A stretch of DNA of 64,000 nt. Source: Candidatus Nitrososphaera evergladensis SR1 (lineage in GTDB: Archaea > Thermoproteota > Nitrososphaeria > Nitrososphaerales > Nitrososphaeraceae). The stretch lies in NCBI RefSeq assembly GCF_000730285.1, contig NZ_CP007174.1, positions 620,001 to 684,000 on the forward strand. Reading direction: 5' to 3'. A program made the translations under genes and the position numbers. The notes under the pieces are model-generated. The model was not told the origin of the DNA and ran no database searches. It saw only the letters and a list, made by a program, of their open reading frames with translations. Position 1 is the first letter of the stretch. Every line of letters starts with the position of its first letter. Shown here one piece after another: positions 1-64,000 of the stretch.

Positions 1-5
1 GAAAA

Positions 6-893
6 ATGTCCACAACACAAGTAGTCCAACGCAAGAGTTATCCAAAGAAAAAGCGTGTCATGTACCAGGAGCTTCAAGAGCTGCCCAAGTCTTACAACGT
101 GATAGCGTTGTCAAAGATGAACAAGGTACGTGCGTCGCAGCTGATGCTCATCCGCAAAAAGTTCCGAAACGACATCAAGATAAGGATAATCAAGAACAAG
201 GTTGCCCAACGAGCCTTTGAAAAAGTTCAAGGCGTAGCGGGCCTTGAGAACCTGAGCAAAGAGCTTGAAGGCCAGTGCGCGCTCATGTTTACAAACATCA
301 GCCCGTTCAAGCTCAACCTAGCATTTTCGCAGAACAAGATCTTCCTTCCTGCCAAGGGAGGCGACATTGCCACAAAAGAGATAGTGGTCCCAGCCGGCAA
401 CACTGGGATCGCGCCAGGTCCCGTTCTGTCAGAGTTCAAGGTTGCAAACGTCCAGACAAAGATAGACCAAGGCACCATCTGGGTGAACAAGGACACCGTA
501 GTTGCCAAGCCTGGTGATGTCATTTCACAGCAGCTCGCCTCGCTTTTGAGCAAGCTCAACATCAAGCCTATAGAGGCAGGAATAACTGTCAACTTTGCAA
601 TAGCTGAGGGACTGCTGTTCAAGGAAGCTGATCTGCGCATCAACCTCGCTGAATACAAGGATGAGCTCGTCAGGTCATTCCAGCAGGCGCTGGCGCTTGC
701 GACAGAGGCCGGCTACATGACGCCAGAGACGGTCAAGCCGCTCCTGGTCAAGGCACAGCAGCACGCAAGGTCACTTGCAGCCGAGTCGGGCTACCTCACC
801 AAGGACACTGCAGACATTGTGCTCCCAAGGGCACAGTCCAAGGCACAGGCAGTGGCAAGCGAGGCCAAGAAAAAGGGCTATACTGCGCAATAA
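6..893 (+). CDS. rpl10: Large ribosomal subunit protein L10 (uL10, archaeal P0)
   Basis: Base protein of the ribosomal stalk: it binds 23S rRNA with its N-terminal domain and L12 dimers with its C-terminal helices. The 295-residue length fits archaeal P0. The N-terminal part (about 1-110) carries the family pattern, including the RKKFRNDIKIRIIKNK stretch followed by the globular domain. The C-terminal 80 residues are Ala/Lys-rich helices, as expected for the L12-binding spine. They lack the acidic tail that many archaeal P0 proteins share with L12. The ATG lies five bases from the window edge, so an upstream operon partner cannot be seen. L12 is not directly downstream but sits 1 kb away on the opposite strand. 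Assignment is from family recognition. Confidence 0.95.
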   Translation: MSTTQVVQRKSYPKKKRVMYQELQELPKSYNVIALSKMNKVRASQLMLIRKKFRNDIKIRIIKNKVAQRAFEKVQGVAGLENLSKELEGQCALMFTNISPFKLNLAFSQNKIFLPAKGGDIATKEIVVPAGNTGIAPGPVLSEFKVANVQTKIDQGTIWVNKDTVVAKPGDVISQQLASLLSKLNIKPIEAGITVNFAIAEGLLFKEADLRINLAEYKDELVRSFQQALALATEAGYMTPETVKPLLVKAQQHARSLAAESGYLTKDTADIVLPRAQSKAQAVASEAKKKGYTAQ

Positions 894-1141
894 CAGTACT
901 TCCGGGCCGGTTTTTGCGCCCGCCAATTTCTTTATCTTTTTGCTATCGTTATTTGATAATTTCTACATCGTAATTGTTGCAATAGATATTTTGTGCAAAA
1001 AGCTCGCTAAAAATGTATTATCATTAATACCAAGCGGGTTATAGGGGTAGTAATGCCCTGCTACAGGGCATAGGTGCATTAGATCTGGACAAAACGGCTT
1101 TTACCAATGGATTTGAGCCGCGCAGGCGCACTACATGGTAA

Positions 1142-1510
1142 ATGTCGTTACACAGACTTGGTGGTGATGGAAATATGTCAAGATCGTTTCGATATGACTT
1201 GGAACCGGCGTACGAGCCAATGCTGACTCCAATGGAAAGGCTCCTTGAGCAAAAGGTGAGCATCCTCTGCGTTGCAGAAGGTATCAGCCGCGTAGAAATG
1301 TCGCCGATACAGAGGCTGTTTCTTACACACTATCGCTGTTCAACGTGCAAGCTATTGCCGCTGTATCGGCTGGACCTGTCGCACATAAAGAGGGCGCGCT
1401 GCGGCAGATGCGGGCACCTGGTCTCCTTTACGAGCGCAGGCAAGTACGGCAAGATGCGCAAAAAGCTTGCCTTGATGCTGTGGCAGGCAAGGTGCGAGGG
1501 GGGCATATAG
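1142..1510 (+). CDS. Small zinc-ribbon protein of unknown function
   Basis: A 122-residue basic protein I do not recognise. Residues about 66-90 hold two CxxC pairs (CSTC, then CGRC about 20 residues later), a typical zinc-ribbon arrangement, followed by a basic C-terminus. ATG at 1142 gives the full frame; an internal ATG at 1175 (MSRSFRYDL) is an alternative start. The next small ORF begins 6 bp after the stop, so the two are probably co-transcribed. The position between the L10 and L12 genes hints at a nucleic-acid or translation-linked role, but that is inference only. Confidence 0.6.
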   Translation: MSLHRLGGDGNMSRSFRYDLEPAYEPMLTPMERLLEQKVSILCVAEGISRVEMSPIQRLFLTHYRCSTCKLLPLYRLDLSHIKRARCGRCGHLVSFTSAGKYGKMRKKLALMLWQARCEGGI

Positions 1511-1516
1511 ACAAAG

Positions 1517-1747
1517 ATGTTTGCCAGCAGTGTTGACGCGCTGCTGTATGCTATTAGGAATGGACGCGGCATAACAGACGTGCAGGCAAATCTTGGATAC
1601 TTGAGGAACGGGATCAAGCGCTGCTGCGTTCAGGTAGTGTGCAAGGACGGCGCCGAGTTTCACATAGAGGCATACGGTGAAGAGGCAGACGCCTTGTTCC
1701 ATGAAGCAAAAAAGCACAGAAAAAGAGAGTACCTTGCATTGGCATAG
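1517..1747 (+). CDS. Hypothetical 76-residue protein
   Basis: Short soluble protein with no family I recognise. It has a helical N-terminal segment, a central Cys-Cys pair (KRCCVQVV) within a predicted beta-rich part, and a basic C-terminus (KKHRKREYLALA). It starts 6 bp after the stop of the zinc-ribbon gene and has the same codon character, so a two-gene operon is likely. No catalytic motif is visible. Confidence 0.5.
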   Translation: MFASSVDALLYAIRNGRGITDVQANLGYLRNGIKRCCVQVVCKDGAEFHIEAYGEEADALFHEAKKHRKREYLALA

Positions 1748-1824
1748 CGAGAGCTTTTTGCCTTGATGCGCAGAAGGGGGAGAGGGTAAGTAAATAGAAA
1801 TTGGGAATAGTTAGTAAAGAGCGA

Positions 1825-1858
1825 GAAAGTAAAAAGAGAGAGAGGAAAAGAAAGTATA
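1825..1858 (-). terminator. Pyrimidine-rich tract after rpl12
   Basis: Read on the minus strand, the bases just past the rpl12 stop form long C/T tracts with T-runs and no strong hairpin, as is usual for archaeal termination. Nothing else is seen between the convergent stops at 1747 and 1863. Confidence 0.35.
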
Positions 1859-1862
1859 TCTT

Positions 1863-2174
1863 TTAACCAAAGAGGGAAGACAGGCCTTCTAGGGCTTCTT
1901 CCTCTTTCTTTTCGTCCTTCTTTTCTTCCTTGGCCGGGGCCGCTCCGCCTGCTGGCGCAGCTGCTGCGCCGCCTGCCGGTGCCGCCGCTGCCACTGCGAC
2001 TGGCGCAGCCTTTAGCGCCTCTTCGATGTTTACCTCGGAGAGAGCCGCGACGAGGGCCTTGACCCTTACGTCATCTGGCGTTACGCCTGCAGCCTTGACA
2101 ACGCTCTTGACATTATCTTCAGTGATATTCTGCTTTAGCTTGTGGAGGAGCAGAGCAGCATATACGTATTCCAT
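1863..2174 (-). CDS. rpl12: Large ribosomal subunit protein L12 (P1, archaeal stalk protein)
   Basis: Acidic stalk protein that dimerises, binds the L10 spine and recruits translational GTPases. The 103 residues show the archaeal P1 plan: an N-terminal helical dimerisation domain ([13 protein letters not shown], about 1-60), a flexible Ala/Gly/Pro hinge (about 61-80), and a charged [12 protein letters not shown] tail ending in the GTPase-contacting LSSLFG motif. A TATA-like element lies upstream at about 2195-2205 (minus strand). The gene is on the strand opposite L10 with two small ORFs between them, so it is not in the usual L10-L12 operon. Function is certain from the family pattern. Confidence 0.95.
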
Positions 2175-2760
2175 TGCAAAAAATGTCCGTCCTGCACCAT
2201 ATTTGAACTTAACGCAAGCAACAGCTCGCTATCATACTGAATGGAGTCGACGCATCCGATCTGTCGCGACAGGACCTTCTCATCGCCTCATTGAGTATGT
2301 GCATTCGCGGGCGCGTGCATGCACCTACTTCCCGTTCATATGGAGCTACTACGCAAAAACTATCTCTCGCTCCTAGCTTTTGCTATCAAGCAAGGATCCT
2401 TAGACATCTGTATTTTGTAGAAACAAGAAGGTACTCTGGGACATACGCGGAAGCGTGTGTGTGTGGGTATTCATTAATTTTTGCTATCCTGCGACTGTAA
2501 ATGAGTTCAGGTTATCTCGACCTGATGGCTATTATGAAAGCAGTCTATCGAAATAGTGAACTATGCCCTGCATCCTACCCTACTAATGAATGCAGTTCTG
2601 CTTGTGAATTTGATAATTAGTTTATGGGTTCTATCTCTACACCTTACCCGGAAAATTTCAGGACCGCCTTTCACAAGATGGAAAGCGGATCGCTTGTGGA
2701 TAGATCTATCCAGCGAGTACCTTAACTCACATGCTTTTGAGAATATCAGACGACTGATAT
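2175..2760. other. 586-bp gene-free region between divergent genes
   Basis: I see no convincing coding frame or tRNA here. It should hold the rpl12 promoter (minus strand, near 2195-2205) and that of the secreted protein at 2761. A perfect 6-bp inverted repeat with a 7-base loop (TCAGGT/ACCTGA) lies at 2507-2525, and another abuts the start codon at 2761. The base composition is lower in GC than the flanking genes. Confidence 0.5.
2743..2760 (+). promoter_or_regulatory. Perfect inverted repeat abutting a start codon
   Basis: ATATCAG-acga-CTGATAT (7-bp arms, 4-base loop) ends at the base before the ATG at 2761. If transcribed it would form a hairpin directly before the start; as DNA it could be an operator. 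No transcript data are available to choose. Confidence 0.45.
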
Positions 2761-3411
2761 ATGTCTGAAACCAGAATGTATGCTGCTCAGGCCGTAGTTG
2801 TCGGCCTAGCAATCATAGCTGCGATGGCGGTAATGCCGGGTTTTGTAGCAACAAACAATGCCGTAGCGCAGTCAGGAAACGAAACGAGTACGACAACAGG
2901 TAACGAGACGTCTACCACAACGAATCCCTCCACGACGCCATCAACGCCGGGAAACAACGAGACTTCGACGACCGGAGCATCAATTACTTTGACACCCGCC
3001 TCTGGTGCCCCAGGTAGCAACGTAACAATCGCCGGAACCGGATTTTTACCCGGACAGACGTTCAAATTTACATTTGATGACGGGTACCTGCTGTCCGGCA
3101 ATATGATACAGGACACCTTTGGCAACTTCAACACCACAGTGCTCGTGCCTGCTAATACAACAAGCGGAGATCATCAGGTAGCGGTGGCTGGCAGTGCGGG
3201 AGAAAATGCAACTGCAACGTTTAGCGTTGGCGAAGGAGCAAGAGAAGGGTCAGCAGGCAATGCAACTTCTACAGGTAACTCGACAACAACAATGACGACA
3301 CCCTCTGGAGGCAACGAAACTGCTGTTCCTAGCGAGACAGGTAATTCGACAACAATTGCGCCGCCTTCGTCCGGCAACACAACGACGCCTCTAATGCCAG
3401 AATCGCCCTAA
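2761..3411 (+). CDS. Secreted Thr/Ser-rich protein with an Ig-like domain
   Basis: A 216-residue exported protein. Residues about 8-38 form a signal peptide or anchor (hydrophobic core ending near AVAQS). Then come a low-complexity Asn/Thr/Ser/Gly linker with many N-x-S/T sites, an Ig-like/IPT-type beta domain at about 76-155 (SITLTPASGAPGSNVTIAGTGF, then FDDGYLL and ATFSVGEG), and a second Thr-rich tail. The layout suggests a glycosylated cell-surface protein, which is inference. The start codon is immediately preceded by a perfect inverted repeat. Its ligand or enzyme partner cannot be told from context. Confidence 0.7.
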   Translation: MSETRMYAAQAVVVGLAIIAAMAVMPGFVATNNAVAQSGNETSTTTGNETSTTTNPSTTPSTPGNNETSTTGASITLTPASGAPGSNVTIAGTGFLPGQTFKFTFDDGYLLSGNMIQDTFGNFNTTVLVPANTTSGDHQVAVAGSAGENATATFSVGEGAREGSAGNATSTGNSTTTMTTPSGGNETAVPSETGNSTTIAPPSSGNTTTPLMPESP

Positions 3412-3626
3412 AAGGCGCAACAAGATTTCCTGCCAGAGGTAGGATAACTTTCTCCTTTTCTTTTTTTCATTTGGACTTTCTTCTAGGGACTATGTGTCCA
3501 AGGTCCTCTGATGAGTTTCTGTTGTTTTTGATAATGGTGAGGATGAAAGTAAAGCAGAAAAAGAAAATCTACTCAAATAAATATGGCGGCACCGATCGGT
3601 TATACTATCGTTGTTGATGTTGCAGT

Positions 3627-3989
3627 ATGAGGGCAATTGAGCGAGAAAGCCTCAAGCAAGCTATCATGGTTGCTATGGCTGACAAGGAAATGGTGAGGAT
3701 ACTGGATTCATGTACGCTACGCTCAAAGTCCGTTAGTGACGTAATCCGCGAGACTGGTATTTCTCATAGTACCGCCTATCGGAAAATCAAGTGGATGTTA
3801 GAGGAAGGCCTGCTTTTCACAGAGAAGATAGAGATAACGCCCGACGGGAAAAAGTTCAGCCTCTTTCGGAGCACGATAAAGTCGATAAATGCCAAATACG
3901 AGCATGGAAAACTGGATGTGGAGATAGAATACAACATTAACAGGCTAGAACGGACCGCGGAGAGGCTTTTTTCGCTTGAGGCCAGCTAG
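3627..3989 (+). CDS. Winged-helix transcriptional regulator
   Basis: A 120-residue DNA-binding protein. Residues about 18-75 fit a winged helix of ArsR-like type: the helix-turn-helix reads SVSDVIRETGISHSTAYRKIKWMLEEGLL, followed by a wing (TEKIEITPDGKKFSLFRS). The C-terminal third is charged and helical, a likely dimerisation segment. No metal-binding Cys cluster is visible, so the signal sensed is unknown. It stands alone between a secreted-protein gene and two convergent membrane-protein genes, so its targets cannot be inferred. Confidence 0.75.
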   Translation: MRAIERESLKQAIMVAMADKEMVRILDSCTLRSKSVSDVIRETGISHSTAYRKIKWMLEEGLLFTEKIEITPDGKKFSLFRSTIKSINAKYEHGKLDVEIEYNINRLERTAERLFSLEAS

Positions 3990-4013
3990 CTGATCTCCGT
4001 TTGTCTCTTGTTA

Positions 4014-4370
4014 TTATTCTTCCCCGTCATGCAGGCTGTCATCTTCTATCATTTTGCCACTTCGCCTTGAAAGGTAGAATCTTGTCCACAACATGGCGCT
4101 AAGCAACGCCATTGCCAGCACATGAATGTACATCCCAATTTCATGGTAATGGGAAAATAGTGGAATCCATCCACTCATCTGCTCTTGCATGAGATCTGCT
4201 ATCTCGCCAACTATCCATATGACAATGAAGAGAAATATCTGGAACTGAAAACCCTTGATGTCCTTTGCTCTCGCAGTTAGCCATCCGAATATTCCCAGCG
4301 CAACGACCAGAAGTATCAATGTGATATTGCCTGTAAAGATTGACACAAAAGCAGCAGTCTCTGTCGTCAT
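4014..4370 (-). CDS. Small membrane protein, second gene of a pair
   Basis: 118 residues with about three transmembrane segments (near 10-30, 38-58 and 75-98) and an acidic cytoplasmic tail (EDDSLHDGEE). Its ATG overlaps the end of the upstream membrane-protein gene by 4 bp, so the two are probably translationally coupled and may form one complex. I recognise no family; function unknown. Confidence 0.6.
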   Translation of the reverse strand: MTTETAAFVSIFTGNITLILLVVALGIFGWLTARAKDIKGFQFQIFLFIVIWIVGEIADLMQEQMSGWIPLFSHYHEIGMYIHVLAMALLSAMLWTRFYLSRRSGKMIEDDSLHDGEE

Positions 4371-4678
4371 ATTCCAGTCGATGTCCCTTTCTTGCGGGAA
4401 GTAGCAGAGGAGGAAGATGATAATGATGTTATGCCAATGTAAGTTATTCCAAACGCAATAAGCACAACAATTGAAGCCGGCTCGAAAAAGCCATCTGCCA
4501 TCGATTCCAATCCCTGCATCCTGACGACATGGTATATCCCATGAGAAAACAGGAAAGCCGTCAATGCAACTGTCATCTTTTGAATGTTCCCATTTAACTT
4601 CAAGCTAAGGTAGGCCGGTATAATGGCCGCAAAGAAGATCAGGATCGCACTAACAAGATCAAGCCAGCTTTCAACCAT
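4367..4678 (-). CDS. Small membrane protein, first gene of a pair
   Basis: About 103 residues with three predicted membrane segments (near 8-28, 38-55 and 70-90) and a Ser-rich tail. ATG at 4678 is preferred; a GTG at 4684 is two codons upstream. The 4-bp overlap with the following membrane-protein gene points to a coupled two-subunit membrane complex. Function is not recognisable from sequence. Confidence 0.6.
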   Translation of the reverse strand: MVESWLDLVSAILIFFAAIIPAYLSLKLNGNIQKMTVALTAFLFSHGIYHVVRMQGLESMADGFFEPASIVVLIAFGITYIGITSLSSSSSATSRKKGTSTGI

Positions 4679-4865
4679 TGTCACTTTTTACCCAGTCTCC
4701 CTTCATCTCTCCCTTTTTATCTCTCCCTCTTTTTCCTTCTTTCCTGTTCCCTTTTTTGCCTGTTGCTGTTATAATATTTGTAGCCTTGATACCAAAGTTG
4801 GTATTCAGCAGTGGGAATTGTATTCAGTCTATAAAAGTAGCATTTCTTGATAATTTGGCTTGCAT

Positions 4866-5420
4866 ATGGACGCAAGAAAGACCAAAATTATTGTTCCAAT
4901 TGTTATAGCAATAGCAATTGCGGGCACTGCGGTGGCTGTCTTGTCTTCTACTGGAGGCGCACAGCGCAACAATGTGTCAACACTAGCAACAAGCGGCTTG
5001 ACATCAAACAACTACAATACTGATTCTAGTGCAGCAGCAAGTACTAGCACTACTACTACTGCTACCGATGCCAAGCCAACCGCTGCTTCCACTGCTACTA
5101 GCTCTTCCATCAAAATGAGCGCAAAGGAAGAAGATGAAACATACCGATGGGTCACAAGCGACGGCGGCAGCAATCCTTCTCTAAAAATGTCTGCCAACAC
5201 AGACAATGTTGTACAGATTGACAACCCTACTGACGCCAAGCATGAGCTGGTCATAAACGACTCAAGTGGTAAGGAAGTTGGATCAAGCGGAGACATTGCA
5301 CCAAACGGCTCAGGTCAGCTTTCGTTCAAGCCCACCGCGGCTGGGACATTTGAGTACCATTGTGAGTACCATCCAGACACTATGAAGGGAACAATCGAAG
5401 TTAGTGGAAGTCCCTCCTAA
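4866..5420 (+). CDS. Secreted cupredoxin-like protein
   Basis: A lipoprotein-size exported protein, 184 residues from ATG 4866 (a TTG lies two codons upstream). An N-terminal hydrophobic segment (about 7-27) is followed by a Ser/Thr/Ala linker to about 75 and a cupredoxin-type beta domain at 80-180. Likely type-1 copper ligands are the His in DAKHELVI and the Cys, His and Met in the YHCEYHPDTMKG loop, the standard HxxxM-type order. Plastocyanin-like proteins carry electrons in thaumarchaeal respiration and ammonia oxidation, so that role is likely here but inferred. It stands alone; a T-rich stretch follows the stop. Confidence 0.85.
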   Translation: MDARKTKIIVPIVIAIAIAGTAVAVLSSTGGAQRNNVSTLATSGLTSNNYNTDSSAAASTSTTTTATDAKPTAASTATSSSIKMSAKEEDETYRWVTSDGGSNPSLKMSANTDNVVQIDNPTDAKHELVINDSSGKEVGSSGDIAPNGSGQLSFKPTAAGTFEYHCEYHPDTMKGTIEVSGSPS

Positions 5421-5445
5421 TTTTTTCTCTTTTTCTATTTCTTTA
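5421..5445 (+). terminator. T-rich terminator after the cupredoxin gene
   Basis: Runs of T interrupted by single C or A begin directly at the stop codon, the usual archaeal intrinsic termination signal. Confidence 0.4.
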
Positions 5446-5648
5446 AAGCAGGCGGGCACCCATAGTAAGAAAAGGGTACTAGCGCAGATGCCCTTCTCCG
5501 TCTCTGTTTTTCTTTCTTACCTGTGAAGGAGTATCTTGAGTACTGTGTTATTGCGTGGTTTTATGATAGTTTCGCCTAAATGGTTCGGGCGTAAAGATAG
5601 AGTTGCAGATTTTGATAACTGCTTGGCTCGCCAAAATAAATGATGTAG

Positions 5649-5760
5649 TGGACTGGGTGGGATTCGAACCCACGACCACCTACGTGTCCTCTGCCTGCAT
5701 GAGTATTAGAATATGCATGGCATGCAAGGCAGGTATTCTACCGGACTAAACTACCAGCCC
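5649..5760 (-). tRNA. tRNA-Ala (UGC) with a 38-nt intron
   Basis: Read on the minus strand, acceptor arms GGGCTGG/CCAGTCC, a GTTT/GAAT D-stem and a GTGGG-TTCGAAT-CCCAC T-arm are all present. The anticodon loop is C-T-TGC-A followed by the intron, so the anticodon is UGC (alanine). Removing 38 bases (5685-5722) between positions 37 and 38 gives a regular 74-nt tRNA with stem CCTGC/GTAGG (one G-U pair) and a 5-nt variable loop. The intron itself contains GCAGG, which could compete for the 5' anticodon strand in the precursor. CCA is not encoded. Confidence 0.93.
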
Positions 5761-5857
5761 ACAAAGATATAATGCCTGAAAACTGATAATTTAAGTGTAT
5801 TTTATTTTATTAATTCTCTGGCATCACTACATACGCATGAAGTTGTGTATAATGTTC

Positions 5858-6124
5858 TTAATCAAGACCCTGCAGATGGCCTTCTGCCTTCATCTTTTCT
5901 GCATGAGCAGAGATGTAGCGCCAGATGATGTCTGCCCTTTCAGACTGGAAGTCCCATGGCGCAACAAGAACAAGGTCGTTGTCACGGATCCACATCCTGC
6001 GCTTTATCTTGCCCCTAATACGGCATGTCCTCACCTTGCCGTCGGTGCACTTTACTATGATGTTGTCGCCGCCGACCAGCTTGATTACTCTGCCTAATAG
6101 CTCTCCCTGCTGAGGCATAACCAT
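5858..6124 (-). CDS. eif1a: Translation initiation factor aIF1A
   Basis: Small OB-fold factor that binds the 30S A site and promotes scanning and initiator-tRNA placement. The 88 residues from the first ATG cover the core: GELLGRVIKLVGGDNIIV, the RCRIRGKIKRRMWI-type strand region and DIIWRYISAHAEKM. The family normally has a short basic N-terminal tail. Here that tail (GKKKVLSESELKE) is encoded in frame upstream of the ATG, back to 6164, but the only candidate initiator is ATA at 6164-6166, directly after an in-frame TAA. The true start may therefore be non-standard. The tRNA-Ala gene lies downstream on the same strand. Confidence 0.93.
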   Translation of the reverse strand: MVMPQQGELLGRVIKLVGGDNIIVKCTDGKVRTCRIRGKIKRRMWIRDNDLVLVAPWDFQSERADIIWRYISAHAEKMKAEGHLQGLD

Positions 6125-6426
6125 CTCTTTTAGCTCTGATTCAGAAAGTACCTTTTTCTTGCCTATTTAAGATCCCAAGATATCTTCAAGATATGGGGTT
6201 AAAAGTGTACCGGTGGCCCGCTTTAGCATAGAATCCTGCTTTGAATATTGTCTTGGTTCTTTTCCAACCGCGCCTTCGCTTGCCTTCCTTTCTTTATTTT
6301 GATAAACTTTGCCGCCACTCTAAACGTATGCAACATGGGAGCAATATATCCTGCTTCTCTTCTGTCACTTTGTGCGCTATCATGATGTAGCCACGATTAA
6401 ATAACGCTCCCAGTTTTGAAAGAAAC
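6125..6426. other. Gap upstream of aIF1A and tRNA-Ile
   Basis: The first 42 bases (6125-6166) encode the apparent N-terminal tail of aIF1A. A partial inverted repeat around AAGATATCTTCAAGATAT lies near 6177-6194. The rest shows no coding frame; the stretch before 6427 should contain the tRNA-Ile promoter. Confidence 0.4.
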
Positions 6427-6500
6427 GGGCCGTTAGCTCAGCTTGGTGGAGCGTTCGACTGATAATCGAAAGGTCGAGGGTTCAAATCCCTTACGGCCCA
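6427..6500 (+). tRNA. tRNA-Ile (GAU)
   Basis: A complete 74-nt cloverleaf without intron: acceptor arms GGGCCGT/ACGGCCC, D-arm GCTC/GAGC, anticodon arm TTCGA-CTGATAA-TCGAA with anticodon GAT, and T-arm GAGGG-TTCAAAT-CCCTT. The discriminator base is A and CCA is not encoded. Confidence 0.95.
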
Positions 6501-6778
6501 TTCTGATATAGAAGCTGGGTTAAACATATCCTGGACTCTTGCCAGTAAGAAAAGACAAAAGTGCAACAGAATTTTAGATCATGTTGAATAATGCTTGTAG
6601 GCGGAGATGTGTGTGTATATATCTCGTCATACAGTTAATCGAGAAAATACAATCGCAATTAATGTTAGAAATCATGCCAACAAAGAAAAATGAACCCGGA
6701 TATCAAAGCATGGTCCGTGCATGTTGTTGCAGGGGTTTGCAAAGTTTTGCACTGATATGCATTTTTTTGCAAAGAATG

Positions 6779-6809
6779 TTAATCATAAAGGTAAATCAGT
6801 TATGATTAA
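6779..6809 (+). promoter_or_regulatory. Perfect 10-bp inverted repeat upstream of amoC
   Basis: TTAATCATAA and TTATGATTAA are separated by 11 bases. A TATA-like stretch (about 6820-6835) follows roughly 15 bp downstream, the position of an archaeal operator. A second TATA-like run is at about 6893-6908, so the exact transcription start is unclear. The rest of the 467-bp gap between tRNA-Ile and amoC is AT-rich without a credible gene. Confidence 0.55.
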
Positions 6810-6967
6810 TTAATCAATAATATAATATTTATAATGAATGTACCGGAGGGAGCTGAATTTGTAGCATATTCTCGTAGCAAAAGATGTAAAATATGATATA
6901 TATATCTATAGTATTTACAACAGCATCTATTCAACCATTAATTTTCTTTAAATGTCGAGGTAACAAA

Positions 6968-7531
6968 ATGGCACAAATGCCCGCACTGATACCAAGAGAA
7001 GTCGAAATCCAGAGACTGAAGAAGATCTACATCATGGTGATATGCCTCGGGTCTATCGCCGCTTCGGTAGAAGTAGACAACTTCGTCGATGGCTCGCTGC
7101 ACCAGACTGCAATCAGAGACTCTGCATTCACGCCAGCACACTGGTGGCTGTACAGCCACTTCGTGGCTCTGCCAATAGGGTGGGGTATGGTGGCTATGTA
7201 TGACAGAAGAGTCCCGATACTCAGAGGGCCCAATAACTCGATGAACACGGGCCTAAAGATAACCATCATCGGCTATCTGGCGACCATGTTCACGATCGGC
7301 GTAAACGAGATGTGGCACTTCTGGTTCGTGGAGGAAATCTTCTCCGTTCCAAACCACTGGATGTTCAACATGGGTGTCGTAGTGGCATTCATGGGAGCCC
7401 TGGCCTATGTCGTCAGGGTGTACGCCAGACTGGTGGAACTGGGTGCAGAAACACCGGCAAGGAACCCGTATGTAGCAGAGATGTACAAGCTAGCGCTTGA
7501 AGGCAAGCTGTACAGCAGGTCGATACCGTAA
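6968..7531 (+). CDS. amoC: Ammonia monooxygenase subunit C (stand-alone copy)
   Basis: Membrane subunit of archaeal ammonia monooxygenase, which oxidises ammonia to hydroxylamine at the cell surface. The 187 residues from ATG 6968 (MAQMPALIPREVEIQRLKKI) match archaeal AmoC end to end, with about four membrane helices and conserved metal-binding-type residues (EVDNFVDGSLHQT, TPAHWWLYSHF, NEMWHFW). The frame is open 25 codons further upstream, but that extension is AT-rich and not AmoC-like. No amoA, amoB or amoX is nearby. Nitrososphaera genomes are known to carry extra isolated amoC copies; a stress or growth-phase role for this one is inference. Confidence 0.96.
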   Translation: MAQMPALIPREVEIQRLKKIYIMVICLGSIAASVEVDNFVDGSLHQTAIRDSAFTPAHWWLYSHFVALPIGWGMVAMYDRRVPILRGPNNSMNTGLKITIIGYLATMFTIGVNEMWHFWFVEEIFSVPNHWMFNMGVVVAFMGALAYVVRVYARLVELGAETPARNPYVAEMYKLALEGKLYSRSIP

Positions 7532-7710
7532 GAAGCGAGAGAAGGAAAGGACAAAAGAACTATACCGCGTGTATATACGTGTGAACGAACCGAGGCACTA
7601 TATGTGTGCATCTGCGCAGAGGTGAGGAGGAAGAACGGCAGAGGGATCATGCTGATTTCTCCTCCTCTTCCACTCTCCTTCCATTTTTTTCTAACAACAA
7701 AAAGCACGCG

Positions 7711-8271
7711 TTAGATTTTATATTCAAGCGAGACAAGCGAGTCGCTAATGAAAGAGTTAGACACTTTTCCAAGGACCTCTTCCAGTGCTGATTCAATCAT
7801 CGTTTTCATGTAAAGAGACCAGTTCTTTCCAAGGTCGTGCTTTATCACTATTGTCTTTCGCGCACCGTCGTCGCCCCCTGTGTGATACACAACTTCGCAG
7901 CCAGAGTTCTTCATCCTCGTTTCGATCCATGAAATGAACGTCTCGACATTGAATCTTCCTTGTACAAAAATAGACATCTCGATGGCCGTGTTCTTTCCTA
8001 TCCCGGTCGCCAGCATTTTGATCTCCTCCGTGCTCAAGCTTGCAAATATGTTAGCCAGCACCGGCTTTGGAAACGGCATCATCCCGATCCTGGATTCAAA
8101 CAGGTCCCACTCTACGTGCTGAAGCAATACTTGGTTGATGTATGCATTAAGGCTTGTCTGCCTCTTTTCTGATTCTGCGCGCAGCTTTTTCATTACGCTG
8201 GCGTTGACCCGAAAAGTCGCATTGATAGAATCTTCCGAGTGCACGCCATGTTTGGGATCGGTTTCGTACAT
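7711..8271 (-). CDS. Ribbon-helix-helix-like regulatory protein
   Basis: 186 residues from ATG 8271. That start is chosen because a TATA-like box (about 8304-8312, minus strand) lies at the right distance and upstream codons look non-coding. Residues about 15-45 (INATFRVNASVMKKLRAESEKRQTSLNAYINQVL) fit an RHH/Arc fold DNA-binding segment. The remaining 130 residues form an alpha/beta domain I do not recognise, with a possible ligand or protein-binding role. It converges on amoC from the opposite strand, but the 180-bp gap gives no proof of a regulatory link. Confidence 0.65.
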   Translation of the reverse strand: MYETDPKHGVHSEDSINATFRVNASVMKKLRAESEKRQTSLNAYINQVLLQHVEWDLFESRIGMMPFPKPVLANIFASLSTEEIKMLATGIGKNTAIEMSIFVQGRFNVETFISWIETRMKNSGCEVVYHTGGDDGARKTIVIKHDLGKNWSLYMKTMIESALEEVLGKVSNSFISDSLVSLEYKI

Positions 8272-8771
8272 ATGTATCTGCACATGTATGCACGGAATTG
8301 CAATTATAGATACGGTAACTATGTTAACCAATACGTATGGCGCTAATGCAGGGCAATCGGCCTGTTTTTCATGTGTGATAACTCTAGGGTATGGCTCAGG
8401 CATCAACGCTGAGGGCTAGAAAGAAAGAGAGAGGAAGATCTGATGGAACTTGAGGTGATAAATGAGCTCTGAACATATATTCAGCAGCTCTGGCATTGGT
8501 AGCCATGAGCATCTTTTTTCTGCTCCATAATGGCTAGTGACTCGTTCACCAAGATTTTATGCTATAAAAGCCAAAGGAAACTATGCAGAATGATTACAGA
8601 TTTCAAAACTCCTCCGCTTTAAAAACACGCCTTTGTCTTTTTGAACATGTGTGTGTGTTGTATTCATGATGTTTTTGATTTCGCTGAAAGTTTCTTTTAT
8701 GCGATTGACCCCGAACATTTTTCCTTCAAGTAATAAATCTGGGCTGCGCGAAGTAGTAGCAGCACATAATC
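8272..8771. other. 500-bp gene-free region
   Basis: Holds the promoter of the RHH-like gene (minus strand) and a TATA-like AATAAATC near 8733-8740 for the FUN14 gene. A short palindrome AATTGCAATT lies near 8307-8316. No credible coding frame or structured RNA is seen. Confidence 0.4.
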
Positions 8772-9110
8772 ATGAGCGTTGATTTTACTTCTGTCGCAGC
8801 GTCAGTAGGCGTAGGTGGCGTAGCAGGTTTTGTTATGGGCTACGCGATAAAAAAGATTCTGAAGATAGTGATGGTAATCGTAGGTCTATTTTTGGCCGCA
8901 CTTGCGTACCTGGCCAGCCAGAACGTGATAACGATAAACTGGGACAAGATAGGGGCCGCTTCTACTTCTACCTTGGTAGGGCTACAGAATGCGACAATAG
9001 GCGCGACGCCCGGCGCTGCCGATCAGGTGATGATGGCGATGGCAAACATTGGCATACCGCTCACTGGCAGCTTTGCAGCCGCGTTTGCGCTTGGGTTCAT
9101 GAAGGGCTGA
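8772..9110 (+). CDS. FUN14 family membrane protein
   Basis: A 112-residue membrane protein of the FUN14 family. It shows the family's Gly-rich first helix (GVGGVAGFVMGYAIKKILKI, about 13-32), a second hydrophobic helix (about 33-52), a polar stretch with a conserved NW pair (TINWDKIG), and a final helix ending GFMKG. The family is widespread in archaea, and its eukaryotic relatives are mitochondrial outer-membrane proteins; the archaeal role is unknown. A TATA-like box about 35 bp upstream supports ATG 8772. Confidence 0.85.
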   Translation: MSVDFTSVAASVGVGGVAGFVMGYAIKKILKIVMVIVGLFLAALAYLASQNVITINWDKIGAASTSTLVGLQNATIGATPGAADQVMMAMANIGIPLTGSFAAAFALGFMKG

Positions 9111-9179
9111 GCTAGCGGGCCAAAAACCTATAGAAGGATTACCAATAGGACTTAAATCCTATCGCCGCGCTTGGAAGCA

Positions 9180-9644
9180 ATGAATGATATATTGTTGCTA
9201 GATCCACTGTTCTTACAGGTTAATGGAAACTTTGTCATTGCCGCGCTCGCCCTTATCTTTGGGCTCTTGATCCTGTGGATACTGGTTTCCATACCTGTGT
9301 GGATTGCGGCAAAAATAGTGACTGCCGGCAGGGCCCGCTTTACGCGCGCAATGCTGGTAACTGCGGCCGGCCCCATCACCTATGCCATCGTGTTCTTTCT
9401 CTCTAGCGCAATCCTGGAGATGACGCTTGGAGAGAAGATATTCATAACCACCATCGCCTTCATCCTTGCGTTCATCGCCTGGATAGGTGTCTTCAAGCTG
9501 GGCTTTGACACGGGATGGCTTCGTGCGCTTGGGATAGCCATCCTTGCGACCATAGTGTTTGCCGTGATCGGCACGATAATCACGATAGGCTTGCAGGCAC
9601 TGGTGCCAGAGACGCCGCCGATAACGCCGTTTCCTACATTCTAG
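9180..9644 (+). CDS. Multi-spanning membrane protein of unknown function
   Basis: About 154 residues with four long hydrophobic helices (about 17-45, 58-80, 88-108 and 115-140) and a Pro-rich C-terminus (PETPPITPFPTF). A TTG at 9171 would add three residues, but ATG 9180 is preferred. Its 3' end overlaps the convergent regulator gene by 11 bp. It may be co-transcribed with the FUN14 gene 70 bp upstream. I recognise no family. Confidence 0.6.
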   Translation: MNDILLLDPLFLQVNGNFVIAALALIFGLLILWILVSIPVWIAAKIVTAGRARFTRAMLVTAAGPITYAIVFFLSSAILEMTLGEKIFITTIAFILAFIAWIGVFKLGFDTGWLRALGIAILATIVFAVIGTIITIGLQALVPETPPITPFPTF

Positions 9645-10554
9645 AGGAAACTATGAGGATGTACTGGCGCTCTGCCCAGTCCACAATCCCCTGCAGGTCC
9701 TTTGCTGCATAGTCGGCGTTTTCGCCGGCAGCCGCCTCGGCTTCCGGGGCAAGGGCGGCAAGGCGCAATTCTCCCTTGAGCCGGCCTCCAATTGCCTTGA
9801 CGGTGGAAGCAATAAAGCGCAGCGGGCCTTCGCCGGACGAAAACACGCACATCAGCATCAGCCCGTGCTTGTTTCCCCATGCCTTGCTCACGTAGCGCTG
9901 CAGGTCAATGTCGAAAAAGGGGTCGATGTCCTGCTCGACGCTTCCCACATAGCGCGAGTCCCATCCAAGTATCTGAAAGACGACAGCCGCGCTCTTGGCA
10001 AGGTGCGCCCTGTCGTCGGTGCCTGCAACGCAAAGCACGTGGGCGTTCATCTTTGGCTCTGCAGGGTGCGCGTTGAATTTCACTAGATCGATGAACTCGA
10101 CCATCATGGAGGCAAGGTGCGCGCGCTCTGTCTTGCCAAGCCTGCCCCTGCTGTACAGCTCTCCAACGGTGTTTGCCGCAGGCAGGATGACGTCTGTTAT
10201 GATCTTTACCTGGTCGATGTTGGAGTTAAGCACGCTTATCAAGAGCCTGCGGGCCTGCTCCTCCTCTCCGGCAAGCGCAAAGTCAATGAGCCTCTGCTGC
10301 ACCTGCACATAGTTGACCGGAAACTCGATGTCAGAGATGCCTGTTTCCAAAAACCACACGTTGACGGTGCCTGTCTTTTTCTTTTTTACGAGGCCCATCG
10401 TGTTCATGATGTCCAGGTATTTTGTAATCGTCATGCGGTTGATGCCCGTCTTGTCGGCAAGCTCGACGCCTGAAAGCCCGGTGCCGGCGTTCTGAAGCAC
10501 GTCAACTATTTTCCGCTTTACCTCATCGAGCGTGTAGCGCCGGTACATCGACAT
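9634..10554 (-). CDS. HTH regulator with a cobalamin-binding-like sensor fold
   Basis: 306 residues. Residues about 5-70 form a winged helix (VELADKTGINRMTITKYLDIMNTMGLVKKKKTG). Residues about 80-160 resemble the four-helix bundle that precedes B12-binding domains (VILPAANTVGELYSRGRLGKTERAHLASMMVEF). Residues about 165-290 look like the Rossmann-like cobalamin-binding domain (HVLCVAGTDDRAHLAKSAAVVFQILGWDSRYVG). The usual D-x-H-x-x-G signature is degenerate: the His is kept (RAHLAK) but the Gly is not, so B12 may not be bound. The overall plan is like CarH/MerR-type B12 sensors. It lies close to the ACT-like gene and the arg/lys cluster; targets unknown. Confidence 0.7.
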   Translation of the reverse strand: MSMYRRYTLDEVKRKIVDVLQNAGTGLSGVELADKTGINRMTITKYLDIMNTMGLVKKKKTGTVNVWFLETGISDIEFPVNYVQVQQRLIDFALAGEEEQARRLLISVLNSNIDQVKIITDVILPAANTVGELYSRGRLGKTERAHLASMMVEFIDLVKFNAHPAEPKMNAHVLCVAGTDDRAHLAKSAAVVFQILGWDSRYVGSVEQDIDPFFDIDLQRYVSKAWGNKHGLMLMCVFSSGEGPLRFIASTVKAIGGRLKGELRLAALAPEAEAAAGENADYAAKDLQGIVDWAERQYILIVSSRM

Positions 10555-10586
10555 GTACCAACTGCCCTGCCGGAAGATAAAAACCC

Positions 10587-11291
10587 TTACCGGTGCTGCT
10601 GATGTTGATGCTTTTTCTTTGGCATCTTTCTTGAATTTGATATCAGGTCGGTCAGTGCGTTGAACGCCTTTCCCACCTGGTCCATACGTACGAGCATGAT
10701 GGTGTCAGTGTAGCAGCTTACCGTGTCTTCTATGTTGATGTGCCTGCGCGCAAGCTGGTTGTAAAACGCAATGGCGCACCCCGGCGTCTTTATAATCTCT
10801 TCCGGGCTGTGCACGATTATGGCGGCAAGGTCGTCTTCAACCTCGAGCACGTCGTCGTGCGCAAACATTGTCTTGACGTCGTCAAGCAGCACGTCGTCAA
10901 ACACGAGCGTGATGGACATGATGCTTTCAGACACGCTGATAAAGTTGTCAACGTTCTGCGTGAGCGACTTGGCAACCTTTTCAATCGTCTTTTTGCTCTT
11001 TGCCGCCGACACCTTGGCAACGTCTGTCTTGACGCTGACCGTGCTCCCTGCAAGGATTGCCGCGATAGGGCGCTCGGGGACGTCATAGTCGCGCCTTGAG
11101 CGCTTTAGCGCCGTGACAATGCTTTCAACGCTGGTGTTCTTGCCGCCGAGCATCTGATCTATCTGCGGCTTGACGATCCTTGCCAGCGCGCTGATGTTGC
11201 AATAGTCGCGCTGCAGCGAATCCTGGAACGAAAGGTCGTTGTTGACGACTTCTTTTACCGCGTTTGTGATGGATTTCTCGTTGACCGACAT
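10587..11291 (-). CDS. ACT-like domain protein divergent from argG
   Basis: A 234-residue soluble archaeal protein. The N-terminal half is helical (about 1-110). The C-terminal half (about 115-215) has the alternating strand-helix pattern of ACT/regulatory domains (SIMSITLVFDDVLLDDVKTM; CAIAFYNQLARRHINIEDTVSCYTDTIMLVR), followed by a basic His-rich tail. ACT domains bind amino acids. It shares with argG the inverted-repeat block whose left end overlaps its first codons, so a role in sensing lysine or arginine status is plausible but inferred. No DNA-binding motif is evident. Confidence 0.6.
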   Translation of the reverse strand: MSVNEKSITNAVKEVVNNDLSFQDSLQRDYCNISALARIVKPQIDQMLGGKNTSVESIVTALKRSRRDYDVPERPIAAILAGSTVSVKTDVAKVSAAKSKKTIEKVAKSLTQNVDNFISVSESIMSITLVFDDVLLDDVKTMFAHDDVLEVEDDLAAIIVHSPEEIIKTPGCAIAFYNQLARRHINIEDTVSCYTDTIMLVRMDQVGKAFNALTDLISNSRKMPKKKHQHQQHR

Positions 11292-11340
11292 TGGTCACTA
11301 TCACCTTGATTTAGGTCATTCCTGACCAAAAAATATAAAT
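11281..11340 (+). promoter_or_regulatory. argG promoter with GGTCA/TGACC inverted repeats (copy 1)
   Basis: Contains TGACC-N6-GGTCA at 11282-11297 and GGTCA-N4-TGACC at 11314-11327, then CCAAAAAATATAAAT ending at 11340 as TATA box. It aligns base for base, without gaps, with the block at 13656-13715 before the lysY operon. The TATA centre lies about 30 bp before ATG 11368, which indicates a leaderless or near-leaderless argG mRNA. The first repeat overlaps the start of the divergent ACT-like gene. Confidence 0.75.
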
Positions 11341-11367
11341 GTAGTGCTCGAAACGAAACGCACGTTC

Positions 11368-12609
11368 ATGGCAAACAAAGTGGTCCTGGCCTATTCTGGC
11401 GGCCTCGACACGTCAGTCTGCATAAGGTACCTGCAGACTCTGCACAAGATGGATGTCATTACCGTTACGGTAGACTGCGGCCAGGACGACGATTTTGCAG
11501 AGATTGAGCGGCGCGCAAAAGCAATAGGCGCAATCAAGCACGTCTACGTCGACGCCAAGGACGAGTTTGCCAGGGATTACGTCATCCCAAGCATCAAGGC
11601 TAACGGCCTGTACCAGGGCAAGTACCCGCTGGCAACGGCGCTTGCCCGCCCGCTCATTGCGGCAAAGACGGTGGAGGTCGCCACAAAGGAAAACGCGGTC
11701 GCAATTGCGCACGGCTGCACCGGCAAAGGAAACGACCAGATCCGCTTTGACGTCACCATGAGGGCGCTCAGGCCCGACCTAAAGATAATCGCTCCAATAC
11801 GCGACATGAACCTCACAAGGGACGTCGAGATAAAGTACGCCAAGGAGCAAAACATCCCGATAAGCACCGAGGCCAAGAAATACAGCATCGACCTCAACCT
11901 CTGGGGCCGCGCTGTGGAAGGCGGAAATATCGAAGACGCCGACTTTGAGCCGCCAGAAGAAGCATTCCAGTACATCAATTTCAAAAACGACAAGGCCGGC
12001 TATGTTGAAATTGAATTTGACCAAGGTGTTCCAGTCGCAGCAGACGGCAAGCACATGTCGCTTACCGACCTTATCCAGTACGTCAATGACAAGGCCGGCG
12101 CACACGGCGTTGGCATAGTTGACCATATCGAAGACCGCGTCGTCGGCATAAAGTCGCGCGAAGTGTACGAGGCGCCGGCGGCAGTGACAATAATCGAGGC
12201 CCACCGCGACCTTGAAAAGATGGTGCTGACCAAGCACGAGCTTGCCTTCAAGCGCATGGTGGACGACCAGTGGAGCTGGCTTGCATACGCCGGCCTGTGG
12301 CAGGACCCCTTGCGCACGGATCTGGATAGATTTATAGACGCGACCCAGACCCGCGTCAGCGGAAAAGTGCGGGTAAAGCTCCAGAGGGGATCGCTTCGCG
12401 TGGTCGGAAGGCAATCGCGCTACTCCCTTTACAAAAACGACCTGGCGACGTATGCGGCCGGGTCGACCTTTGACCAGTCTCTGGCAAAAGGCTTTGTCGA
12501 GCTATGGGGGCTGCAGTCGATAATCGCAAACTCGGTTGCAGGCACGGCCGACAAGAAACAGCAGCAACAGCAACAAGAAAAACTAGTAGGAGGAAAAAAT
12601 AGAAAATGA
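11368..12609 (+). CDS. argG: Argininosuccinate synthase
   Basis: Joins citrulline and aspartate with ATP to make argininosuccinate in arginine synthesis. From ATG 11368 the protein starts MANKVVLAYSGGLDTSVCI, the PP-loop ATP site (SGGLDTS). Further family motifs follow: GCTGKGNDQIRFD near 119-131, SIDLNLWGR near 175-183, and a C-terminal YSLYKNDLATY segment. Length (413) is normal except for a Gln-rich tail (KKQQQQQQEKLVGGKNRK). Its TGA overlaps the lysW ATG (ATGA), so the two are translationally coupled. The upstream in-frame ATG at 11344 lies too close to the TATA box to be used. Confidence 0.96.
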   Translation: MANKVVLAYSGGLDTSVCIRYLQTLHKMDVITVTVDCGQDDDFAEIERRAKAIGAIKHVYVDAKDEFARDYVIPSIKANGLYQGKYPLATALARPLIAAKTVEVATKENAVAIAHGCTGKGNDQIRFDVTMRALRPDLKIIAPIRDMNLTRDVEIKYAKEQNIPISTEAKKYSIDLNLWGRAVEGGNIEDADFEPPEEAFQYINFKNDKAGYVEIEFDQGVPVAADGKHMSLTDLIQYVNDKAGAHGVGIVDHIEDRVVGIKSREVYEAPAAVTIIEAHRDLEKMVLTKHELAFKRMVDDQWSWLAYAGLWQDPLRTDLDRFIDATQTRVSGKVRVKLQRGSLRVVGRQSRYSLYKNDLATYAAGSTFDQSLAKGFVELWGLQSIIANSVAGTADKKQQQQQQEKLVGGKNRK

Positions 12610-12779
12610 AAAAAGAATGCCAAGAATGTGGAGCCGACATCAACATCCCGGAAGACGCAGTGGTGGGGGAGATCGTGACCTGCCCTGACTGCGGTGGCGA
12701 CTTTGAAATTGCCGCCAAGGCAGCAGACAAGGTGGAGTTGAAGCCGGCAGAAACAGTAGGCGAAGACTGGGGACAGTAG
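12606..12779 (+). CDS. lysW: Amino-group carrier protein LysW, ending in Gln
   Basis: Carrier protein that protects the amino group of alpha-aminoadipate (and glutamate in some archaea) during lysine/ornithine synthesis. The 57 residues carry a zinc ribbon (C5, C8, C26, C29) and an acidic C-terminal tail. Known LysW proteins end in EDWGE, whose terminal Glu gamma-carboxyl is the attachment point. Here the frame ends GEDWGQ then TAG (12777-12779), so the terminal residue is Gln57. Either the amide is removed first, as in Pup activation, or this copy works differently. It overlaps argG by 4 bp and precedes lysX by 12 bp. Confidence 0.93.
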   Translation: MKKECQECGADINIPEDAVVGEIVTCPDCGGDFEIAAKAADKVELKPAETVGEDWGQ

Positions 12780-12791
12780 TGTGTAGCAGAA

Positions 12792-13655
12792 ATGGCAGTC
12801 GAACTCTGCATAATCTACGACAAGGTGCGCTTTGAGGAAAAGGCGCTCTATGACAAGGCCCTTGAAAAGGGATTAAAGGCGCAGATAGTGGATGGAAAAA
12901 ACATCACCGTCGGCACCGAAAGCAAAAAGAGCGACCTTGCACTCGGCGACGTGGTAATGCAGAGAAGCGTGAGCCATTACCGTGGCCTGTACCTCACAGC
13001 CTGCCTTGAATTTCTTGATTACCCAGTAATTAACAAGTTCCAGACCGCAGAGACGTGCGGTAACAAGCTTGTCACGTCGCTCGTGCTGGCAAAGAACAAC
13101 ATCCCGACGCCCAAGACGCAGATGGCGTTTTCAGCCGAGTCTGCAATTGAGGTGATACGCAAGACCGGCCTGCCACTAGTGCTCAAGCCAATAGTCGGCT
13201 CGTGGGGCAGGGGCGTTTTTCCGCTGCGCGACGACGAGACCGCAAGCATGATTGTGGAAATGAGGGAGGAAAACGACAGCCCGCTTGCAAGGATCTACTA
13301 TGTGCAGGAAATGATAGACAGGCCGCCACGCGACATCCGCTGCATCGTGGTAGGCGACAGGGTCGTGACTGCAATATACCGCTACTCTGCCGAAAACGAG
13401 TGGCGCACAAACGTCGCCCGCGGAGGCAAGGCCGAGCTTGCGCCGATGACAAAAGAGCTTGAAGATCTGGCGCTGCGGGCGGCAAAGGCGGTGGGCGGCG
13501 GAATCGTGGGCGTCGACCTTATGGAAGACAAGAACCGCGGCCTCGTGGTCCACGAAGTAAACAACACCGTAGAATTCCGCGGTGCTGCAAGCGTTTCTAC
13601 AAACGACATCCCTGGCGCAATGATAGATTACGCCGTCAGCCTGGTAAAGAAGTAG
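12792..13655 (+). CDS. lysX: LysW-amino acid ligase LysX (ATP-grasp)
   Basis: RimK-like ATP-grasp ligase that attaches alpha-aminoadipate or glutamate to the C-terminus of LysW. The 287-residue protein has the ATP-grasp elements: VLKPIVGSWGRGVF (about 130-143), YYVQEMI, DIRCIVVGDRVVTAIYR, and the metal/substrate site HEVNNTVEFRGA (about 255-266). The EVN-x-TxEF pattern resembles characterised LysX of Thermus, but I cannot decide between aminoadipate and glutamate specificity. It lies 12 bp after lysW in the argG-lysW-lysX operon. A second homologue elsewhere would be needed if the two substrates use separate ligases. Confidence 0.94.
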   Translation: MAVELCIIYDKVRFEEKALYDKALEKGLKAQIVDGKNITVGTESKKSDLALGDVVMQRSVSHYRGLYLTACLEFLDYPVINKFQTAETCGNKLVTSLVLAKNNIPTPKTQMAFSAESAIEVIRKTGLPLVLKPIVGSWGRGVFPLRDDETASMIVEMREENDSPLARIYYVQEMIDRPPRDIRCIVVGDRVVTAIYRYSAENEWRTNVARGGKAELAPMTKELEDLALRAAKAVGGGIVGVDLMEDKNRGLVVHEVNNTVEFRGAASVSTNDIPGAMIDYAVSLVKK

Positions 13656-13715
13656 TTGACCAATTTCGGTCACTATTGACCTTTATTAGGTCAAATATAT
13701 CCAAAAAATATAAAT
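13656..13715 (+). promoter_or_regulatory. lysY operon promoter with GGTCA/TGACC inverted repeats (copy 2)
   Basis: Begins immediately after the lysX stop. Contains TGACC-N6-GGTCA (13657-13672) and TTGACCTTTATTAGGTCAA (13676-13694), followed by CCAAAAAATATAAAT (13701-13715). The arrangement and spacing match the argG copy, including GGTCACTAT and the identical 15-base TATA region. The likely regulator is the Lrp-type protein at the end of this operon, by inference. Confidence 0.75.
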
Positions 13716-13744
13716 GAGGATTTTTAAGGCAGAACCATATTAAC

Positions 13745-13801
13745 ATGCTGCATCATCATCTCGTGAACATGGCAATGATGGAGGACAACGTTTCGCAATG
13801 A
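13745..13801 (+). CDS. Candidate 18-codon leader ORF before lysY
   Basis: ATG 13745 lies about 35 bp after the TATA box, near the expected transcript start. The frame encodes MLHHHLVNMAMMEDNVSQ and stops with TGA overlapping the lysY ATG (ATGA at 13798-13801). Overlapping stop/start is the coupling pattern used throughout this operon. It could be a leader peptide that couples or attenuates lysY translation. It contains no Lys or Arg codons, which argues against classic attenuation. It may also be chance. Confidence 0.35.
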   Translation: MLHHHLVNMAMMEDNVSQ

Positions 13802-14850
13802 AGGTTGGAGTAGTTGGCGCGTCCGGCTACGTCGGAGGCGAGCTTCTCAGGCTGCTTGTAACACACCCCAAGGTTGAAGTCAGCATGGTGACTTCGCGCC
13901 AAAAGGCAGGCGAGTACGTGCAGAGGGTGCACCCCAGCTTGAAGGGTTTCATCGACCTTACATTCTCGCCGATGGACATGGAAAAGCTTGCGAACAACTG
14001 CGACATGGTGTTCACGTCGGTGCCGCACGGAAAAGCCAACAAGATAGTCAAAGACCTGTACGACAGGGGAATCAAGATAATCGACCTTTCTGCAGACTTT
14101 CGCCTAAAGAACCCAAAAGATTACATAAAGTGGTACGGCTGGGAGCACCCCTTCCCCGACATGCTGTCCAAGTCAGTCTATGGCGTGCCGGAACTGCACC
14201 GCGAAGAGATCAAAAAAGCGCAGCTGGTGTCGTGCCCGGGATGCATGGCAGTGACGTCGCTCTTGGCGCTAAAACCCCTCATCGAGAACAACCTTATAGA
14301 CACCGAGCATGTGGTCGTCGACAGCAAGATAGGCTCGTCCGGCGCTGGCCAGAAGGCAAACGCAGGCACGCACCACGCGATGCGCTACGGAGTCGTCAGG
14401 CCGTACAAGCCTGCCAAGCACCGGCACACTGGCGAGATAGAGCAAGAGCTGTCGATGATAGCCAAAAAGCAGATCAAAGTCAGCATGAGCCCGCACGCAG
14501 TCAACATCGTCCGTGGCATCCTGACTACAAACCACACGTTCCTCAAGCGCAAGGTCGAGGAGCTGGAGCTGTGGAAGATGTACCGCAACTCGTACAAGGG
14601 CGAGCCGTTTGTCCGGCTCATCCGCGACAAAAAGGGCCTGTACAAGTTCCCCGATCCCAAGTTCGTTGTCGGCTCGAACTTTTGCGACGTCGGCTTTGAC
14701 ATTGACGAGGACAACCAGAGGATAGTTGCGCTCTCGGCGTCTGACAACCTCATGAAGGGCGCCGCCGGCTCTGCTGTGCAGGTGATGAACGTGATGTTTG
14801 GCTACGAAGAGACCGAGGGCTTGAAGTACACCCCTCTGACCCCGGTATGA
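13798..14850 (+). CDS. lysY: LysW-aminoadipyl/glutamyl phosphate reductase (LysY/ArgC)
   Basis: NADPH-dependent reductase of the ArgC family that reduces the LysW-bound acyl phosphate to semialdehyde. The 350 residues show the Rossmann motif GASGYVGGELLRLL (about 7-20), LSADFRLK (about 100), the active-site Cys in VSCPGCMA (about 143-150), and HRHTGEIEQEL (about 209-219). It starts the second amino-acid operon and overlaps lysZ by ATGA. In LysW-dependent archaea one such enzyme may serve both lysine and arginine; argG upstream fits that, but specificity is not readable from sequence. Confidence 0.94.
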   Translation: MKVGVVGASGYVGGELLRLLVTHPKVEVSMVTSRQKAGEYVQRVHPSLKGFIDLTFSPMDMEKLANNCDMVFTSVPHGKANKIVKDLYDRGIKIIDLSADFRLKNPKDYIKWYGWEHPFPDMLSKSVYGVPELHREEIKKAQLVSCPGCMAVTSLLALKPLIENNLIDTEHVVVDSKIGSSGAGQKANAGTHHAMRYGVVRPYKPAKHRHTGEIEQELSMIAKKQIKVSMSPHAVNIVRGILTTNHTFLKRKVEELELWKMYRNSYKGEPFVRLIRDKKGLYKFPDPKFVVGSNFCDVGFDIDEDNQRIVALSASDNLMKGAAGSAVQVMNVMFGYEETEGLKYTPLTPV

Positions 14851-15650
14851 TAGTCATAAAGATAGGGGGAAGCGTGGTCGACGGGCTGCACCCGTCAACG
14901 CTTGCCGACATCAAGGCAATAGCAGAGAAAGAGAAACTGGTCTTTGTGCACGGCGGTGGCAAGGAGGTGACGGCGACAGCGACCAAGCTTGGCAAGGAAC
15001 AAAAGTTCATCGTCTCGCCAGGCGGCGTGCGCAGCAGGTACACTGACAAGGAAACCGCTGACATTTACACGATGGTCATGTCAGGCAAGATAAACAAGGC
15101 GATTGTTGGAATGCTGTTGCGCCAAGGAATAAAGGCAGTAGGCGTCGCCGGCGTCGACGGCGGCATATTGAAAGCCGAGCGGAAGAAAAAACTGATGGTG
15201 ATAAACGAAAAGGGAAGGAAGATGGTCATCGACGGCGGCTACACGGGCAAGATAAACGACGTCGACCCGTCGCTTGTAAACACGCTGGTGAACAGCGGCT
15301 ATGTGCCGGTGGTGTCGCCTATTGCGCTTTCTGAAGAATTCGACTTTCTTAACGTGGACGGCGACAGGGCGGCCGCATACGTGGCCGGAGGCGTCAAGGC
15401 AGACAAGGTGATATTTATCACCAACGTCAACGGACTGATGCTCAACGAAAAGCTGGTCACGGGCATGAACCTGGAGCAGGCAAAAGCAACGCTTCCAAAG
15501 ATAGGCTTTGGCATGGAAAAGAAGGTGCTTGCCTGCACGGAAGCGCTAGAGATGGGCGTCAGGGAGGCCATAATCGCGTCCGGCCAGGTCGACAACCCTA
15601 TATCGTCGGCGATTGCTCACAACAACTGCACGGTGATAACCCCAAAATGA
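14847..15650 (+). CDS. lysZ: LysW-aminoadipate/glutamate kinase (LysZ/ArgB family)
   Basis: Amino-acid kinase that phosphorylates the side-chain carboxyl of the LysW-bound substrate. The 267 residues have the family's N-terminal KIGGS (4-8), the HGGGKEV loop (about 35-41), substrate loop SPGGVRSRYTD (about 57-67) and the C-terminal nucleotide site (NVDGDRAAAYVA, then FITNVNGLM). It is coupled to lysY and lysJ by ATGA overlaps on both sides, as expected for sequential enzymes. It follows the LysZ type of LysW organisms; the presence of lysW and lysX makes free N-acetylglutamate an unlikely substrate. Confidence 0.94.
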   Translation: MIVIKIGGSVVDGLHPSTLADIKAIAEKEKLVFVHGGGKEVTATATKLGKEQKFIVSPGGVRSRYTDKETADIYTMVMSGKINKAIVGMLLRQGIKAVGVAGVDGGILKAERKKKLMVINEKGRKMVIDGGYTGKINDVDPSLVNTLVNSGYVPVVSPIALSEEFDFLNVDGDRAAAYVAGGVKADKVIFITNVNGLMLNEKLVTGMNLEQAKATLPKIGFGMEKKVLACTEALEMGVREAIIASGQVDNPISSAIAHNNCTVITPK

Positions 15651-16828
15651 ACGGCGAGGACAACTACCTAGGCACGCTGTACCAGAGGTTCCCGGTAAAC
15701 GTCGCAAGGGGCAAGGGAGCCAGAATCTGGGACGTAAACGGCAAAGAGTACATCGACTGCATGGGAGGGTACGGCGTTGCGCTCGTAGGGCACTGCAACG
15801 ACCGCGTCGTTGACGCAATCAAAAGGCAGGCAGAGACTCTGATAACCGCGCACATGTCGGTCTACAACGAGACGCGCCTTGAATTCATGAAAAAGATGGC
15901 GCAGGTGGCGCCGCCTGGCCTCGCAAAAATGTTCTTTACCAACTCGGGCGCCGAGTCTGTAGAAGCGGCGCTAAAGTTTGCAAGGAAATTCACGGGCAAG
16001 CACGGCGTCATTGCCATGAACGGCGCCTACCATGGCAAGACGTTTGGCGCGCTCTCTGTGACTTATAACGAGAAATATCGCAAGGCGTTCATGCCGCTCC
16101 TTGACGGGGTAAAGTTCGTGCCGTACGGCGAGCCTTCAAAACTTGAAGATTCAATAGACGACACCACAGGCGCAGTGATACTGGAGCCCATACAGGGCGA
16201 GACAGGCATCATAGTCCCGCCAGACGACCTCATACCCAAGATCCGCGAGATATGCAACCGCAGAAACCTCGTGCTGATATTTGACGAGATCCAGGCAGGC
16301 CTTGGCAGGACGGGCAAGATGTGGGCAGGGCAGAACTGGAACACGACTCCGGACATCATGTGCCTTGCAAAGGGCATCGCCGGCGGAGTGCCTATGGGAC
16401 TGGTGCTGACAAAGCCCGAGATAATGGACGCAATAAAGCTGGGCGAGCATTCGTCAACGTTTGGCGCAAGCCCTTTAGCGTGCGCGGCAGCTTCGGCAAC
16501 GCTTGAGGCCCTGACGACTGACGGCCTAGTAGACAACGCGGCCAAGACCGGCAAGATATTCAAAGAAAAGCTGATAGCCCTCAAGGAGCGCCACAAGATA
16601 ATCCGGGAAGTGCGCGGCCTTGGGATGATGCTCGGCGTCGAGCTCCGCTTTGAGGTAAAGGATGTGCTCTTTGACGGAATCAGCAACGGGCTGCTTATGC
16701 TGTACTCGGGAAGGAACATTATACGCCTGCTTCCGCCACTTGTAATGGACGAAGCGACGGTTTCCCGCGCAGTTGAAATAATGGATGCGGTACTTACAAG
16801 GGAGGAGCAGAGAAGAAATGTCAATTAG
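15647..16828 (+). CDS. lysJ: LysW-aminoadipate semialdehyde/ornithine aminotransferase (LysJ/ArgD)
   Basis: PLP-dependent class III aminotransferase that converts the LysW-linked semialdehyde to LysW-lysine or LysW-ornithine. The 393 residues carry TNSGAESVEAALKFAR (about 98-113), GAYHGKTFGALS (about 125-136), the PLP-contacting IFDEIQAGLGRTGK (about 205-218) and the Schiff-base Lys in CLAKGIAGG (about 238-246). The ATG overlaps lysZ (ATGA). The end overlaps the Lrp gene by 11 bp, so all four genes form one coupled operon. The final hydrolase (LysK) is not in the window. Confidence 0.95.
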   Translation: MNGEDNYLGTLYQRFPVNVARGKGARIWDVNGKEYIDCMGGYGVALVGHCNDRVVDAIKRQAETLITAHMSVYNETRLEFMKKMAQVAPPGLAKMFFTNSGAESVEAALKFARKFTGKHGVIAMNGAYHGKTFGALSVTYNEKYRKAFMPLLDGVKFVPYGEPSKLEDSIDDTTGAVILEPIQGETGIIVPPDDLIPKIREICNRRNLVLIFDEIQAGLGRTGKMWAGQNWNTTPDIMCLAKGIAGGVPMGLVLTKPEIMDAIKLGEHSSTFGASPLACAAASATLEALTTDGLVDNAAKTGKIFKEKLIALKERHKIIREVRGLGMMLGVELRFEVKDVLFDGISNGLLMLYSGRNIIRLLPPLVMDEATVSRAVEIMDAVLTREEQRRNVN

Positions 16829-17246
16829 CAACATGGACGAAACGGACGAAAAGATAATCCGCATCCTGCAGGCCGATTCAAGAAAGGCGTTTGTGGACAT
16901 TGCAAACGAGATCGGCCTTTCCGAGTCAGCCGTCAGAAGGCGCGTCAAGAACCTGACAGACAGCGGCATAGTAAAGCGCTTTACGATAGAGCTAGGCGCT
17001 TCGGACAAGACAAGCGCAATAACGCTTATCTCGGTAAGCTCTACTGCCGACACCTCGGCAGTTTCGCAGAGGTTGATGAAGCTTGCCGGCGTCGAAGTAG
17101 TCTACGAGATCACGGGCCAGTACGACATTGCAGCAATCATTGCCGCGCCTGCTATCGTCGAGATAAACAAGTGCATCGACGACATCCGCAAGATAGAAGG
17201 CGTGTCTGACACCAACACCGTCATAATACTAAAGACGATGCGCTAG
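16818..17246 (+). CDS. Lrp/AsnC family regulator of the lysine/arginine operon
   Basis: A 142-residue feast/famine regulator. The N-terminal HTH (DETDEKIIRILQADSRKAFVDIANEIGLSESAVRRRVKNLTDSGIVK, about 6-52) is followed by the RAM/ligand domain (about 60-140; VVYEITGQYDIAAIIAA). ATG 16818 (MSISNMDETD) is preferred over an upstream in-frame start inside lysJ. It plays the position of LysM of Sulfolobus, which sits in the lysine cluster and binds its promoter. The two GGTCA/TGACC promoter blocks are its obvious candidate targets, by inference. Confidence 0.9.
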   Translation: MSISNMDETDEKIIRILQADSRKAFVDIANEIGLSESAVRRRVKNLTDSGIVKRFTIELGASDKTSAITLISVSSTADTSAVSQRLMKLAGVEVVYEITGQYDIAAIIAAPAIVEINKCIDDIRKIEGVSDTNTVIILKTMR

Positions 17247-17259
17247 TATAGCCGAGATT

Positions 17260-17285
17260 CGCCCTAGAGGGCGCGTCCTTGTTTT
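17260..17285 (+). terminator. Hairpin and T-rich tail after the lysY operon
   Basis: CGCCCT-ag-AGGGCG (17260-17273) is a perfect palindrome 14 bp after the operon's last stop, followed by a T-rich run. Archaeal terminators need only the T-run; the hairpin may add stability. Confidence 0.45.
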
Positions 17286-17412
17286 GCTATTGATAAAGAT
17301 CTTGCATATTCGGCCCTATTAAACTCACTATAATCCGTACTTTACTCCATGCTTTTCCTTTTGACCAAGTCTTATCACGAGAATCAGCGCAATATATCCC
17401 GGTGACGATTGT

Positions 17413-18030
17413 GTGAGAGGAGAAGCGCTCGGCAGAAACAGTAGCAGCGTATGGTCCAACAGGTTCATAGCGTCGGCAATAATTCAGGGCGCGGCTATCA
17501 CCCTGCTTACCGCTTCGTTCGTTGGGATGCAGTTCCTCTTTTCGTCCAGCGTCAACATCATCCAGATCCTTTCGCTGTCGTTTGAAGGGCCGGCAAAGTG
17601 GATATTCCTTGGCTACATACTCTACATGATACTGATCGTCGCAATAGCGACTACGGCAATATTCTACAACCACCTGGAGGTCAACCTGCAAAAGAGGATC
17701 CGCGGGGTCAGGTCTGCTCTTGCGTGGACCAACCTTGTAGGGATGAACGTCGGAGGTGCCGCGGTGACGTTAATGATGGTCTATGCAGGGCTTGCCGGTT
17801 CCGGCGTGCTTGGCATGATTGCCGGTGGCGGAGGAGCGAATGCAGGTCTGACGGAAAACCCTGCGGTAATGGATCAGTTCATCATTCCAATTGCAGCATT
17901 TGCAGTGCTTTTGATAATAGGTGTCATTGCAGGCGGGCTGGCATACATTGCCACTTATTTTCAAAAAAAGCCATCCGTATCATATGACGACAGCAACAAC
18001 ATTGACATGGAAAAAATCGGGAGCGTCTAA
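17413..18030 (+). CDS. Four-helix membrane protein of unknown function
   Basis: 205 residues from GTG 17413 with four predicted transmembrane helices (about 17-48, 60-85, 105-135 and 150-178). A Gly-rich loop (AGGGGANAGL) lies between helices 3 and 4 and there is a polar C-terminal tail. It stands alone between the amino-acid operon and the next gene. I recognise no family or catalytic motif. Confidence 0.6.
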   Translation: MRGEALGRNSSSVWSNRFIASAIIQGAAITLLTASFVGMQFLFSSSVNIIQILSLSFEGPAKWIFLGYILYMILIVAIATTAIFYNHLEVNLQKRIRGVRSALAWTNLVGMNVGGAAVTLMMVYAGLAGSGVLGMIAGGGGANAGLTENPAVMDQFIIPIAAFAVLLIIGVIAGGLAYIATYFQKKPSVSYDDSNNIDMEKIGSV

Positions 18031-18113
18031 AAGCCTCCTCTTCCTATTTTTTAGGTCTGTTATTGTGCACAAAGTAGTTCATATATTACCTAGTTGCAAA
18101 GATCAATTCATAT

Positions 18114-18506
18114 ATGTCCAACAGACCGCAGGCTGACCCTGACACTGCTGCAAAATACAGGGAGAAATGCAACAGCATCCTTGCAATTTCGCCGCGCATA
18201 CGCTACGCCGGTGTCATGAACAAGTTTGGAAGAACGCTTGCAGGTGGCCTGCGCAAGGGCGTGGTCCCGCTGCTAAAGCCGGAAGAGGCACGCAACGAGT
18301 ACTTTATTGAAGCAACGCGCAGCCAGCTGAGAAAAAGCTTCGAGCGGTCGATAGGCAAGACAGAATACACCTTCACTGAAAACGAAAAAGTGAAAATCCT
18401 TACCCTGACAAACGAGGACAACTTTTACTACCTTACAATGGACAAGGAAACGCCGGCTGCCGAAGTAGCCAAGATAATCGAGTCAGCCAAAAAGCTGGCC
18501 AGGTAA
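18114..18506 (+). CDS. Conserved thaumarchaeal protein of the DUF6659 type
   Basis: A 130-residue soluble protein with an alpha/beta sandwich pattern: SPRIRYAGVMNKFGRTLAGGLRKGVVPLLKPEEARNEYF, then QLRKSFERSIGKTEYTF and a strand pair with the KILTLTNEDNFYYLTMD stretch. A paralogue with the same order (IRFAGIADEDGKLVA...LKPLLTPEERAQYAI) is encoded at 57838-58242. The fold resembles roadblock/PAS-like sensory modules, but that is a guess. Its TAA is in the same frame as the following methyltransferase region, which has coding sequence right up to this stop. Confidence 0.6.
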   Translation: MSNRPQADPDTAAKYREKCNSILAISPRIRYAGVMNKFGRTLAGGLRKGVVPLLKPEEARNEYFIEATRSQLRKSFERSIGKTEYTFTENEKVKILTLTNEDNFYYLTMDKETPAAEVAKIIESAKKLAR

Positions 18507-18611
18507 AGGTCGCTGGCAACAGCAAGCATACGCCCGCTTGACATACTGCTGTGGACGTTCCGGCGAAGCGAAAAAGACGTCGTAAAACTCTACAACTCGC
18601 TCTCTCCTCTG

Positions 18612-19394
18612 ATGACCATTGCAGCCGGAGGCAGGATGCTCAATTTCGGCTACTGGGACGATTCTTCTTCCGCAAAAACACCGCTTGAAGCGCAACAGAT
18701 GCTCTGCGCTGCAGTTGGCGAGCTGGCCGAGCTTGCGTCTTCCATGACTGTTCTAGACGTTGGGAGCGGCCTTGGCGCACCTGCGGCCTACTGGAAATCC
18801 TGCTACAAATCGCTGCAGGTTGCCTGCGTGAACATTAATTTTTCGCAGCTACAGAATTCCAAGGATGCGCAGGCATCCTTGGTAAACGCCACTTCTACAG
18901 CGCTGCCTTTTGCCAGTAATTCGGTGGACAGGGTAATAGCGCTTGAATCGGCGCAGCACTTTCGGCCACTTGGCCGGTTTGTACAGGAGTCTGCCAGGGT
19001 ACTTGACAGCGGCGGCCTCTTGGTCATGGCAATTCCTGTACTAAAACTGCGCAAGAAGAGGCTGCTGCATTTCTTGAGCCTTGGAATACTGGCTGTGACC
19101 TGGTCGTCGGAGCACTATGATCCAGAATACGTCGAGCGCGCAATTACGGGCGCGGGCCTGTCGATAGAGTCAAGCCGCTACATCGGGAAAAATGTCTACG
19201 GGCCGCTTGCCGACTATTACCTGAAAAACAGGGAAAACTTGCGGCCAAGAATACTTGCTGCATACCCTGCCTACCTTGAAAAGATACTGTACAGGTCGAT
19301 TTTGAAAATGAAGCAGCTGTCAGACAAAGGTGACATTGAATATGTCCTGCTAAAGGCAAGAAAAACAGACACCTTGACCCGGGAAAAACCTTAG
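18612..19394 (+). CDS. SAM-dependent methyltransferase (start uncertain)
   Basis: Class I methyltransferase: the SAM site VLDVGSGLGAPAAYW is at about 47-61, followed by LPFASNSVDRVIALESAQHF (motifs II-III) and ARVLDSGGLLVMAIP. The substrate is not recognisable; the closest look is to gamma-tocopherol/sterol-type methyltransferases. The first ATG (18612) lies inside the conserved region. Upstream in-frame sequence also reads as protein (DILLWTFRRSEKDVVKLYNS...) back to the TAA of the preceding gene at 18504, yet contains no ATG, GTG or TTG. Initiation from CTG or ATA, readthrough of the TAA, or a lost start are all possible. Confidence 0.8.
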   Translation: MTIAAGGRMLNFGYWDDSSSAKTPLEAQQMLCAAVGELAELASSMTVLDVGSGLGAPAAYWKSCYKSLQVACVNINFSQLQNSKDAQASLVNATSTALPFASNSVDRVIALESAQHFRPLGRFVQESARVLDSGGLLVMAIPVLKLRKKRLLHFLSLGILAVTWSSEHYDPEYVERAITGAGLSIESSRYIGKNVYGPLADYYLKNRENLRPRILAAYPAYLEKILYRSILKMKQLSDKGDIEYVLLKARKTDTLTREKP

Positions 19395-19430
19395 ATGATC
19401 TATGTTTTTATTCAGCACGCATATACACAT

Positions 19431-19649
19431 ATGTCGTCCTCTTCTGCTCCCTCCTCTTTCGCCCGATCCGAATTCAAGATGCTGACGGGCTTCTGGGTCT
19501 CAAAAGCCCTGATGGCTGCAGTAGAGTTTGATCTGTTTACAAAGCTCGCCGGCGGCAGGCAGATCACCTTGCAAGAGCTGCAGAAAACTCTTGGAATGGA
19601 AAGGCGGCCTCTTGCAGGCCCTGCCGAGATTGCCATCAGCTATTGTTAA
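19431..19649 (+). pseudogene. Truncated O-methyltransferase, N-terminal domain only
   Basis: About 73 residues match the N-terminal dimerisation domain of plant/bacterial O-methyltransferases (MLTGFWVSKALMAAVEFDLF, then ITLQELQKTLGMERRPL). The frame then reads into an unrelated tail (AGPAEIAISYC) and stops. No SAM-binding domain follows; the nitroreductase promoter begins within 50 bp. It looks like the remnant of a deleted gene rather than a functional short protein. Confidence 0.65.
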
Positions 19650-19687
19650 AGTAAGTGGGTGCTGACCTGCAAAGGTTGTTCTTACCT

Positions 19688-19712
19688 ACTTGGTAGGAAA
19701 TTACTACCAAGT
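19688..19712 (+). promoter_or_regulatory. Palindromic operator and TATA box before the nitroreductase
   Basis: ACTTGGTAG-N7-CTACCAAGT is a perfect 9-bp inverted repeat. TTTATTAATA (19712-19721) follows directly as TATA box, and GTG 19742 sits about 26 bp after its centre, so the mRNA is probably leaderless. The size and position suit an HxlR/MarR-type repressor, not encoded nearby. Confidence 0.6.
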
Positions 19713-19741
19713 TTATTAATACTGCCAGCTATTTGCTTTGC

Positions 19742-20335
19742 GTGAAACAAGAGCAACAAGCGCTTGGAAGAAAGGCAACTTACGAGATAAACCCGCTGAT
19801 ACTGAACAGGTGGTCTGCGCGGGCCATGAGCGGCGAGGCGCTCTCGCATGAAGAGCTCATGCCACTGTTTGAAGCGGCCAGGTGGGCCCCGTCAGCGTTC
19901 AACGGCCAGCCGTGGCGCTTTGTCTATGCAAAAAGGGACACGCCACACTGGAGCCGGCTGTTTGGGCTACTCATGGATCTCAACAAGTCGTGGGCAAAGG
20001 ACGCCGCGGCGCTTGCAGTGGTCGTCTCGAAAAAGACCTCTGACTATAACGGCCAACCAAACGCTACACATCAGTTTGACACTGGCGCTGCTTGGCAGAA
20101 CCTTGCCCTTGAAGCTACCTCGCGCGGCCTTGTTGCGCACGCGATGGGTGGGTTTGACCACGATGGGGCAAGGCACGAGCTGGACCTGCCGGATGACTAT
20201 GAGCCGCTAGCGATGGTTGCTATAGGCAGGCCAGCGCCAAAAGAAAAACTCGATCCTGCCCTTCGCGAAAGGGAATACCCAAGCGACAGAAAGCCGCTGG
20301 CAGAAATAGTGATGGAGGGAAAGTTCAGAGCGTAG
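19742..20335 (+). CDS. Nitroreductase family flavoprotein
   Basis: FMN-dependent NAD(P)H oxidoreductase of about 197 residues from GTG 19742 (an in-frame TTG at 19733 is less well placed relative to the TATA box). Family motifs: RWSARAMSGEAL (about 19-30, the FMN phosphate Arg region), EAARWAPSAFNGQPWRF (about 42-58) and GLVAHAMGGF (about 132-141). The substrate is unknown; such enzymes reduce quinones, nitro compounds or flavins. The palindromic operator upstream suggests induction by a redox or chemical signal. Confidence 0.88.
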   Translation: MKQEQQALGRKATYEINPLILNRWSARAMSGEALSHEELMPLFEAARWAPSAFNGQPWRFVYAKRDTPHWSRLFGLLMDLNKSWAKDAAALAVVVSKKTSDYNGQPNATHQFDTGAAWQNLALEATSRGLVAHAMGGFDHDGARHELDLPDDYEPLAMVAIGRPAPKEKLDPALREREYPSDRKPLAEIVMEGKFRA

Positions 20336-20520
20336 TGCGGCGCGATTAACAACAATAATTAATCGATTTACATTCTTTTTCTGTGTCGCTTTGAAACAAA
20401 ATTCCTGCAAAAATACAACAACATCATAACATATTTCCGGTTACTTTCTAGCTCTTGCACTTCCGGCGCCTATTAGCATGAACGATAAATTAATCCGCAC
20501 CAACAACGATCGTCTATCCA

Positions 20521-21237
20521 ATGCGAAAGGAAGATCAGAACGTGGACAAATCTTTAGAGAAAAAGATAATCGTCAGCAAGAACGGACCCTATCTGGTTTC
20601 AGGCGGCATTCCCCTTTCAATGCAGATAATCACCCCGAACAAAGAGGGTTTTTCGTGGGATTGGACAGAGGGCAGATCGTTTGATACGCAATCAGAGTAT
20701 GCGCTGTGTCGATGCGGGCAGTCAAAGAACAAGCCATTTTGCGACGGAACCCATGAGAAAATAGGATTTGAGGGAAAAGAAACCGCGACGCGCAGGCCGT
20801 ATGTCAGACAAGCCAAAAAATATGACGGCCCGACAATGGTCCTTAGCGACGCGGAAAACTTGTGCGCATTTGCGCGTTTTTGCGATCCTGCAGGACAGAT
20901 CTGGAATCTAATCGAGCAAACTGACAACTCTGCTGCCCGTGATCTGGTGATACGCGAAGCGAATCACTGCCCTGCAGGCCGGCTGGTGGTGCACGATAAA
21001 AAGACCGGAAAGGAGATTGAACACAAGCTTCCCCCTTCTATTGGGGTGGTCGAAGATCCTGCCTTGGAGTGCAGCGGACCGCTGTGGATTCGCGGAGGCA
21101 TTCCTATCGAATCCCACGACGGCAAGCGCTACGAGGTGCGCAATCGCGCAACGCTGTGTCGGTGCGGGGCTTCAAGTAACATGCCGTTTTGCAACGGCAG
21201 TCATGCAAGCATCAAGTTCAGAGACGGACTTGATTAA
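20521..21237 (+). CDS. Dual CDGSH iron-sulfur protein
   Basis: A 238-residue protein with two CDGSH [2Fe-2S] motifs: CRCGQSKNKPFCDGTH (about 63-78) and CRCGASSNMPFCNGSH (about 215-230). Each has the 3-Cys/1-His ligand set. The middle part (about 108-160) carries spaced Cys residues (CAFARFC and NHCPAGRL) resembling the divergent 4Fe-4S domain often fused to CDGSH proteins. It is probably an electron-transfer or Fe-S/redox-sensing protein. A TATA-like box at about 20484-20494 places the transcript start next to ATG 20521. It follows the nitroreductase, so a functional redox link is possible. Confidence 0.88.
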   Translation: MRKEDQNVDKSLEKKIIVSKNGPYLVSGGIPLSMQIITPNKEGFSWDWTEGRSFDTQSEYALCRCGQSKNKPFCDGTHEKIGFEGKETATRRPYVRQAKKYDGPTMVLSDAENLCAFARFCDPAGQIWNLIEQTDNSAARDLVIREANHCPAGRLVVHDKKTGKEIEHKLPPSIGVVEDPALECSGPLWIRGGIPIESHDGKRYEVRNRATLCRCGASSNMPFCNGSHASIKFRDGLD

Positions 21238-21326
21238 GGTAAAATAACGGACTCTAATCATACGCAAAAAAGTCTCTATATATATGCGCAATTTAGCGTT
21301 TGTGCAAGAAAAACTGCGTGTTGTTA

Positions 21327-22322
21327 TTATTGAGCTGATGACAACACCGCCCTTTTTAGCATTTCAGAAGCCTGATCGATTGCCCCGCGGGCCGCTGGAG
21401 TATCGGCTATCGCATTTAGCATTACAAAGTCGTGGATGGTGCCAAGATACCGGGTTGCCGTCACCGGAACCCCTGCCTGCATCAGCTTATGGGCATAAGC
21501 CTCTCCCTCGTCGCGCAGTACATCAAACTCATCTGTAATTATGAGCGCTGGCGGCAATCCCTTGAGCTGGTCAATTGGAGCCTGCAGCGGCGAAGCAGTA
21601 GGCTCTTTCCGGGAGTTGTTGTCTGGCGCATAGTTATTCCAGAACCACCTCATGCCTTCACGAGTAAGCCAAAAGCCATCCTGGTACATAGTGTAGGATG
21701 GAGAGTCTAAATTGGCATCAGTGACTGGATAAAAGAGCGCCTGAAAGGTCATCTTGGGTCCTCCGCGCTCCTTGGCAAGCAACGTAACTGCGATAGCCAT
21801 GTTGCCGCCTACACTGTCACCGGCAACTGCCAGCCGCGAAGCGTCAACATTGACGGACTTGCCGTTTTGCGCAACCCATTTCGTGGCGGCATAGACCTCT
21901 TCCAATGGTACTGGATATCTGGCTTCTGGCGATGGAGTATAGTTGACAAAGACGATGGCCACATTGGCCTTGCTGGCAAGCTCCCTTACCAGCCTGTCAT
22001 GAGTGTCGCTACCGCCAAGCACCCATCCTCCCCCGTGGAAATACATTACAGCCTGCAGGGTTTTATTGCCGCTGCCTTGCGGTCTGACGATTCGGATCGA
22101 TACTTCTTTGCCGCCTGGACCGCCAGGGATGGTACGGTCCTCTATCTCGGCCGGAAGCTTTGTGACCGGTCCTGACTGAAGGCTTGACAATACAGCACGG
22201 GCATCCTTTGGCGATAGTGTCTGGATTGGCGGGCCTCCCTGCTTCTTAAGGCCCTCCAAGAATTCCCTTGTCTTTTGTTCTACTTTCGTTATTTCCGAGA
22301 CTGTAACATTTCCAGAAGACAC
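21327..22322 (-). CDS. Alpha/beta hydrolase, HSL-type esterase
   Basis: Carboxylesterase of the hormone-sensitive-lipase group, 331 residues. The oxyanion-hole HGGGW is at about 95-99, the nucleophile Ser sits in GDSVGGN (about 168-174), the acid in DEFDVLRDEG (about 272-281) and the His in IHDFVML (about 303-309). There is no signal peptide, so it is probably cytoplasmic and acts on short acyl esters. It is convergent with the CDGSH gene and has no evident pathway partner. Confidence 0.9.
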   Translation of the reverse strand: MSSGNVTVSEITKVEQKTREFLEGLKKQGGPPIQTLSPKDARAVLSSLQSGPVTKLPAEIEDRTIPGGPGGKEVSIRIVRPQGSGNKTLQAVMYFHGGGWVLGGSDTHDRLVRELASKANVAIVFVNYTPSPEARYPVPLEEVYAATKWVAQNGKSVNVDASRLAVAGDSVGGNMAIAVTLLAKERGGPKMTFQALFYPVTDANLDSPSYTMYQDGFWLTREGMRWFWNNYAPDNNSRKEPTASPLQAPIDQLKGLPPALIITDEFDVLRDEGEAYAHKLMQAGVPVTATRYLGTIHDFVMLNAIADTPAARGAIDQASEMLKRAVLSSAQ

Positions 22323-22484
22323 ACTTTCTCTCTCTCATGTTATCGACCACATTGAAAGACTAAAGGCTTTTGAAAGTACTTCATCTAACAAAGCACCGCG
22401 GCAAATCAATCTGATGCCTTCGCTGACAGAGTGGATCATAGGATCGCTGCAGTTTGGATAAAAGCTAATTAGACGTGCATCTAG

Positions 22485-23039
22485 ATGAATCCCGTGGCTG
22501 ACAGGGCGGCGTACGCGGCTATAGGCGGCCTGCTCGTTGGACTCATGTTCCTTGCTATACTGGGCGCTGCGACAAGTGCTCGTCCGTGGCCAAAATATTC
22601 CTTTTCTGATTACGTGGTAAGGCAAGAGGGTCCAATCCCGCCTCTAAGGCTTGTGATGGTCTATGATTACAAAGAATATGAAGGCCTTGGCGGCAATATG
22701 GCTTGGGGCAGGGATGCGGGGAGCGGACCTATGCCTGGACACTCTAATTTCGATACCGGTAGTGCAGACTATGACGCCAAGAAAATCGTGATAGATTTGA
22801 GCAGGAATTCCACGGTATATTTCGAAGGGCACGATTACAACGGAACCCTGCAAGTGAGCACCTATGTTTACGACATGGAAAACGGACCGTGGGGAATTTT
22901 GGACGATAGAGGCGATGACGGCACAAAAAAGCACACTTTTGGAGTCAATTTGGAGCCGGGAGATTATTTCGTCACCGCGTACGCGTACGGAAAAGAAGGG
23001 TACATTTCTTCATTTTACAGGATTCAAGTCATCAAATAG
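22485..23039 (+). CDS. Membrane-anchored extracellular protein
   Basis: 184 residues. A single hydrophobic segment at about 10-32 (AAYAAIGGLLVGLMFLAILGAA) serves as signal anchor. The rest (about 40-184) is a beta-rich extracellular domain with Tyr/Asp/Gly-rich strands (VYFEGHDYNGTLQVSTYVYDM; LEPGDYFVTAYAYGKEGY) resembling an Ig-like or jelly-roll fold. I recognise no family. It is divergent from the esterase gene, with 160 bp between them. Confidence 0.55.
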   Translation: MNPVADRAAYAAIGGLLVGLMFLAILGAATSARPWPKYSFSDYVVRQEGPIPPLRLVMVYDYKEYEGLGGNMAWGRDAGSGPMPGHSNFDTGSADYDAKKIVIDLSRNSTVYFEGHDYNGTLQVSTYVYDMENGPWGILDDRGDDGTKKHTFGVNLEPGDYFVTAYAYGKEGYISSFYRIQVIK

Positions 23040-23089
23040 GATATCGAAGCTGTCTTGAGAAATTCTGGTCATTGGTAAAAATAATTTTT

Positions 23090-23695
23090 TTACTTCCTTA
23101 TAACTTTGCGAAGTGCAAAAAATGAAGCCAATGCACTCGCAGATCCGATTCCAATTATCACGTACAATCCCTCGGGGCGGGTGTACCATGGCGCCGGCGG
23201 CGGCTTGACGTAATAGTCTCCTGAGAGGGGAGTGAAGATGAACATGCTTGGGTCCTGCTCCTCTGGCATAAAATACCGCCCTTCGAAATCCCTGACCCTG
23301 AGTGGCACTTGATTGTTTAGCCGATAATAGAAATAGGCATTCCTGTTGGCGGCATTGTTGTTATCCAGATCTCCGTACTGTATCCATTCCGTAAAAGTGT
23401 TGTTTTTGATGGCTTGGTCCATTTCTGCCTTTTTTGCCTCCATCCATTCTTTTCCTTTCATTTCATAGTATTTGTCCCACCTTTCTCTGAGTTCAGCTTC
23501 TGATGCGGCTCCATAGGCTGGACAGGGCTTTTCTGGCCAGTCTTTATCTTCTGCGCATTCATCTGCATTAACGCTTTGAAAGTAAAAAGTAGTAGTTGTC
23601 ATCGTCATCATCATTGCAAATGTCAAGACTAACGAAATTGTCATTCTGACGGCTAATCGTTTGCAAAAGCTATGAAAGTGTGGGCAATTTGACAC
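23090..23695 (-). CDS. Exported protein with C-terminal membrane anchor
   Basis: 201 residues: an N-terminal signal sequence (RMTISLVLTFAMMMTMTTTTFYFQSVNA, about 17-44), a charged extracellular domain with Cys in DECAEDKDWPEKPCPAYG, and a terminal hydrophobic helix (YVIIGIGSASALASFFALRKVIRK). The plan is that of a type I surface protein held by its C-terminus. The family is unknown. The 3' end faces the secreted protein gene 22485-23039. Confidence 0.55.
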   Translation of the reverse strand: MSNCPHFHSFCKRLAVRMTISLVLTFAMMMTMTTTTFYFQSVNADECAEDKDWPEKPCPAYGAASEAELRERWDKYYEMKGKEWMEAKKAEMDQAIKNNTFTEWIQYGDLDNNNAANRNAYFYYRLNNQVPLRVRDFEGRYFMPEEQDPSMFIFTPLSGDYYVKPPPAPWYTRPEGLYVIIGIGSASALASFFALRKVIRK

Positions 23696-23766
23696 GCCAT
23701 TCGTACCTGGGATAAGGAACTGTTAAATTATTTGATTACAACGTGCGTATATACACACGTGCGCAA

Positions 23767-24225
23767 TTACTTTGCAAACGCCTTGAGCTTGCCCCTCATC
23801 TCGCGGTCCTTTGATATCGCGGGGTGGGCCGGGTCTGCCATTATTACCTCGTACCAGATGTTCATGCCGTCCTTGTGCAGGTAGTACGAGCCCATCACTT
23901 CGAGGTTTGGGAACTTTTCTGAAACTCTTCTCTCGGCAACCTTGCGCATGCTGATGCCCTGCTTGATGTGGACGACACCGATGTGCTTTGGCCTTCTGCC
24001 TGCTACCGGGCGCTGCTTTCTCATGCCGCCCCTGCCGACGCGCACGCGGACAACTATTATACCTTGCTTTGCCTTATAGCCCAGCCTGCGGGCCCTGTCG
24101 AGCCTGCTTGGCCGGTCGATCCTGTTGATCGTTGGCTCTTGCCTCCATGCAATGGCCTTGGACTTTAGTTCATCCGAGTTCTCCTTCCACATTTTTGTCC
24201 AAGTCTGGGCCATGTAGCTGCGCAT
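23767..24225 (-). CDS. rpl15e: Large ribosomal subunit protein L15e
   Basis: rRNA-binding protein of the archaeal/eukaryal large subunit. Although slightly short for the family (152 residues), it covers the pattern: MAQTWTKMWKE, RPSRLDRARRLGYKAKQGIIVVRVRV, RRPKHIGVVHIKQGISMRKVAERR, then LEVMGSYYLHKDGMNIWYEVI and the ending RGKLKAFAK. It stands as a single gene facing away from the AT-rich island that begins about 120 bp upstream of its start. Confidence 0.94.
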   Translation of the reverse strand: MRSYMAQTWTKMWKENSDELKSKAIAWRQEPTINRIDRPSRLDRARRLGYKAKQGIIVVRVRVGRGGMRKQRPVAGRRPKHIGVVHIKQGISMRKVAERRVSEKFPNLEVMGSYYLHKDGMNIWYEVIMADPAHPAISKDREMRGKLKAFAK

Positions 24226-24397
24226 ATCGGTTTCCTGTTGCTAACCCCCTTATAGAGATTTGGATAACGGTGTTAATGGAAGGTTCAAAACTTGACGGAA
24301 TATACTTTGCATTGCAGTTAGGTCTAGTATCTGCTTAATTTGTGATAACGATACTTGGTTAAAGTTAATGTATTGGTGGTTATTTTGATAATCAAAA

Positions 24398-25186
24398 TTG
24401 AGGGTATTTAGCTCTCGTCTTCATTTTTGTTTTGCAGTAGAACAATTGATTCGAGAATCTGTAATTGCATGTATTCCAAGTGCTTGGGATGAAAATCATA
24501 TAACCTATAAAATCATAGAAACACTCAAGGGAAAACTTAACCCCGATTTTGTCATAAACAGTAGGAACAATACTAATGTTTTATGGCATCCGTATAAAGC
24601 AAAAGGTAAAGTTGAAACTGATTTTGGTGACATTGCCATTCTTGTCAACATAATATATGATGATGGAAAAACACTTACAGGAATTGGATTTCTTGAAGCA
24701 AAAAGGCGAAACGTACATTCAAAGAAATTCATCCAAATAAAAAGAAGACAACTTGGCAGGATACTTAAGAATGCTCACTATTCTCGCCTTCTCCTCTATG
24801 ACTACAAGGACATCACACAATTTGCTGATACCAGTATCTTCGATAGGATACCCGGAAGTTTGCATCACAGCCCATTTGTACCTGTTACCCGAAGTGCAGT
24901 TGTACCCGTCAGTATAGCTCTTCCAAAAAGAATCACAAATATCTCACTTTACGATTTTTCACTACCTTTTTCTTACCAGCTATGTTTCAGATATCCTAAC
25001 GGATTAGATCTGGAACTAAGTGAAACAAGTATAGGTGTCGTTAAGGGTGCTATAAAAAAAGAATATGACAGTATGGAGATACCCATAGCTCCAAAATATA
25101 TTGTTGCTTTCTCAGTTAGCAACGGGAACAGATATCCATCTCTGGAATATCTACCAATCAACAGAGATTTGTATGTGTCCGCCTAA
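24398..25186 (+). CDS. Putative PD-(D/E)XK nuclease-like protein
   Basis: An AT-rich gene starting only with TTG (24398, or 24446 in frame), directly after an in-frame TAA. The 262 residues contain the arrangement D78 (VETDFGDIAIL) and E100-x-K102 (TGIGFLEAKRR) separated by a beta hairpin, followed by a helix with KKFIQIKRRQL. This fits the active-site core of restriction-endonuclease-fold proteins, but overall similarity to a named family is not recognised. Composition differs sharply from the ribosomal gene upstream and matches the adjoining tnpB. The missing ATG may mean N-terminal truncation. Confidence 0.5.
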   Translation: MRVFSSRLHFCFAVEQLIRESVIACIPSAWDENHITYKIIETLKGKLNPDFVINSRNNTNVLWHPYKAKGKVETDFGDIAILVNIIYDDGKTLTGIGFLEAKRRNVHSKKFIQIKRRQLGRILKNAHYSRLLLYDYKDITQFADTSIFDRIPGSLHHSPFVPVTRSAVVPVSIALPKRITNISLYDFSLPFSYQLCFRYPNGLDLELSETSIGVVKGAIKKEYDSMEIPIAPKYIVAFSVSNGNRYPSLEYLPINRDLYVSA

Positions 25187-25253
25187 AACGTCCCCCTCTC
25201 CCTAAGGTGCTTCTTGGATTAAATACGAATTTGCAATCCTTATTTCTTATATT

Positions 25254-26417
25254 ATGATGCGGAATTACAAGTTTAGATTATATCCAACGTTTCAACAGGA
25301 ATCTAAACTCGTAAATGCCCTGCAAACGTGCAACTGGGTCTACAATCGCCTGATACAACTAAAGCCGTATTCTAGAAACGAGTTGAATTATGCTCTTACA
25401 GAGCTGAAAGAAACGGAACCGTGGTTGTACAATTATCATTCAAAGATGCTGCAAATGATATCAACAAGAATTACAGCCGAACATAATAGTCTCAAAGCCC
25501 TGCGTAAGAAAGGCTGCAAAGTTGGCAGTTTTGCTTCTATTGAAAGAGCTAGTTACAATTCGTTTACCTATAATCAATCTGGGTTCAAAATAGAAAAGCG
25601 TGGAAAAACTGACCTGTTGTGGCTATCTAAAATAGGATGCACGGAAATCCGCCTGCATAGAAAGCTTGCGGACATTAAACAAGTAACAGTTTTCAGGCGC
25701 AATGAAAAGTGGTATGCTATCATAACGTGTGATATTGCAAAGTCTACATTTTGTTTTATTGACCCGCGAAAATCTGTTGGAATTGACCTTGGGATAACAA
25801 AGTTTGCTCACGATTCGAATAATCGCATTGTCGACAATCCCTTATTTCTTACATCTATGGCAAAGCCATTGCGGAGAGCACAACGCCAGTTGTCTAGACG
25901 GGAAAAGGGTGGTCATAATTATCAGAAAGCAAAAAGCCGGGTTGCTCGTTTACACGAAAGAATTAGGAATAAGAGGCAAGATTTCCTTCATAAGGAATCG
26001 TACCATTATTCCAAAGAATACGACTTGATATTCGTTGAACGTCTACACACTTGTAATCTGGCTAGAAATCGTCATACTGCAAAGCGTATTCTTGACAGTG
26101 GCTGGTCAACTTTTAGACAATTCCTAGCCTACAAGGGAAAGATGGTCATGGAGATAGATCCCTACAATACGACCGTAGACTGCTCTCAATGTGGCAACAA
26201 AGTGCAAAAAGACCTTGCAGTTAGGATTCATTGTTGCGACAGGTGCGGGCTTGTCATAGACCGCGATTACAATGCAAGCTTGAACATCTTGCAAAAAGGC
26301 TTGCTGCAACTACCGCAGGGATTGCGGGAAGTTACGCCTGTAGAGATCCTGTGTGGGTCTATGAAGCAGGAAATGCTTACCGGCTGTGACGGTAAATATC
26401 CACATGTCATTATATGA
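25254..26417 (+). mobile_element. tnpB: TnpB-type RNA-guided nuclease of an IS200/IS605-like element
   Basis: 387-residue TnpB with an intact RuvC site: D178 (VGIDLG), E262 (IFVERL) and D338 (IDRDYNAS). The zinc finger CSQC...CDRC lies at 310-331, and the basic N-terminal wedge domain starts MMRNYKFRLYP. TnpB proteins cleave DNA guided by an RNA made from the element's right end. No TnpA transposase is present, so this is a tnpB-only element. A hairpin at 26377-26395 lies near its end. The stop overlaps the convergent serA gene, which leaves almost no room for a separate right end. AT-rich composition marks it as acquired. Confidence 0.93.
26377..26395 (+). repeat. Hairpin near the 3' end of tnpB
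   Basis: TTACCG-gctgtga-CGGTAA, a perfect 6-bp stem with 7-base loop inside the last codons of tnpB. Subterminal hairpins of this kind mark the right end of IS200/IS605 elements and part of the guide RNA. Confidence 0.4.
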
Positions 26418-27342
26418 CGCCACGCAGGATCTGTATTATCTTCTCTGCGATAACGGTCGATGCCAGCTCTTGCCCCTCCTTGGTCTGCGCGCCAATGTGC
26501 GGGGTGCAAACGAGATTTGGCAATCCCAAGAGAAGCTTGTTCGTCGGCGGTTCTACCTCAAAGACGTCAAGAGCCGCGCCGGCCAGCTTGCCGTTTTTCA
26601 GCGCCTCGTACAGGGCGTTTTCGTCGATTATCTCGCCCCTTGACGTGTTGACGAGGTACGCTGTCGGCTTCATCTTTGCCAGCCGCTCTGCGTTGAACAT
26701 GTGCTTTGTCTCTGGCGTCGAAGGTACGTGGCACGTGATATAGTCGGCGCTTTCAAGAAGAGTGTTGAAGTCGGTTACTATCATGCCGGTCTCGCTTATG
26801 AATTCCTTGTTTATTGGATATGGATCGTAGCCAATCAGGTTCATGTGGAGCGCCTTGGCCATCCTGCCGATATGCCGGCCAATGTTTCCGACGCCGACGA
26901 TGCCGAGGTACTTGCCGGACAACTGCGTCCCCATTAGGTCTTTTTTGATCCAGCTGCCCTTTTTCGTCTCGGCGTCAGCCCTTGGTATGCTCCTTGCAAG
27001 CGAAATCATGAGGCCGATTGCAAGCTCGGCAACTGCAACGGATGCTGCTTCGGGCGCGTTTATAACCCTGATCTTTTTCGCCTCTGCAGTCTTGACATCG
27101 ACGTTGTCAAGCCCGACTCCTACCCTTGCTATTATCTTGGCGCTGGAGGCAGCGTCGATGACTTCCTTTGTGACCTTGGTCCTGCTCCTTACCACAATAA
27201 CGTCATAATCCTTGACAGTTGCAACCAGTTCATTGGCCTTGATCTCGGGCTTGTAGTCCACTGCGAGCCCGGCGCGCTTCATGCTGTCGATGCCTGCCTG
27301 ATCGATTGAATCGCAGACAAGCACCCTGCCGCTTACTTGCAT
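26410..27342 (-). CDS. serA: D-3-phosphoglycerate dehydrogenase
   Basis: First step of serine synthesis: oxidises 3-phosphoglycerate to phosphohydroxypyruvate with NAD. The 310 residues are the short form without a C-terminal ACT domain. Visible motifs: the NAD fold GIVGVGNIGRHIGRMAKAL (about 146-164), the substrate/catalytic Arg in NTSRGEIID (about 229-237), the acid in FEVEPP (about 260-265) and the His in TPHIGAQT (about 279-286). ATG 27342 is chosen over 27351 because a TATA box centred near 27370 predicts a leaderless start. The last 8 bp overlap tnpB. Confidence 0.93.
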   Translation of the reverse strand: MQVSGRVLVCDSIDQAGIDSMKRAGLAVDYKPEIKANELVATVKDYDVIVVRSRTKVTKEVIDAASSAKIIARVGVGLDNVDVKTAEAKKIRVINAPEAASVAVAELAIGLMISLARSIPRADAETKKGSWIKKDLMGTQLSGKYLGIVGVGNIGRHIGRMAKALHMNLIGYDPYPINKEFISETGMIVTDFNTLLESADYITCHVPSTPETKHMFNAERLAKMKPTAYLVNTSRGEIIDENALYEALKNGKLAGAALDVFEVEPPTNKLLLGLPNLVCTPHIGAQTKEGQELASTVIAEKIIQILRGVI

Positions 27343-27383
27343 ATGGCGCATGGAAATCCCGGTGATAATATATTGTTATTGCG

Positions 27384-27830
27384 ATGATGATTCGCAACGC
27401 TTATTGTTTCGTGTGCCTGCAAGTCTGGAGGTTGTTATCGGCGTACGTCGTGCGTATAAAAGAGGAGCAGGAGCGTATGCTGTACGCAAGGCAGTCGCTG
27501 TACGTGGGCATCAGGCGTGACTGGTCTTTAGGATCAAAAATCCTGCTCATCAAAAAAAATGTGCAGGGCGACTCTGTAATAATTGGCTCTGCAACGCTTG
27601 AAAAAATAGTCGAGCTTGACGCATTGAGCAACATTGAAAAAAAGCCGTGCCTTGAAAACAACTGGTACGGCAAGATGGTGTTTGCCATGCTCGCAAGGTT
27701 CCTGCCTGCCGTGCCTGTTTCACAAACGCCTCTTGCCGGCAAGCAGCCCGCGCTCTTGCACGGCCTTGCCATAACCGAGGACGAACTGTACGAGATTGAA
27801 AGCCTTGCAGGCTCGAAAATAATTACTTGA
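27384..27830 (+). CDS. Hypothetical protein, possibly PUA/ASCH-like
   Basis: Up to 148 residues. Residues about 36-80 (SLYVGIRRDWSLGSKILLIKKN...SVIIGSATLEKIVEL) have the beta-barrel pattern of PUA-like small RNA-binding domains, followed by a Trp/Tyr-containing linker and an acidic C-terminal helix. The exact family is not certain. The start is doubtful: ATG 27384 lies very near the TATA-like box shared with serA, so GTG 27450 or ATG 27477 may be the real start. Confidence 0.55.
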   Translation: MMIRNAYCFVCLQVWRLLSAYVVRIKEEQERMLYARQSLYVGIRRDWSLGSKILLIKKNVQGDSVIIGSATLEKIVELDALSNIEKKPCLENNWYGKMVFAMLARFLPAVPVSQTPLAGKQPALLHGLAITEDELYEIESLAGSKIIT

Positions 27831-27935
27831 TGTTATATTGCTCTTGCAAAATTTGGAGCTATTAATTTCTCGTAGGTAACAAAATCATTATTTCATCTTC
27901 TAAATACTTAAAATATCGCGCACTATACCAAATGT

Positions 27936-28574
27936 ATGTCTGAAGATACTCCAAAATGGAAAGCTTCAGGAGACTGGTTTGATGTTTGCAAATGCAATAT
28001 TCCCTGCCCCTGTACATTCGCTCAAGCTCCATCTTATGGAGATTGCGAAGGCATACTTGCATACCATATCAAGAATGGACACTATGGCGAAACGCCCCTT
28101 GACGGGTTGAATGTGATGATGGTAGGCGGCTTCAAAGGCAATATCTGGGCGGGGGAGGCAAAAGCAACCATGGGATTCTTTTTCGACGAGCGAGCTAATG
28201 AAAAGCAGCGAGAAGCTCTTCAGATGATATTTACCGGCAAAGCAGGTGGCTTCATGGGAGAGCTTGCCAAGGCCTTTGGAGAAGACCGTGGCACGGAATT
28301 CGTTCCGATCAAGTTTGAGATAGCAAATGACCTTGCATACTGGAGCGCAGAAGTACCGGGCAAGGTCGTTGCAAGAGGTGAAGCATTAACTGGGCCCATG
28401 ACTCCACCCGGCAAACGAGTGCAGACTCTTAATGCGCCTGGAAGCGAGACTGGACCAGGTACCGTTGCAACATGGGGTAGGGCTGTGGCTGACGAAGTGG
28501 ATGCTATGGGCTTCAAGTGGGACTGGAAGGGCAGATCGAGCAAGCACATTCCTTTCGACTGGACCGGCCCCTAA
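27936..28574 (+). CDS. DUF1326 family protein, first copy
   Basis: A 212-residue soluble protein of the DUF1326 family. The N-terminus has the hallmark Cys cluster CKCNIPCPCTF (about 18-28), a likely metal or Fe-S site, followed by GHYG, a beta-rich core and the TxxQREALQMIFTGKAGG segment. A TATA-like box at about 27903-27912 supports ATG 27936. A second, diverged DUF1326 gene lies 0.8 kb downstream, followed by a DUF2182 membrane protein. DUF1326 and DUF2182 genes are commonly paired in bacteria; their function is not established. Confidence 0.88.
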   Translation: MSEDTPKWKASGDWFDVCKCNIPCPCTFAQAPSYGDCEGILAYHIKNGHYGETPLDGLNVMMVGGFKGNIWAGEAKATMGFFFDERANEKQREALQMIFTGKAGGFMGELAKAFGEDRGTEFVPIKFEIANDLAYWSAEVPGKVVARGEALTGPMTPPGKRVQTLNAPGSETGPGTVATWGRAVADEVDAMGFKWDWKGRSSKHIPFDWTGP

Positions 28575-28702
28575 ACATTATCATCGAGATTATGATAAAC
28601 AGAGTGACATAGAAACGCCATGCGCGGAGCAGAGGGTGTGTGCTTTTCTTGGCCAACTATGTTGTCTTGAACATGCCGCTCACCTAGATCTCGCCGTCTA
28701 GC

Positions 28703-29146
28703 CTACAATAATTTATTTGCGTGCCATTCCTTTTCGTGAGTTGCACGTTCGACATCATTGTAGAACATCAGGTTGCAGAACCTGCACCTTACGTCCAGTT
28801 TTCTGCGCCGGGACTTGCGGCGCCTCTTGCCCCGTTTCCTTTTCTGTTTTATGTTTGAAGCGGGGAAATACGCGAGGGTATCATGCGCGGTGTCTTTTTG
28901 CGACTTTTGCGTTCTGTGTCCGTATTGCAAGGCAGAATGACGAAAGCCGTCCTTCCAGGATGCTATCCACTTTCCAAGCATGAAAGGCCAGTCGATTTGC
29001 TGGTCGTCCATTTCATGTATTTCGTCTATGAGTTTTACATAGTCGGCGGTGTCGCTGGTAGAGGCTCGAAACCCTATCGCGTCTGAAGCCAGCTTGATCG
29101 CAAACTCTGTCTCGTCAAGATTCGTCCAAAGCTGGATCATTTTCAT
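28703..29146 (-). CDS. C2H2 zinc-finger protein of unknown function
   Basis: 147 residues. The N-terminal 85 are acidic and helical. They are followed by a strongly basic stretch (KRKRGKRRRKSRRRK, about 103-117) and a C-terminal classical zinc finger: C-x2-C and H-x4-H in VRCRFCNLMFYNDVERATHEKEWH (about 119-142). Nucleic-acid binding is likely. It lies antisense between the two DUF1326 genes and reads in the opposite direction, so membership in that module is unproven. Confidence 0.6.
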   Translation of the reverse strand: MKMIQLWTNLDETEFAIKLASDAIGFRASTSDTADYVKLIDEIHEMDDQQIDWPFMLGKWIASWKDGFRHSALQYGHRTQKSQKDTAHDTLAYFPASNIKQKRKRGKRRRKSRRRKLDVRCRFCNLMFYNDVERATHEKEWHANKLL

Positions 29147-29391
29147 ATAAGATTGCTCTATTCGGCTATAATGAATAAATTCCCTTATTCAAGGATTCTG
29201 GCAAGTTGGCGATAAAAAGGTGAAAATTTACTGAAATTATCCTGTTTTTACTATAACTAAATGGTCAATTACCGCAAGTTATTGAGGAGAAGAATAAACC
29301 ATAATTTTTTTCTAGAATGTCCTGCCGGCTATGCGAGCTGCACCATCGACAACTGCTTATTACATACATGTCCGTATACAAAATCCGTCAA

Positions 29392-30027
29392 ATGACCGCT
29401 TCTGTAGTTGAGATTCCTTCTTGGAGGACAAAGAGCGACTACATAGAAACGTGCAACTGCGACTATGGTTGTCCCTGCAACTTTAACGGCTATCCAACAT
29501 ATGGCTTTTGCAGGGCGCTAGTTTTGTATCCTATAAGGGAAGGCCATTACGGAAACGACGTCAAACTTGACAACATTGATGTCGTATACGCCGCATCTTG
29601 GCCCAAAGCAATTCATGAAGGAAACGGTACGATGCAACTGTTTATCTCTGGTAATACTACACCGGAGCAAAGAAACGCAGTTGTAAACATCTTTTCAGGA
29701 AAGGCAAAAGGGGAGGGGCCCTTTTCGATCTTTGCGACAACCATAAAGTACATGCTTGAGCCCCAGTTCGTTGACATTAACGTCAAGCTGGATGGCAAGA
29801 AAAGCAGCTTCTCCGTGCCCGGAGTGCTAGATGTCCGTCTTGAGAGCTTTAAAAATCCTGTTACCTGCGAAGAGCAAGACACAAAGGTGCAGCTTCCAAA
29901 AGGTTTCGTCTGGAAAATAGCAGACGCCGCCAAGAGTTCTGTGATGAGGATAATGACGCCAAACCTTAACTTTGACGATTCGGGCAAGAACGCCTATGCC
30001 TCAACAGTAGAATACAGAGGGCAGTGA
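29392..30027 (+). CDS. DUF1326 family protein, second copy
   Basis: About 211 residues from ATG 29392 (the open frame begins at 29317 but that part is not family-like; ATG 29368 is an alternative). It carries the DUF1326 Cys cluster CNCDYGCPCNF (about 20-30), then GHYGNDVKLDN and TTPEQRNAVVNIFSGKAKGEGP, aligned with the first copy. It ends 43 bp before the DUF2182 gene on the same strand, so the two probably form an operon. The paired Cys motifs suggest metal binding; the ligand is unknown. Confidence 0.85.
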   Translation: MTASVVEIPSWRTKSDYIETCNCDYGCPCNFNGYPTYGFCRALVLYPIREGHYGNDVKLDNIDVVYAASWPKAIHEGNGTMQLFISGNTTPEQRNAVVNIFSGKAKGEGPFSIFATTIKYMLEPQFVDINVKLDGKKSSFSVPGVLDVRLESFKNPVTCEEQDTKVQLPKGFVWKIADAAKSSVMRIMTPNLNFDDSGKNAYASTVEYRGQ

Positions 30028-30070
30028 GATGATGATGACGCAGTAACGATGGAGCGAGTTGTTGCTGGCT

Positions 30071-31024
30071 ATGGATAAAGTGCAAAAGATAATCCTTGTT
30101 TCACTTGTCTCCGTTTCAGCAGCAAGCTGGCTGACCTCCCAGACCCTTCAGAACGACATGATGATGACAATGACAACGGCGGCTATGATGCCGTCGCCTT
30201 TTGCCTCTGGAATGGGTGATGATAATAATGGATTTGGCTTGGCATCTTCTTACCTGTTTTTTGTATTGTTGTGGACCGTTGGCATGGCCGCAATGATGTT
30301 TCCTGCAATCACTCCGATGGTGTTTCTCTATAACAGACTGGCCAGCTCTGAAAAAAACAACAGCCAAGTGCAAGTGGCTCTTCAGAAAAATGATGATGCA
30401 TCCCAAAAGCAAGTCTATCCCTTCAAGACCTTGCTCTTTGTTGGCGGCTATCTTGCAGTGTGGTCCCTGACAGGGTTTGTCCTGCTGCTTGGATGGTCAA
30501 TGTTGACGAGCATCATGACAAGTGCAGCATCGGGGTTGTCTATTATCCAATACATCTACGGCGCCATCTTGGTTATCGCAGGGGCGTATCAATTTAGCCC
30601 GCTCAAGAACAAATGCCTCGGATACTGCGAGTCTCCCCTGAGCTTTTTCATGAGGAGGTGGAGCAGTGGCGCTACAGGAGCAGCCAAGATGGGCGTCTTT
30701 CACGGCTTGTACTGCCTGGGATGCTGCTGGCCGTACTTTTTGCTAATGGTGGCGCTTGGATGGATGAACCTGCTCTGGATGGCCCTGTTTTCGGGAATAA
30801 TTTTCGGGGAAAAAGTCTGGTCAAAGAAGGGGATATGGATTGCAAGGGCTGCAGGAATTGGATTTGTGATAATTGGAATTCTGGTTATGGTTACAGGCGG
30901 ATCTGCAATAATAATTTCGATGCCTACAATGATGTCTACAGGCGACGCGGCTTTTACCAATACCGCCGACATGGAGCCGTCTGCAAACATGACGCCGGCC
31001 CAAAAGATGCCGCAGATGGGATGA
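30071..31024 (+). CDS. DUF2182 metal-binding membrane protein
   Basis: 317 residues from ATG 30071 with about six membrane helices. Met-rich segments fit a metal-handling protein: MMMTMTTAAMMP near the N-terminus, WTVGMAAMMFPAITPM (about 77-92, the DUF2182 signature) and a Met-rich C-terminus. The family motifs KCLGYCESPLSFF and HGLYCLGCCWPYFLLMVALGWMNL (about 205-250) supply conserved Cys and His. It pairs with the upstream DUF1326 gene. Copper is a reasonable guess in an ammonia oxidizer, but unproven. Confidence 0.88.
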   Translation: MDKVQKIILVSLVSVSAASWLTSQTLQNDMMMTMTTAAMMPSPFASGMGDDNNGFGLASSYLFFVLLWTVGMAAMMFPAITPMVFLYNRLASSEKNNSQVQVALQKNDDASQKQVYPFKTLLFVGGYLAVWSLTGFVLLLGWSMLTSIMTSAASGLSIIQYIYGAILVIAGAYQFSPLKNKCLGYCESPLSFFMRRWSSGATGAAKMGVFHGLYCLGCCWPYFLLMVALGWMNLLWMALFSGIIFGEKVWSKKGIWIARAAGIGFVIIGILVMVTGGSAIIISMPTMMSTGDAAFTNTADMEPSANMTPAQKMPQMG

Positions 31025-31213
31025 TGACAAAGAGAAACTATGTGGAAGAAATGTGCGTCTACGGTCATTTTGCAGGCGCGGTAACGGCTCTGCAAAATAA
31101 TATCGTCATCATCATCACCACTTGCGCCGTGTCCAAAAATGAAGAAAGGTGCAAGAAAGAGTCTCCATAATCGCTTAATACTGAAAATAAATATTTTCTG
31201 ATGCTGTATCATC

Positions 31214-31450
31214 ATGGGAGTACTGACCTGGATCCTTGTTGGAGTAGTGGTTCTGGCCGTGCTGGGTCTTGGAGTGCGTACGTTCCTGTCGGGACTGCAA
31301 CAGGGAGTGGAAAAAATCGCCAATGCCCCAATAATAAAAGACGCTGCTGCAAAAGCAAAGCAGCTTGTATCTGAGGGAAAGGACGAACTAGAAAACAGCT
31401 TTAAAGAAGATTATCATCAAGAAGAAAATGCAATCACAAATAATTCGTAA
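31214..31450 (+). CDS. Small single-pass membrane protein
   Basis: 78 residues: one transmembrane helix at about 4-24 (LTWILVGVVVLAVLGLGV) and a charged helical cytoplasmic tail (IKDAAAKAKQLVSEGKDELENSFKED). The end overlaps the next membrane-protein gene by 23 bp, implying co-translation. No family recognised. TATA-like sequence lies upstream near 31185-31195. Confidence 0.55.
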   Translation: MGVLTWILVGVVVLAVLGLGVRTFLSGLQQGVEKIANAPIIKDAAAKAKQLVSEGKDELENSFKEDYHQEENAITNNS

Positions 31451-31889
31451 CAAGCTGGCAGGAATGCTGGCAATAGCCTCCGGCGTGCTTTTTCTTGCTT
31501 CCGGCTACCATCCAAGTACCGCTATTTATGATCTAGTTGCCGCCGGATTAAAAGAATACACTGCAAAAGATGTCTGGCAGGTCGCCATCGTGCCGCTTGG
31601 GCTGCTGGCGCTGGTTGCGCAGCTTGGCGGCATCGTCGTGATAATCGGGGGAGTGTTGTTTTTCAAAAACAGGATTACAACCGGCAAGTTCTTTGTGATG
31701 ATAGGAACCGGCCAGGGAATCCTTACTATAATTCTGAGCCTTATCCTCGGCCTTGCATCAGAAGGCTCTGGTTTTCTGGGCAATTACGTCCTATGGTTCA
31801 CAGGCACCGCGGCAGGAATCGGGATTATCTGCTCGATAATCTCAAGGACGATTGCAATAGCCCCTGTCAAGGCAGGGCAGCGCCGGTGA
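31428..31889 (+). CDS. Four-helix membrane protein of unknown function
   Basis: 153 residues with hydrophobic helices near 11-28, 48-75, 88-108 and 118-142, Gly-rich throughout. It overlaps the preceding single-pass gene, so the two may act together. No catalytic or ligand motif recognised. It could belong to the DUF1326/DUF2182 neighbourhood, about 400 bp upstream, but there is no direct evidence. Confidence 0.6.
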   Translation: MQSQIIRNKLAGMLAIASGVLFLASGYHPSTAIYDLVAAGLKEYTAKDVWQVAIVPLGLLALVAQLGGIVVIIGGVLFFKNRITTGKFFVMIGTGQGILTIILSLILGLASEGSGFLGNYVLWFTGTAAGIGIICSIISRTIAIAPVKAGQRR

Positions 31890-31975
31890 CTCATGTAATT
31901 TTGCAGTATCTTTTTTGCATCCAGCAAACCTGCAACCTGTCTTAATAGACACGAATACGCACATCACAGGGCGGT

Positions 31976-34003
31976 ATGGTTCTGGTAATTGAAGGAAAAC
32001 GGATTGTCTTGCGGACTCCTGAAAAATCTGACGCCCGGTCCATCCAAGAAAACCTAAACGATAAAGAAGTCAGCAGATACACGCGCATTATTCCTTATCC
32101 GTACACGTTGCGGCATGCCCGGGATTTCATCAAAATTGCCCAGCAACAACAACAACACCGTCGCGGTGGTAGCAGTAGAGAAGAAGGCTACTCGTTTGGC
32201 ATCGAGATTAAACAAACCCACAAGATCATCGGGGTAATCAGTTTGACCCGCCTAGACTGCCAGAACAGAAACGCAGAAGTCGGGTACTGGCTGGGCAAAA
32301 AGTACTGGGGCAGGGGACTGGCAAAAGAGGCTCTCCTTGGCATCCTGGACTTTGGATTTGGCGACCTGAAACTCTTTAGGATCTACGCCAATGTCATGCA
32401 TCCAAACACCGCGTCTGCAAAGCTGCTGGAAAAGGCTGGATTTGAGCTTGAAGGCAGGATGCGAAAGAGCGTCTTGAAGGACGGAGAATGGCTGGACGAG
32501 TTGAGGTATTCAATGCTTGAAGAAGAGTACACCACTGGCTCGTACAGTCGGCTTGACAAATTCAAGCCGCAAGAGCGTCGATTAATTTATTACGGCGCTG
32601 GCGCCATCGCGGTTGCGATGTCATACAGGATTGACAAGGATTCGCTTGGCGAAGTCAAGGTTCCGTCTGACGCTTACTACGGCCCCTTTGCGTCGAGGGC
32701 AAAAGAGATGTACAAGGTCACTGGCCAGAGAGCCCACATCAACCTGATACGCGCTTTTGTCATGATAAAGCGCTCTTCAGCCCTTGCAAACAAGGAGCTA
32801 AAAGCGCTGGACACCAAAAAGGCCGACGCTATCGTAAAGGCCTGCGACGAGATCCTTGCTGGCAAGCTCTTGGATCAGTTCGTAGTCGAGGCAATAAACT
32901 CGGGTGCCGGCACAGCCTTTAACATGAACTCAAACGAGGTGATTGCAAACAGGGCGCTTGAAATCCTGGGCAAGAAAAAGGGCGAGTACGAAACCGTCAG
33001 CCCAAACGACCACGTCAACATGTCACAATCTTCAAACGACACCTTTCCCACGGCGATGCACGTGGCAATCCTGCTCAACATGGAAGAGGCAGACAGGTCG
33101 CTTTCCATCCTGATAAACTCGCTTCGAAAAAAAGCCAGAGAGTTTGAAGACGCCATCAAGATCGGAAGGACGCACCTGATGGACGCAATCCCTGTCACGT
33201 TGGGCGCCGAGTTTGAAGAGTACGCCTACTCGCTTGCAAGGGCGCAAAAGAGGATGCGCGAGTCAATGGACGGCTTGCGCGAGGTGGGCCTTGGGGGCAC
33301 TGCCGTCGGCACGGGCGCAAACACGCCCAAGGGCTACCGCGAGCTTGCCATAAAGCACCTGTCTGAAGTATCGAAACTAAAGCTGAAACCGTCTGACAAC
33401 ATGTTTTATTCCTTGCAGAGCAAGTTCGATGTCGCAAACGCATCGTCGGCTCTGCGCAACGTCGCAATAGAACTTACAAAAATGGCAAACGACATACGCT
33501 TGATGGCCTGCGGCCCCGTCGCCGGCCTTGCAGAAGTCCTGATACCTGCGGTGCACGCAGGCTCGTCGATAATGCCGGGCAAGGTCAACCCGTCGCTTGC
33601 AGAGTGCCTGAACATGGTATGCTTCAACATAATAGGAAACGACGTCTCTGTCGGTATGGCGGCGCAGGCGGGCCAGTTCGAGCTGAACGTCATGCTCCCC
33701 GGCATGCTAAAGAGCATGCTCGACTCGACTGACATGCTAAAGAATTTCCTGCCGATATTTGCAGAAAACATGATAGACGGGATAAAGGCCAACAGGGAAA
33801 AGCTGGAATCGTACATCGAGAAAAGCCCCGTGCTTGTAACTCTTTTGAACCCGTACATAGGCTACCTAAAGGCCGCTGAAATCTACAAGGAGGCGCTGAA
33901 GACGAACAAGAGCATACGGGAGCTCGTCCTTGAAAAGAAGCTGATGACAAAGGCAGACCTTGACAAGGCGCTGTCAAAAGAAAGCATCCTTGGAGCAGGC
34001 TAG
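31976..34003 (+). CDS. In-frame fusion: GNAT acetyltransferase plus fumarase/aspartase-family lyase
   Basis: One uninterrupted 675-codon frame encodes two proteins. Residues 1-195 are a RimJ/RimL-type GNAT (GYWLGKKYWGRGLAKEALLGIL, the acetyl-CoA loop near 105-125; NTASAKLLEKAGFELEG). Residues 215-675 are a complete fumarase/aspartate ammonia-lyase, beginning MSYRIDKDSLGEVKVP and containing the signature GSSIMPGKVNPS (529-540). The linker (KFKPQERRLIYYGAGAIAVA) is translated from sequence that looks intergenic, with a TATA-like AATTTATTA about 30 bp before ATG 32618. The lyase is therefore probably also made alone from 32618. A TCA-cycle role fits class II fumarase; aspartase cannot be excluded. 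Confidence 0.8.
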   Translation: MVLVIEGKRIVLRTPEKSDARSIQENLNDKEVSRYTRIIPYPYTLRHARDFIKIAQQQQQHRRGGSSREEGYSFGIEIKQTHKIIGVISLTRLDCQNRNAEVGYWLGKKYWGRGLAKEALLGILDFGFGDLKLFRIYANVMHPNTASAKLLEKAGFELEGRMRKSVLKDGEWLDELRYSMLEEEYTTGSYSRLDKFKPQERRLIYYGAGAIAVAMSYRIDKDSLGEVKVPSDAYYGPFASRAKEMYKVTGQRAHINLIRAFVMIKRSSALANKELKALDTKKADAIVKACDEILAGKLLDQFVVEAINSGAGTAFNMNSNEVIANRALEILGKKKGEYETVSPNDHVNMSQSSNDTFPTAMHVAILLNMEEADRSLSILINSLRKKAREFEDAIKIGRTHLMDAIPVTLGAEFEEYAYSLARAQKRMRESMDGLREVGLGGTAVGTGANTPKGYRELAIKHLSEVSKLKLKPSDNMFYSLQSKFDVANASSALRNVAIELTKMANDIRLMACGPVAGLAEVLIPAVHAGSSIMPGKVNPSLAECLNMVCFNIIGNDVSVGMAAQAGQFELNVMLPGMLKSMLDSTDMLKNFLPIFAENMIDGIKANREKLESYIEKSPVLVTLLNPYIGYLKAAEIYKEALKTNKSIRELVLEKKLMTKADLDKALSKESILGAG

Positions 34004-34012
34004 CTCTTTATT

Positions 34013-34417
34013 TCATATTCTCTTCTGGCTGCTGGCCGTAGCAACCTTTCTTCTTTTTTGCAACTCCAATACTGCAGTCGCTATCAACGCTATTTGCAGT
34101 ATGTATCCGCCCGTTATGAGCACTATTGCGTTTAATGGCTTTGAAAACGTCGTCATTATCTCTACGTGCGGAGGCGCAAGCGAGTTTCCGACCATCACGA
34201 TTACTGCAAGCGGGATGCACGCGTACAGCTGCTTTTTGTAGCCGGCAAAGGTCAGCACCGCAAGGGCGATAAACACGCATTCAAGCGCAATCGCCCTGTC
34301 AAGGAATGCGGGATTGCCTGAAGGGATTGCAATCGCGCCGGTGACTGCTATTGCCGCAAGGACTATTGCGACCGCGCTGACACGCATATACAGGTGAAAG
34401 GATGTGCGTCCTAGCAA
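34013..34417 (-). CDS. Membrane protein of unknown function
   Basis: 134 residues with four hydrophobic helices (about 10-30, 42-58, 65-80 and 92-117) and a basic tail (LQKRRKVATASSQKRI). It starts 7 bp inside the DUF488 gene; ATG 34387 is an alternative start without overlap. Convergent with the fusion ORF, with only 9 bp between stops. No family recognised. Confidence 0.55.
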   Translation of the reverse strand: MLGRTSFHLYMRVSAVAIVLAAIAVTGAIAIPSGNPAFLDRAIALECVFIALAVLTFAGYKKQLYACIPLAVIVMVGNSLAPPHVEIMTTFSKPLNAIVLITGGYILQIALIATAVLELQKRRKVATASSQKRI

Positions 34418-34773
34418 TTAAAGCGTTTCAGGTATTCCAAAAGCGCAACTGCGTTGTTGTGCTCTGCATCTTTTGCCGCAAACAGCAGGGTCACGAGCCC
34501 CTGCTTTTCTTTTTCAAGGATTGCCTTGACAAGCTCTTGCCTTTCGTCAAGCTCTTTGAAGTAGCGTTCCTTAAAGCCGTCCCACTTTTTAGGATCATGG
34601 GAGAACCACCTGCGCAACGCGTCGGACGGGGCAATGTCCCTCAGCCAGAGATCCACGCTGCTTTTGTTGACGCCTCTTGGCCACAATCTGTCTACCAACA
34701 CGCGATAGCTTTTGTCATTTTCAAAGGAGTAGATCCTTGCCACTCTGATCAAAGTATATGCATATGATTGCAC
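34411..34773 (-). CDS. DUF488 family protein
   Basis: A 120-residue small protein with the family signature: VARIYSFENDKSYRVLVDRLWPRGV (about 10-34), then the conserved WLRDIAPSDALRRWFSHDPKKWDGF and a C-terminal TLLFAAKDAEHNNAVALLEYL. No ATG is available; GTG 34773 gives the full domain. The function is unknown; some members are linked to stress or heme contexts. It is probably co-transcribed with the membrane protein that overlaps its end. Confidence 0.85.
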   Translation of the reverse strand: MQSYAYTLIRVARIYSFENDKSYRVLVDRLWPRGVNKSSVDLWLRDIAPSDALRRWFSHDPKKWDGFKERYFKELDERQELVKAILEKEKQGLVTLLFAAKDAEHNNAVALLEYLKRFNC

Positions 34774-34848
34774 GAAATTGCAAGATAAACTGTACGTCTA
34801 TGTGTGTGTGCGTTTAGTTTAATACCAATCGCATCGTACAACTGGCGT

Positions 34849-35901
34849 ATGAAGGCTGCACGCATAATCAAGACAAAGGAACCTTTGAAAGTAGAAGATA
34901 TTGCTACACCAAAGCCAAGCGGCGAGCAGGTCCTTGTGAAGGTGGACAGCGCAGGGGTCTGCCACAGCGACCTGCACCTGTGGGAAGGAGGCTACGCCGG
35001 CCCGCAGGGCGTTTTCATGAAGGTTGAAGACCGCGGAGTAAAGTTCCCGCTGACGCCGGGCCACGAGGTCGCCGGCTCGATAGTAGAGATGGGCGACAAG
35101 GTCACCGGCTATGCCAAGGGCGAAAAGGTGCTGGTCTACCCGTGGATAGGCGACGGGGTGTGCCCTGCGTGCAAGGCCGGAGAGGAAAACCTCTGCGATG
35201 CGCCAAGGTCGCTTGGCGTCTACCAGGACGGAGGCTATGGCGAGTACGCGCTTGTTCCAAGTTACAAGTACCTTGTAAAACTGGGCAACTATGACACTGC
35301 CGCAGCCGCGTCGCTTGCGTGCTCCGGCCTCACCGCGTTTACCGCCGTGAAAAAGGCGGCAGTAAAGGACGGCGAGACGCTTGTGATAGTCGGCGCAGGG
35401 GGCCTTGGGCTCATGGCGGTGCAGATAGCCAAGGCGATAACTGGCGCCAAGATAGCCGTGGTTGATATCGACGACAAAAAGCTGGACGAGGCGAAAAAGC
35501 TTGGAGCCGACATCGCCGTGAATTCGGGCAAGGGCGACCCCGTGCAGGGCGTCAAGGATGCCACAAAGGGCCTCGGCGCAGAAGCAGTCATCGACTTTGT
35601 CAACAACGCCAAGACGGCGCCAAACTCGTTTAACATGCTGAGAAAGCGCGGCAAGCTCGTGATGGTCGGGCTTTTTGGAGGCTCGATGGAACTCAACCTG
35701 CCTCTTATACCACTGAGGGCGTTTACCCTTACGGGCGCCTACACCGGCAAGTACGCCGATCTGGTGGAGCTGGTAGAGATTGCTAAGAAGGGCAAGATCC
35801 AGTCGGTGGTGTCACGCCGGTTCAAGCTCGACGAGGTAAACACCGCGCTTGAAGAGCTAAAGGCCGGCAAGATACTTGGCAGGGCAGTAATCAATCCCTA
35901 G
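34849..35901 (+). CDS. adh: Zinc-dependent alcohol dehydrogenase
   Basis: Medium-chain NAD(P)-dependent dehydrogenase, 350 residues from ATG 34849. Catalytic zinc ligands are in GVCHSDLHL (about 36-44) and GHEVAG (His about 69-70). The structural zinc lobe keeps Cys at CPACKAGEENLC (about 104-115), three visible Cys in the usual spacing. The NAD fold is GAGGLGLMAVQIAKA (about 182-196). The substrate is unknown; an alcohol or hydroxy-acid semialdehyde reductase in carbon metabolism is possible, since a succinate-semialdehyde-type dehydrogenase lies 1.2 kb away on the other strand. Confidence 0.92.
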   Translation: MKAARIIKTKEPLKVEDIATPKPSGEQVLVKVDSAGVCHSDLHLWEGGYAGPQGVFMKVEDRGVKFPLTPGHEVAGSIVEMGDKVTGYAKGEKVLVYPWIGDGVCPACKAGEENLCDAPRSLGVYQDGGYGEYALVPSYKYLVKLGNYDTAAAASLACSGLTAFTAVKKAAVKDGETLVIVGAGGLGLMAVQIAKAITGAKIAVVDIDDKKLDEAKKLGADIAVNSGKGDPVQGVKDATKGLGAEAVIDFVNNAKTAPNSFNMLRKRGKLVMVGLFGGSMELNLPLIPLRAFTLTGAYTGKYADLVELVEIAKKGKIQSVVSRRFKLDEVNTALEELKAGKILGRAVINP

Positions 35902-36066
35902 CCGGCCCGCTCCCTTCTTTTCTCTTTTTGAATGGAACGAAAATGGTTCTGCTACCTTACTTGCGGTTATATACATATGCCGCACATCTCTCTATATTGT
36001 TGCGAATTTTTACCTGACCCGATAATAATAGCTTGCAGTAGTGGCCTTGACCATGCTTGTATTGTG

Positions 36067-37011
36067 TCATATGTTGTATGGCTTGAGAAAATCATGCAAG
36101 AGCTCGCAAACCACTGCAGGTTTCTCAGCAAAAGGCGCGTGCCCGGCGTCTTTAACTATTACAGCAAGCGAATTTCTTGTGCCCTCTTTGAAAATTTGAC
36201 AGTATTTTGGTGGGATCAGCCTGTCCTCGCTTCCCCAGACAATCAGCGTCGGGACATTCTTTTGATCGATTAGCTTTAGCCTTTTAATTCCTATTTGTGT
36301 GCTTGTGCTGTTGTTGTAAGCTGACTTGAAAGCAAGCTGCGCGTTTGGCTGTTGTATTCTGTAGATAAAGCCATCAACCAGCACATCAGGGATTCTTGCC
36401 GGGTCTGCCACCAGCTGCTCAAACACCTTCCTGACAGACTGCCTTGAAGGGCTCATTGCAGCGTCCAGATACTCCCTGAGCAGAGGCGTTGGACCCTGCA
36501 ACATGCCCGAAGAGTCTATCAAAACTAATTTGTCAACTAGGTCTCTGTGCCCTATTGCAAGCTGCGCCGCTATGTAGCCTCCCAGTGAATGGCCTACAAT
36601 ACTGGTTTTTCCATCGTCTATGCCAATTTTGTGCATGAATTCTGCTATGGCTTGTGCGAAATTCTCAACCGTGTAATAATCCGTGTCCAGGGGCCTGTCG
36701 CTGCCGCCGAATCCCGGCAGGTCTATGGCAACTGCATGGAAACCCAAGAGCGACATTGCATCAGGAATGTCAAGCCACCTATCTGCCGATGACCCAAGAC
36801 CGTGGATGAACAGCACGTGCCGAGGAGGTTGTTTTCCGCTTTTGGGTCGCCCAGCAGAAGAAGAAGGAGGAGTGGAATTGGCGTTCTTGCTGTTTTTGGC
36901 CCAATCATAAGGAAAAGAAATGGGAGACGCAGCCTCCTCCTTCTCTATGCTTGCCTCCAGATATCTCACCTTTACGTGGTGGCCTATGCTCGCATAGGAT
37001 TCCTTCTTCAT
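36067..37011 (-). CDS. Alpha/beta hydrolase
   Basis: A 314-residue hydrolase: HGLGSSADRW (about 69-78, oxyanion region), the nucleophile elbow GHSLGG (about 139-144), the acid at WGSEDRLIPP (about 257-266) and the His in DAGHAPFAEKP (about 285-295). A Ser/Pro-rich insertion (about 28-62) precedes the fold, possibly a flexible linker. The overall plan resembles epoxide hydrolase/MhpC-type enzymes; the substrate is unknown. Confidence 0.88.
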   Translation of the reverse strand: MKKESYASIGHHVKVRYLEASIEKEEAASPISFPYDWAKNSKNANSTPPSSSAGRPKSGKQPPRHVLFIHGLGSSADRWLDIPDAMSLLGFHAVAIDLPGFGGSDRPLDTDYYTVENFAQAIAEFMHKIGIDDGKTSIVGHSLGGYIAAQLAIGHRDLVDKLVLIDSSGMLQGPTPLLREYLDAAMSPSRQSVRKVFEQLVADPARIPDVLVDGFIYRIQQPNAQLAFKSAYNNSTSTQIGIKRLKLIDQKNVPTLIVWGSEDRLIPPKYCQIFKEGTRNSLAVIVKDAGHAPFAEKPAVVCELLHDFLKPYNI

Positions 37012-37104
37012 CTTTATTACGCGTCTCTGCTTCTGAAAGGTACGTTTACGTTTATTATCTCTGTTTTTTCAGCAGGCAGATACACAGGGAGCATTGAATC
37101 TTGT

Positions 37105-38502
37105 CTATTCTACCAAGAGCTTGCTCTGAATGTCCTTTACTACTACCGACTTGATGTTGACAAACTCTTTGATGCCAAACTCTGACAGCTCGCGGCCGAT
37201 GCCGGACTTTTTTACCCCGCCAAAGGGCAGGCGCGGATCAGACCTGACCATCTCATTAACCGACACGATGCCGGATTCTATCTGCCTTGCAAGTTTCACC
37301 CCGCGCTCGATGTTGTTGGTCCAGATGCTTGCGCCAAGGCCAAACTCCGAGTTGTTGGCCTCGCGGACTGCCTGCTCCTCGTCTTCCACCACTATTATGG
37401 GCGCGGCAGGGCCAAACACTTCCTCTCTTAGTACGTTCATCTCATGATCGACGTTAGAGATTATGGTAGGCTCGTAAAAGTAGCCTTCTCCAGCAACGGG
37501 CCTGCCGCCGACAAGCACCTTGCCTCCCTTTGTCTTGGCGTCGTCTACCTGCCTTGCAAGCGCCTGCCTCTGGCTGTCGCGCACAAGCGGGCCGATGGTC
37601 GTCTTGGGGTCAAGCGGGTCGCCAAGCACCTCTGCCTGCGTGTCTTCGACAAACAGTTTTGTGAATTTCTCTGCGATGCTTTTTACGACTATGAACCTCT
37701 TGGCAGATATGCAGCTCTGGCCCGTGTTCAAAAGACGCGACTGCGTGGCCATGTACGCCGTCTGCTTCAGGTCGGCGTCCTCCAGTACTATGAACGGGTC
37801 GCTGCCGCCAAGCTCCAGCACGAATTTCTTTAGGTCTTTGGATGCCAGCTCGGCCACCCGCTTTCCCGTGTTCACGCTGCCAGTGACTGAAACCGCGTCA
37901 ATGTCGGCCTGCACCAGCGCCTCGCCGGCGCGATAGTCGCCAACGACCACCTGGAAAACGTTTTCCGGAAAGCCGGCGTCGGAAAACGCCTCCTGCAGTT
38001 TTAGCGAGCTTCCAAGGCAGACGCTAGAATGTTTCAGCACGCTGACGTTTCCGGCAGTCAGTGCCGGAACTGCAAACCTCATCACCTGCCAGAACGGAAA
38101 GTTCCAAGGCATTATGGATGCGACCACGCCCAGCGGCTCAAACGACACAAAGCTCTTGCGGAACTCTGTAGGCACTATCTGGTCGCGCAAAAACGCCTCT
38201 GCGTGCTCTGCGTAATAGTCGCACACCCACGCACACTTTTCAATTTCGGCAAGCGACTGGCGCACAGGCTTGCCCATCTCTTCTGTCACGATGTGGGCAT
38301 ACTCTTCACGGTTCTTGCGCATCACCCTTCCAAGCCTGCGCATGTGGTCTGCGCGCTCGCCAAGCTCGAGCTTTTTCCATCCAGAAAAGGCCTCCCTTGC
38401 CCGCCTCACTTTTTGCGCAACAACTTCTGCACTATCGTTTTCATAAGACGCAATTACCTTGCCGGTTGCCGGGTTTACCGTTTCTATTTTTTGCTGCTGC
38501 AT
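37105..38502 (-). CDS. Aldehyde dehydrogenase, succinate-semialdehyde type
   Basis: NAD(P)-dependent dehydrogenase of 465 residues from ATG 38502; the frame is open to 38580, but that part overlaps the tRNA-Tyr gene. Motifs: MPWNFPFWQVMRFAVPAL (about 127-144), GSVNTGKRVAE (cofactor), the catalytic Glu in LELGGSDPFIV (about 231-241) and the catalytic Cys in NTGQSCISAKRF (about 261-272). The sequence resembles GabD/Sad-type succinate-semialdehyde dehydrogenases. Succinic semialdehyde is an intermediate of the thaumarchaeal 3-hydroxypropionate/4-hydroxybutyrate cycle, but whether this enzyme acts there is inference. Confidence 0.9.
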   Translation of the reverse strand: MQQQKIETVNPATGKVIASYENDSAEVVAQKVRRAREAFSGWKKLELGERADHMRRLGRVMRKNREEYAHIVTEEMGKPVRQSLAEIEKCAWVCDYYAEHAEAFLRDQIVPTEFRKSFVSFEPLGVVASIMPWNFPFWQVMRFAVPALTAGNVSVLKHSSVCLGSSLKLQEAFSDAGFPENVFQVVVGDYRAGEALVQADIDAVSVTGSVNTGKRVAELASKDLKKFVLELGGSDPFIVLEDADLKQTAYMATQSRLLNTGQSCISAKRFIVVKSIAEKFTKLFVEDTQAEVLGDPLDPKTTIGPLVRDSQRQALARQVDDAKTKGGKVLVGGRPVAGEGYFYEPTIISNVDHEMNVLREEVFGPAAPIIVVEDEEQAVREANNSEFGLGASIWTNNIERGVKLARQIESGIVSVNEMVRSDPRLPFGGVKKSGIGRELSEFGIKEFVNIKSVVVKDIQSKLLVE

Positions 38503-38556
38503 ATATGGCAGTACTACGCTCTGCGCGCTAATAAGCACTCGATAGAAAGGATTGTA

Positions 38557-38719
38557 TCCCGCCGGCAGGATTTGCTCCAAAACGGCATGTCGCCGGTTTT
38601 GTTTGAGCCTGCGACTCTTCGGTTACTGCTACCTGTACGCCCGATAGGCTGCTACACGTGGTCAGCTCTGCTAGCCGACATCTACAGCCGAAAGCTCTAC
38701 CAGGCTGAGCTACAGCGGG
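38557..38719 (-). tRNA. tRNA-Tyr (GUA) with two introns
   Basis: On the minus strand the acceptor is CCCGCTG/CGGCGGG and the D-arm is GCTC/GAGC. The anticodon loop C-T-GTA-G is interrupted after position 37 by a 58-nt intron (38624-38681), after which A-CCGAA closes the stem. The T-arm GCAGG-CTCAAA is then interrupted by a second, 31-nt insertion (38571-38601, boundaries ambiguous by up to three A) before T-CCTGC. Removing both leaves a regular 74-nt tyrosine tRNA. The second insertion folds as a hairpin (CAAAA/TTTTG and CGGC/GCCG). Lacks encoded CCA. Confidence 0.9.
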
Positions 38720-38752
38720 ACAGTTCAGTTGGCTGCGAGAATGCTATATATT

Positions 38753-39706
38753 CTATTGGAGGTATCGGGCAACGTCAAGTGCAAAATACGAGATTATCCT
38801 GTCCGCGCCTGCCCTTCTCATTGCGGCAAGCGACGTTATCTTCCATTGCTCCTCGTCTATCCAGCCCATCATGCCGGCGGCCTTTATCATTGCATACTCG
38901 CCTGATACGTTCTGCACGGCAACCGGCACGGAAAACCGCTCCTTTGCGCGCCTGACAAGGTCAAGGTACGCAAGGCCCGGCTTGACCATCACCATGTCCG
39001 CGCCTTCCTCGATGTCGCCTGCTATTTCCCGTATCGCCTGCTTGGGGTTTGCAAACGACACCTGGTAGCCTGCCTTGTCAATCGCGCCATTTTTTTTTGC
39101 AAACGCTGCTGACCGGAACGGCGTGTACAGTGAAGAGGCGTGCTTGGCAGAGTACGAAAGTATCCTTGTCGCATAGTGGCCGTTTTTGTCAAGCGCGCTG
39201 CGTATTGCGCGCACCTGCCCGTCCATCATTGCAGAAGGCGCGACAATATCGGCGCCGGCCTCTGCGTGGCTCTGCGAAATCTCTGCAAGGACTTCAAGTG
39301 TAGAATCATTGTCTACCGTGCCGCTGTTGTTGCGTACAAGCCCGCAGTGTCCCGACAAATTGTACTGGCAGACGCAAACATCCGTTATCACGTCAAGCGA
39401 CCTGCCAAACGCCGACTTGATCTCCCTCGTCGCACGCTGTACAACGCCGCTTCTGTCGGCCGCGGCCGAGCCGTCGCCGTCGCGGCTTTTTGGTATCCCA
39501 AAGACAATGATGGAGCGGATTCCTGCATCGAATATTTTCTGCACGCTCAAAACCGCGTCTTTAAAAGGCGATATGGATATGCCCGGCATGGCCGCTATCG
39601 AGCCGCCTCCCTCTTCTTGTTTTTCTGACACAAACACCGGGCAGATGAGGTGTTCGCGTTTTAGGCCTGCCAGAGAGAGCGTGTCTGCGTACGCGTGCGC
39701 CTGCAT
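38753..39706 (-). CDS. hemB: Delta-aminolevulinic acid dehydratase (porphobilinogen synthase)
   Basis: Condenses two 5-aminolevulinates to porphobilinogen in tetrapyrrole (heme, siroheme, B12) synthesis. The 317 residues carry the zinc site DVCVCQYNLSGHCG (about 109-122), the Schiff-base lysines in YSAKHASSLYTPFR (about 184-197) and MVKPGLAYLD (about 238-247), and the metal-dependent active-site pattern. Cobalamin synthesis is a feature of these archaea. No other hem gene is adjacent; corA is divergent from it. Confidence 0.94.
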   Translation of the reverse strand: MQAHAYADTLSLAGLKREHLICPVFVSEKQEEGGGSIAAMPGISISPFKDAVLSVQKIFDAGIRSIIVFGIPKSRDGDGSAAADRSGVVQRATREIKSAFGRSLDVITDVCVCQYNLSGHCGLVRNNSGTVDNDSTLEVLAEISQSHAEAGADIVAPSAMMDGQVRAIRSALDKNGHYATRILSYSAKHASSLYTPFRSAAFAKKNGAIDKAGYQVSFANPKQAIREIAGDIEEGADMVMVKPGLAYLDLVRRAKERFSVPVAVQNVSGEYAMIKAAGMMGWIDEEQWKITSLAAMRRAGADRIISYFALDVARYLQ

Positions 39707-39819
39707 GTGTGGTCGTGTATTGCGCGCCGGCCTATGAATACGTTATCTATGTTGCGCACGTTTTTATGACAGCTTTCTGCATCATGGCAACAGGCAGGTG
39801 TGGGGGAGGATAGACCATA

Positions 39820-40773
39820 ATGATGGAGGCGCAAAAGAGGCAGGAAACAATCACCAACAATGGCCTAGACTGGACCTACATACAGAGGCCGGCCTATGTC
39901 GACCTTGCGCAGCTTGGCGAGCGCTACCCCTCGTTCCACAAGCTCAACTTTGAGGACTGCCTTTCCAAGATCCAGCTGCCGAAAATAGACCGCTACGACG
40001 ACCACATGTTCATCGTGCTGCATTTTCCAACTGCAGACAAGGAGCGGGGCTTTGTGTTTTCGCAGCTGTCAATATTTATCGGCGCAAATTTCGTAGTCAC
40101 CGTCCACCAGGGCGACCTCAAGCCCCTTGAGGAACTGTTCAACATGTGCAAGGCAGACGAGAAGATGCGCCAGGCCATTATGGGCAGGTCCTCAGGCTTC
40201 CTCCTGCACAAGATAATAGACACGCTTGTAGACGACCTTCTGCACCTCCTCATGAAGGTGGTGGGTAACATCGAAGACATCGAGGACCTGGTGTTTGACG
40301 AGCGCATCTCTGTCTCCAGGCAGATAGCGCTTTTGCGCCGCGAAATAACGACGCTGCGCAGGATCGTCATCCACCTGCGCCGGACCGTGCTGGAGCTGAC
40401 AAAGGACGTCCAGAGGTTCTCAAGCGAGGACCTTACCCCGTACTACAAGGACGTGCAGGACCACGTGGAAAAAGTGTACGAGGCACTTGAGGAGGCAAAG
40501 GAGACAGTCGAGATCTACAAGGACACCGACTATGTTCTGAGCACGGAAAAGACCAACAAGATCCTTGCTGCGCTGACAATAATATTCACGCTTTCAATCC
40601 CGGCGACCGTGGTAAGCGCGTTTTATGGCATGAACGTCAACATTCCCGGCGGCGTGCTGACGGGACCGTGGACGCAGCTGGGGCCCTACACCACGCTCAT
40701 ATTTACAATCGTGCTCTCGGCAGCTGCTGCCGGCGTCATGCTATTGTATTTCCGTAAAGAGGGATGGCTATAA
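39820..40773 (+). CDS. corA: CorA-type magnesium/divalent-metal transporter
   Basis: Pentameric ion channel of the CorA family, 317 residues. The N-terminal cytoplasmic alpha/beta domain (about 1-150) is followed by a long helical stalk (about 155-250) and two membrane helices (about 257-277 and 292-312) separated by the selectivity motif YGMNVNIPGG (about 275-284). Length and layout are normal. Two consecutive ATG codons open the frame. A T-rich terminator follows. Confidence 0.93.
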   Translation: MMEAQKRQETITNNGLDWTYIQRPAYVDLAQLGERYPSFHKLNFEDCLSKIQLPKIDRYDDHMFIVLHFPTADKERGFVFSQLSIFIGANFVVTVHQGDLKPLEELFNMCKADEKMRQAIMGRSSGFLLHKIIDTLVDDLLHLLMKVVGNIEDIEDLVFDERISVSRQIALLRREITTLRRIVIHLRRTVLELTKDVQRFSSEDLTPYYKDVQDHVEKVYEALEEAKETVEIYKDTDYVLSTEKTNKILAALTIIFTLSIPATVVSAFYGMNVNIPGGVLTGPWTQLGPYTTLIFTIVLSAAAAGVMLLYFRKEGWL

Positions 40774-40802
40774 CCTTTTTCTATAATTTTTGTTTTTTTT
40801 GA
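40774..40802 (+). terminator. T-rich terminator after corA
   Basis: Several T-runs, the longest of eight, begin within a few bases of the stop codon. Confidence 0.45.
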
Positions 40803-40883
40803 TCGGTAATATTGTAATTTTAATAATGACCGAAATCGAGTACAAAAATTCCTATTTTTGGAAGCAAAGGGTATATATTCTGG

Positions 40884-41510
40884 GTGTCTATCAGAGATGA
40901 AGGGTTGGCGACAGGAAAGGGGGAGGTAGTTACCGGGTACGTTTGCACCCCTCATGGCAAGCAGACGGCATCACTGGTAGAAGTGTGGAAAAAGAGCGCA
41001 AACATTGTCGACATGTATTTTGCAGCCGCGACGTTCTCTGACGAAAGCGTGCCGTACTTTCCGAACAAGGCAAACAACTATGTCCTTGCGTCGTTTGCGA
41101 GCATGGCCGGGGTTCTTGATGATATCCGCGGGGGCGGCATGGACAGGCTTGCCTTCATGTTCAGCCTGAACAGCCCGCTCTTTGACCGCATCGGCGACAA
41201 GCTGAACTATGTCTCGCTGTACTTTACAAAGTATTCTAGCGGCGACCCTGCGATAGCCGACCTTGCCAACGTCATCGCAAGGCGCGACAGGGTGAAAAAG
41301 GCAAGCCTGGCAGAGATGCAGCTTTTGACCGCCGAGCAACCGCGCTTTGCGTTTCCCTACTCCAAGAACCTCGTCATCCTGGAAGTGGAAGGTTCAGAGA
41401 CGCACCAGACAGACCAAAAATACTGCGAGCGCACAAGGCGCGACGTGGCTAGAAAGGGAATACTGCTGAACAATCTGGTAAGTTTTTCTATTCTTGAAAA
41501 ACTAAAATAA
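40884..41510 (+). CDS. Conserved hypothetical protein
   Basis: A 208-residue soluble protein starting with GTG 40884; TATA-like ATATAT lies just upstream (40871-40878). Pattern: an N-terminal GEVVTGYVCTPHGKQTASLVEVWKKS, a central helical region with MAGVLDDIRGGGMDRLAFMFSLN, and a C-terminal basic helix. No catalytic motif or named family recognised. The codon use matches the chromosome, so it is a resident gene. Confidence 0.55.
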   Translation: MSIRDEGLATGKGEVVTGYVCTPHGKQTASLVEVWKKSANIVDMYFAAATFSDESVPYFPNKANNYVLASFASMAGVLDDIRGGGMDRLAFMFSLNSPLFDRIGDKLNYVSLYFTKYSSGDPAIADLANVIARRDRVKKASLAEMQLLTAEQPRFAFPYSKNLVILEVEGSETHQTDQKYCERTRRDVARKGILLNNLVSFSILEKLK

Positions 41511-41577
41511 TGTGCGCCAGCAGTCTGTGTAGTCGCCTTCCGCAATACCTAAAAGCGATAAATGCGATAATCAGGTG

Positions 41578-41742
41578 ATGAAGTCGCGGATGGAAGATCT
41601 GGTCTGGGAATGCAGACAGGAAGACGACATGGACAAAAAAGTCAAGTTGTTCAACCGGATCCGCAAGCTGCTTCCGAACCCGCCAAAGATGCCCTCGATG
41701 GTCACTGACGACTACATCAATTCTGCTCTGGACGATATCTAA
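41578..41742 (+). CDS. Small conserved-looking 54-residue protein
   Basis: ATG 41578 to TAA 41742 encodes a highly charged helical peptide (MKSRMEDLVWECRQEDDMDK..., then FNRIRKLLPNPPKMPSMVTDDY). A TATA-like AAAGCGATAAA lies about 20 bp upstream and the codon use is typical for the genome. Length and amphipathic helices suggest a small regulator or subunit; function unknown. Confidence 0.5.
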   Translation: MKSRMEDLVWECRQEDDMDKKVKLFNRIRKLLPNPPKMPSMVTDDYINSALDDI

Positions 41743-41857
41743 CAATACAATAATAATAAAAAAGAAGAAGCAGCATCTTTTTTAAAAATCCAGTGCCTTG
41801 TTTAGAAAATCAAGATCGGACTTGTCAAAAAATGATATATGATGATCTTGCAAATTA

Positions 41858-42249
41858 TTATACAATAATGCTTGTTCCCCATGGATTGTCAACGGCAACA
41901 AGCCACCGTCCGTCGGATTGCCTTTTCAACACATCTGTAGACGTTCCATTCATCGCTACACGCTTTTGCCATCCGGAGAAGTGCCCACCAATGTCCATCT
42001 TGAAATATACAGTGCAGTACCTCCTGCCTCGATCACTTGATCGGCTTCTCCCTTGAGCAAGGGCTTTAACGAAATGAACCCCTGAAGTGCTGCGCGAATC
42101 GCATCTCTTCCCCGAGCAATGTTTCCTGGCTGCGCGATGATGACTGCTTCCGGATCGTAAAGGCTCGATGCTGCATCGAGGTCGCCTTGGTTGATGGCTG
42201 CAATTAGATTTTTTATGGTTTCAAGTGGGTTTGGTTGTTGCTGCTCCAT
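41858..42249 (-). pseudogene. NTF2/SnoaL-like protein broken by a one-base frameshift
   Basis: The first frame (from ATG 42249, MEQQQPNPLETIKNLIAA) encodes an NTF2-like domain (AINQGDLDAASSLYDPEAVII, then GRDAIRAALQGF and ALYISRWTLVGTSPDGK) but stops at a TAG near 41967. In another frame the missing end follows exactly: MNGTSTDVLKRQSDGRW, then VAVDNPWGTSIIV and TAA at 41858-41860. Adding one base in the AAAA run at about 41972 restores a 130-residue SgcJ/SnoaL-type protein. This is a recent frameshift, programmed slippage, or a sequencing error in a homopolymer. Confidence 0.75.
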
Positions 42250-42461
42250 AGACGTACGCACACACAGCAAAAAAGACGGCGAAACTAATAAACCTGTACA
42301 GCTCCAAAGAAGTCAGTCCGTTTTCGTAACTTTATCATTCCTTGGATGTTTTAAAAAAAACAGTAGTGGTATTTGACAAGACTCGCTTGCTTGACAGAAC
42401 CAAAAGAAAAAGAAGCTCAACGCTTAAATATGCTGGATCTTTTCAAAATTCCTGAATTATA

Positions 42462-42863
42462 TTGAGCAAGCCGATGGAACTTGGCGCACTAAAGATTGGT
42501 TCATACATTATCATTGACGGCGAGCCGTGCAGGATCGTCTCGTACGACCACAGCAAGCCCGGCAAGCATGGATCGGCCAAGGCCAGGATAAACGCGGTCG
42601 GCGTCTTTGACGGCAACACTCACCCGTTCGTGGGTCCCGTGACTACAAGAGTCGAGGTGCCCCTGATAGACAAGCGCAACGGCCAGATAATTTCAAAGAA
42701 CGGCGACACACTCCAGATAATGGACCTTGAGACGTTTGAAGTGTTCGAGACGTCGTCTGTAGAAGACGAGATAAAGGATAAGCTCCAGGACAACGTCAAC
42801 GGGCGCGAAGTCGAGTACTGGAAGGTAATGGACAGGATAAAAATAGTCCGCGTAAAGGGCTAG
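42462..42863 (+). CDS. eif5a: Translation factor aIF5A
   Basis: The EF-P/eIF5A homologue that rescues stalled ribosomes. 133 residues from TTG 42462 (ATG 42474 would remove four). The hypusine/deoxyhypusine loop is SKPGKHGSAKAR, with the modified Lys expected in PGKHG (about 32-37). The N-terminal SH3-like and C-terminal OB-fold domains are both complete. A TATA-like box (TTAAATAT, 42424-42431) lies about 35 bp upstream. Confidence 0.93.
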   Translation: MSKPMELGALKIGSYIIIDGEPCRIVSYDHSKPGKHGSAKARINAVGVFDGNTHPFVGPVTTRVEVPLIDKRNGQIISKNGDTLQIMDLETFEVFETSSVEDEIKDKLQDNVNGREVEYWKVMDRIKIVRVKG

Positions 42864-42994
42864 TTAGCTGGATTCGCTAAGTTCATACGCCAGCAGAAAA
42901 GACATTATGTCTGGATGCTGATGACGTGAAGGAAGAGCCGTCTGATTTGTGACGAGGATTATGAGTCCTGAGGCATCCACTATTATTATTACTA

Positions 42995-44428
42995 CTACTG
43001 CTGCATCATCCTTTTTGCGCGCGGGTTCACTATCGAGTCCAGCGCGTTTCCGATAAGCGCAAACGCAAGGCCCGTCAGGGCTATCATCAGGCCCGGCGGC
43101 ACTATCCACCACCACAGGCCCCGGACAGCCGCGCCGGCAGAGTTGGCGTCGTGCAGTATCTGGCCCCACGTTGGTATCGACGGGTCGCCAAGTCCCAGAA
43201 ATGAGAGCGCGGCCTCGCCGAGGATGGCGGTTGGCACCGCAATTGCAATGCTTGCAAACGTCAGGGGCAGAAGCTGCGGGATTATGTGGCGAAAGATTAT
43301 CCGCGTGTCAGACTGGCCCATCAGTTTTGCGGCCTCGACGTACTGCAGGTTCTTTAGCTGGAGCGCAAGGCTCCTGCTTATCTTGGCCATGCCTACCCAC
43401 CCAAAGATGACAAGGAAACCCGTTATGAGAAAAATGCTGCGCCCTATCGTGACGGAGAGTATGACGAGCAGCGGAAGCGTCGGCAGGGAGTAAAAGATGT
43501 CGTTTATACGCATCAGCCCCTCGTCTGTCCTCTTGCCCTTGTATCCGGCCACCACGCCGTATATCAGGCCGATGAGTATCGATGCTACGGACACCGTGAG
43601 GCCGATAAAGAGCGCCACCGGCGCGGCCCACAGGATGCCTGTTGCAAGGTCGCGGCGCAGCTCGTCGGTGCCCATCAGCCCGTACACCTTGCCTCCAAGT
43701 ATGACGCCTGAATCCGTGACCGCGTCATCCTGTCCAAAGAGGTAGAACGTCTCGCGAATAACGTATGTGCCCTTTAGCACCTGGTTTTTCTGGCTGTCTG
43801 CAAATATCATCACCTGCGGCCTCGACGGGTCCTGCCTGTACGCAAAGTCGCCCGTATAGCTGCGCAGGTTCTCGGCTATCCCGCTGTCTGTGGAAAAGAC
43901 CCTGCCTGAAAACTCGTTGTCGGCACTGCCCAAACTCTGGGATGCAGGCGGAAGCGGCGCAAAGTAGATCCGAAACTCCTTGCCGTCGGGCCTGAGCACG
44001 TCTGCCTGCAGAGCCGGCTGCGTGCTGCCGTATTTGGCAGAGTAGAGCAGCATAAAGTCGCTAGGATAGGAATCATAGTTGAAATTCACTGTGTAGGAAT
44101 ACGTCACCGTCCGGCTGCCGCCTTCGCCTAGAGCGGATGACACCTCTGCATTTCTTGCGTGCAGCACAAAGTGCTCCGGCACCTTTGGGCCAAAACCTAT
44201 GTTTGTCCATGCTGGCGCTGCGGACTTTGGCAGGTCTATCCAAAAGTCGGGGTTGTTCCACTGCCGGTACGAGTCGAGCGGTATTGCGACTACAGAGTAT
44301 ATAGTCATCAGGATCAGGGCCAATAGTATGCCTATGCCTGCCAGGCCGCTCTTTGAGTGCCGAAACTCCAATAGTATCTGGGACCTTGAAATTGCAGCAG
44401 CGGCAGCCGCGGGTGATCTGCTACTCAT
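42995..44428 (-). CDS. dppC: Peptide-type ABC transporter permease (DppC-like)
   Basis: Inner-membrane permease, 477 residues. It has one N-terminal helix (about 25-50), a large extracellular insertion (about 55-255, unusually long for DppC) and five helices at about 260-470 with the ATPase-coupling motif EAALSFLGLGDPSIPTWGQIL (EAA loop, near 400-420). The final gene of the operon; its ATG overlaps dppB by 4 bp. The large surface domain may help dock the oversized binding protein, which is inference. It transports oligopeptides, nickel or another solute; the substrate is not readable. Confidence 0.9.
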   Translation of the reverse strand: MSSRSPAAAAAAISRSQILLEFRHSKSGLAGIGILLALILMTIYSVVAIPLDSYRQWNNPDFWIDLPKSAAPAWTNIGFGPKVPEHFVLHARNAEVSSALGEGGSRTVTYSYTVNFNYDSYPSDFMLLYSAKYGSTQPALQADVLRPDGKEFRIYFAPLPPASQSLGSADNEFSGRVFSTDSGIAENLRSYTGDFAYRQDPSRPQVMIFADSQKNQVLKGTYVIRETFYLFGQDDAVTDSGVILGGKVYGLMGTDELRRDLATGILWAAPVALFIGLTVSVASILIGLIYGVVAGYKGKRTDEGLMRINDIFYSLPTLPLLVILSVTIGRSIFLITGFLVIFGWVGMAKISRSLALQLKNLQYVEAAKLMGQSDTRIIFRHIIPQLLPLTFASIAIAVPTAILGEAALSFLGLGDPSIPTWGQILHDANSAGAAVRGLWWWIVPPGLMIALTGLAFALIGNALDSIVNPRAKRMMQQ

Positions 44429-45474
44429 CCGACCTTCACCCTCGGGTCAAAGTACGCGTAAACGATGTCGGTGACAAAGACGGTGATTACGAAAATGACC
44501 GTGGCAACGTAGGTGAGGCCGATTATTACCGGTATGTCGAGAAAGCCTATTGCGTCGTAGTAGAGCTTTCCCATGCCGGGCCAGTCAAACACCGCCTCGA
44601 CGGTTATAGCCCCGCCAAAGGACCCTGCAAGGCTGAGCGCGATCACCGTGACTATGGGGGGAGCAGCGTTTTTCAGCGCGTGGGAATAGATTATCCTCTT
44701 TTCCGGCACCCCTGCCGCTCTTTTGGCAGCGATATAATCCTCTCCCAGTATGCCGACCACGAAATACCTCACGATGTATGCCCATGAGCCAAAGCCCACC
44801 GCGACTATGGTTATCAGCGGGAGCACCATGTGGTACAGCAAATCAGGCACGTACGCGGGGTCTGACGGCGAAGTAAGCGGGGTCGCCCGCGCCGGGAAAA
44901 TGTGGTACGTAAATGCAAACGCAAAGATCATGAGTATCCCCACCCACCACGTGGGGAAACTTCCGCTAAACACCGCAAACGCCGAGTTGAGCCTGTCCAG
45001 CACCGAGCCGGACTTGTTGGCGACATAGGCGCCGAGGTACAGCCCTATCACGGTTATCACCAGGGTGGAAGTTGTGAAAAGGAGCACCGTCTTGGGCATC
45101 TTTTCCAGTATGATGTCCCGGACGCTTGAGGATCCGCTGTCGCTCGTGAAAAAGTTGGACCTGCCTAGGTCAAGCGTCATCACCTTCAGCACGGTGTTTG
45201 TGAACCTTTTGGGGGAGTACCACGGCTCGTCCAAGCCGAGCGTCTTTATCTGGAGCTGGACCCTGTCGTCGATGTACTTCTGCCGCTCCTGCGCGCTCTG
45301 GAATTTCAGATTCCCGTGGTTTACCTCGTCAACAATAGAAAACCTAGTCGCGTCGGTCAGTATTTTATCCATCGTTGGGCCAAGGAGCGCTATCGTAAGG
45401 ACAAGCGTCGCAAACAGCACGATTAGCATGTTTGCCGAACGCCTTATCAGAAAGCGGCCAAAGCCTCCAACCAA
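44425..45474 (-). CDS. dppB: Peptide-type ABC transporter permease (DppB-like)
   Basis: About 349 residues from TTG 45474, chosen because a GGAG element lies about 7 bp upstream and homologous sequence begins VGGFGRFLIRRSANMLIVLFATLVL. The frame is open much further upstream, but that part overlaps the binding-protein gene antiparallel to sense codons and is not permease-like. About six membrane helices; the coupling loop reads GEDYIAAKRAAGVPEKRIIYSHALKNA (near 260-286). It follows the binding-protein gene by 32 bp and overlaps dppC by 4 bp. Confidence 0.9.
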   Translation of the reverse strand: MVGGFGRFLIRRSANMLIVLFATLVLTIALLGPTMDKILTDATRFSIVDEVNHGNLKFQSAQERQKYIDDRVQLQIKTLGLDEPWYSPKRFTNTVLKVMTLDLGRSNFFTSDSGSSSVRDIILEKMPKTVLLFTTSTLVITVIGLYLGAYVANKSGSVLDRLNSAFAVFSGSFPTWWVGILMIFAFAFTYHIFPARATPLTSPSDPAYVPDLLYHMVLPLITIVAVGFGSWAYIVRYFVVGILGEDYIAAKRAAGVPEKRIIYSHALKNAAPPIVTVIALSLAGSFGGAITVEAVFDWPGMGKLYYDAIGFLDIPVIIGLTYVATVIFVITVFVTDIVYAYFDPRVKVG

Positions 45475-45506
45475 ATTTGCTCCACAGCTTTTTGGATTGC
45501 TTTCTA

Positions 45507-48500
45507 TTAATGTCTGCCTGTCCGGGCAAGCGCACTGTAGCCGATCCTTGCAAGCTTGCCGACTGCAATCGCGGACGCGCTTGCGGCCGACAGGACGAAC
45601 AGTGATGTGCCTATTGACAGCAACAGCAGCGGCGCGTTGCCTCCTGCTGTTGTAGCCATGCCGATTGCAATCAGCGCAACTGCGCCACACATAACTGCAA
45701 GCGATATCTTGGCGGCCGTTCCAAACCTGCTCTGCAGGCGCGCCGAAAGCGTCGCCGGCCACAGGTACACTGCGCCAATCAGCGTGCTTGCGACTGCACC
45801 TGCGGCCACCGCTCCTGCGTCGCCCCCGGCCGCTGACGAGTACGCCTTTTCTGACGCCATGAGTATCCCAAAGAGCGGGTACAGCGCGGCCTTTACCGTT
45901 GCCTGAAGCCACGGCTGCTGGCGTTCGTAATCTGCCACCTGCGGGCTGAACGAGTAGTAGATGCTGTTAAAGGCGTTCATGAACGCCGAGCCGGAGGCGG
46001 TTGACAGGATATAGTGCTCCCTAAAGTTGCGCAGGTACTGCACCTGCGGCGTCAATTCAGAGCCAAACGCCGCCGTTGCAATGAGGCACCCGGACGGCTG
46101 CGCCGGCTGCTGTTGCTGTCCTCCATTGCCGCCAGAAAGAGTTGTCGTTGTTTGCCCCCCTCCTCCTCCTGTACCATTGTTGCTGCTGGACGGAGCGGCC
46201 GCCGATGCAACCGCAAGAATCGTATTGGTCGAAATGTCCGGCCTGAACGCATACTTGCTGTTTGCAAATATCTTTAGCTGGTTTGGCCCCTGCGTCAGTT
46301 TTGAAGTGTCGTCCTGCGTCAGTTCTACTTTGAACGTTCCTGCGCTGTCTTGCGCAGGCTTGGCCTCGCCTCTGAGAGCCACTTTGCCGTCCTTGTTGAA
46401 AATGAAATATTCTACCAGCGCGTCGTTGCTTGGCTTGCCGTCAACCTGCAGGCTGACTGTCATTTCTGCAGGCTTGCCTATCTCTATCATCTGGGCCGCA
46501 TTCACCTTTTCTATCGTTGCAAGCTTGGGGTTCTCGTAGGCCGACCAGTGCCCCTGTTCAAACGGGTAGGACGGGTCGCGGAACGCCTTGATGGTGATGG
46601 TTCCTCCGGCAATGTTGAAATTGTCGAGGTAGAACGCACCGTTGCTGATGACGGCGTTCTTGTGGGTGTTTATCCAGGCGATGCTTGCGTCGTAGCGCTT
46701 TTTAGCCTCGTCTGCGCTCACTATTCCCTTGAGAGCCGCTGGGATGTAATTTTCGCTCTTCATCTGTTGCAGTTCTTGTTTAATAGCCTGCGCATGCTCT
46801 GGCACTATCGGGTCGAGCCAGTCGATGTTCTTTGCAACCGCCTGGCTCCTGGAATACGCAAACTTGCCGTCGGTGACGAGCCTTTCTGTCGCTGCGGTTA
46901 TCTCCCAAGGCTCTGCCGGCCACACAGGCGCAAAGTCGGCAATCTCTTTGTCGTCATAATGCCAATAGTTGACGTAGGATTCCAAGGTGTCGTTGGACGT
47001 GAACTCTATTCCTTTGAGGCGCGGGAGCCCCGGCGCCACTCCAGACGTGTATTCGGGGTCTACTGTCCTGTCTCCGTTGCCTGAATCGGTGCCCCACTCG
47101 AAAGTGAAATATTCAGAGAACAGCAGGTCAGACTTGTCCATCGGGATGCCGTTGTGCCACTTTGAGTATAGGAGCTTGTACGTGACCTTGCTTGTGGCAG
47201 TGGCATTTGGCCCGGCGTCCTTCCACTTTTGCGTGGCCGGATCCCACGTCTGGGCGTTCTCTGATACCTTTAGCTTGCCTGTAGGGCCCTGAGTGGAAAT
47301 GTCTGTCCACTGGGTCCTCATTGGGATTATGTCGCCAGTGTACGGGTCTCTGAAAGTGGCACTGTCGTAGACAGAATAGAAAATGTCCCTGCTGTACGCA
47401 TCGGACAGGCCGGCTATGTTGTTCCAAGAGCCTTGGTGGATCTGCTTGACGCCGATGTTGAGGGCGCCCTTGCCGTCCGGCGGCCTGACGTTTAGAAGAG
47501 AATACTTGCTTGTGATGCCTGCGCCAAAGTCGTTGACCATGCCCTTGAGCGAAGCGGAGGCTACAAACGGCTCGGTCCTCTGCGCAAGGAATATCCTGAC
47601 CGATTCCTGTATGCCGCCCTTGACGGCCGTGTTCACCAGCTTGCTTCTCTCTTCTGCCGACGTAAAGTTGGCAAAGAATATCTTTTGCGTGACGTCGTCA
47701 AGCGTAGAGTTCTTGTAGTTCCAGAAACTCGGGTTCTGGGAGCCCGGCATGTTGCCGACCCACGGGGCATACATCTGCCCCGGTATTATCGGGTTGTATT
47801 TCACAAACACCGAGGTGCCTGCCAGCCCTTCAGTGTAAAGGTGCCACTTGAAGTCCTGCGGGTTGGAAGCGTAGACGATTGTGTTGGCCTTCGTCAGGTC
47901 TCCAAAGTCCTTCTGGACCGTGAACCCTGCTTCTTCGAGCTTTGAGGCTACAAGCTCGCCTATCGACTTTCTCTGGGTGTCGTCAAGCCTTATCATGATC
48001 TTGACGGCGACAGGGCTTCCCTTGAACATCCACTTGTTGCCGCTTGCAGCATCCTTGGTAGCGCCGGCGGCGGTCATGGCGTCAGATATCATTTTCTCGG
48101 CAAGGCCGGGGTTGTAGCTAAAGCCAAACGACTCTACGGTATCTATGACGTTGAGGTATTCCGGCGAGTAAATGCCAAAGGGGTCGATGAGCGGGCTTCC
48201 GTATCCCTTGTAGATCTCGTTTACCACGAACTGGCGGTCAATCAGATAGTTCATGGCAAACCTCACTTCCTTGAGGGAGAACGGGTTGAGAGAATTGCCG
48301 TCCTTGGACGGCGCGGGGTTCATCAAGAGCCCGGCAGAGCCGGCCGTCCTGTCGTATACCGTCACGCGGGGGTCGTTCTTTGCGTCGGCCGCGGCTTCAA
48401 GCGGGATCTGGAAGTAATAGGCGTCAAGGTTTCCCGACTTGATGTCCTCAAGGGCGAGGTTCTCATCGTCGCGGTGGATAAACGTCACCTGATTCACGTA

Positions 48501-48626
48501 CGGGCCCTTCTTTTCCTGCTGTTGCTGCTGGGCGTATGCCGTGTTGAAAACCGTAGTAGAAAAAGCAGACAAAAGCAGTACCAGAATTATCGATACCGAT
48601 AGCAGAGGTGCCCCTCCTCTATTCAC
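45507..48626 (-). CDS. dppA: ABC transporter substrate-binding protein with C-terminal CFI-box and membrane helices
   Basis: An exceptionally long (1039 residues) family-5 binding protein. Signal peptide at about 1-32 (ends TAYAQQQQQ), SBP domain at about 45-760, then a fibronectin-like segment (MTVSLQVDGKPSNDALVEYF), a Gly/Gln/Thr-rich linker (about 800-840), and a CFI-box-type segment GCLIATAAFGSELTPQVQYL (about 845-864). Several membrane helices follow (about 930-1030). Typical homologues end after the SBP domain at 500-700 residues. The C-terminus seems to anchor the protein in the membrane. It is the second gene of the ATPase-SBP-permease-permease operon. Confidence 0.9.
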   Translation of the reverse strand: MNRGGAPLLSVSIILVLLLSAFSTTVFNTAYAQQQQQEKKGPYVNQVTFIHRDDENLALEDIKSGNLDAYYFQIPLEAAADAKNDPRVTVYDRTAGSAGLLMNPAPSKDGNSLNPFSLKEVRFAMNYLIDRQFVVNEIYKGYGSPLIDPFGIYSPEYLNVIDTVESFGFSYNPGLAEKMISDAMTAAGATKDAASGNKWMFKGSPVAVKIMIRLDDTQRKSIGELVASKLEEAGFTVQKDFGDLTKANTIVYASNPQDFKWHLYTEGLAGTSVFVKYNPIIPGQMYAPWVGNMPGSQNPSFWNYKNSTLDDVTQKIFFANFTSAEERSKLVNTAVKGGIQESVRIFLAQRTEPFVASASLKGMVNDFGAGITSKYSLLNVRPPDGKGALNIGVKQIHQGSWNNIAGLSDAYSRDIFYSVYDSATFRDPYTGDIIPMRTQWTDISTQGPTGKLKVSENAQTWDPATQKWKDAGPNATATSKVTYKLLYSKWHNGIPMDKSDLLFSEYFTFEWGTDSGNGDRTVDPEYTSGVAPGLPRLKGIEFTSNDTLESYVNYWHYDDKEIADFAPVWPAEPWEITAATERLVTDGKFAYSRSQAVAKNIDWLDPIVPEHAQAIKQELQQMKSENYIPAALKGIVSADEAKKRYDASIAWINTHKNAVISNGAFYLDNFNIAGGTITIKAFRDPSYPFEQGHWSAYENPKLATIEKVNAAQMIEIGKPAEMTVSLQVDGKPSNDALVEYFIFNKDGKVALRGEAKPAQDSAGTFKVELTQDDTSKLTQGPNQLKIFANSKYAFRPDISTNTILAVASAAAPSSSNNGTGGGGGQTTTTLSGGNGGQQQQPAQPSGCLIATAAFGSELTPQVQYLRNFREHYILSTASGSAFMNAFNSIYYSFSPQVADYERQQPWLQATVKAALYPLFGILMASEKAYSSAAGGDAGAVAAGAVASTLIGAVYLWPATLSARLQSRFGTAAKISLAVMCGAVALIAIGMATTAGGNAPLLLLSIGTSLFVLSAASASAIAVGKLARIGYSALARTGRH

Positions 48627-48659
48627 GAGAGATTACCCCTTGGATCTCCAATATATCTT

Positions 48660-49493
48660 TCATGGTGCATAGGTCCGGCCGCGGTCCGGGTCCGGTATAG
48701 CCTCTATCAGCGATTTGGTGTACTGGTGCGCCGGGCTCAGGAGCACCCTGTCGATGGGTCCCGTCTCGACTATCTTGCCTGCGTTCATGATGGCGATGTC
48801 GTCGCCGACATAGCGTGCGGTTGACAGGTCGTGGGTGATATAGATGTACGAGAGGGAAAAACGCCGCCGGAGCGTCTGCATCAGATCCAGTATCTCGCCC
48901 CTTACAGAAACGTCAAGCATCGAGACCGGCTCGTCGGCCACGATGAGCGCCGGCCTCATGACGAGCGCCCTTGCAAGGGCGACCCTCTGGCGCTGGCCGC
49001 CGGAGAGCATGTGGGGCAGGCGCCTAGCAATCTCTTGCGCCGGCACAAGCCTCACTTCCTCAAGCGCTTTTAGCACCTTTTCCTCCTTCTGCTCTTTCGT
49101 GCTTGCCCTGTCGTGTATGGAGAGGGGCTCCATCACGATGTCCATTATCTTCATGCGGGGGTTCAGCGACGCGTACGGGTCCTGGTACACCATGTGCACG
49201 GAGGAGCGAAAGTGCTTCAGCTGGCTTCCGGTGTAGAGCGTGACATCGTTTCCCTCAAAGATTATCGATCCGGCGTCCGGGTCTGTGGCGCGAAGCACCA
49301 GCCTTGCAACCGTGGTCTTGCCAGACCCTGACTCGCCTGCAAGCACGAGAACCTTGCCGCGCTCTAGAGTAAAGCTGACGCCGTCGACAGCCTTGACAAA
49401 ATCCCGGCCCTTCTGGTGGAGCATCTGCCGAAAGCTGCGCTTGACTGCAAAGTACTTGCGCAGGTCCCTGACCTCAAGCAGCGGGGCTGCCAT
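48660..49493 (-). CDS. dppF: Peptide-type ABC transporter ATP-binding protein (DppF-like)
   Basis: ATPase subunit, 277 residues from ATG 49493 (MAAPLLEVRDLRKYF); the longer upstream frame reaches into the divergent gene and is not ABC-like. Walker A is GESGSGKTT (about 53-61), the Q-loop is VYQDPYASLNPRM, the signature is LSGGQRQRVALARAL (about 164-178), Walker B is ALIVADEPVSMLD, and the switch His lies in YITHDLSTARY. It is the first gene of the operon. Only one ATPase is present; oligopeptide systems usually have two, so DppD may be elsewhere or this subunit works as a homodimer. Confidence 0.93.
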   Translation of the reverse strand: MAAPLLEVRDLRKYFAVKRSFRQMLHQKGRDFVKAVDGVSFTLERGKVLVLAGESGSGKTTVARLVLRATDPDAGSIIFEGNDVTLYTGSQLKHFRSSVHMVYQDPYASLNPRMKIMDIVMEPLSIHDRASTKEQKEEKVLKALEEVRLVPAQEIARRLPHMLSGGQRQRVALARALVMRPALIVADEPVSMLDVSVRGEILDLMQTLRRRFSLSYIYITHDLSTARYVGDDIAIMNAGKIVETGPIDRVLLSPAHQYTKSLIEAIPDPDRGRTYAP

Positions 49494-49575
49494 CAAGATA
49501 GCAGTTGCAGCCTCTAGTGATATAAACAATAATGTTGAAGTGTTATATTCCGCCGTAACCTCGCTACTCTCCGTG

Positions 49576-50265
49576 ATGAGGCTTGCGGCGCTTTTTTCCG
49601 GTGGCAAGGACAGCACGTTTGCCATCTACCGCGCAAGGCAGGCAGGCCATGCCGTTGAATGCCTGATAACGATGCACCCTGCGGCCGACGACAGCGCGCT
49701 GTTTCACTACCCAAACAGCCGCGTTACAAGATACCTTGCAGAGGCGATGAAAATTCCGCTTCTAGAGTCTGCCGCCGTAACCGGCACTGACAGGGACGCT
49801 GAAATCAAGGCACTTGCCGCGGCTGTGGCGCAGGCAAAATTGCTGTACCGCGTCGAGGGCATAGTGAACGGCGGCATCGCAAGCGTATTTCAAAAGCAGG
49901 CTTTTGAGGAGGCGTGCAAAGAGCACGGCCTTGTGCCCGTCTCGCCACTCTGGGGCGCCGAGCCGGAAAAATACATGGCCGATCTCTTGGCAAGCGGTTT
50001 TACTGTGATGATAGTGGGCATCTCTGCAATGGGGCTTGAAAAAGAGTGGCTTGGCAAAGTCATCGACGGAGAATCCCTTGCAAAACTCGTACAGCTCTCA
50101 AAAAAATATGGCTTTAACCTGGCGTTTGAGGGCGGCGAGGCAGAGACGCTTGTCCTGGACTGCCCGCTCTACTCAAAAAGGCTCGCCGTGGGGCAGGCCA
50201 CCGCAAAATGGGACGGCCAGAGGGGAATATTTGAAATACTGGAAGCAGAGCTAGTAAACCGGTAG
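49576..50265 (+). CDS. dph6: Diphthine-ammonia ligase family protein (Dph6-like)
   Basis: ATP-dependent amidase domain (PP-loop) that makes diphthamide from diphthine on elongation factor 2. 229 residues from ATG 49576 with the SGGKDSTFAIYRA loop (about 9-21), VEGIVNGGIASVFQKQAFEEAC (about 94-115), VSPLWGAEPEKYM (about 124-136) and the conserved FEGGEAETLVLDCPL (about 192-206). It is divergent from the dpp operon, and the SRP54 gene starts 10 bp after its stop. Diphthine specificity is inferred from family membership. Confidence 0.88.
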   Translation: MRLAALFSGGKDSTFAIYRARQAGHAVECLITMHPAADDSALFHYPNSRVTRYLAEAMKIPLLESAAVTGTDRDAEIKALAAAVAQAKLLYRVEGIVNGGIASVFQKQAFEEACKEHGLVPVSPLWGAEPEKYMADLLASGFTVMIVGISAMGLEKEWLGKVIDGESLAKLVQLSKKYGFNLAFEGGEAETLVLDCPLYSKRLAVGQATAKWDGQRGIFEILEAELVNR

Positions 50266-50275
50266 ACAAATACAC

Positions 50276-51649
50276 ATGTTTGACAACCTGCGTGACGGCC
50301 TGAGGAGCGCGCTCAAGAAAATAGTGGGCGCATCCGACATTAACGAGGAGCTTATCGATTCATTATGCAAGGACATCCAGCGCTCGCTCTTGCTGTCAGA
50401 CGTAAAGGCAGGGCTTGTCAAGACAATTACCGATAACCTGAAGCAGCGCGCCCTGACAGAGCAGCCGCCAAAGGGGCTCTCGCGCAAGGACCACATCGTT
50501 ACAATACTGTACGGCGAGCTGGCAAGGATGCTAGGCTACTCTGGCGAGGTAATAACCACTATTGACAAAAAGGGCATAGACGACGACCCCGGCGTCACCG
50601 CGTTCTTCAAGCCCGGCAAGCAAAACGTCGTGCTCCTTCTTGGCATACAGGGCTCCGGCAAGACGACCGTCACTGCAAAACTTGCAAGGTGGCTCACAAG
50701 GCACGGCTATCGGGTCGGAGTCGTCGGCACGGACACGTGGCGCCCCGGCGCGCTGACGCAACTAAAGATGAACTGCGCCAAGATAAACGTCGAAGTATAC
50801 GGCGAAGAGGAGAGCAAGGACGCAGTCGGCATTGCAAGGCACGGCCTTGAGCATTTCAAGCCCCAGAATCTGGACGTCATAATCATAGACACCGCCGGCA
50901 GGCACAAGGAAGAAGCTGGCCTCCTGCAAGAGATGGCCGAGATGCACAAGGCATCGACGCCGGACCTCGCGTTGCTCGTTCTGGACGGGACCATCGGCCA
51001 GCAGGCGTACAGCCAGGCTGAGGCGTTTCACAAGGCGGCGCCATTAGGCGGCATCATTATTACAAAACTTGACGGCACTGCCAAGGGTGGAGGCGCCCTT
51101 GCCGCCTCTGCGGCCACGGGTGCAAAGGTGATGTTCATCGGAACAGGCGAGCGCATCGACGACCTGGAGCAGTTCTCGCCCACGCGCTTTGTCGGCCGCC
51201 TGCTCGGCATGGGCGACATCAAGGCACTATTGGAAATGGCCAAGGGCCTTGAGATGCAGGCAGACGAGAACCAGGCCAAGAGGGTGCTGTCAGGCAAGAT
51301 GACGATTGAGGATTTTTACGCTCAGATGGAGCAGGTGAGCAAGATTGGCTTCCGAAACGTCATCGAAAACATGCCCGGCCTTTCCGGCATGGTAAAAGAA
51401 GATCAGCTGGACGCGATGCAGGCTCGCATGGAAAAGTGGCGCTTTATCATCCAGTCGATGACCAAGGACGAAAAGAAGGACCCCGACCTCATTAACGAGG
51501 CGCGGCGCAAGCGCATAGCCCGAGGCTCGGGGATGCCCGAAAGCGAGGTCAAGCACATGATCACGCAGTACAACAACTCCAAGGCCATGATGAAGCAGTC
51601 CAAGGGCCGGCAGATGCAGGGCCTCATGAGGAAGTTCGGACTTGGCTGA
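50276..51649 (+). CDS. srp54: Signal recognition particle protein SRP54
   Basis: GTPase that binds 7S RNA and signal sequences for co-translational targeting. 457 residues: N domain (about 1-90), G domain with the P-loop [17 protein letters not shown] (about 120-136), [23 protein letters not shown] (G3), [13 protein letters not shown] (G4/G5 region, about 263-275), and the Met-rich M domain (about 330-457; ending [19 protein letters not shown]). Length and motifs are complete. It overlaps the Pus10 gene by 8 bp. Confidence 0.96.
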
Positions 51650-52811
51650 TGCCGCCGCCCCAAACGCCCTCCTATTGCTGTTAAAGGAATACCAACTATG
51701 CAAACACTGCCTGTTGCGGCAGGCTGGCGGAGCATCGGCGGGCAGCAGAAGCAGAAAGGCACCTGAAGGAAAAAAATGCTACATCTGCAAAGGGCTCTTT
51801 GAGAGGCTTGACGAGGTTGCAAAAAAGGCGCTCCTTGCGACCAAACAGTACCGCCAGTTTGACACTTTTCTTGTGGGAGCGACGCTTCCGACGCAGCTGT
51901 ACGAACGGGAGGACGCGCTGCGCGCCCGGCTCAAGATCCGCGGAAGGGAGAGCGTCAAGAGCCAGCTTACAAGGGAGCTTGGGACGCGCCTTGCAAGGAT
52001 GACCAGTAAAAAGGCTGATTACTTGCGGCCGGACCTGGCAGTCAGTGTCGTGATAGGCAAGAACGGCGAAGTCGAGGCGGCGGCAAGGGCAAGGCCGCTT
52101 GCCCTCCTGTGTAGGTATGTAAAGCGTGAACGTGGCTTGCCACAAAAGGCCGAGAAATGCCCGCTCTGCCTCGGCAAGGGGTGCAACCTCTGCGACGGCA
52201 CCGGCCTTGCCGCTGCCGACCAAGGGAGCGTCGAAGGCATCGTGGCCAAGCACATCATGAAAATAACGGGAGGCCAGGCGCCGAAATTCTCGTGGATAGG
52301 AAGCGAGGATCAGTCAAGCCTCGTCCTTGGGCGGGGAAGGCCGTTTTACGTCAAGGTGTCAGACCCAAAGTTGCGCAAACCAAGGAGAACAAGATTTGCA
52401 GAGGCAGGCATCGAAGGGAGGGTGGTAGAGGTGCTCGACGACATGCCGGACACGCAGGCGCGCTTTGCAGTCAAGACCAGAATTGCCTGCAGGTGCGAAC
52501 GCGCGATTGCGACGGATGACATCAAGAAACTAAAGAAGTCGCTTGCAGGCTCGCAGGCAAGATTTGAAAACAGGGCCAAGGTTGCAATAAAAAAGATTCA
52601 TTCCGTACAAGCCAAAAAAACTGCCGCTGAAGGCGAGTTTGTGCTTACAATCGTGGCCGACGGCGGCCTTCCTATCAAGCAGTTCGTGGGAGGCGAGCAG
52701 TACATCGAGCCAAACGTTTCAAGCCTTCTAAACACCAAGTGCGAGTGCGCCGCGTTTGACATTCTCAAAGTAGATCTTCTCAACACCGGCAACAAATTGG
52801 GCAATCGCTAG
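51642..52811 (+). CDS. pus10: tRNA pseudouridine synthase Pus10
   Basis: Makes pseudouridine 54 (and 55 in archaea) in the tRNA T-loop. 389 residues from TTG 51642, overlapping the srp54 stop by 8 bp. N-terminal zinc site CKHCLLR...CYICK (about 20-49) and THUMP-like region (about 65-150) are present. An additional CPLCLGKGCNLCDGTG (173-188) inserts a second Cys cluster. The usual catalytic motif G-R-E-D-x-D-x-R-x-L-G reads G-S-E-D-Q-S-S-L-V-L-G (220-230), so the first Asp (D223) remains but the following R and D are changed. The rest (GRGRPFYVKV; C-terminal catalytic lobe) is typical. Confidence 0.9.
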   Translation: MADAAAPNALLLLLKEYQLCKHCLLRQAGGASAGSRSRKAPEGKKCYICKGLFERLDEVAKKALLATKQYRQFDTFLVGATLPTQLYEREDALRARLKIRGRESVKSQLTRELGTRLARMTSKKADYLRPDLAVSVVIGKNGEVEAAARARPLALLCRYVKRERGLPQKAEKCPLCLGKGCNLCDGTGLAAADQGSVEGIVAKHIMKITGGQAPKFSWIGSEDQSSLVLGRGRPFYVKVSDPKLRKPRRTRFAEAGIEGRVVEVLDDMPDTQARFAVKTRIACRCERAIATDDIKKLKKSLAGSQARFENRAKVAIKKIHSVQAKKTAAEGEFVLTIVADGGLPIKQFVGGEQYIEPNVSSLLNTKCECAAFDILKVDLLNTGNKLGNR

Positions 52812-52895
52812 CGGTATTTTGAGCACGAGCTTTGCCAGATGTCTTGACGGTTGAACAGTGCACTTATCATTGTCTTTTTACAAAGATCTGCTGCC

Positions 52896-53717
52896 ATGGC
52901 AACTTCGGAGCGACGTACTGGCGGCAACAACAGCCGCGGGCCGGTCCCAGACGAAAACGGGGTCATGATGTACGACTATGGCGGCTCGACAGGCATAGTC
53001 TACAACCCTACCGTGGTTGCCACGTACGGGCTGCAGTACCACGACAGTTACCAGCGGACAGGCGATCCGCAGGCAAGGCAGAACCTCATCAACACCGCCG
53101 ACTGGCTGCTAGAGCACGCAAAAGAACAGAAATACAAATGCAGCAAGTATTCGCTCTGGCAGTATGGCTTCAGGTGGGGATGGTACGGAGGAGTCGATCC
53201 TCCATACGCCTCGGCACTTGCACAGGCCGAAGGAATCAACGTCTTGCTGCTGGCAAATGAAATGACAGGGGGAGGTGGCCACGATCGCTATGTTGCAGAG
53301 GCGAAAAGGGCTTTTGGCGCGTTTTTGGTCGACTATGACGACGGCGGGGTTACAAGCGACGAGGGGAGGGACTCGATATTCCTGCAGCTTTTGGCCAAGC
53401 CGGGCTTTCAAAAGACCTACGTGCTAAACGGCCACCTGAACTCTCTGATACAAGTATGGAAATACTATCAGTACACGCGCGACTATCGTGCGCTCATCGT
53501 GTTTGGCAAGGGAGTAAACTGGCTCACAGCTGACGGCAACCTGCAAAAATACTACACCGGCGACTGGTCTTACTACGACCAGATGGGCAACAGGGCACAG
53601 GACAACTATCATCGCGGGCACATTAGCCAGCTTGGCAAGCTCTACGAAATAACAGGCGAGCCTGTACTGAAAGAGTACTGCGACAGGTTTGCCGCCTGCA
53701 TCAGGCAAGACCTGTAA
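52896..53717 (+). CDS. D-glucuronyl C5-epimerase-domain protein
   Basis: 273 residues from ATG 52896. The C-terminal epimerase family pattern covers nearly the whole protein: GIVYNPTVVATYGLQYHDSY (about 31-50), WGWYGGVDPPYASALAQAEGINVLL (about 92-116), a GGV strand, YVLNGHLNSLIQVWKYY (about 179-195) and DWSYYDQMG then NYHRGHISQLGKLYE. Eukaryotic members convert glucuronate to iduronate in heparan; archaeal and bacterial ones probably modify surface polysaccharides. It has no signal peptide. It may be co-transcribed with pus10, 85 bp upstream, although function does not link them. Confidence 0.85.
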   Translation: MATSERRTGGNNSRGPVPDENGVMMYDYGGSTGIVYNPTVVATYGLQYHDSYQRTGDPQARQNLINTADWLLEHAKEQKYKCSKYSLWQYGFRWGWYGGVDPPYASALAQAEGINVLLLANEMTGGGGHDRYVAEAKRAFGAFLVDYDDGGVTSDEGRDSIFLQLLAKPGFQKTYVLNGHLNSLIQVWKYYQYTRDYRALIVFGKGVNWLTADGNLQKYYTGDWSYYDQMGNRAQDNYHRGHISQLGKLYEITGEPVLKEYCDRFAACIRQDL

Positions 53718-53869
53718 AAAAGTCTCTGCAGAGAAGAGGCCAATTCGTAAAGCTCTTGTGTGTGTCAAAGAAAGAGGGGGGAGGAGTAGACGTGATATTG
53801 TCAAGTTATCACGCATCTCCCGCTTTCACGTCATATGTGATACCGCGGGTTTCGAACAGGATCGGTCTT

Positions 53870-54298
53870 TTAGTAGCCGTTGTCATTGTTGTTGTTATCG
53901 TTGTTGTTGTTATGCAGTATGCATACAATGGTGTCCTTTCCATTTTCATCGTCCTTGCTGTAGCTTGACCATTGGTAGTCATCCTTGTTGTCATTGTTGT
54001 CGTCCTTGGAGAAGCAAACGCAGCTATTGTCATTGTTGTCATTGTCGTCATCATCATCATTGCTATTGTCCTTGTTGTAGCTTGACCATTGGTAGTCGTT
54101 ATTGTTGTCATTGTCGTCGTCATCCTTGTTGTTGTCGTCCTTGAAGACGCAAACAACAAAGTCCTTGTCGTCCTTGTTGTATCCGTTCGAGCTTGCAAAC
54201 GCAGCTGTCGGCATCGCTACTATTGCCAGTGAAGCGATTGCGAAACCCAGCGTCAAGAGGGCGAAGGTCGCCCTTCTATGCGCCATTAGGCTTGGCAT
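53870..54298 (-). CDS. Secreted Asp/Asn repeat protein
   Basis: About 142 residues. A signal peptide (MAHRRATFALLTLGFAIASL... to AAFA) is followed by an acidic low-complexity region made of imperfect repeats: a short Cys-containing strand (VVCVFKDD, SCVCFSKDD, TIVCILH), a run of D/N, and DYQWSSYxKD (twice). The repeats are also visible in DNA as a 22-bp direct repeat at 53959-53980 and 54076-54097, 117 bp apart, hence in frame. TATA (54319-54327) places the start at ATG 54298. Possibly a calcium-binding or surface protein; no family recognised. Confidence 0.6.
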   Translation of the reverse strand: MPSLMAHRRATFALLTLGFAIASLAIVAMPTAAFASSNGYNKDDKDFVVCVFKDDNNKDDDDNDNNNDYQWSSYNKDNSNDDDDDNDNNDNSCVCFSKDDNNDNKDDYQWSSYSKDDENGKDTIVCILHNNNNDNNNNDNGY

Positions 54299-54304
54299 GT
54301 ACAT

Positions 54305-54767
54305 GACTATCCGACATGATTATAAAACCTTGAGCAGAAAGGCTCTGGAGTATAATTATTTTAGAATGTATAAGATCAATTAATCTACAATTTACAATTG
54401 TACTATGATAAAGAACTGGAATTTATGTGCCATCTCTTTCCTAGGTAATCTCTGAGGGGCATTTCGGTACAGGTCGGTAGACAGTAACAGTTTACCCGGG
54501 AATTTGACATGAACAAGACTCCCGTCTCTGGAACAGGAACAGGGCGGAGGTTGCTATAACAGTCGCGTATAAAATGATGTGCTACGAATATGATGCCGGA
54601 ACAAGGGTGCAAACTTGCCATAAAAGAACTAGGAACTACAACTACGTTTGTATTTGTAGTCCACTGGAAACGCGCGCACGCACGCGCACAAACTAGACAA
54701 TCGATCACTGCAAAAACATCTATTTTCAGTAACGTTTTTGTCTGACGCTTGCACTGGAAATGCAAGG
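54305..54767. other. 463-bp gene-free region
   Basis: Contains the promoter of the Asp/Asn repeat gene (ATTATAAAA, 54319-54327) and of the HExxH gene downstream. I looked for tRNA-like cloverleafs and C/D boxes and saw none that convinced me. A structured RNA near 54440-54600 cannot be excluded, as the composition there is GC-richer than its flanks. Confidence 0.35.
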
Positions 54768-55493
54768 ATGAGCTTTGACCCGCTTTACAAGGTACACGAC
54801 GCTGCCCGCGCGGGCCAGATCCCCGAAAAAACCTACAAGCTGATAGTCAAGCGTTTTCCGCTCGTCAAGGAGGGGATAAAGCGGGTCGAGGATGCGTCGG
54901 GGTTGAAATACCCGTACTTTTACGTCGAGCCGTCTATGGTGGTTTCCACGTCGGCAGCCGAGTTTGCGCAGTTTGGCGTCTTTTTCGCCCGCACGATACC
55001 GGTGATTGGCGATGACAACCTGCTCCGCGTAGTGGTGCAGTTGACGGCGCCGCTGGTAGCGTTTGGGCTGAAAGGCACGATACATGCGATTCTGGCGCAC
55101 GAGTTTTTGCACTATCTAGAGCTTGTAAGCAGGATAGTCAAGATGAACGTGATATCTGACGAGATATCCGGCACCCTCTTTGAGGGCAGGTACGCCGACT
55201 CGGGCAAGCTCCTCGAAGAGCGCGCAGTCTTCAAGTCAGACCCCACTCTTTTAAAGCACATTACGACCCGCTTCCCCGAAGGTTTCCGGGACTACAAGCT
55301 GGAAGACAAGTCGATAAAGCTGTGGATGGACAAGGGCCTGCCAGTGATAAGGGTGCCAATAGACGCAAACGTGATCAAGATACCGGTGCAGGCAATGGCG
55401 CGCCTGCAAGTCGAGCAGGAAATCCGGGACAAGATAGCCGAGTTTGAAAGCGTAAAACTGCGCAAGCGCAAAAGCCCGACCGGCTATGTCTAG
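54768..55493 (+). CDS. HExxH zinc-metalloprotein of unknown function
   Basis: A 241-residue soluble protein from ATG 54768 (frame open from 54738). The core helix holds HAILAHEFLHYLEL: H111-E112-x-x-H115 is a zincin motif. A third ligand may be Glu in the LFEGRYADSGKLLEERAVF segment (about 146-164), typical spacing for gluzincin-like enzymes. The C-terminal 60 residues are charged and helical, ending in a Lys-rich KLRKRKSPTGY. No known protease family is recognised. The stop overlaps the nucleotidyltransferase-kinase gene by 8 bp, so the two probably act together. Confidence 0.65.
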   Translation: MSFDPLYKVHDAARAGQIPEKTYKLIVKRFPLVKEGIKRVEDASGLKYPYFYVEPSMVVSTSAAEFAQFGVFFARTIPVIGDDNLLRVVVQLTAPLVAFGLKGTIHAILAHEFLHYLELVSRIVKMNVISDEISGTLFEGRYADSGKLLEERAVFKSDPTLLKHITTRFPEGFRDYKLEDKSIKLWMDKGLPVIRVPIDANVIKIPVQAMARLQVEQEIRDKIAEFESVKLRKRKSPTGYV

Positions 55494-57141
55494 TATATCG
55501 CCGGCAGAACTACAAGTATTGCAAAAATGCATTGATAAAATCGCCAAGGGCCGCAAGGTCGCCGCGGCGTGCATCTACGGTTCAAAGGTCGCCGGCTATG
55601 CAAGGCCGGACAGCGACATCGACGTCATTGTCGTGCTTGAAAACTATCCGTACAGGGTAAAGTATGCATACGTAAAGGAATCCGGCATTGACGTTTCCGC
55701 CCTTGTCGTGAACAAAAAGTCGCTTGAAAGGGACGCAAAGAGCGCGCGCATGGGCGAGTTTGTGGCAGGCCGGCTCCTGCATGTCTACGAGCCGATGATA
55801 AACCCTGAATTTTTCGCACAAGTTGAACGAATCTACAAGCGCCGGGTGATACTTGAGGAGCTGCAGGAGCTTGTAAAATCATCAAGCGTCCTTGCAACGG
55901 AAATATCATTTCCGCTCGAATACATTGCGTTTTCAAAGGTAAAGCGCCGTGCGGCAATGTACCCAAACGCCGCGTACAGCTATTTCAAGACCTACAACAC
56001 AACAGCAAGCCCGCGCAACATCGACTTTGCGATGCAGGGCTACAGGCGGGCACTTGCTGACATTGTGATTGAAGACCCCGGGCTGTTCATAATCGACGGG
56101 CCGATGCTCCGGCTGTCTGGCGAGCGCGTCAAGTTTGCGCGTGGCAAGCCTGTACTTCACCTGACAAAAAAGCTCCGGCATTTCATCAGCTCGTACGTGG
56201 TCCACTCGTACGCCGGCAGGCACATGTTTCACCTTGCTGTCAAGGAGGCCGAGTCAAAGATCCGCCGCCACGTCAGCCAGCACGTCGAGTTCCCGCCATT
56301 TCTTGCGTGCCCTGCGTGCGAATACTGGAAGATACCCGAGGGCGCGCTTGTAGTAGTGGCAGACAGGCACAGCGGAGGAGACTGGATTGATGCCGTCGCA
56401 CAGGCGCACGGCATCTCTTCTGGATATTCTGCAAAAAAGCGCCGGCTTGGCAACCCAAACAGCAGGACGATGCTCTACACGCTAAAGCACGGTGGCAGTG
56501 AGTTGAAAATAGCCGCAAAAGAGCTTGCCCGCACAAAGTCGGTCAAGTGGGCCGCTCTAAGCATGTGGACCGCGCAGGTAAAAAAATTCAAGGTCGACCC
56601 TATGTACCGACTTGGGACCGAATACCGGGCTTTGCGATACCTGCGCACGCTTGGGCTCAAGACGCCTGAAATAGAGGCCGTGGTCCTTGACAGAAGGATT
56701 CTTGCGACCCGGTTTGTGGAAGGTACAAGCCTTGCCGACATTATCCGGGACGCGCTTGCCGGCAACAGCAACGACTTTGGACTTGTCAGGGAAGCTGGAA
56801 GGCAGGTTGCAGTTGTCCATGCGCAAGGCGCGTGCTTTGGCAACATCAAGCCCAAGAATGTGATCGCAAGTGACAATGAGCTGTGGTTCACAGACCTTGA
56901 GCAGTTTGTCTTTGAGGGTGGCGACCCTGTATGGGACCTTGCGCAGTTTGTGTGCTGGGGCTTGAAAGGAAGCGCAAACGCGCCAGTGGCAGCAAAAGTG
57001 GCAGCTGAATTCCTAAAAGGGTACGGGAATGAGCAAGTGGCCGGCCGACTCGCGCAGAGCAAGCGCTACATCGAGAATTTTTTGCCTGTCCTGTCGCCGC
57101 AGGTGGCCAGGGCGATTAAAAACGTGGCCCGTAGCCTGTAA
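55486..57141 (+). CDS. Nucleotidyltransferase fused to a kinase-like domain
   Basis: 551 residues in three parts. N-terminal minimal nucleotidyltransferase (about 10-110): YGSKVAGYARPDSDIDVIVV carries G32-S33 and D44-x-D46. Middle (about 110-320): unrecognised, with CPACEYWK. C-terminal (about 375-550): a Bud32/RIO-like kinase lobe, EYRALRYLRTLGLKTPEIEA, FVEGTSLADII, then VHAQGACFGNIKPKNV. In that motif the usual HGD is FGN, so the catalytic Asp is Asn453, while N458 and the DFG-like FTDLEQ are kept. It may be a pseudokinase or an AMPylating-type kinase. It overlaps the HExxH gene and converges on S27ae. Confidence 0.75.
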   Translation: MSSISPAELQVLQKCIDKIAKGRKVAAACIYGSKVAGYARPDSDIDVIVVLENYPYRVKYAYVKESGIDVSALVVNKKSLERDAKSARMGEFVAGRLLHVYEPMINPEFFAQVERIYKRRVILEELQELVKSSSVLATEISFPLEYIAFSKVKRRAAMYPNAAYSYFKTYNTTASPRNIDFAMQGYRRALADIVIEDPGLFIIDGPMLRLSGERVKFARGKPVLHLTKKLRHFISSYVVHSYAGRHMFHLAVKEAESKIRRHVSQHVEFPPFLACPACEYWKIPEGALVVVADRHSGGDWIDAVAQAHGISSGYSAKKRRLGNPNSRTMLYTLKHGGSELKIAAKELARTKSVKWAALSMWTAQVKKFKVDPMYRLGTEYRALRYLRTLGLKTPEIEAVVLDRRILATRFVEGTSLADIIRDALAGNSNDFGLVREAGRQVAVVHAQGACFGNIKPKNVIASDNELWFTDLEQFVFEGGDPVWDLAQFVCWGLKGSANAPVAAKVAAEFLKGYGNEQVAGRLAQSKRYIENFLPVLSPQVARAIKNVARSL

Positions 57142-57145
57142 GAGG

Positions 57146-57355
57146 CTACTTTTTGCCCTTCTTGGGGGCTTCTTTGCGCGCAAATTCCGTGTAGCCGCAC
57201 TTGCCGCACGTAAAGCGGTCCTTGTGCTCCGCCATGAACACGCCCTTGCCGCATTTCAGGCATTCGCGCTTGTTCCTTGTGACCTTGTTGCCCTCTACCT
57301 TGTAAAACTTGTAGACTGCAACCTCGCCCTTTGCTGGAGCCTTTTTGTCTGCCAT
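57146..57355 (-). CDS. rps27ae: Small ribosomal subunit protein S27ae
   Basis: 69-residue zinc-ribbon protein (CLKC at about 32-35 and CGKC at about 50-53) with a basic Lys-rich N- and C-terminus. The family hallmark KRECLKCGKGVFMAEHKDRFTCGKCGYTEF is complete. Together with S24e directly upstream it forms the conserved archaeal S24e-S27ae operon. It converges on the kinase-fusion gene with 4 bp between stops. Confidence 0.93.
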   Translation of the reverse strand: MADKKAPAKGEVAVYKFYKVEGNKVTRNKRECLKCGKGVFMAEHKDRFTCGKCGYTEFARKEAPKKGKK

Positions 57356-57356
57356 G

Positions 57357-57737
57357 CTACTTCTTGGCGCCTCCCTTGGCGTCAGCGGCTGCCGCCTGCT
57401 TGGCCTTTAGTTTTGCGGCCTTTTCCTCGTCGAGCAGCTTTTTCCTGTCGGCTTTGGGCATGGTGCGAAGCATGCGGTATCTCGGCAGCTGCTTCTTTGC
57501 AGCCTCCTCGTTTTCATAGACGTAGAAAACCGCGTGAACGTCCGTCATTCCTGTCTCGCATACAAGGTTTATCGGGATAACTATTTTTTTGTCGACCCCA
57601 AGCTGGCTCGCTACCTGCTCGGCAGCCTCTGTCTTTTTCAGCTTGCCGGCGGCTCCCCTGAACAGCGCCTTTACCTCGCGCCTGCTCAAAAGCGAGTTCT
57701 TGCGGTCCTCTAACATCACTACTGCTTCTTGCGACAA
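57357..57737 (-). CDS. rps24e: Small ribosomal subunit protein S24e
   Basis: 126 residues; the family signature is EDRKNSLLSRREVKALF (about 10-26), followed by IVIPINLVCETGMTDVHAVFYVYEN and a Lys/Ala-rich tail. It starts the S24e-S27ae pair, whose genes are 1 bp apart. In many archaea this pair neighbours the Kae1-Bud32 gene; here the kinase-like fusion occupies that neighbourhood. MSQEAVV at 57737 is the likely start. Confidence 0.93.
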   Translation of the reverse strand: MSQEAVVMLEDRKNSLLSRREVKALFRGAAGKLKKTEAAEQVASQLGVDKKIVIPINLVCETGMTDVHAVFYVYENEEAAKKQLPRYRMLRTMPKADRKKLLDEEKAAKLKAKQAAAADAKGGAKK

Positions 57738-57837
57738 AGTGAAAGGTACCGTTCCGTGTAACCCATTTAAGTATTTGCTTGACTCTTTTCTACAGGAAAA
57801 TCAAATATACTGCCTAGTCGCCCGGGACGTTGAGAAA

Positions 57838-58242
57838 ATGAAGCAATTTTTCCAGGACATCTGCGACAAGGTAGTGTCGCTTGACCCCGCGATACGGTTT
57901 GCAGGAATTGCCGACGAGGACGGCAAGCTGGTGGCAACAGCCGAGAGAAAAGGGCTGAAGCCACTTTTGACGCCTGAAGAGCGCGCCCAGTACGCAATCA
58001 CTGCCGCCACGCGCCAGTACACGCGCCTTCGGTGGGAATACCTCCTTGGCAAGATAGACTATGCCTCGTCGCACTATGCAAAACTCATCCGAGCCACGAT
58101 ACCAATAGCCGACGAGAACAGCCGGCTGTACTACGTCATGCTGCTTTCGTTTGACGTCAACGCAGGCGACAAGGTGCATGGCATCATCATGAAAAAGATA
58201 ATCCCGCTTGTGCGCAAGAACACGGGCAAGTTCATGAAGTGA
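57838..58242 (+). CDS. Conserved thaumarchaeal protein of the DUF6659 type (paralogue)
   Basis: 134 residues from ATG 57838; the frame is open upstream into rps24e on the other strand, but those codons are a shadow. Sequence order matches the protein at 18114-18506: IRFAGIADEDGKLVATAERKGLKPLLTPEERAQYAI, then YTRLRWEYLLGKIDYASS and paired strands with YYVMLLSFDV. It is divergent from rps24e, followed closely by ubiD. The fold suggests a small sensory or roadblock-like module, but function is unknown. Confidence 0.6.
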   Translation: MKQFFQDICDKVVSLDPAIRFAGIADEDGKLVATAERKGLKPLLTPEERAQYAITAATRQYTRLRWEYLLGKIDYASSHYAKLIRATIPIADENSRLYYVMLLSFDVNAGDKVHGIIMKKIIPLVRKNTGKFMK

Positions 58243-58269
58243 AAACAAAAAAGGATAGAGTCTTTGCAC

Positions 58270-59724
58270 ATGCCGTTTGAAAGCCTCGGCGAGTACGTTG
58301 ATGCCCTTGAAAGGGCGGGCGAGCTGAAACGCGTAAGGGCAAAGGTCAGCGCGGACCTTGAAATAGCAGAAGTGATGCGCCGGCTCATGTACAAGGGCGA
58401 CCAGCCTGCAGTACTCTTTGAAAACGTTGAGGGCTCTGACATGCAGGTCCTTGGAAACGCTTTTGGCACCATGAAGCGCCTGAAGCTGGCGCTAGAATCA
58501 GAGGACTTTGTGGATATTGGCCAGCGCATTGTCGACCTGACAAGGATGAAGATGCCGTCTGGCATGTTCAACAAGCTAAAGATGCTGCCCAAGCTGTCAG
58601 AGATTGGCGAGTACGGTCCAAAGTACGAGGACAAGGGACCTGTGACAGAAGTGGTAGAGGGGGGCGATAAAGCGTCCTTCAACTCGCTTCCAATTCTACA
58701 GTCGTTTGCCGGCGACGCAGGCAGGTTCATCACCTTTGGCATGACGGTCACGAAACATCCAGAGACAGAGATCCGCAACCTCGGGGTCTACCGCGTACAG
58801 ATCGTCGACGACAAGCACGCGATAATGCACTGGCAGACCCACAAGCGCGGCGCACAGCACTACAAGATGCTCAAAGAGCAGAACAAAAAGATACAGGCCG
58901 CCATCGTTATTGGCGCAGACCCTGCAACCGTGTTTTCTGCTGTCGCACCCGTACCAGAAGGCATGGACAAGTACCTTTTTGCAGGCATCACAAGGAAGAA
59001 AGGGGTGAAACTCGTAAAATGCAGGACCGTCGATCTTGAAGTGCCTGCAAACGCCGAGATAGTGCTTGAAGGGTACGTAGACCCAAACGACATGCGCATG
59101 GAAGGGCCCTTTGGCGACCACACCGGCTATTACACACCTGCAGAGCCCTTTCCCACTTTTACGCTGACAGGCATCATGAGGCGCAGAAACCCGATATACC
59201 TGACGACCGTGGTGGGCAAGCCGGTGCTTGAGGATGCCTACATCGGCAAGGTAATCGAGCGGTCGTTTTTGCCTCTGATACAGATGTTCCATCCAGAGGT
59301 GGTAGACTTTTCCATGCCGGGCGCAGGATGGTTCCAGGGTCTTGCCGTGATATCTATCAAAAAGACGTATCCGGGCCAGGCAAAAAAAGTGATGATGGGC
59401 CTGTGGGGCATGGGCCAGCTTGCACTGACAAAAATGTTCGTGGTAGTCGACAGCGACGTGGACGTGCACGACGCAAACGACGTGATATGGGCGGTGACTA
59501 CGCGGGCCGATGCCGCGCGCGACACGGTCATCATCAACAACGCGCCGACCGACACGCTTGACCCTGCGTCGCCGCTTGTCAACCTCGGCTCAAAGATGGG
59601 AATTGACGCCACGCAAAAGACAAGAGAAGAAGGCTACATGCGGGAGATACAGCAACTGGCGGTCGTAGATGACAAGACAAAGGCGCTTGTAGACAGGCGC
59701 TGGCAAGAGTACTTCAGCTCCTAG
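58270..59724 (+). CDS. ubiD: UbiD family decarboxylase
   Basis: Prenylated-FMN-dependent decarboxylase, 484 residues from ATG 58270. Family elements include PFESLGEYVDALERAGELKRV at the N-terminus, GMTVTKHPETEIRNLGVYRVQ, EIVLEGYVDPNDMRMEGPFGDHTGYYTPAEPFPTFTLTGIMRR (about 275-317, the EGPFGDHTGYY substrate/cofactor region) and the C-terminal PTDTLDP segment. With mqnC and mqnE 1-2 kb downstream, a role as the late decarboxylase (MqnL-like) of menaquinone synthesis is likely but inferred. Confidence 0.92.
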   Translation: MPFESLGEYVDALERAGELKRVRAKVSADLEIAEVMRRLMYKGDQPAVLFENVEGSDMQVLGNAFGTMKRLKLALESEDFVDIGQRIVDLTRMKMPSGMFNKLKMLPKLSEIGEYGPKYEDKGPVTEVVEGGDKASFNSLPILQSFAGDAGRFITFGMTVTKHPETEIRNLGVYRVQIVDDKHAIMHWQTHKRGAQHYKMLKEQNKKIQAAIVIGADPATVFSAVAPVPEGMDKYLFAGITRKKGVKLVKCRTVDLEVPANAEIVLEGYVDPNDMRMEGPFGDHTGYYTPAEPFPTFTLTGIMRRRNPIYLTTVVGKPVLEDAYIGKVIERSFLPLIQMFHPEVVDFSMPGAGWFQGLAVISIKKTYPGQAKKVMMGLWGMGQLALTKMFVVVDSDVDVHDANDVIWAVTTRADAARDTVIINNAPTDTLDPASPLVNLGSKMGIDATQKTREEGYMREIQQLAVVDDKTKALVDRRWQEYFSS

Positions 59725-59738
59725 GAGGAAAAAGCGCT

Positions 59739-60698
59739 TTGGCTTTTGACGTGACGGTTCGCCCCATGCGTGAAGACGACTTGGAAGAGGCAGACAGGAT
59801 AATGAGGCTTGCCTTTGGCACCTTCATTGGCCTGCCTGACCCGATGTCGTTTGCAGGAGATGCCGATTATGTTTATACGCGCTATCGGGCTGACCCGCCT
59901 GCCGCTCTGGTGGCAGAAATTGACGGCAAAATTGCAGGGTCAAACTTTGCGCTGCACTGGGGCAGCGTCGGCGTGTTTGGCCCGCTGACTGTGCATCCTG
60001 ACTTTTGGGACAAGGGCGTGGCAAGGCTGTTGCTTGAAGGGACGATGGACGTTTTTGCAAAATGGCAGGTAAGCCATGCTGGCCTCTTTACGTTTGCCCA
60101 GAGCAGCAAGCACGTGCACCTCTACCAAAAGTTTGGCTTTTGGCCCCGCTTTCTGACGTCGATAATGTCAAAGCCGGTGGACAAGAACCAAAGTGCAGCC
60201 AGGATGATCCGTTATTCGCAATTGGCCGCGGCTGAAAAAGAGCAAACCGTCAAAGCGTGCAAAGCCCTGACAGGCACAATCTATGACGGGCTGGACTTGA
60301 AAACAGAAATTTACTCTGTCGACAAGCAGGCGCTCGGCGACACTATATTGATTTACGATAATGATAACGCTGACTCTCTGGCGGGCTTTGCAGTCTGCCA
60401 TTGCGGGCCGGGGACCGAGGCAGGTAGCGGAAATTGTTACGTCAAGTTTGGCGCGGCCGCGCCCGGCCAAGATTCTGCTGGAGAGCGGTTTGAGCACCTG
60501 CTGGATGGGTGCGAGTCTTTTGCAGGCTCGCAGGGCTTGTCGCGCATAATTGCAGGCGTCAACACGGGTCGGCACGACGCATACAAAAGAATGATTGCAC
60601 GCAAGTTTCGCACGGACATCCAAGGAGTCGCCATGCACAGGCCTGACGAACCGGGCTACAACAGAAAAGACGTCTACCTGATGGATGACTGGAGATAA
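59739..60698 (+). CDS. Two-domain GNAT acetyltransferase
   Basis: 319 residues from TTG 59739, with AGGAGG ending about 11 bp upstream supporting that start. Residues 1-150 form a GNAT domain (VRPMREDDLEEADRIMRLAFG; LTVHPDFWDKGVARLLLEGTMD is the acetyl-CoA loop; HLYQKFGFWPR). Residues about 160-319 look like a second, degenerate GNAT repeat (SRIIAGVNTGRHDAYKRMIARKFRTDI). It lies directly behind ubiD (14 bp) in the same operon. The acceptor substrate is unknown. Confidence 0.8.
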   Translation: MAFDVTVRPMREDDLEEADRIMRLAFGTFIGLPDPMSFAGDADYVYTRYRADPPAALVAEIDGKIAGSNFALHWGSVGVFGPLTVHPDFWDKGVARLLLEGTMDVFAKWQVSHAGLFTFAQSSKHVHLYQKFGFWPRFLTSIMSKPVDKNQSAARMIRYSQLAAAEKEQTVKACKALTGTIYDGLDLKTEIYSVDKQALGDTILIYDNDNADSLAGFAVCHCGPGTEAGSGNCYVKFGAAAPGQDSAGERFEHLLDGCESFAGSQGLSRIIAGVNTGRHDAYKRMIARKFRTDIQGVAMHRPDEPGYNRKDVYLMDDWR

Positions 60699-60707
60699 GT
60701 TTTCCAA

Positions 60708-61835
60708 TTAAAACTGTCTGACTGTCCTGTACAGGTTGTCACGCTCTGCCGGCCGGTATCCTGCCTGTTTTATCGCGGCTATAATCCTGTCAGACGTCAA
60801 TTCTGTAGAGCGCGCGCCAGTGGCGCTCACCACTTCTTCTCCTATCAGCGTGCCTCCAAAGTCGTCGGCGCCGTGGTTCAGCGCAAGCTGCGCCATGCCG
60901 ATTCCGTTTGTCAGCCACGACGACTGCAGGTGGTCGATGAGGCCGTAAAACATTATCCTTGAAATCGCTATCATCTTCAGCAGCTGCAGGCCGCCTGATG
61001 GGTATTTTATCAGCCCCTCTGCCTGCATCTCGGTGTTGTTTGGCTCAAAGCTCCACGGGATAAAGCAGACAAAGCCTCCCGTCTTTTCCTGGAGCTTCAT
61101 TATCTTTAGTATGTGCCTTGCCCTGTCTTCCTCCGTCTCGATAGTGCCGTACATCATGGTGGCGACCGACTTTAACCCGACGTTGTGAGCCTCCTCCATT
61201 ATGCGGAGCCACTCGTCGCTCTTGATCTTTAGCGGGCTTATCTGCTCCTTGACGCTGTCTTCAAGGATCTCTGCTCCGGCCCCTGCAAACGTGTCCATGC
61301 CTGCTGCTTTTAATCGTGCAAGCACTTCCTTTGTGCTGCTTCTTTCCACCTTGGCTATCATGTCGACTTCAGAGGGCGAAAGCCCGTGGATTCCTACCTC
61401 GGGGCACTTTTCCTTCATTGCCTTGAAGGCATCCTCGTAGTACTCGATTTTCAGGTTCGGGTTGTGCCCGCCCTGTATGAGCACCTGCGTGATGCCAAAC
61501 ATCTCGCGTGAAGTGGCGACGCGCCTCACAATCTCTTCCTTGGGCACCGTGTACGACTCTTCGTGGCCCGGCGGCCTGTAGAACGCGCAGAACTTGCAGT
61601 ACGTCACGCAGACGTTGGTGTAGTTGAGTATGATGTTGTTGACAAAAGTTATCCTGTCGCCAAAGAGCCTGTGGCGCAGTATGTTTGCGACAAGGCCCAT
61701 CGAGTAGGCGTCGTCGGACTTTACAAGCCGTATGCAGTCGTCAAGGCCAAGCGGCCGCTGTCCGGCCAGCGCGCTGTCCAGCACGTCGCTGATGTCAGAC
61801 TTTGACAAGAATTCCTGGAGCAGCCTGCCTTGCAA
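60708..61835 (-). CDS. mqnC: Cyclic dehypoxanthine futalosine synthase (MqnC-like radical SAM)
   Basis: Radical-SAM enzyme of the futalosine route to menaquinone. 375 residues from TTG 61835; a TATA-like ATTAAATAAG about 30 bp upstream predicts a leaderless start. The [4Fe-4S] motif is CVTYCKFC (C-x3-C-x2-C) in NYTNVCVTYCKFCAFYRPPG (about 71-90), followed by QVLIQGGHNPNLKIEYYED, HGLSPSEV and GAGAEIL (about 190). The downstream FIPWSFEPNNTEMQ fits the MqnC group better than CofH. It is divergent from mqnE. Electron flow in these archaea uses menaquinones, which suits the role. Confidence 0.88.
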   Translation of the reverse strand: MQGRLLQEFLSKSDISDVLDSALAGQRPLGLDDCIRLVKSDDAYSMGLVANILRHRLFGDRITFVNNIILNYTNVCVTYCKFCAFYRPPGHEESYTVPKEEIVRRVATSREMFGITQVLIQGGHNPNLKIEYYEDAFKAMKEKCPEVGIHGLSPSEVDMIAKVERSSTKEVLARLKAAGMDTFAGAGAEILEDSVKEQISPLKIKSDEWLRIMEEAHNVGLKSVATMMYGTIETEEDRARHILKIMKLQEKTGGFVCFIPWSFEPNNTEMQAEGLIKYPSGGLQLLKMIAISRIMFYGLIDHLQSSWLTNGIGMAQLALNHGADDFGGTLIGEEVVSATGARSTELTSDRIIAAIKQAGYRPAERDNLYRTVRQF

Positions 61836-61861
61836 ATGTCTGACTGTTTTGGCCCTCCTAT

Positions 61862-61902
61862 CTTATTTAATGATTTGGAGACACAGGAGCCTAAATTTAT
61901 AA
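61862..61902. promoter_or_regulatory. Divergent mqnC/mqnE promoters
   Basis: A minus-strand TATA-like ATTAAATAAG lies at about 61863-61872 and a plus-strand AAATTTATAATGG at about 61892-61904. Each is about 27-33 bp from a TTG start (61835 and 61930), consistent with two leaderless transcripts. Confidence 0.5.
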
Positions 61903-61929
61903 TGGACCGCGGGCAAGTTACAACACAAG

Positions 61930-63048
61930 TTGCAGTCAATAGTAGACGCCTTTGGCAAGGTCGGCGGGACGCCGGCGCTTGAAAAGGCGCTTGCCGGGGA
62001 GGAGCTGTCCTACGAAGACGGCGTGCAATTGATGAACGAGGAAAACCTCTTTTTGCTCGGAGCTGCTGCAGACAAAATGCGCCGCGACCTGTGCGGCAAC
62101 ACCGTGACTTTTGTCGCTTCTTATTACCTCAATTACACAAACGTGTGCGCTGCCAGTTGCCCGTTGTGCGCGTTCTACCGCAAGGGCAACGAGGAGGACG
62201 CCTACACGCTATCTGTAGAGCAGATTGTCGCAAGGGCCAAGATAGCGATAGAGCAGATGGGTGCAACAGAACTCCACATCGTGGGAGGCTTTCATCCAAA
62301 GCTGGGGCTTGAATACTACGAAAACATGATGCACGCCATAAAATCCGAACACCCAAAGATGACGATAAAGGCGCTTACGCCAGCAGAGGTGTTCTTTATC
62401 GCGCGCCTGACGCACAACTCTGTAAAAGAGGTGCTTTTGAGATTAAAGGCTGCCGGCCTCGACGCGCTCCCGGGCGGCGGAGCCGAGATATTCCATCCAG
62501 ACACGCGCAAAAAAATAGTGATCGGCAAGTGCTCCGGCGAAGAGTGGCTTGACACGGCAAGGCAGGCGCACGAGCTTGGGATCCGCAGCAACTGCACGAT
62601 GCTCTTTGGGCACATTGAAAAACCAGAGCACATCGTCGACCACGTAATCAAGATACGCGAACTTCACAAAAAGACCAAGGGCTTTACGACGTTTATCCCG
62701 CTCAAGTTCAGCCTTGAAAACACGGAACTTGAACAAAAAGAGATGATCAAGTCAGAAAGCCCGTCGCCCTACGACCTGCGCGTCATAGCGGTGTCAAGGC
62801 TTTTGCTTGGAAATACGCTAAAGAACGTCTCGGTGTACTGGGTGGCCCTTGGCAAAAAGATAGCGCAGGTAGCCCTTTCGTACGGCGGAAACGACATGGT
62901 GGGCACTGCTTTTTCAGAAGAGATATTCAAGGCGGCCGGAAAGTCAAGCGGAACGTCATTGCAAGAGCTTGCAAGCATGGTGCGCGAGATAAAGCGCGAG
63001 CCGGCGCAGCGCGACACCTTCTTTAACATTCTGCGCAGGTTCGACTAA
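61930..63048 (+). CDS. mqnE: Aminofutalosine synthase (MqnE-like radical SAM)
   Basis: First committed radical-SAM step of the futalosine pathway, joining the enolpyruvyl-benzoate precursor to SAM-derived adenosine. 372 residues from TTG 61930. The cluster motif is CAASCPLC in NYTNVCAASCPLCAFYRKG (about 73-91). Then come GATELHIVGGFHPKLGLEYYEN (the ELHIVGG of MqnE), ALTPAEVFFIAR, LPGGGAEIF (about 179-187) and TMLFGHIEKPEHIVDHVIKIREL. These match MqnE rather than CofH or MqnC. With mqnC and ubiD in the same 5 kb it indicates menaquinone synthesis by this route. MqnA, MqnB and MqnD are not in the window. Confidence 0.9.
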   Translation: MQSIVDAFGKVGGTPALEKALAGEELSYEDGVQLMNEENLFLLGAAADKMRRDLCGNTVTFVASYYLNYTNVCAASCPLCAFYRKGNEEDAYTLSVEQIVARAKIAIEQMGATELHIVGGFHPKLGLEYYENMMHAIKSEHPKMTIKALTPAEVFFIARLTHNSVKEVLLRLKAAGLDALPGGGAEIFHPDTRKKIVIGKCSGEEWLDTARQAHELGIRSNCTMLFGHIEKPEHIVDHVIKIRELHKKTKGFTTFIPLKFSLENTELEQKEMIKSESPSPYDLRVIAVSRLLLGNTLKNVSVYWVALGKKIAQVALSYGGNDMVGTAFSEEIFKAAGKSSGTSLQELASMVREIKREPAQRDTFFNILRRFD

Positions 63049-63116
63049 ACCACAGAACGCGCTTTTGTGATATATGCAATTTTGCGCACGGCGTGTGAAC
63101 TAAGCTTAAAACCCGA

Positions 63117-63338
63117 TTGTTTCAAAATTCTTACGTGCTTCCAGAACGCGACAGGCCAAAGATGAAACGGCGGCTGATGATAATCAACATTGCCGCGCTT
63201 GCCGCAATGTTTGTGGCGGTGGTAAACCTCGTGACGCTCCGGGAGGTCTGGGTGCTGGCAGCCGCAGTGGCGGTTCTTGTCGGCCTCGCAGTCTATTCCG
63301 TAAACGAAAAGTTCAAGTTGAAAAAGCAGTCAGGCTAG
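63117..63338 (+). CDS. Small two-helix membrane protein
   Basis: Up to 73 residues from TTG 63117 (GTG 63135 or ATG 63162 possible). Two hydrophobic helices (about 20-41 and 45-60) are flanked by basic residues (PKMKRR and KFKLKKQSG). It converges with the amidase gene: the stops are adjacent. No family recognised. Confidence 0.5.
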   Translation: MFQNSYVLPERDRPKMKRRLMIINIAALAAMFVAVVNLVTLREVWVLAAAVAVLVGLAVYSVNEKFKLKKQSG

Positions 63339-64000
63339 CTAGGCTGTCACGTTAAGGGCCGGAACCATCTCTTCTGAAACGTGGTATTGCTGCTCGTACC
63401 TTTCTGCGATCTGGATTAGTCGCGCTTCATCAAACGGCCTTCCGACAAGCTGGACGCCTACCGGCAGCCTATTGTCTACTAGGCCGGCGGGAATGTTGAG
63501 CGCAGGAAGTCCCGTCACGTCAAACACCGTGGTCAGCCTGCTCAGGACAGGATATACCTCGATATCCTTGCCATCGAGGTGCACGGTACTCTGGTCCAGC
63601 AGGGGAGCTGCGATTGGAGTGGTGGGTACAAGCAACGCGTCGTACGGCTTCATGGCCCTGAGAATCGCCCCTCTTATTTCTTGGCGCCACTTGTGCGCGC
63701 TGATGTAATGCACGGCCGTTATCTTCAGGCCGTCATCAAGCATCTTTGCGACATCTTTTCCATAGTCGTCATGTCGCGTCCGGAGCCATTCGTTGTGGGT
63801 TGTCGCCGATTCGCCCAGCCTTATGGCCCGCCATGTCTCGTATATCTTGTCCGTCTGGTCGACGTCGACGTGAGTTGATGATATCTGGCAGCTTTCAGCT
63901 CTTTCTACAAAGCTGTCAAATGTATGCTTGACCTTTGGATCAATGATGTCAAAGAAAAACTGCTTGGGGATGCCAAGGCGGAATTTTCCCTGTGTTTTTT
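63339..64000 (-). CDS. Amidase (GatA-like), C-terminal part, cut by the window edge
   Basis: The frame stays open from the stop at 63339 to the end of the window, so only the last 220 residues are seen. They match the C-terminus of amidase-signature enzymes: RLGIPKQFFFD near the edge, AVHYISAHKWRQEI, DALLVPTTPIAAP (a hallmark strand) and the TTVFDVTGLPALNIPAGLVDNRLPVGVQLVGRPFDE signature. The catalytic Ser-cis-Ser-Lys part lies outside. It may be GatA of the Asp/Glu-tRNA amidotransferase or a general amidase. Confidence 0.85.
   Translation of the reverse strand, partial: KTQGKFRLGIPKQFFFDIIDPKVKHTFDSFVERAESCQISSTHVDVDQTDKIYETWRAIRLGESATTHNEWLRTRHDDYGKDVAKMLDDGLKITAVHYISAHKWRQEIRGAILRAMKPYDALLVPTTPIAAPLLDQSTVHLDGKDIEVYPVLSRLTTVFDVTGLPALNIPAGLVDNRLPVGVQLVGRPFDEARLIQIAERYEQQYHVSEEMVPALNVTA

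Follow-up and report, generated by a model that had tools for sequence, protein, structure and literature searches.

The window, ie the whole 64,000-nucleotide stretch of Candidatus Nitrososphaera evergladensis SR1 DNA that was analysed, belongs to a genome assembled as a single contig of 2.95 Mb. It contains two adjacent genes, P0001 and P0002, whose features are given in Table 1. Both frames are open where a preliminary description of the locus had placed them, and their 8-bp overlap was found as it had reported. An equal overlap recurs in all eight of the named Nitrososphaeraceae loci (L183-L190) and is therefore not a matter of chance; the two are proposed to be ordinary chromosomal genes that are coupled in translation. 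The pair is preceded, in the Nitrososphaeraceae loci that were read, by a diphthamide synthase-family gene, SRP54 and Pus10, and is followed by S27ae and S24e in convergent orientation. The same gene order without P0002 is present at locus L163 of a family coded f2, which is presumably Nitrosopumilaceae. Pus10 adjoins P0001 in L159, L160 and L161. In the window a C5-epimerase-domain gene (52851-53717, + strand) and a gene for a secreted-looking Asp/Asn-rich repeat protein (53870-54304, - strand) lie between Pus10 and P0001, as they do in the nearest relative, L177.

Table 1. Features of the P0001/P0002 locus, in positions of the window.
Feature	Positions	Strand	Basis
Pus10-like gene, neighbour upstream in many loci of the order	51642-52811	+	neighbourhood reading
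P0001, zincin-like protein, 241 aa	54768-55493	+	open frame
HExxH motif, H111 E112 F L H115 (HEFLH, residues 111-115)	55098-55112	+	alignment
D144, candidate third zinc ligand, 29 after H115	55197-55199	+	conservation
Overlap of the P0001 and P0002 frames, 8 bp	55486-55493	+	frame ends
P0002, nucleotidyltransferase (NTase) / middle domain / Bud32-like kinase fusion, 551 aa	55486-57141	+	open frame, profiles, model
NTase signature GS(x10)DxD, residues G32 to D46	55579-55623	+	Pfam, alignment
Middle domain, Tam41-like by fold, about residues 106-290	55801-56355	+	AlphaFold model
Bud32-like kinase lobe, about residues 315-551	56428-57138	+	profiles, model
N453, Asn replacing the catalytic Asp of an HxD-type loop	56842-56844	+	alignment, tree
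Ribosomal protein S27ae, convergent neighbour	57146-57355	-	neighbourhood reading
Ribosomal protein S24e, convergent neighbour	57357-57737	-	neighbourhood reading

P0001 had been described as a zincin-motif protein of no known family, and it matched none in Pfam (E up to 10) or NCBIfam. Within its HEFLH motif, H111, E112 and H115 were unchanged in all 67 of the relatives aligned. D144 was likewise present in 67/67, and E139, the alternative candidate for the third ligand, in 62/67. A SprT-like model matched 17 of 41 P0001 relatives, with E 0.005 at best. Judged from its AlphaFold model (pLDDT 88.8), P0001 looks like a minimal, single-domain metallohydrolase of the zincin type.

The N-terminus of P0002 matched the Pfam families Polbeta (31.3 bits) and NTP_transf_2 (29.6 bits), both above the curated cut-offs, and the signature and the modelled fold of the pol-beta superfamily nucleotidyltransferases are both present. 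The strand position usual for the third acidic residue is non-acidic in P0002; E91, unchanged in all 37 of the N-terminal halves aligned, is a candidate only. In the AlphaFold model (pLDDT 92.3, pTM 0.92) residues 1-257 give Z values of 12.8-13.7 against Tam41, the best alignment of this predicted fold being to 7ecd (Z 13.7, rmsd 3.8, 209 residues aligned). The PF09139 (Tam41) profile, searched at E up to 10 in 101 genomes, left P0002 unmatched in its own genome; membership of the Tam41 family is ruled out by this profile, and the likeness in fold remains. The genome's only other NTP_transf_2 match, at G000:C1:2529077-2529382 (L001), lies inside a 503-residue frame.

The C-terminal lobe scored 42.6 bits (E 4.6e-11) against the arch_bud32 model, the cut-off of which is 125 bits, and a profile of the P0002 family matched solved Bud32 at E 1.6e-14. 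Human PRPK and archaeal Bud32 match residues from about 290 to 551 of the AlphaFold model at Z 16-18 (best alignment Z 17.7, rmsd 3.9, 207 residues aligned; Foldseek E 3e-7). The small-molecule kinases APH and methylthioribose kinase also resemble the lobe (Z 13-15). The C-terminal part is therefore kinase-like, and the proposed joining of an NTase to a Bud32-like lobe was borne out. The motif corresponding to HGD reads FGN, with Asn-453 in place of the catalytic Asp of an active Ser/Thr kinase, and K345, E379, N458 and D470 are kept. This exchange of the catalytic Asp for Asn, with the ATP-binding residues retained, resembles that of known functional pseudokinases, eg ErbB3. Going by these residues, kinase activity has probably been lost in the window's genome. 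The earlier suggestion that phosphotransfer may be lost stands, with the refinement that only in the Nitrososphaeraceae is the catalytic Asp changed; relatives outside that family have, with few exceptions, intact kinase residues, and in many of them the NTase motif is eroded instead.

The pair had also been said to occupy an S24e/S27ae neighbourhood normally used by Kae1-Bud32. Both ribosomal genes do adjoin the pair, but the normal use by Kae1-Bud32 was not confirmed: a motif scan of the 30 best-scoring Bud32 loci, which is a weak test, placed S27ae within 1.5 kb of Bud32 in none of them. Nor is there support for P0002 taking the place of Kae1-Bud32, as Kae1 adjoins a proper Bud32 elsewhere in the window's genome. 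Bud32 was above the cut-off in 384 of the 398 genomes of the phylum, and P0002 as its replacement is ruled out on both counts.

Within the window's family, P0002 was found in 22 of 70 genomes and P0001 in 43 (the tally of 26 P0002 matches includes four weak matches to kinases). One of the 22 copies of P0002 is broken, in pieces with stops (G004), and another ends at a contig edge (G035). All 22 P0002 genomes also carry P0001, which occurs alone in 21 of its 43, and in these searches 27 genomes had neither. Across the phylum 221 of 398 genomes matched P0002 at E up to 1e-3, the weak matches being other kinases, and about 95, counted by hand among the matches listed, reached E 1e-20. P0002 belongs to a family that is spread widely over the phylum and is separate from true Bud32. 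P0001 was matched in 95 of the 398 genomes, mostly of the same order, with distant relatives in families f7 and f39. These distant relatives (L171-L175) are among metabolic genes, away from ribosomal genes, and those of f7 adjoin a putative M42-type peptidase, identified by eye.

In the scan of named genomes the best 80 of 107 confirmed P0002 loci were used. They came from Nitrososphaeria, Bathyarchaeota, Terraquivivens, Methanomethyliaceae and one MAG labelled Methanomassiliicoccaceae, and the nearest named relatives were Nitrososphaera MAGs. The MAG labelled Methanomassiliicoccaceae (L231) and a Methanomethyliaceae MAG (L224) have a P0002 that falls inside the Nitrososphaeria clade, without P0001, which would reflect either transfer or mis-binning. 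Two kinases of 500-590 residues from family f19 (L154 and L155) carry DLEQ and DANPxN loops and differ in their N-terminal half; they may represent an additional and more remote branch of the P0002 family.

In 49 of these best 80 loci P0001 is the gene directly upstream of P0002, in 48 as judged from the frames and in L219 by tblastn, the simple longest-frame gene calling having missed it there. The remaining 31 comprise L200 and L258, which start at contig ends, L224 and L231, and 27 loci of the other clade. In 20 loci of that clade (two of them repeated contigs, L142/L257 and L131/L253) P0002 has an RNase J-like gene downstream on its own strand, at most 85 bases away, and in all 20 the NTase motif is eroded; in L240 the RNase J-like gene is one gene further on. 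No neighbour conserved across all members of the P0002 family was found. The pairing of P0001 with P0002 is thus conserved, both in these loci and in every P0002 genome of the window's family. The NTase, kinase and protease had been suggested to form one module, and this did not survive as a conserved unit, because the zincin is not an obligatory partner, being present alone in about half of its genomes within the window's family and missing beside P0002 in the other clade, and because one head is often eroded.

In all, 139 P0002 sequences were collected; removal of 10 identical copies left 129, of which 110 were used for the tree and the motif tables. The 19 dropped were L149-L155 and L157, which have no recognisable NTase half or are very distant, and 11 of the 18 Nitrososphaeraceae copies from the family search. 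Residues 32, 33, 44 and 46 were scored for the NTase and 345, 379, 445, 453, 458 and 470 for the kinase. The words intact and eroded describe these motifs, not activities, and N-terminal halves with one acidic residue might work as Tam41 does. Both heads are intact in 48 of the 110 rows. The NTase motif is eroded in 36, all with intact kinase residues; the kinase residues are altered in 22, all with an intact NTase motif; and the kinase is missing from four in which the NTase is intact, in one case (L251) owing to a contig end. Not one of the 110 rows has both heads affected. As read from their motifs, the two heads decay reciprocally across the P0002 family.

The tree, a quick one with several long branches, has two main clades. 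D453 is present in all 45 rows of the Bathyarchaeota and Terraquivivens clade, of which nine have the full NTase motif; G32, S33, D44 and D46 are intact in all 65 rows of the window's clade. Since the motif states follow the clades, few events, and not 110, lie behind the partner pattern and the lack of rows with both heads lost. An independent correlation between partner and motif state was not supported: in six independent pairs differing in the RNase J-like partner, the NTase state followed in 0.7 on average and was unchanged in 5.3 (p 1), so that the pattern of partners holds at the level of clades. Scoring gave neither partner to 14 rows with an intact NTase and 18 with an eroded one; among the 14, L219 does have P0001 by tblastn, and contig ends cut the loci of L200 and L258.

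Position 453 is Asp in 87 of the 106 rows in which it is filled. The 18 Nitrososphaeraceae copies other than that of the window have Asn in 16, Ser in one and Asp in one. The loss of D453 maps once, to the base of the Nitrososphaeraceae, with one return, L010; this copy weakens the case for a simple irreversible loss, though it carries E379A. Altered kinases outside the Nitrososphaeraceae are those of L213, in which the last Asp is changed, and L135, with Asn changed to His. In the marine thaumarchaeal MAGs L249, L250 and L252, P0002 ends after the middle domain, with S27ae 6-10 bases beyond the end of the frame, and the NTase and P0001 are kept.

Selection was estimated by the Nei-Gojobori method for the window against seven relatives. 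The omega values are rough, because dS was near or above 1 in all pairs but one, the nearest, which alone had dS below 0.5. They were 0.13-0.21 for the kinase half (six of seven pairs computable; 0.13 in the nearest pair), 0.12-0.21 for the NTase (7/7), 0.16-0.29 for the middle domain (five of seven computable) and 0.05-0.13 for P0001 (7/7). The altered kinase half is thus still under purifying selection, and its simple decay is unsupported inside the genus. Decay of P0002 as a whole does occur nearby, in the G004 copy.

The explanation that we prefer, although the whole of it is given somewhat less than an even chance, is that of a coupled pair in which a zincin-type P0001 is controlled or served by a P0002 with a working NTase and a pseudokinase. 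The anatomy of the pair, taken alone, is very probably right. P0002 would be an ancient two-headed protein, in which an N-terminal NTase with a Tam41-like middle domain precedes a Bud32-like kinase. In the Nitrososphaeraceae, the window's genome included, the NTase would be the working head and the kinase domain a pseudokinase, still under selection with its ATP-binding residues kept and probably nucleotide-sensing or structural. The acceptor of the nucleotide transferred by the NTase would most likely be its operon partner or a substrate common to both proteins, and this transfer would control or follow the zincin. The conserved anatomy, the clade-wide NTase motif, the kinase-free marine versions and the constraint on the kinase half speak for an NTase whose kinase lobe is a pseudokinase; that the NTase is active and the lobe regulatory is our inference. 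The link to the zincin is drawn from the overlap of the frames and from the fact that P0002 never occurs without P0001 in the window's family. Elsewhere in the order there are lineages that have P0001 but not P0002, so that the zincin does not need the NTase.

The neighbours would fit a part in translation or RNA quality control, in which P0002 acts on a tRNA, rRNA or ribosomal protein and the differing neighbours belong to the same process. Pus10, SRP54, the diphthamide synthase-family gene, S24e and S27ae all point that way, as do the SRP54 and Pus10-like genes found again in Terraquivivens, the RNase J-like gene of Bathyarchaeia and the closeness of the kinase to Bud32 of the tRNA-modifying KEOPS complex. 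Such genes cluster in archaea anyway, however, and the f7 relative of P0001 sits among metabolic genes; we consider this reading rather unlikely. Sequential activation of a small molecule or lipid is also judged unlikely. By this account a substrate phosphorylated by the kinase is turned by the NTase into an activated nucleotide conjugate, as in other kinase-transferase fusions; in the Nitrososphaeraceae the phosphorylated substrate would come from another source. The match of the NTase and middle domain to Tam41, a CTP:phosphatidate transferase, the 48 rows with both heads intact and the likeness of the lobe to APH and methylthioribose kinase are in its favour. Against it, each head is lost singly and in different clades, the Tam41 family is not matched, and the closest kinase match is Bud32, not a small-molecule kinase. 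Moreover, D44 and D46 are both kept in the window's clade whereas Tam41, in a passage of PMC11646218, keeps one acidic residue of three.

Two further readings have the hydrolase restrained or controlled by P0002. MntA nucleotidylates its HEPN partner and so restrains it, and in a toxin-antitoxin-like arrangement P0001 or the RNase J-like partner would be restrained by nucleotidylation through the NTase head or by phosphorylation through the kinase head. The tight operon pairing, with a hydrolase on one side or the other depending on clade, and the match of the NTase to the MntA model, weak and below cut-off, are consistent with this. The clade-wide inheritance and strong constraint seen here set the genes apart from mobile toxin-antitoxin pairs, and the family genomes with P0001 alone are not to be expected for an unguarded toxin; such a system is highly improbable. 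Distinctly doubtful, too, is an ancient archaeal regulator that either head could run, the NTase controlling the zincin in Nitrososphaeria and the kinase controlling the RNase J-like hydrolase in Bathyarchaeia, with the idle head a selected sensor. If true, hydrolases would here be controlled by a module of a new kind, its modification chemistry swapped on a constant scaffold.

The preferred reading, an NTase with a pseudokinase lobe paired with a zincin, is built of parts already known in kind. In the open-access papers searched there was no NTase-kinase fusion like P0002, and neither the way in which the parts are combined nor the alternate loss of the heads was found described. This agrees with the preliminary description, which could match the locus to no described system. 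The main text of a paper on archaeal fusions (PMC11237513) does not contain the word nucleotidyltransferase. What emerges is a fusion protein present across much of a phylum, without a named family, in which two active sites are lost alternatively. In soil ammonia-oxidising archaea the pair is conserved, the NTase active-site residues are kept and the key kinase residue is lost. Because the heads are lost alternatively, each can be tested on its own, and the natural mutants for both would allow a direct test of kinase-NTase fusions and of archaeal pseudokinase roles; these mutants include cultured soil ammonia oxidisers. There is also a lead to the function of a metalloprotease-like gene kept in most of the ammonia-oxidising archaea examined.

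Compared with known systems, P0001 has an HExxH helix in common with the minigluzincins and the SPRTN/SprT-type proteases and aligns with their fold at Z 6.9-7.9, a likeness that may reflect a common arrangement; it differs in that Z stays below 8, no family is matched above cut-off and the candidate third ligand is acidic and 24-29 positions on. The RNase J-like partner of the other clade matched RNase J models in all three proteins scanned (E 3e-27 to 5e-34), below the curated cut-offs of RNase J/beta-CASP, and its closest solved chain, 2az4, is an uncharacterised protein. In MntA-HEPN (type VII toxin-antitoxin) the partner is a HEPN protein, whereas P0001 carries HExxH and has no Pfam family, and the MntA model scored 24.7 bits on the NTase of P0002 against a cut-off of 60 (E 1.6e-5). 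The ANT(3'')(9)/minimal nucleotidyltransferases have the signature YGS..aG....SD.D in common with P0002 (E 8e-4 with the family profile), but over about 40 N-terminal residues only, and are without the middle domain and kinase. Bud32/PRPK, the KEOPS kinase, shares fold, profile and spacing of catalytic residues with the lobe of P0002, which in contrast is far below the Bud32 cut-off, fused to an NTase and away from Kae1. In SpTam41, as given in a passage of PMC7018664, the NTase comprises residues 28-189 and a winged helix residues 190-319, with CTP between the two. Tam41, a CDP-DAG synthase, has an NTase followed by a winged helix, and residues 1-257 of P0002 align with both in the predicted fold, with two acidic residues retained to the one of Tam41 (PMC11646218, same passage).
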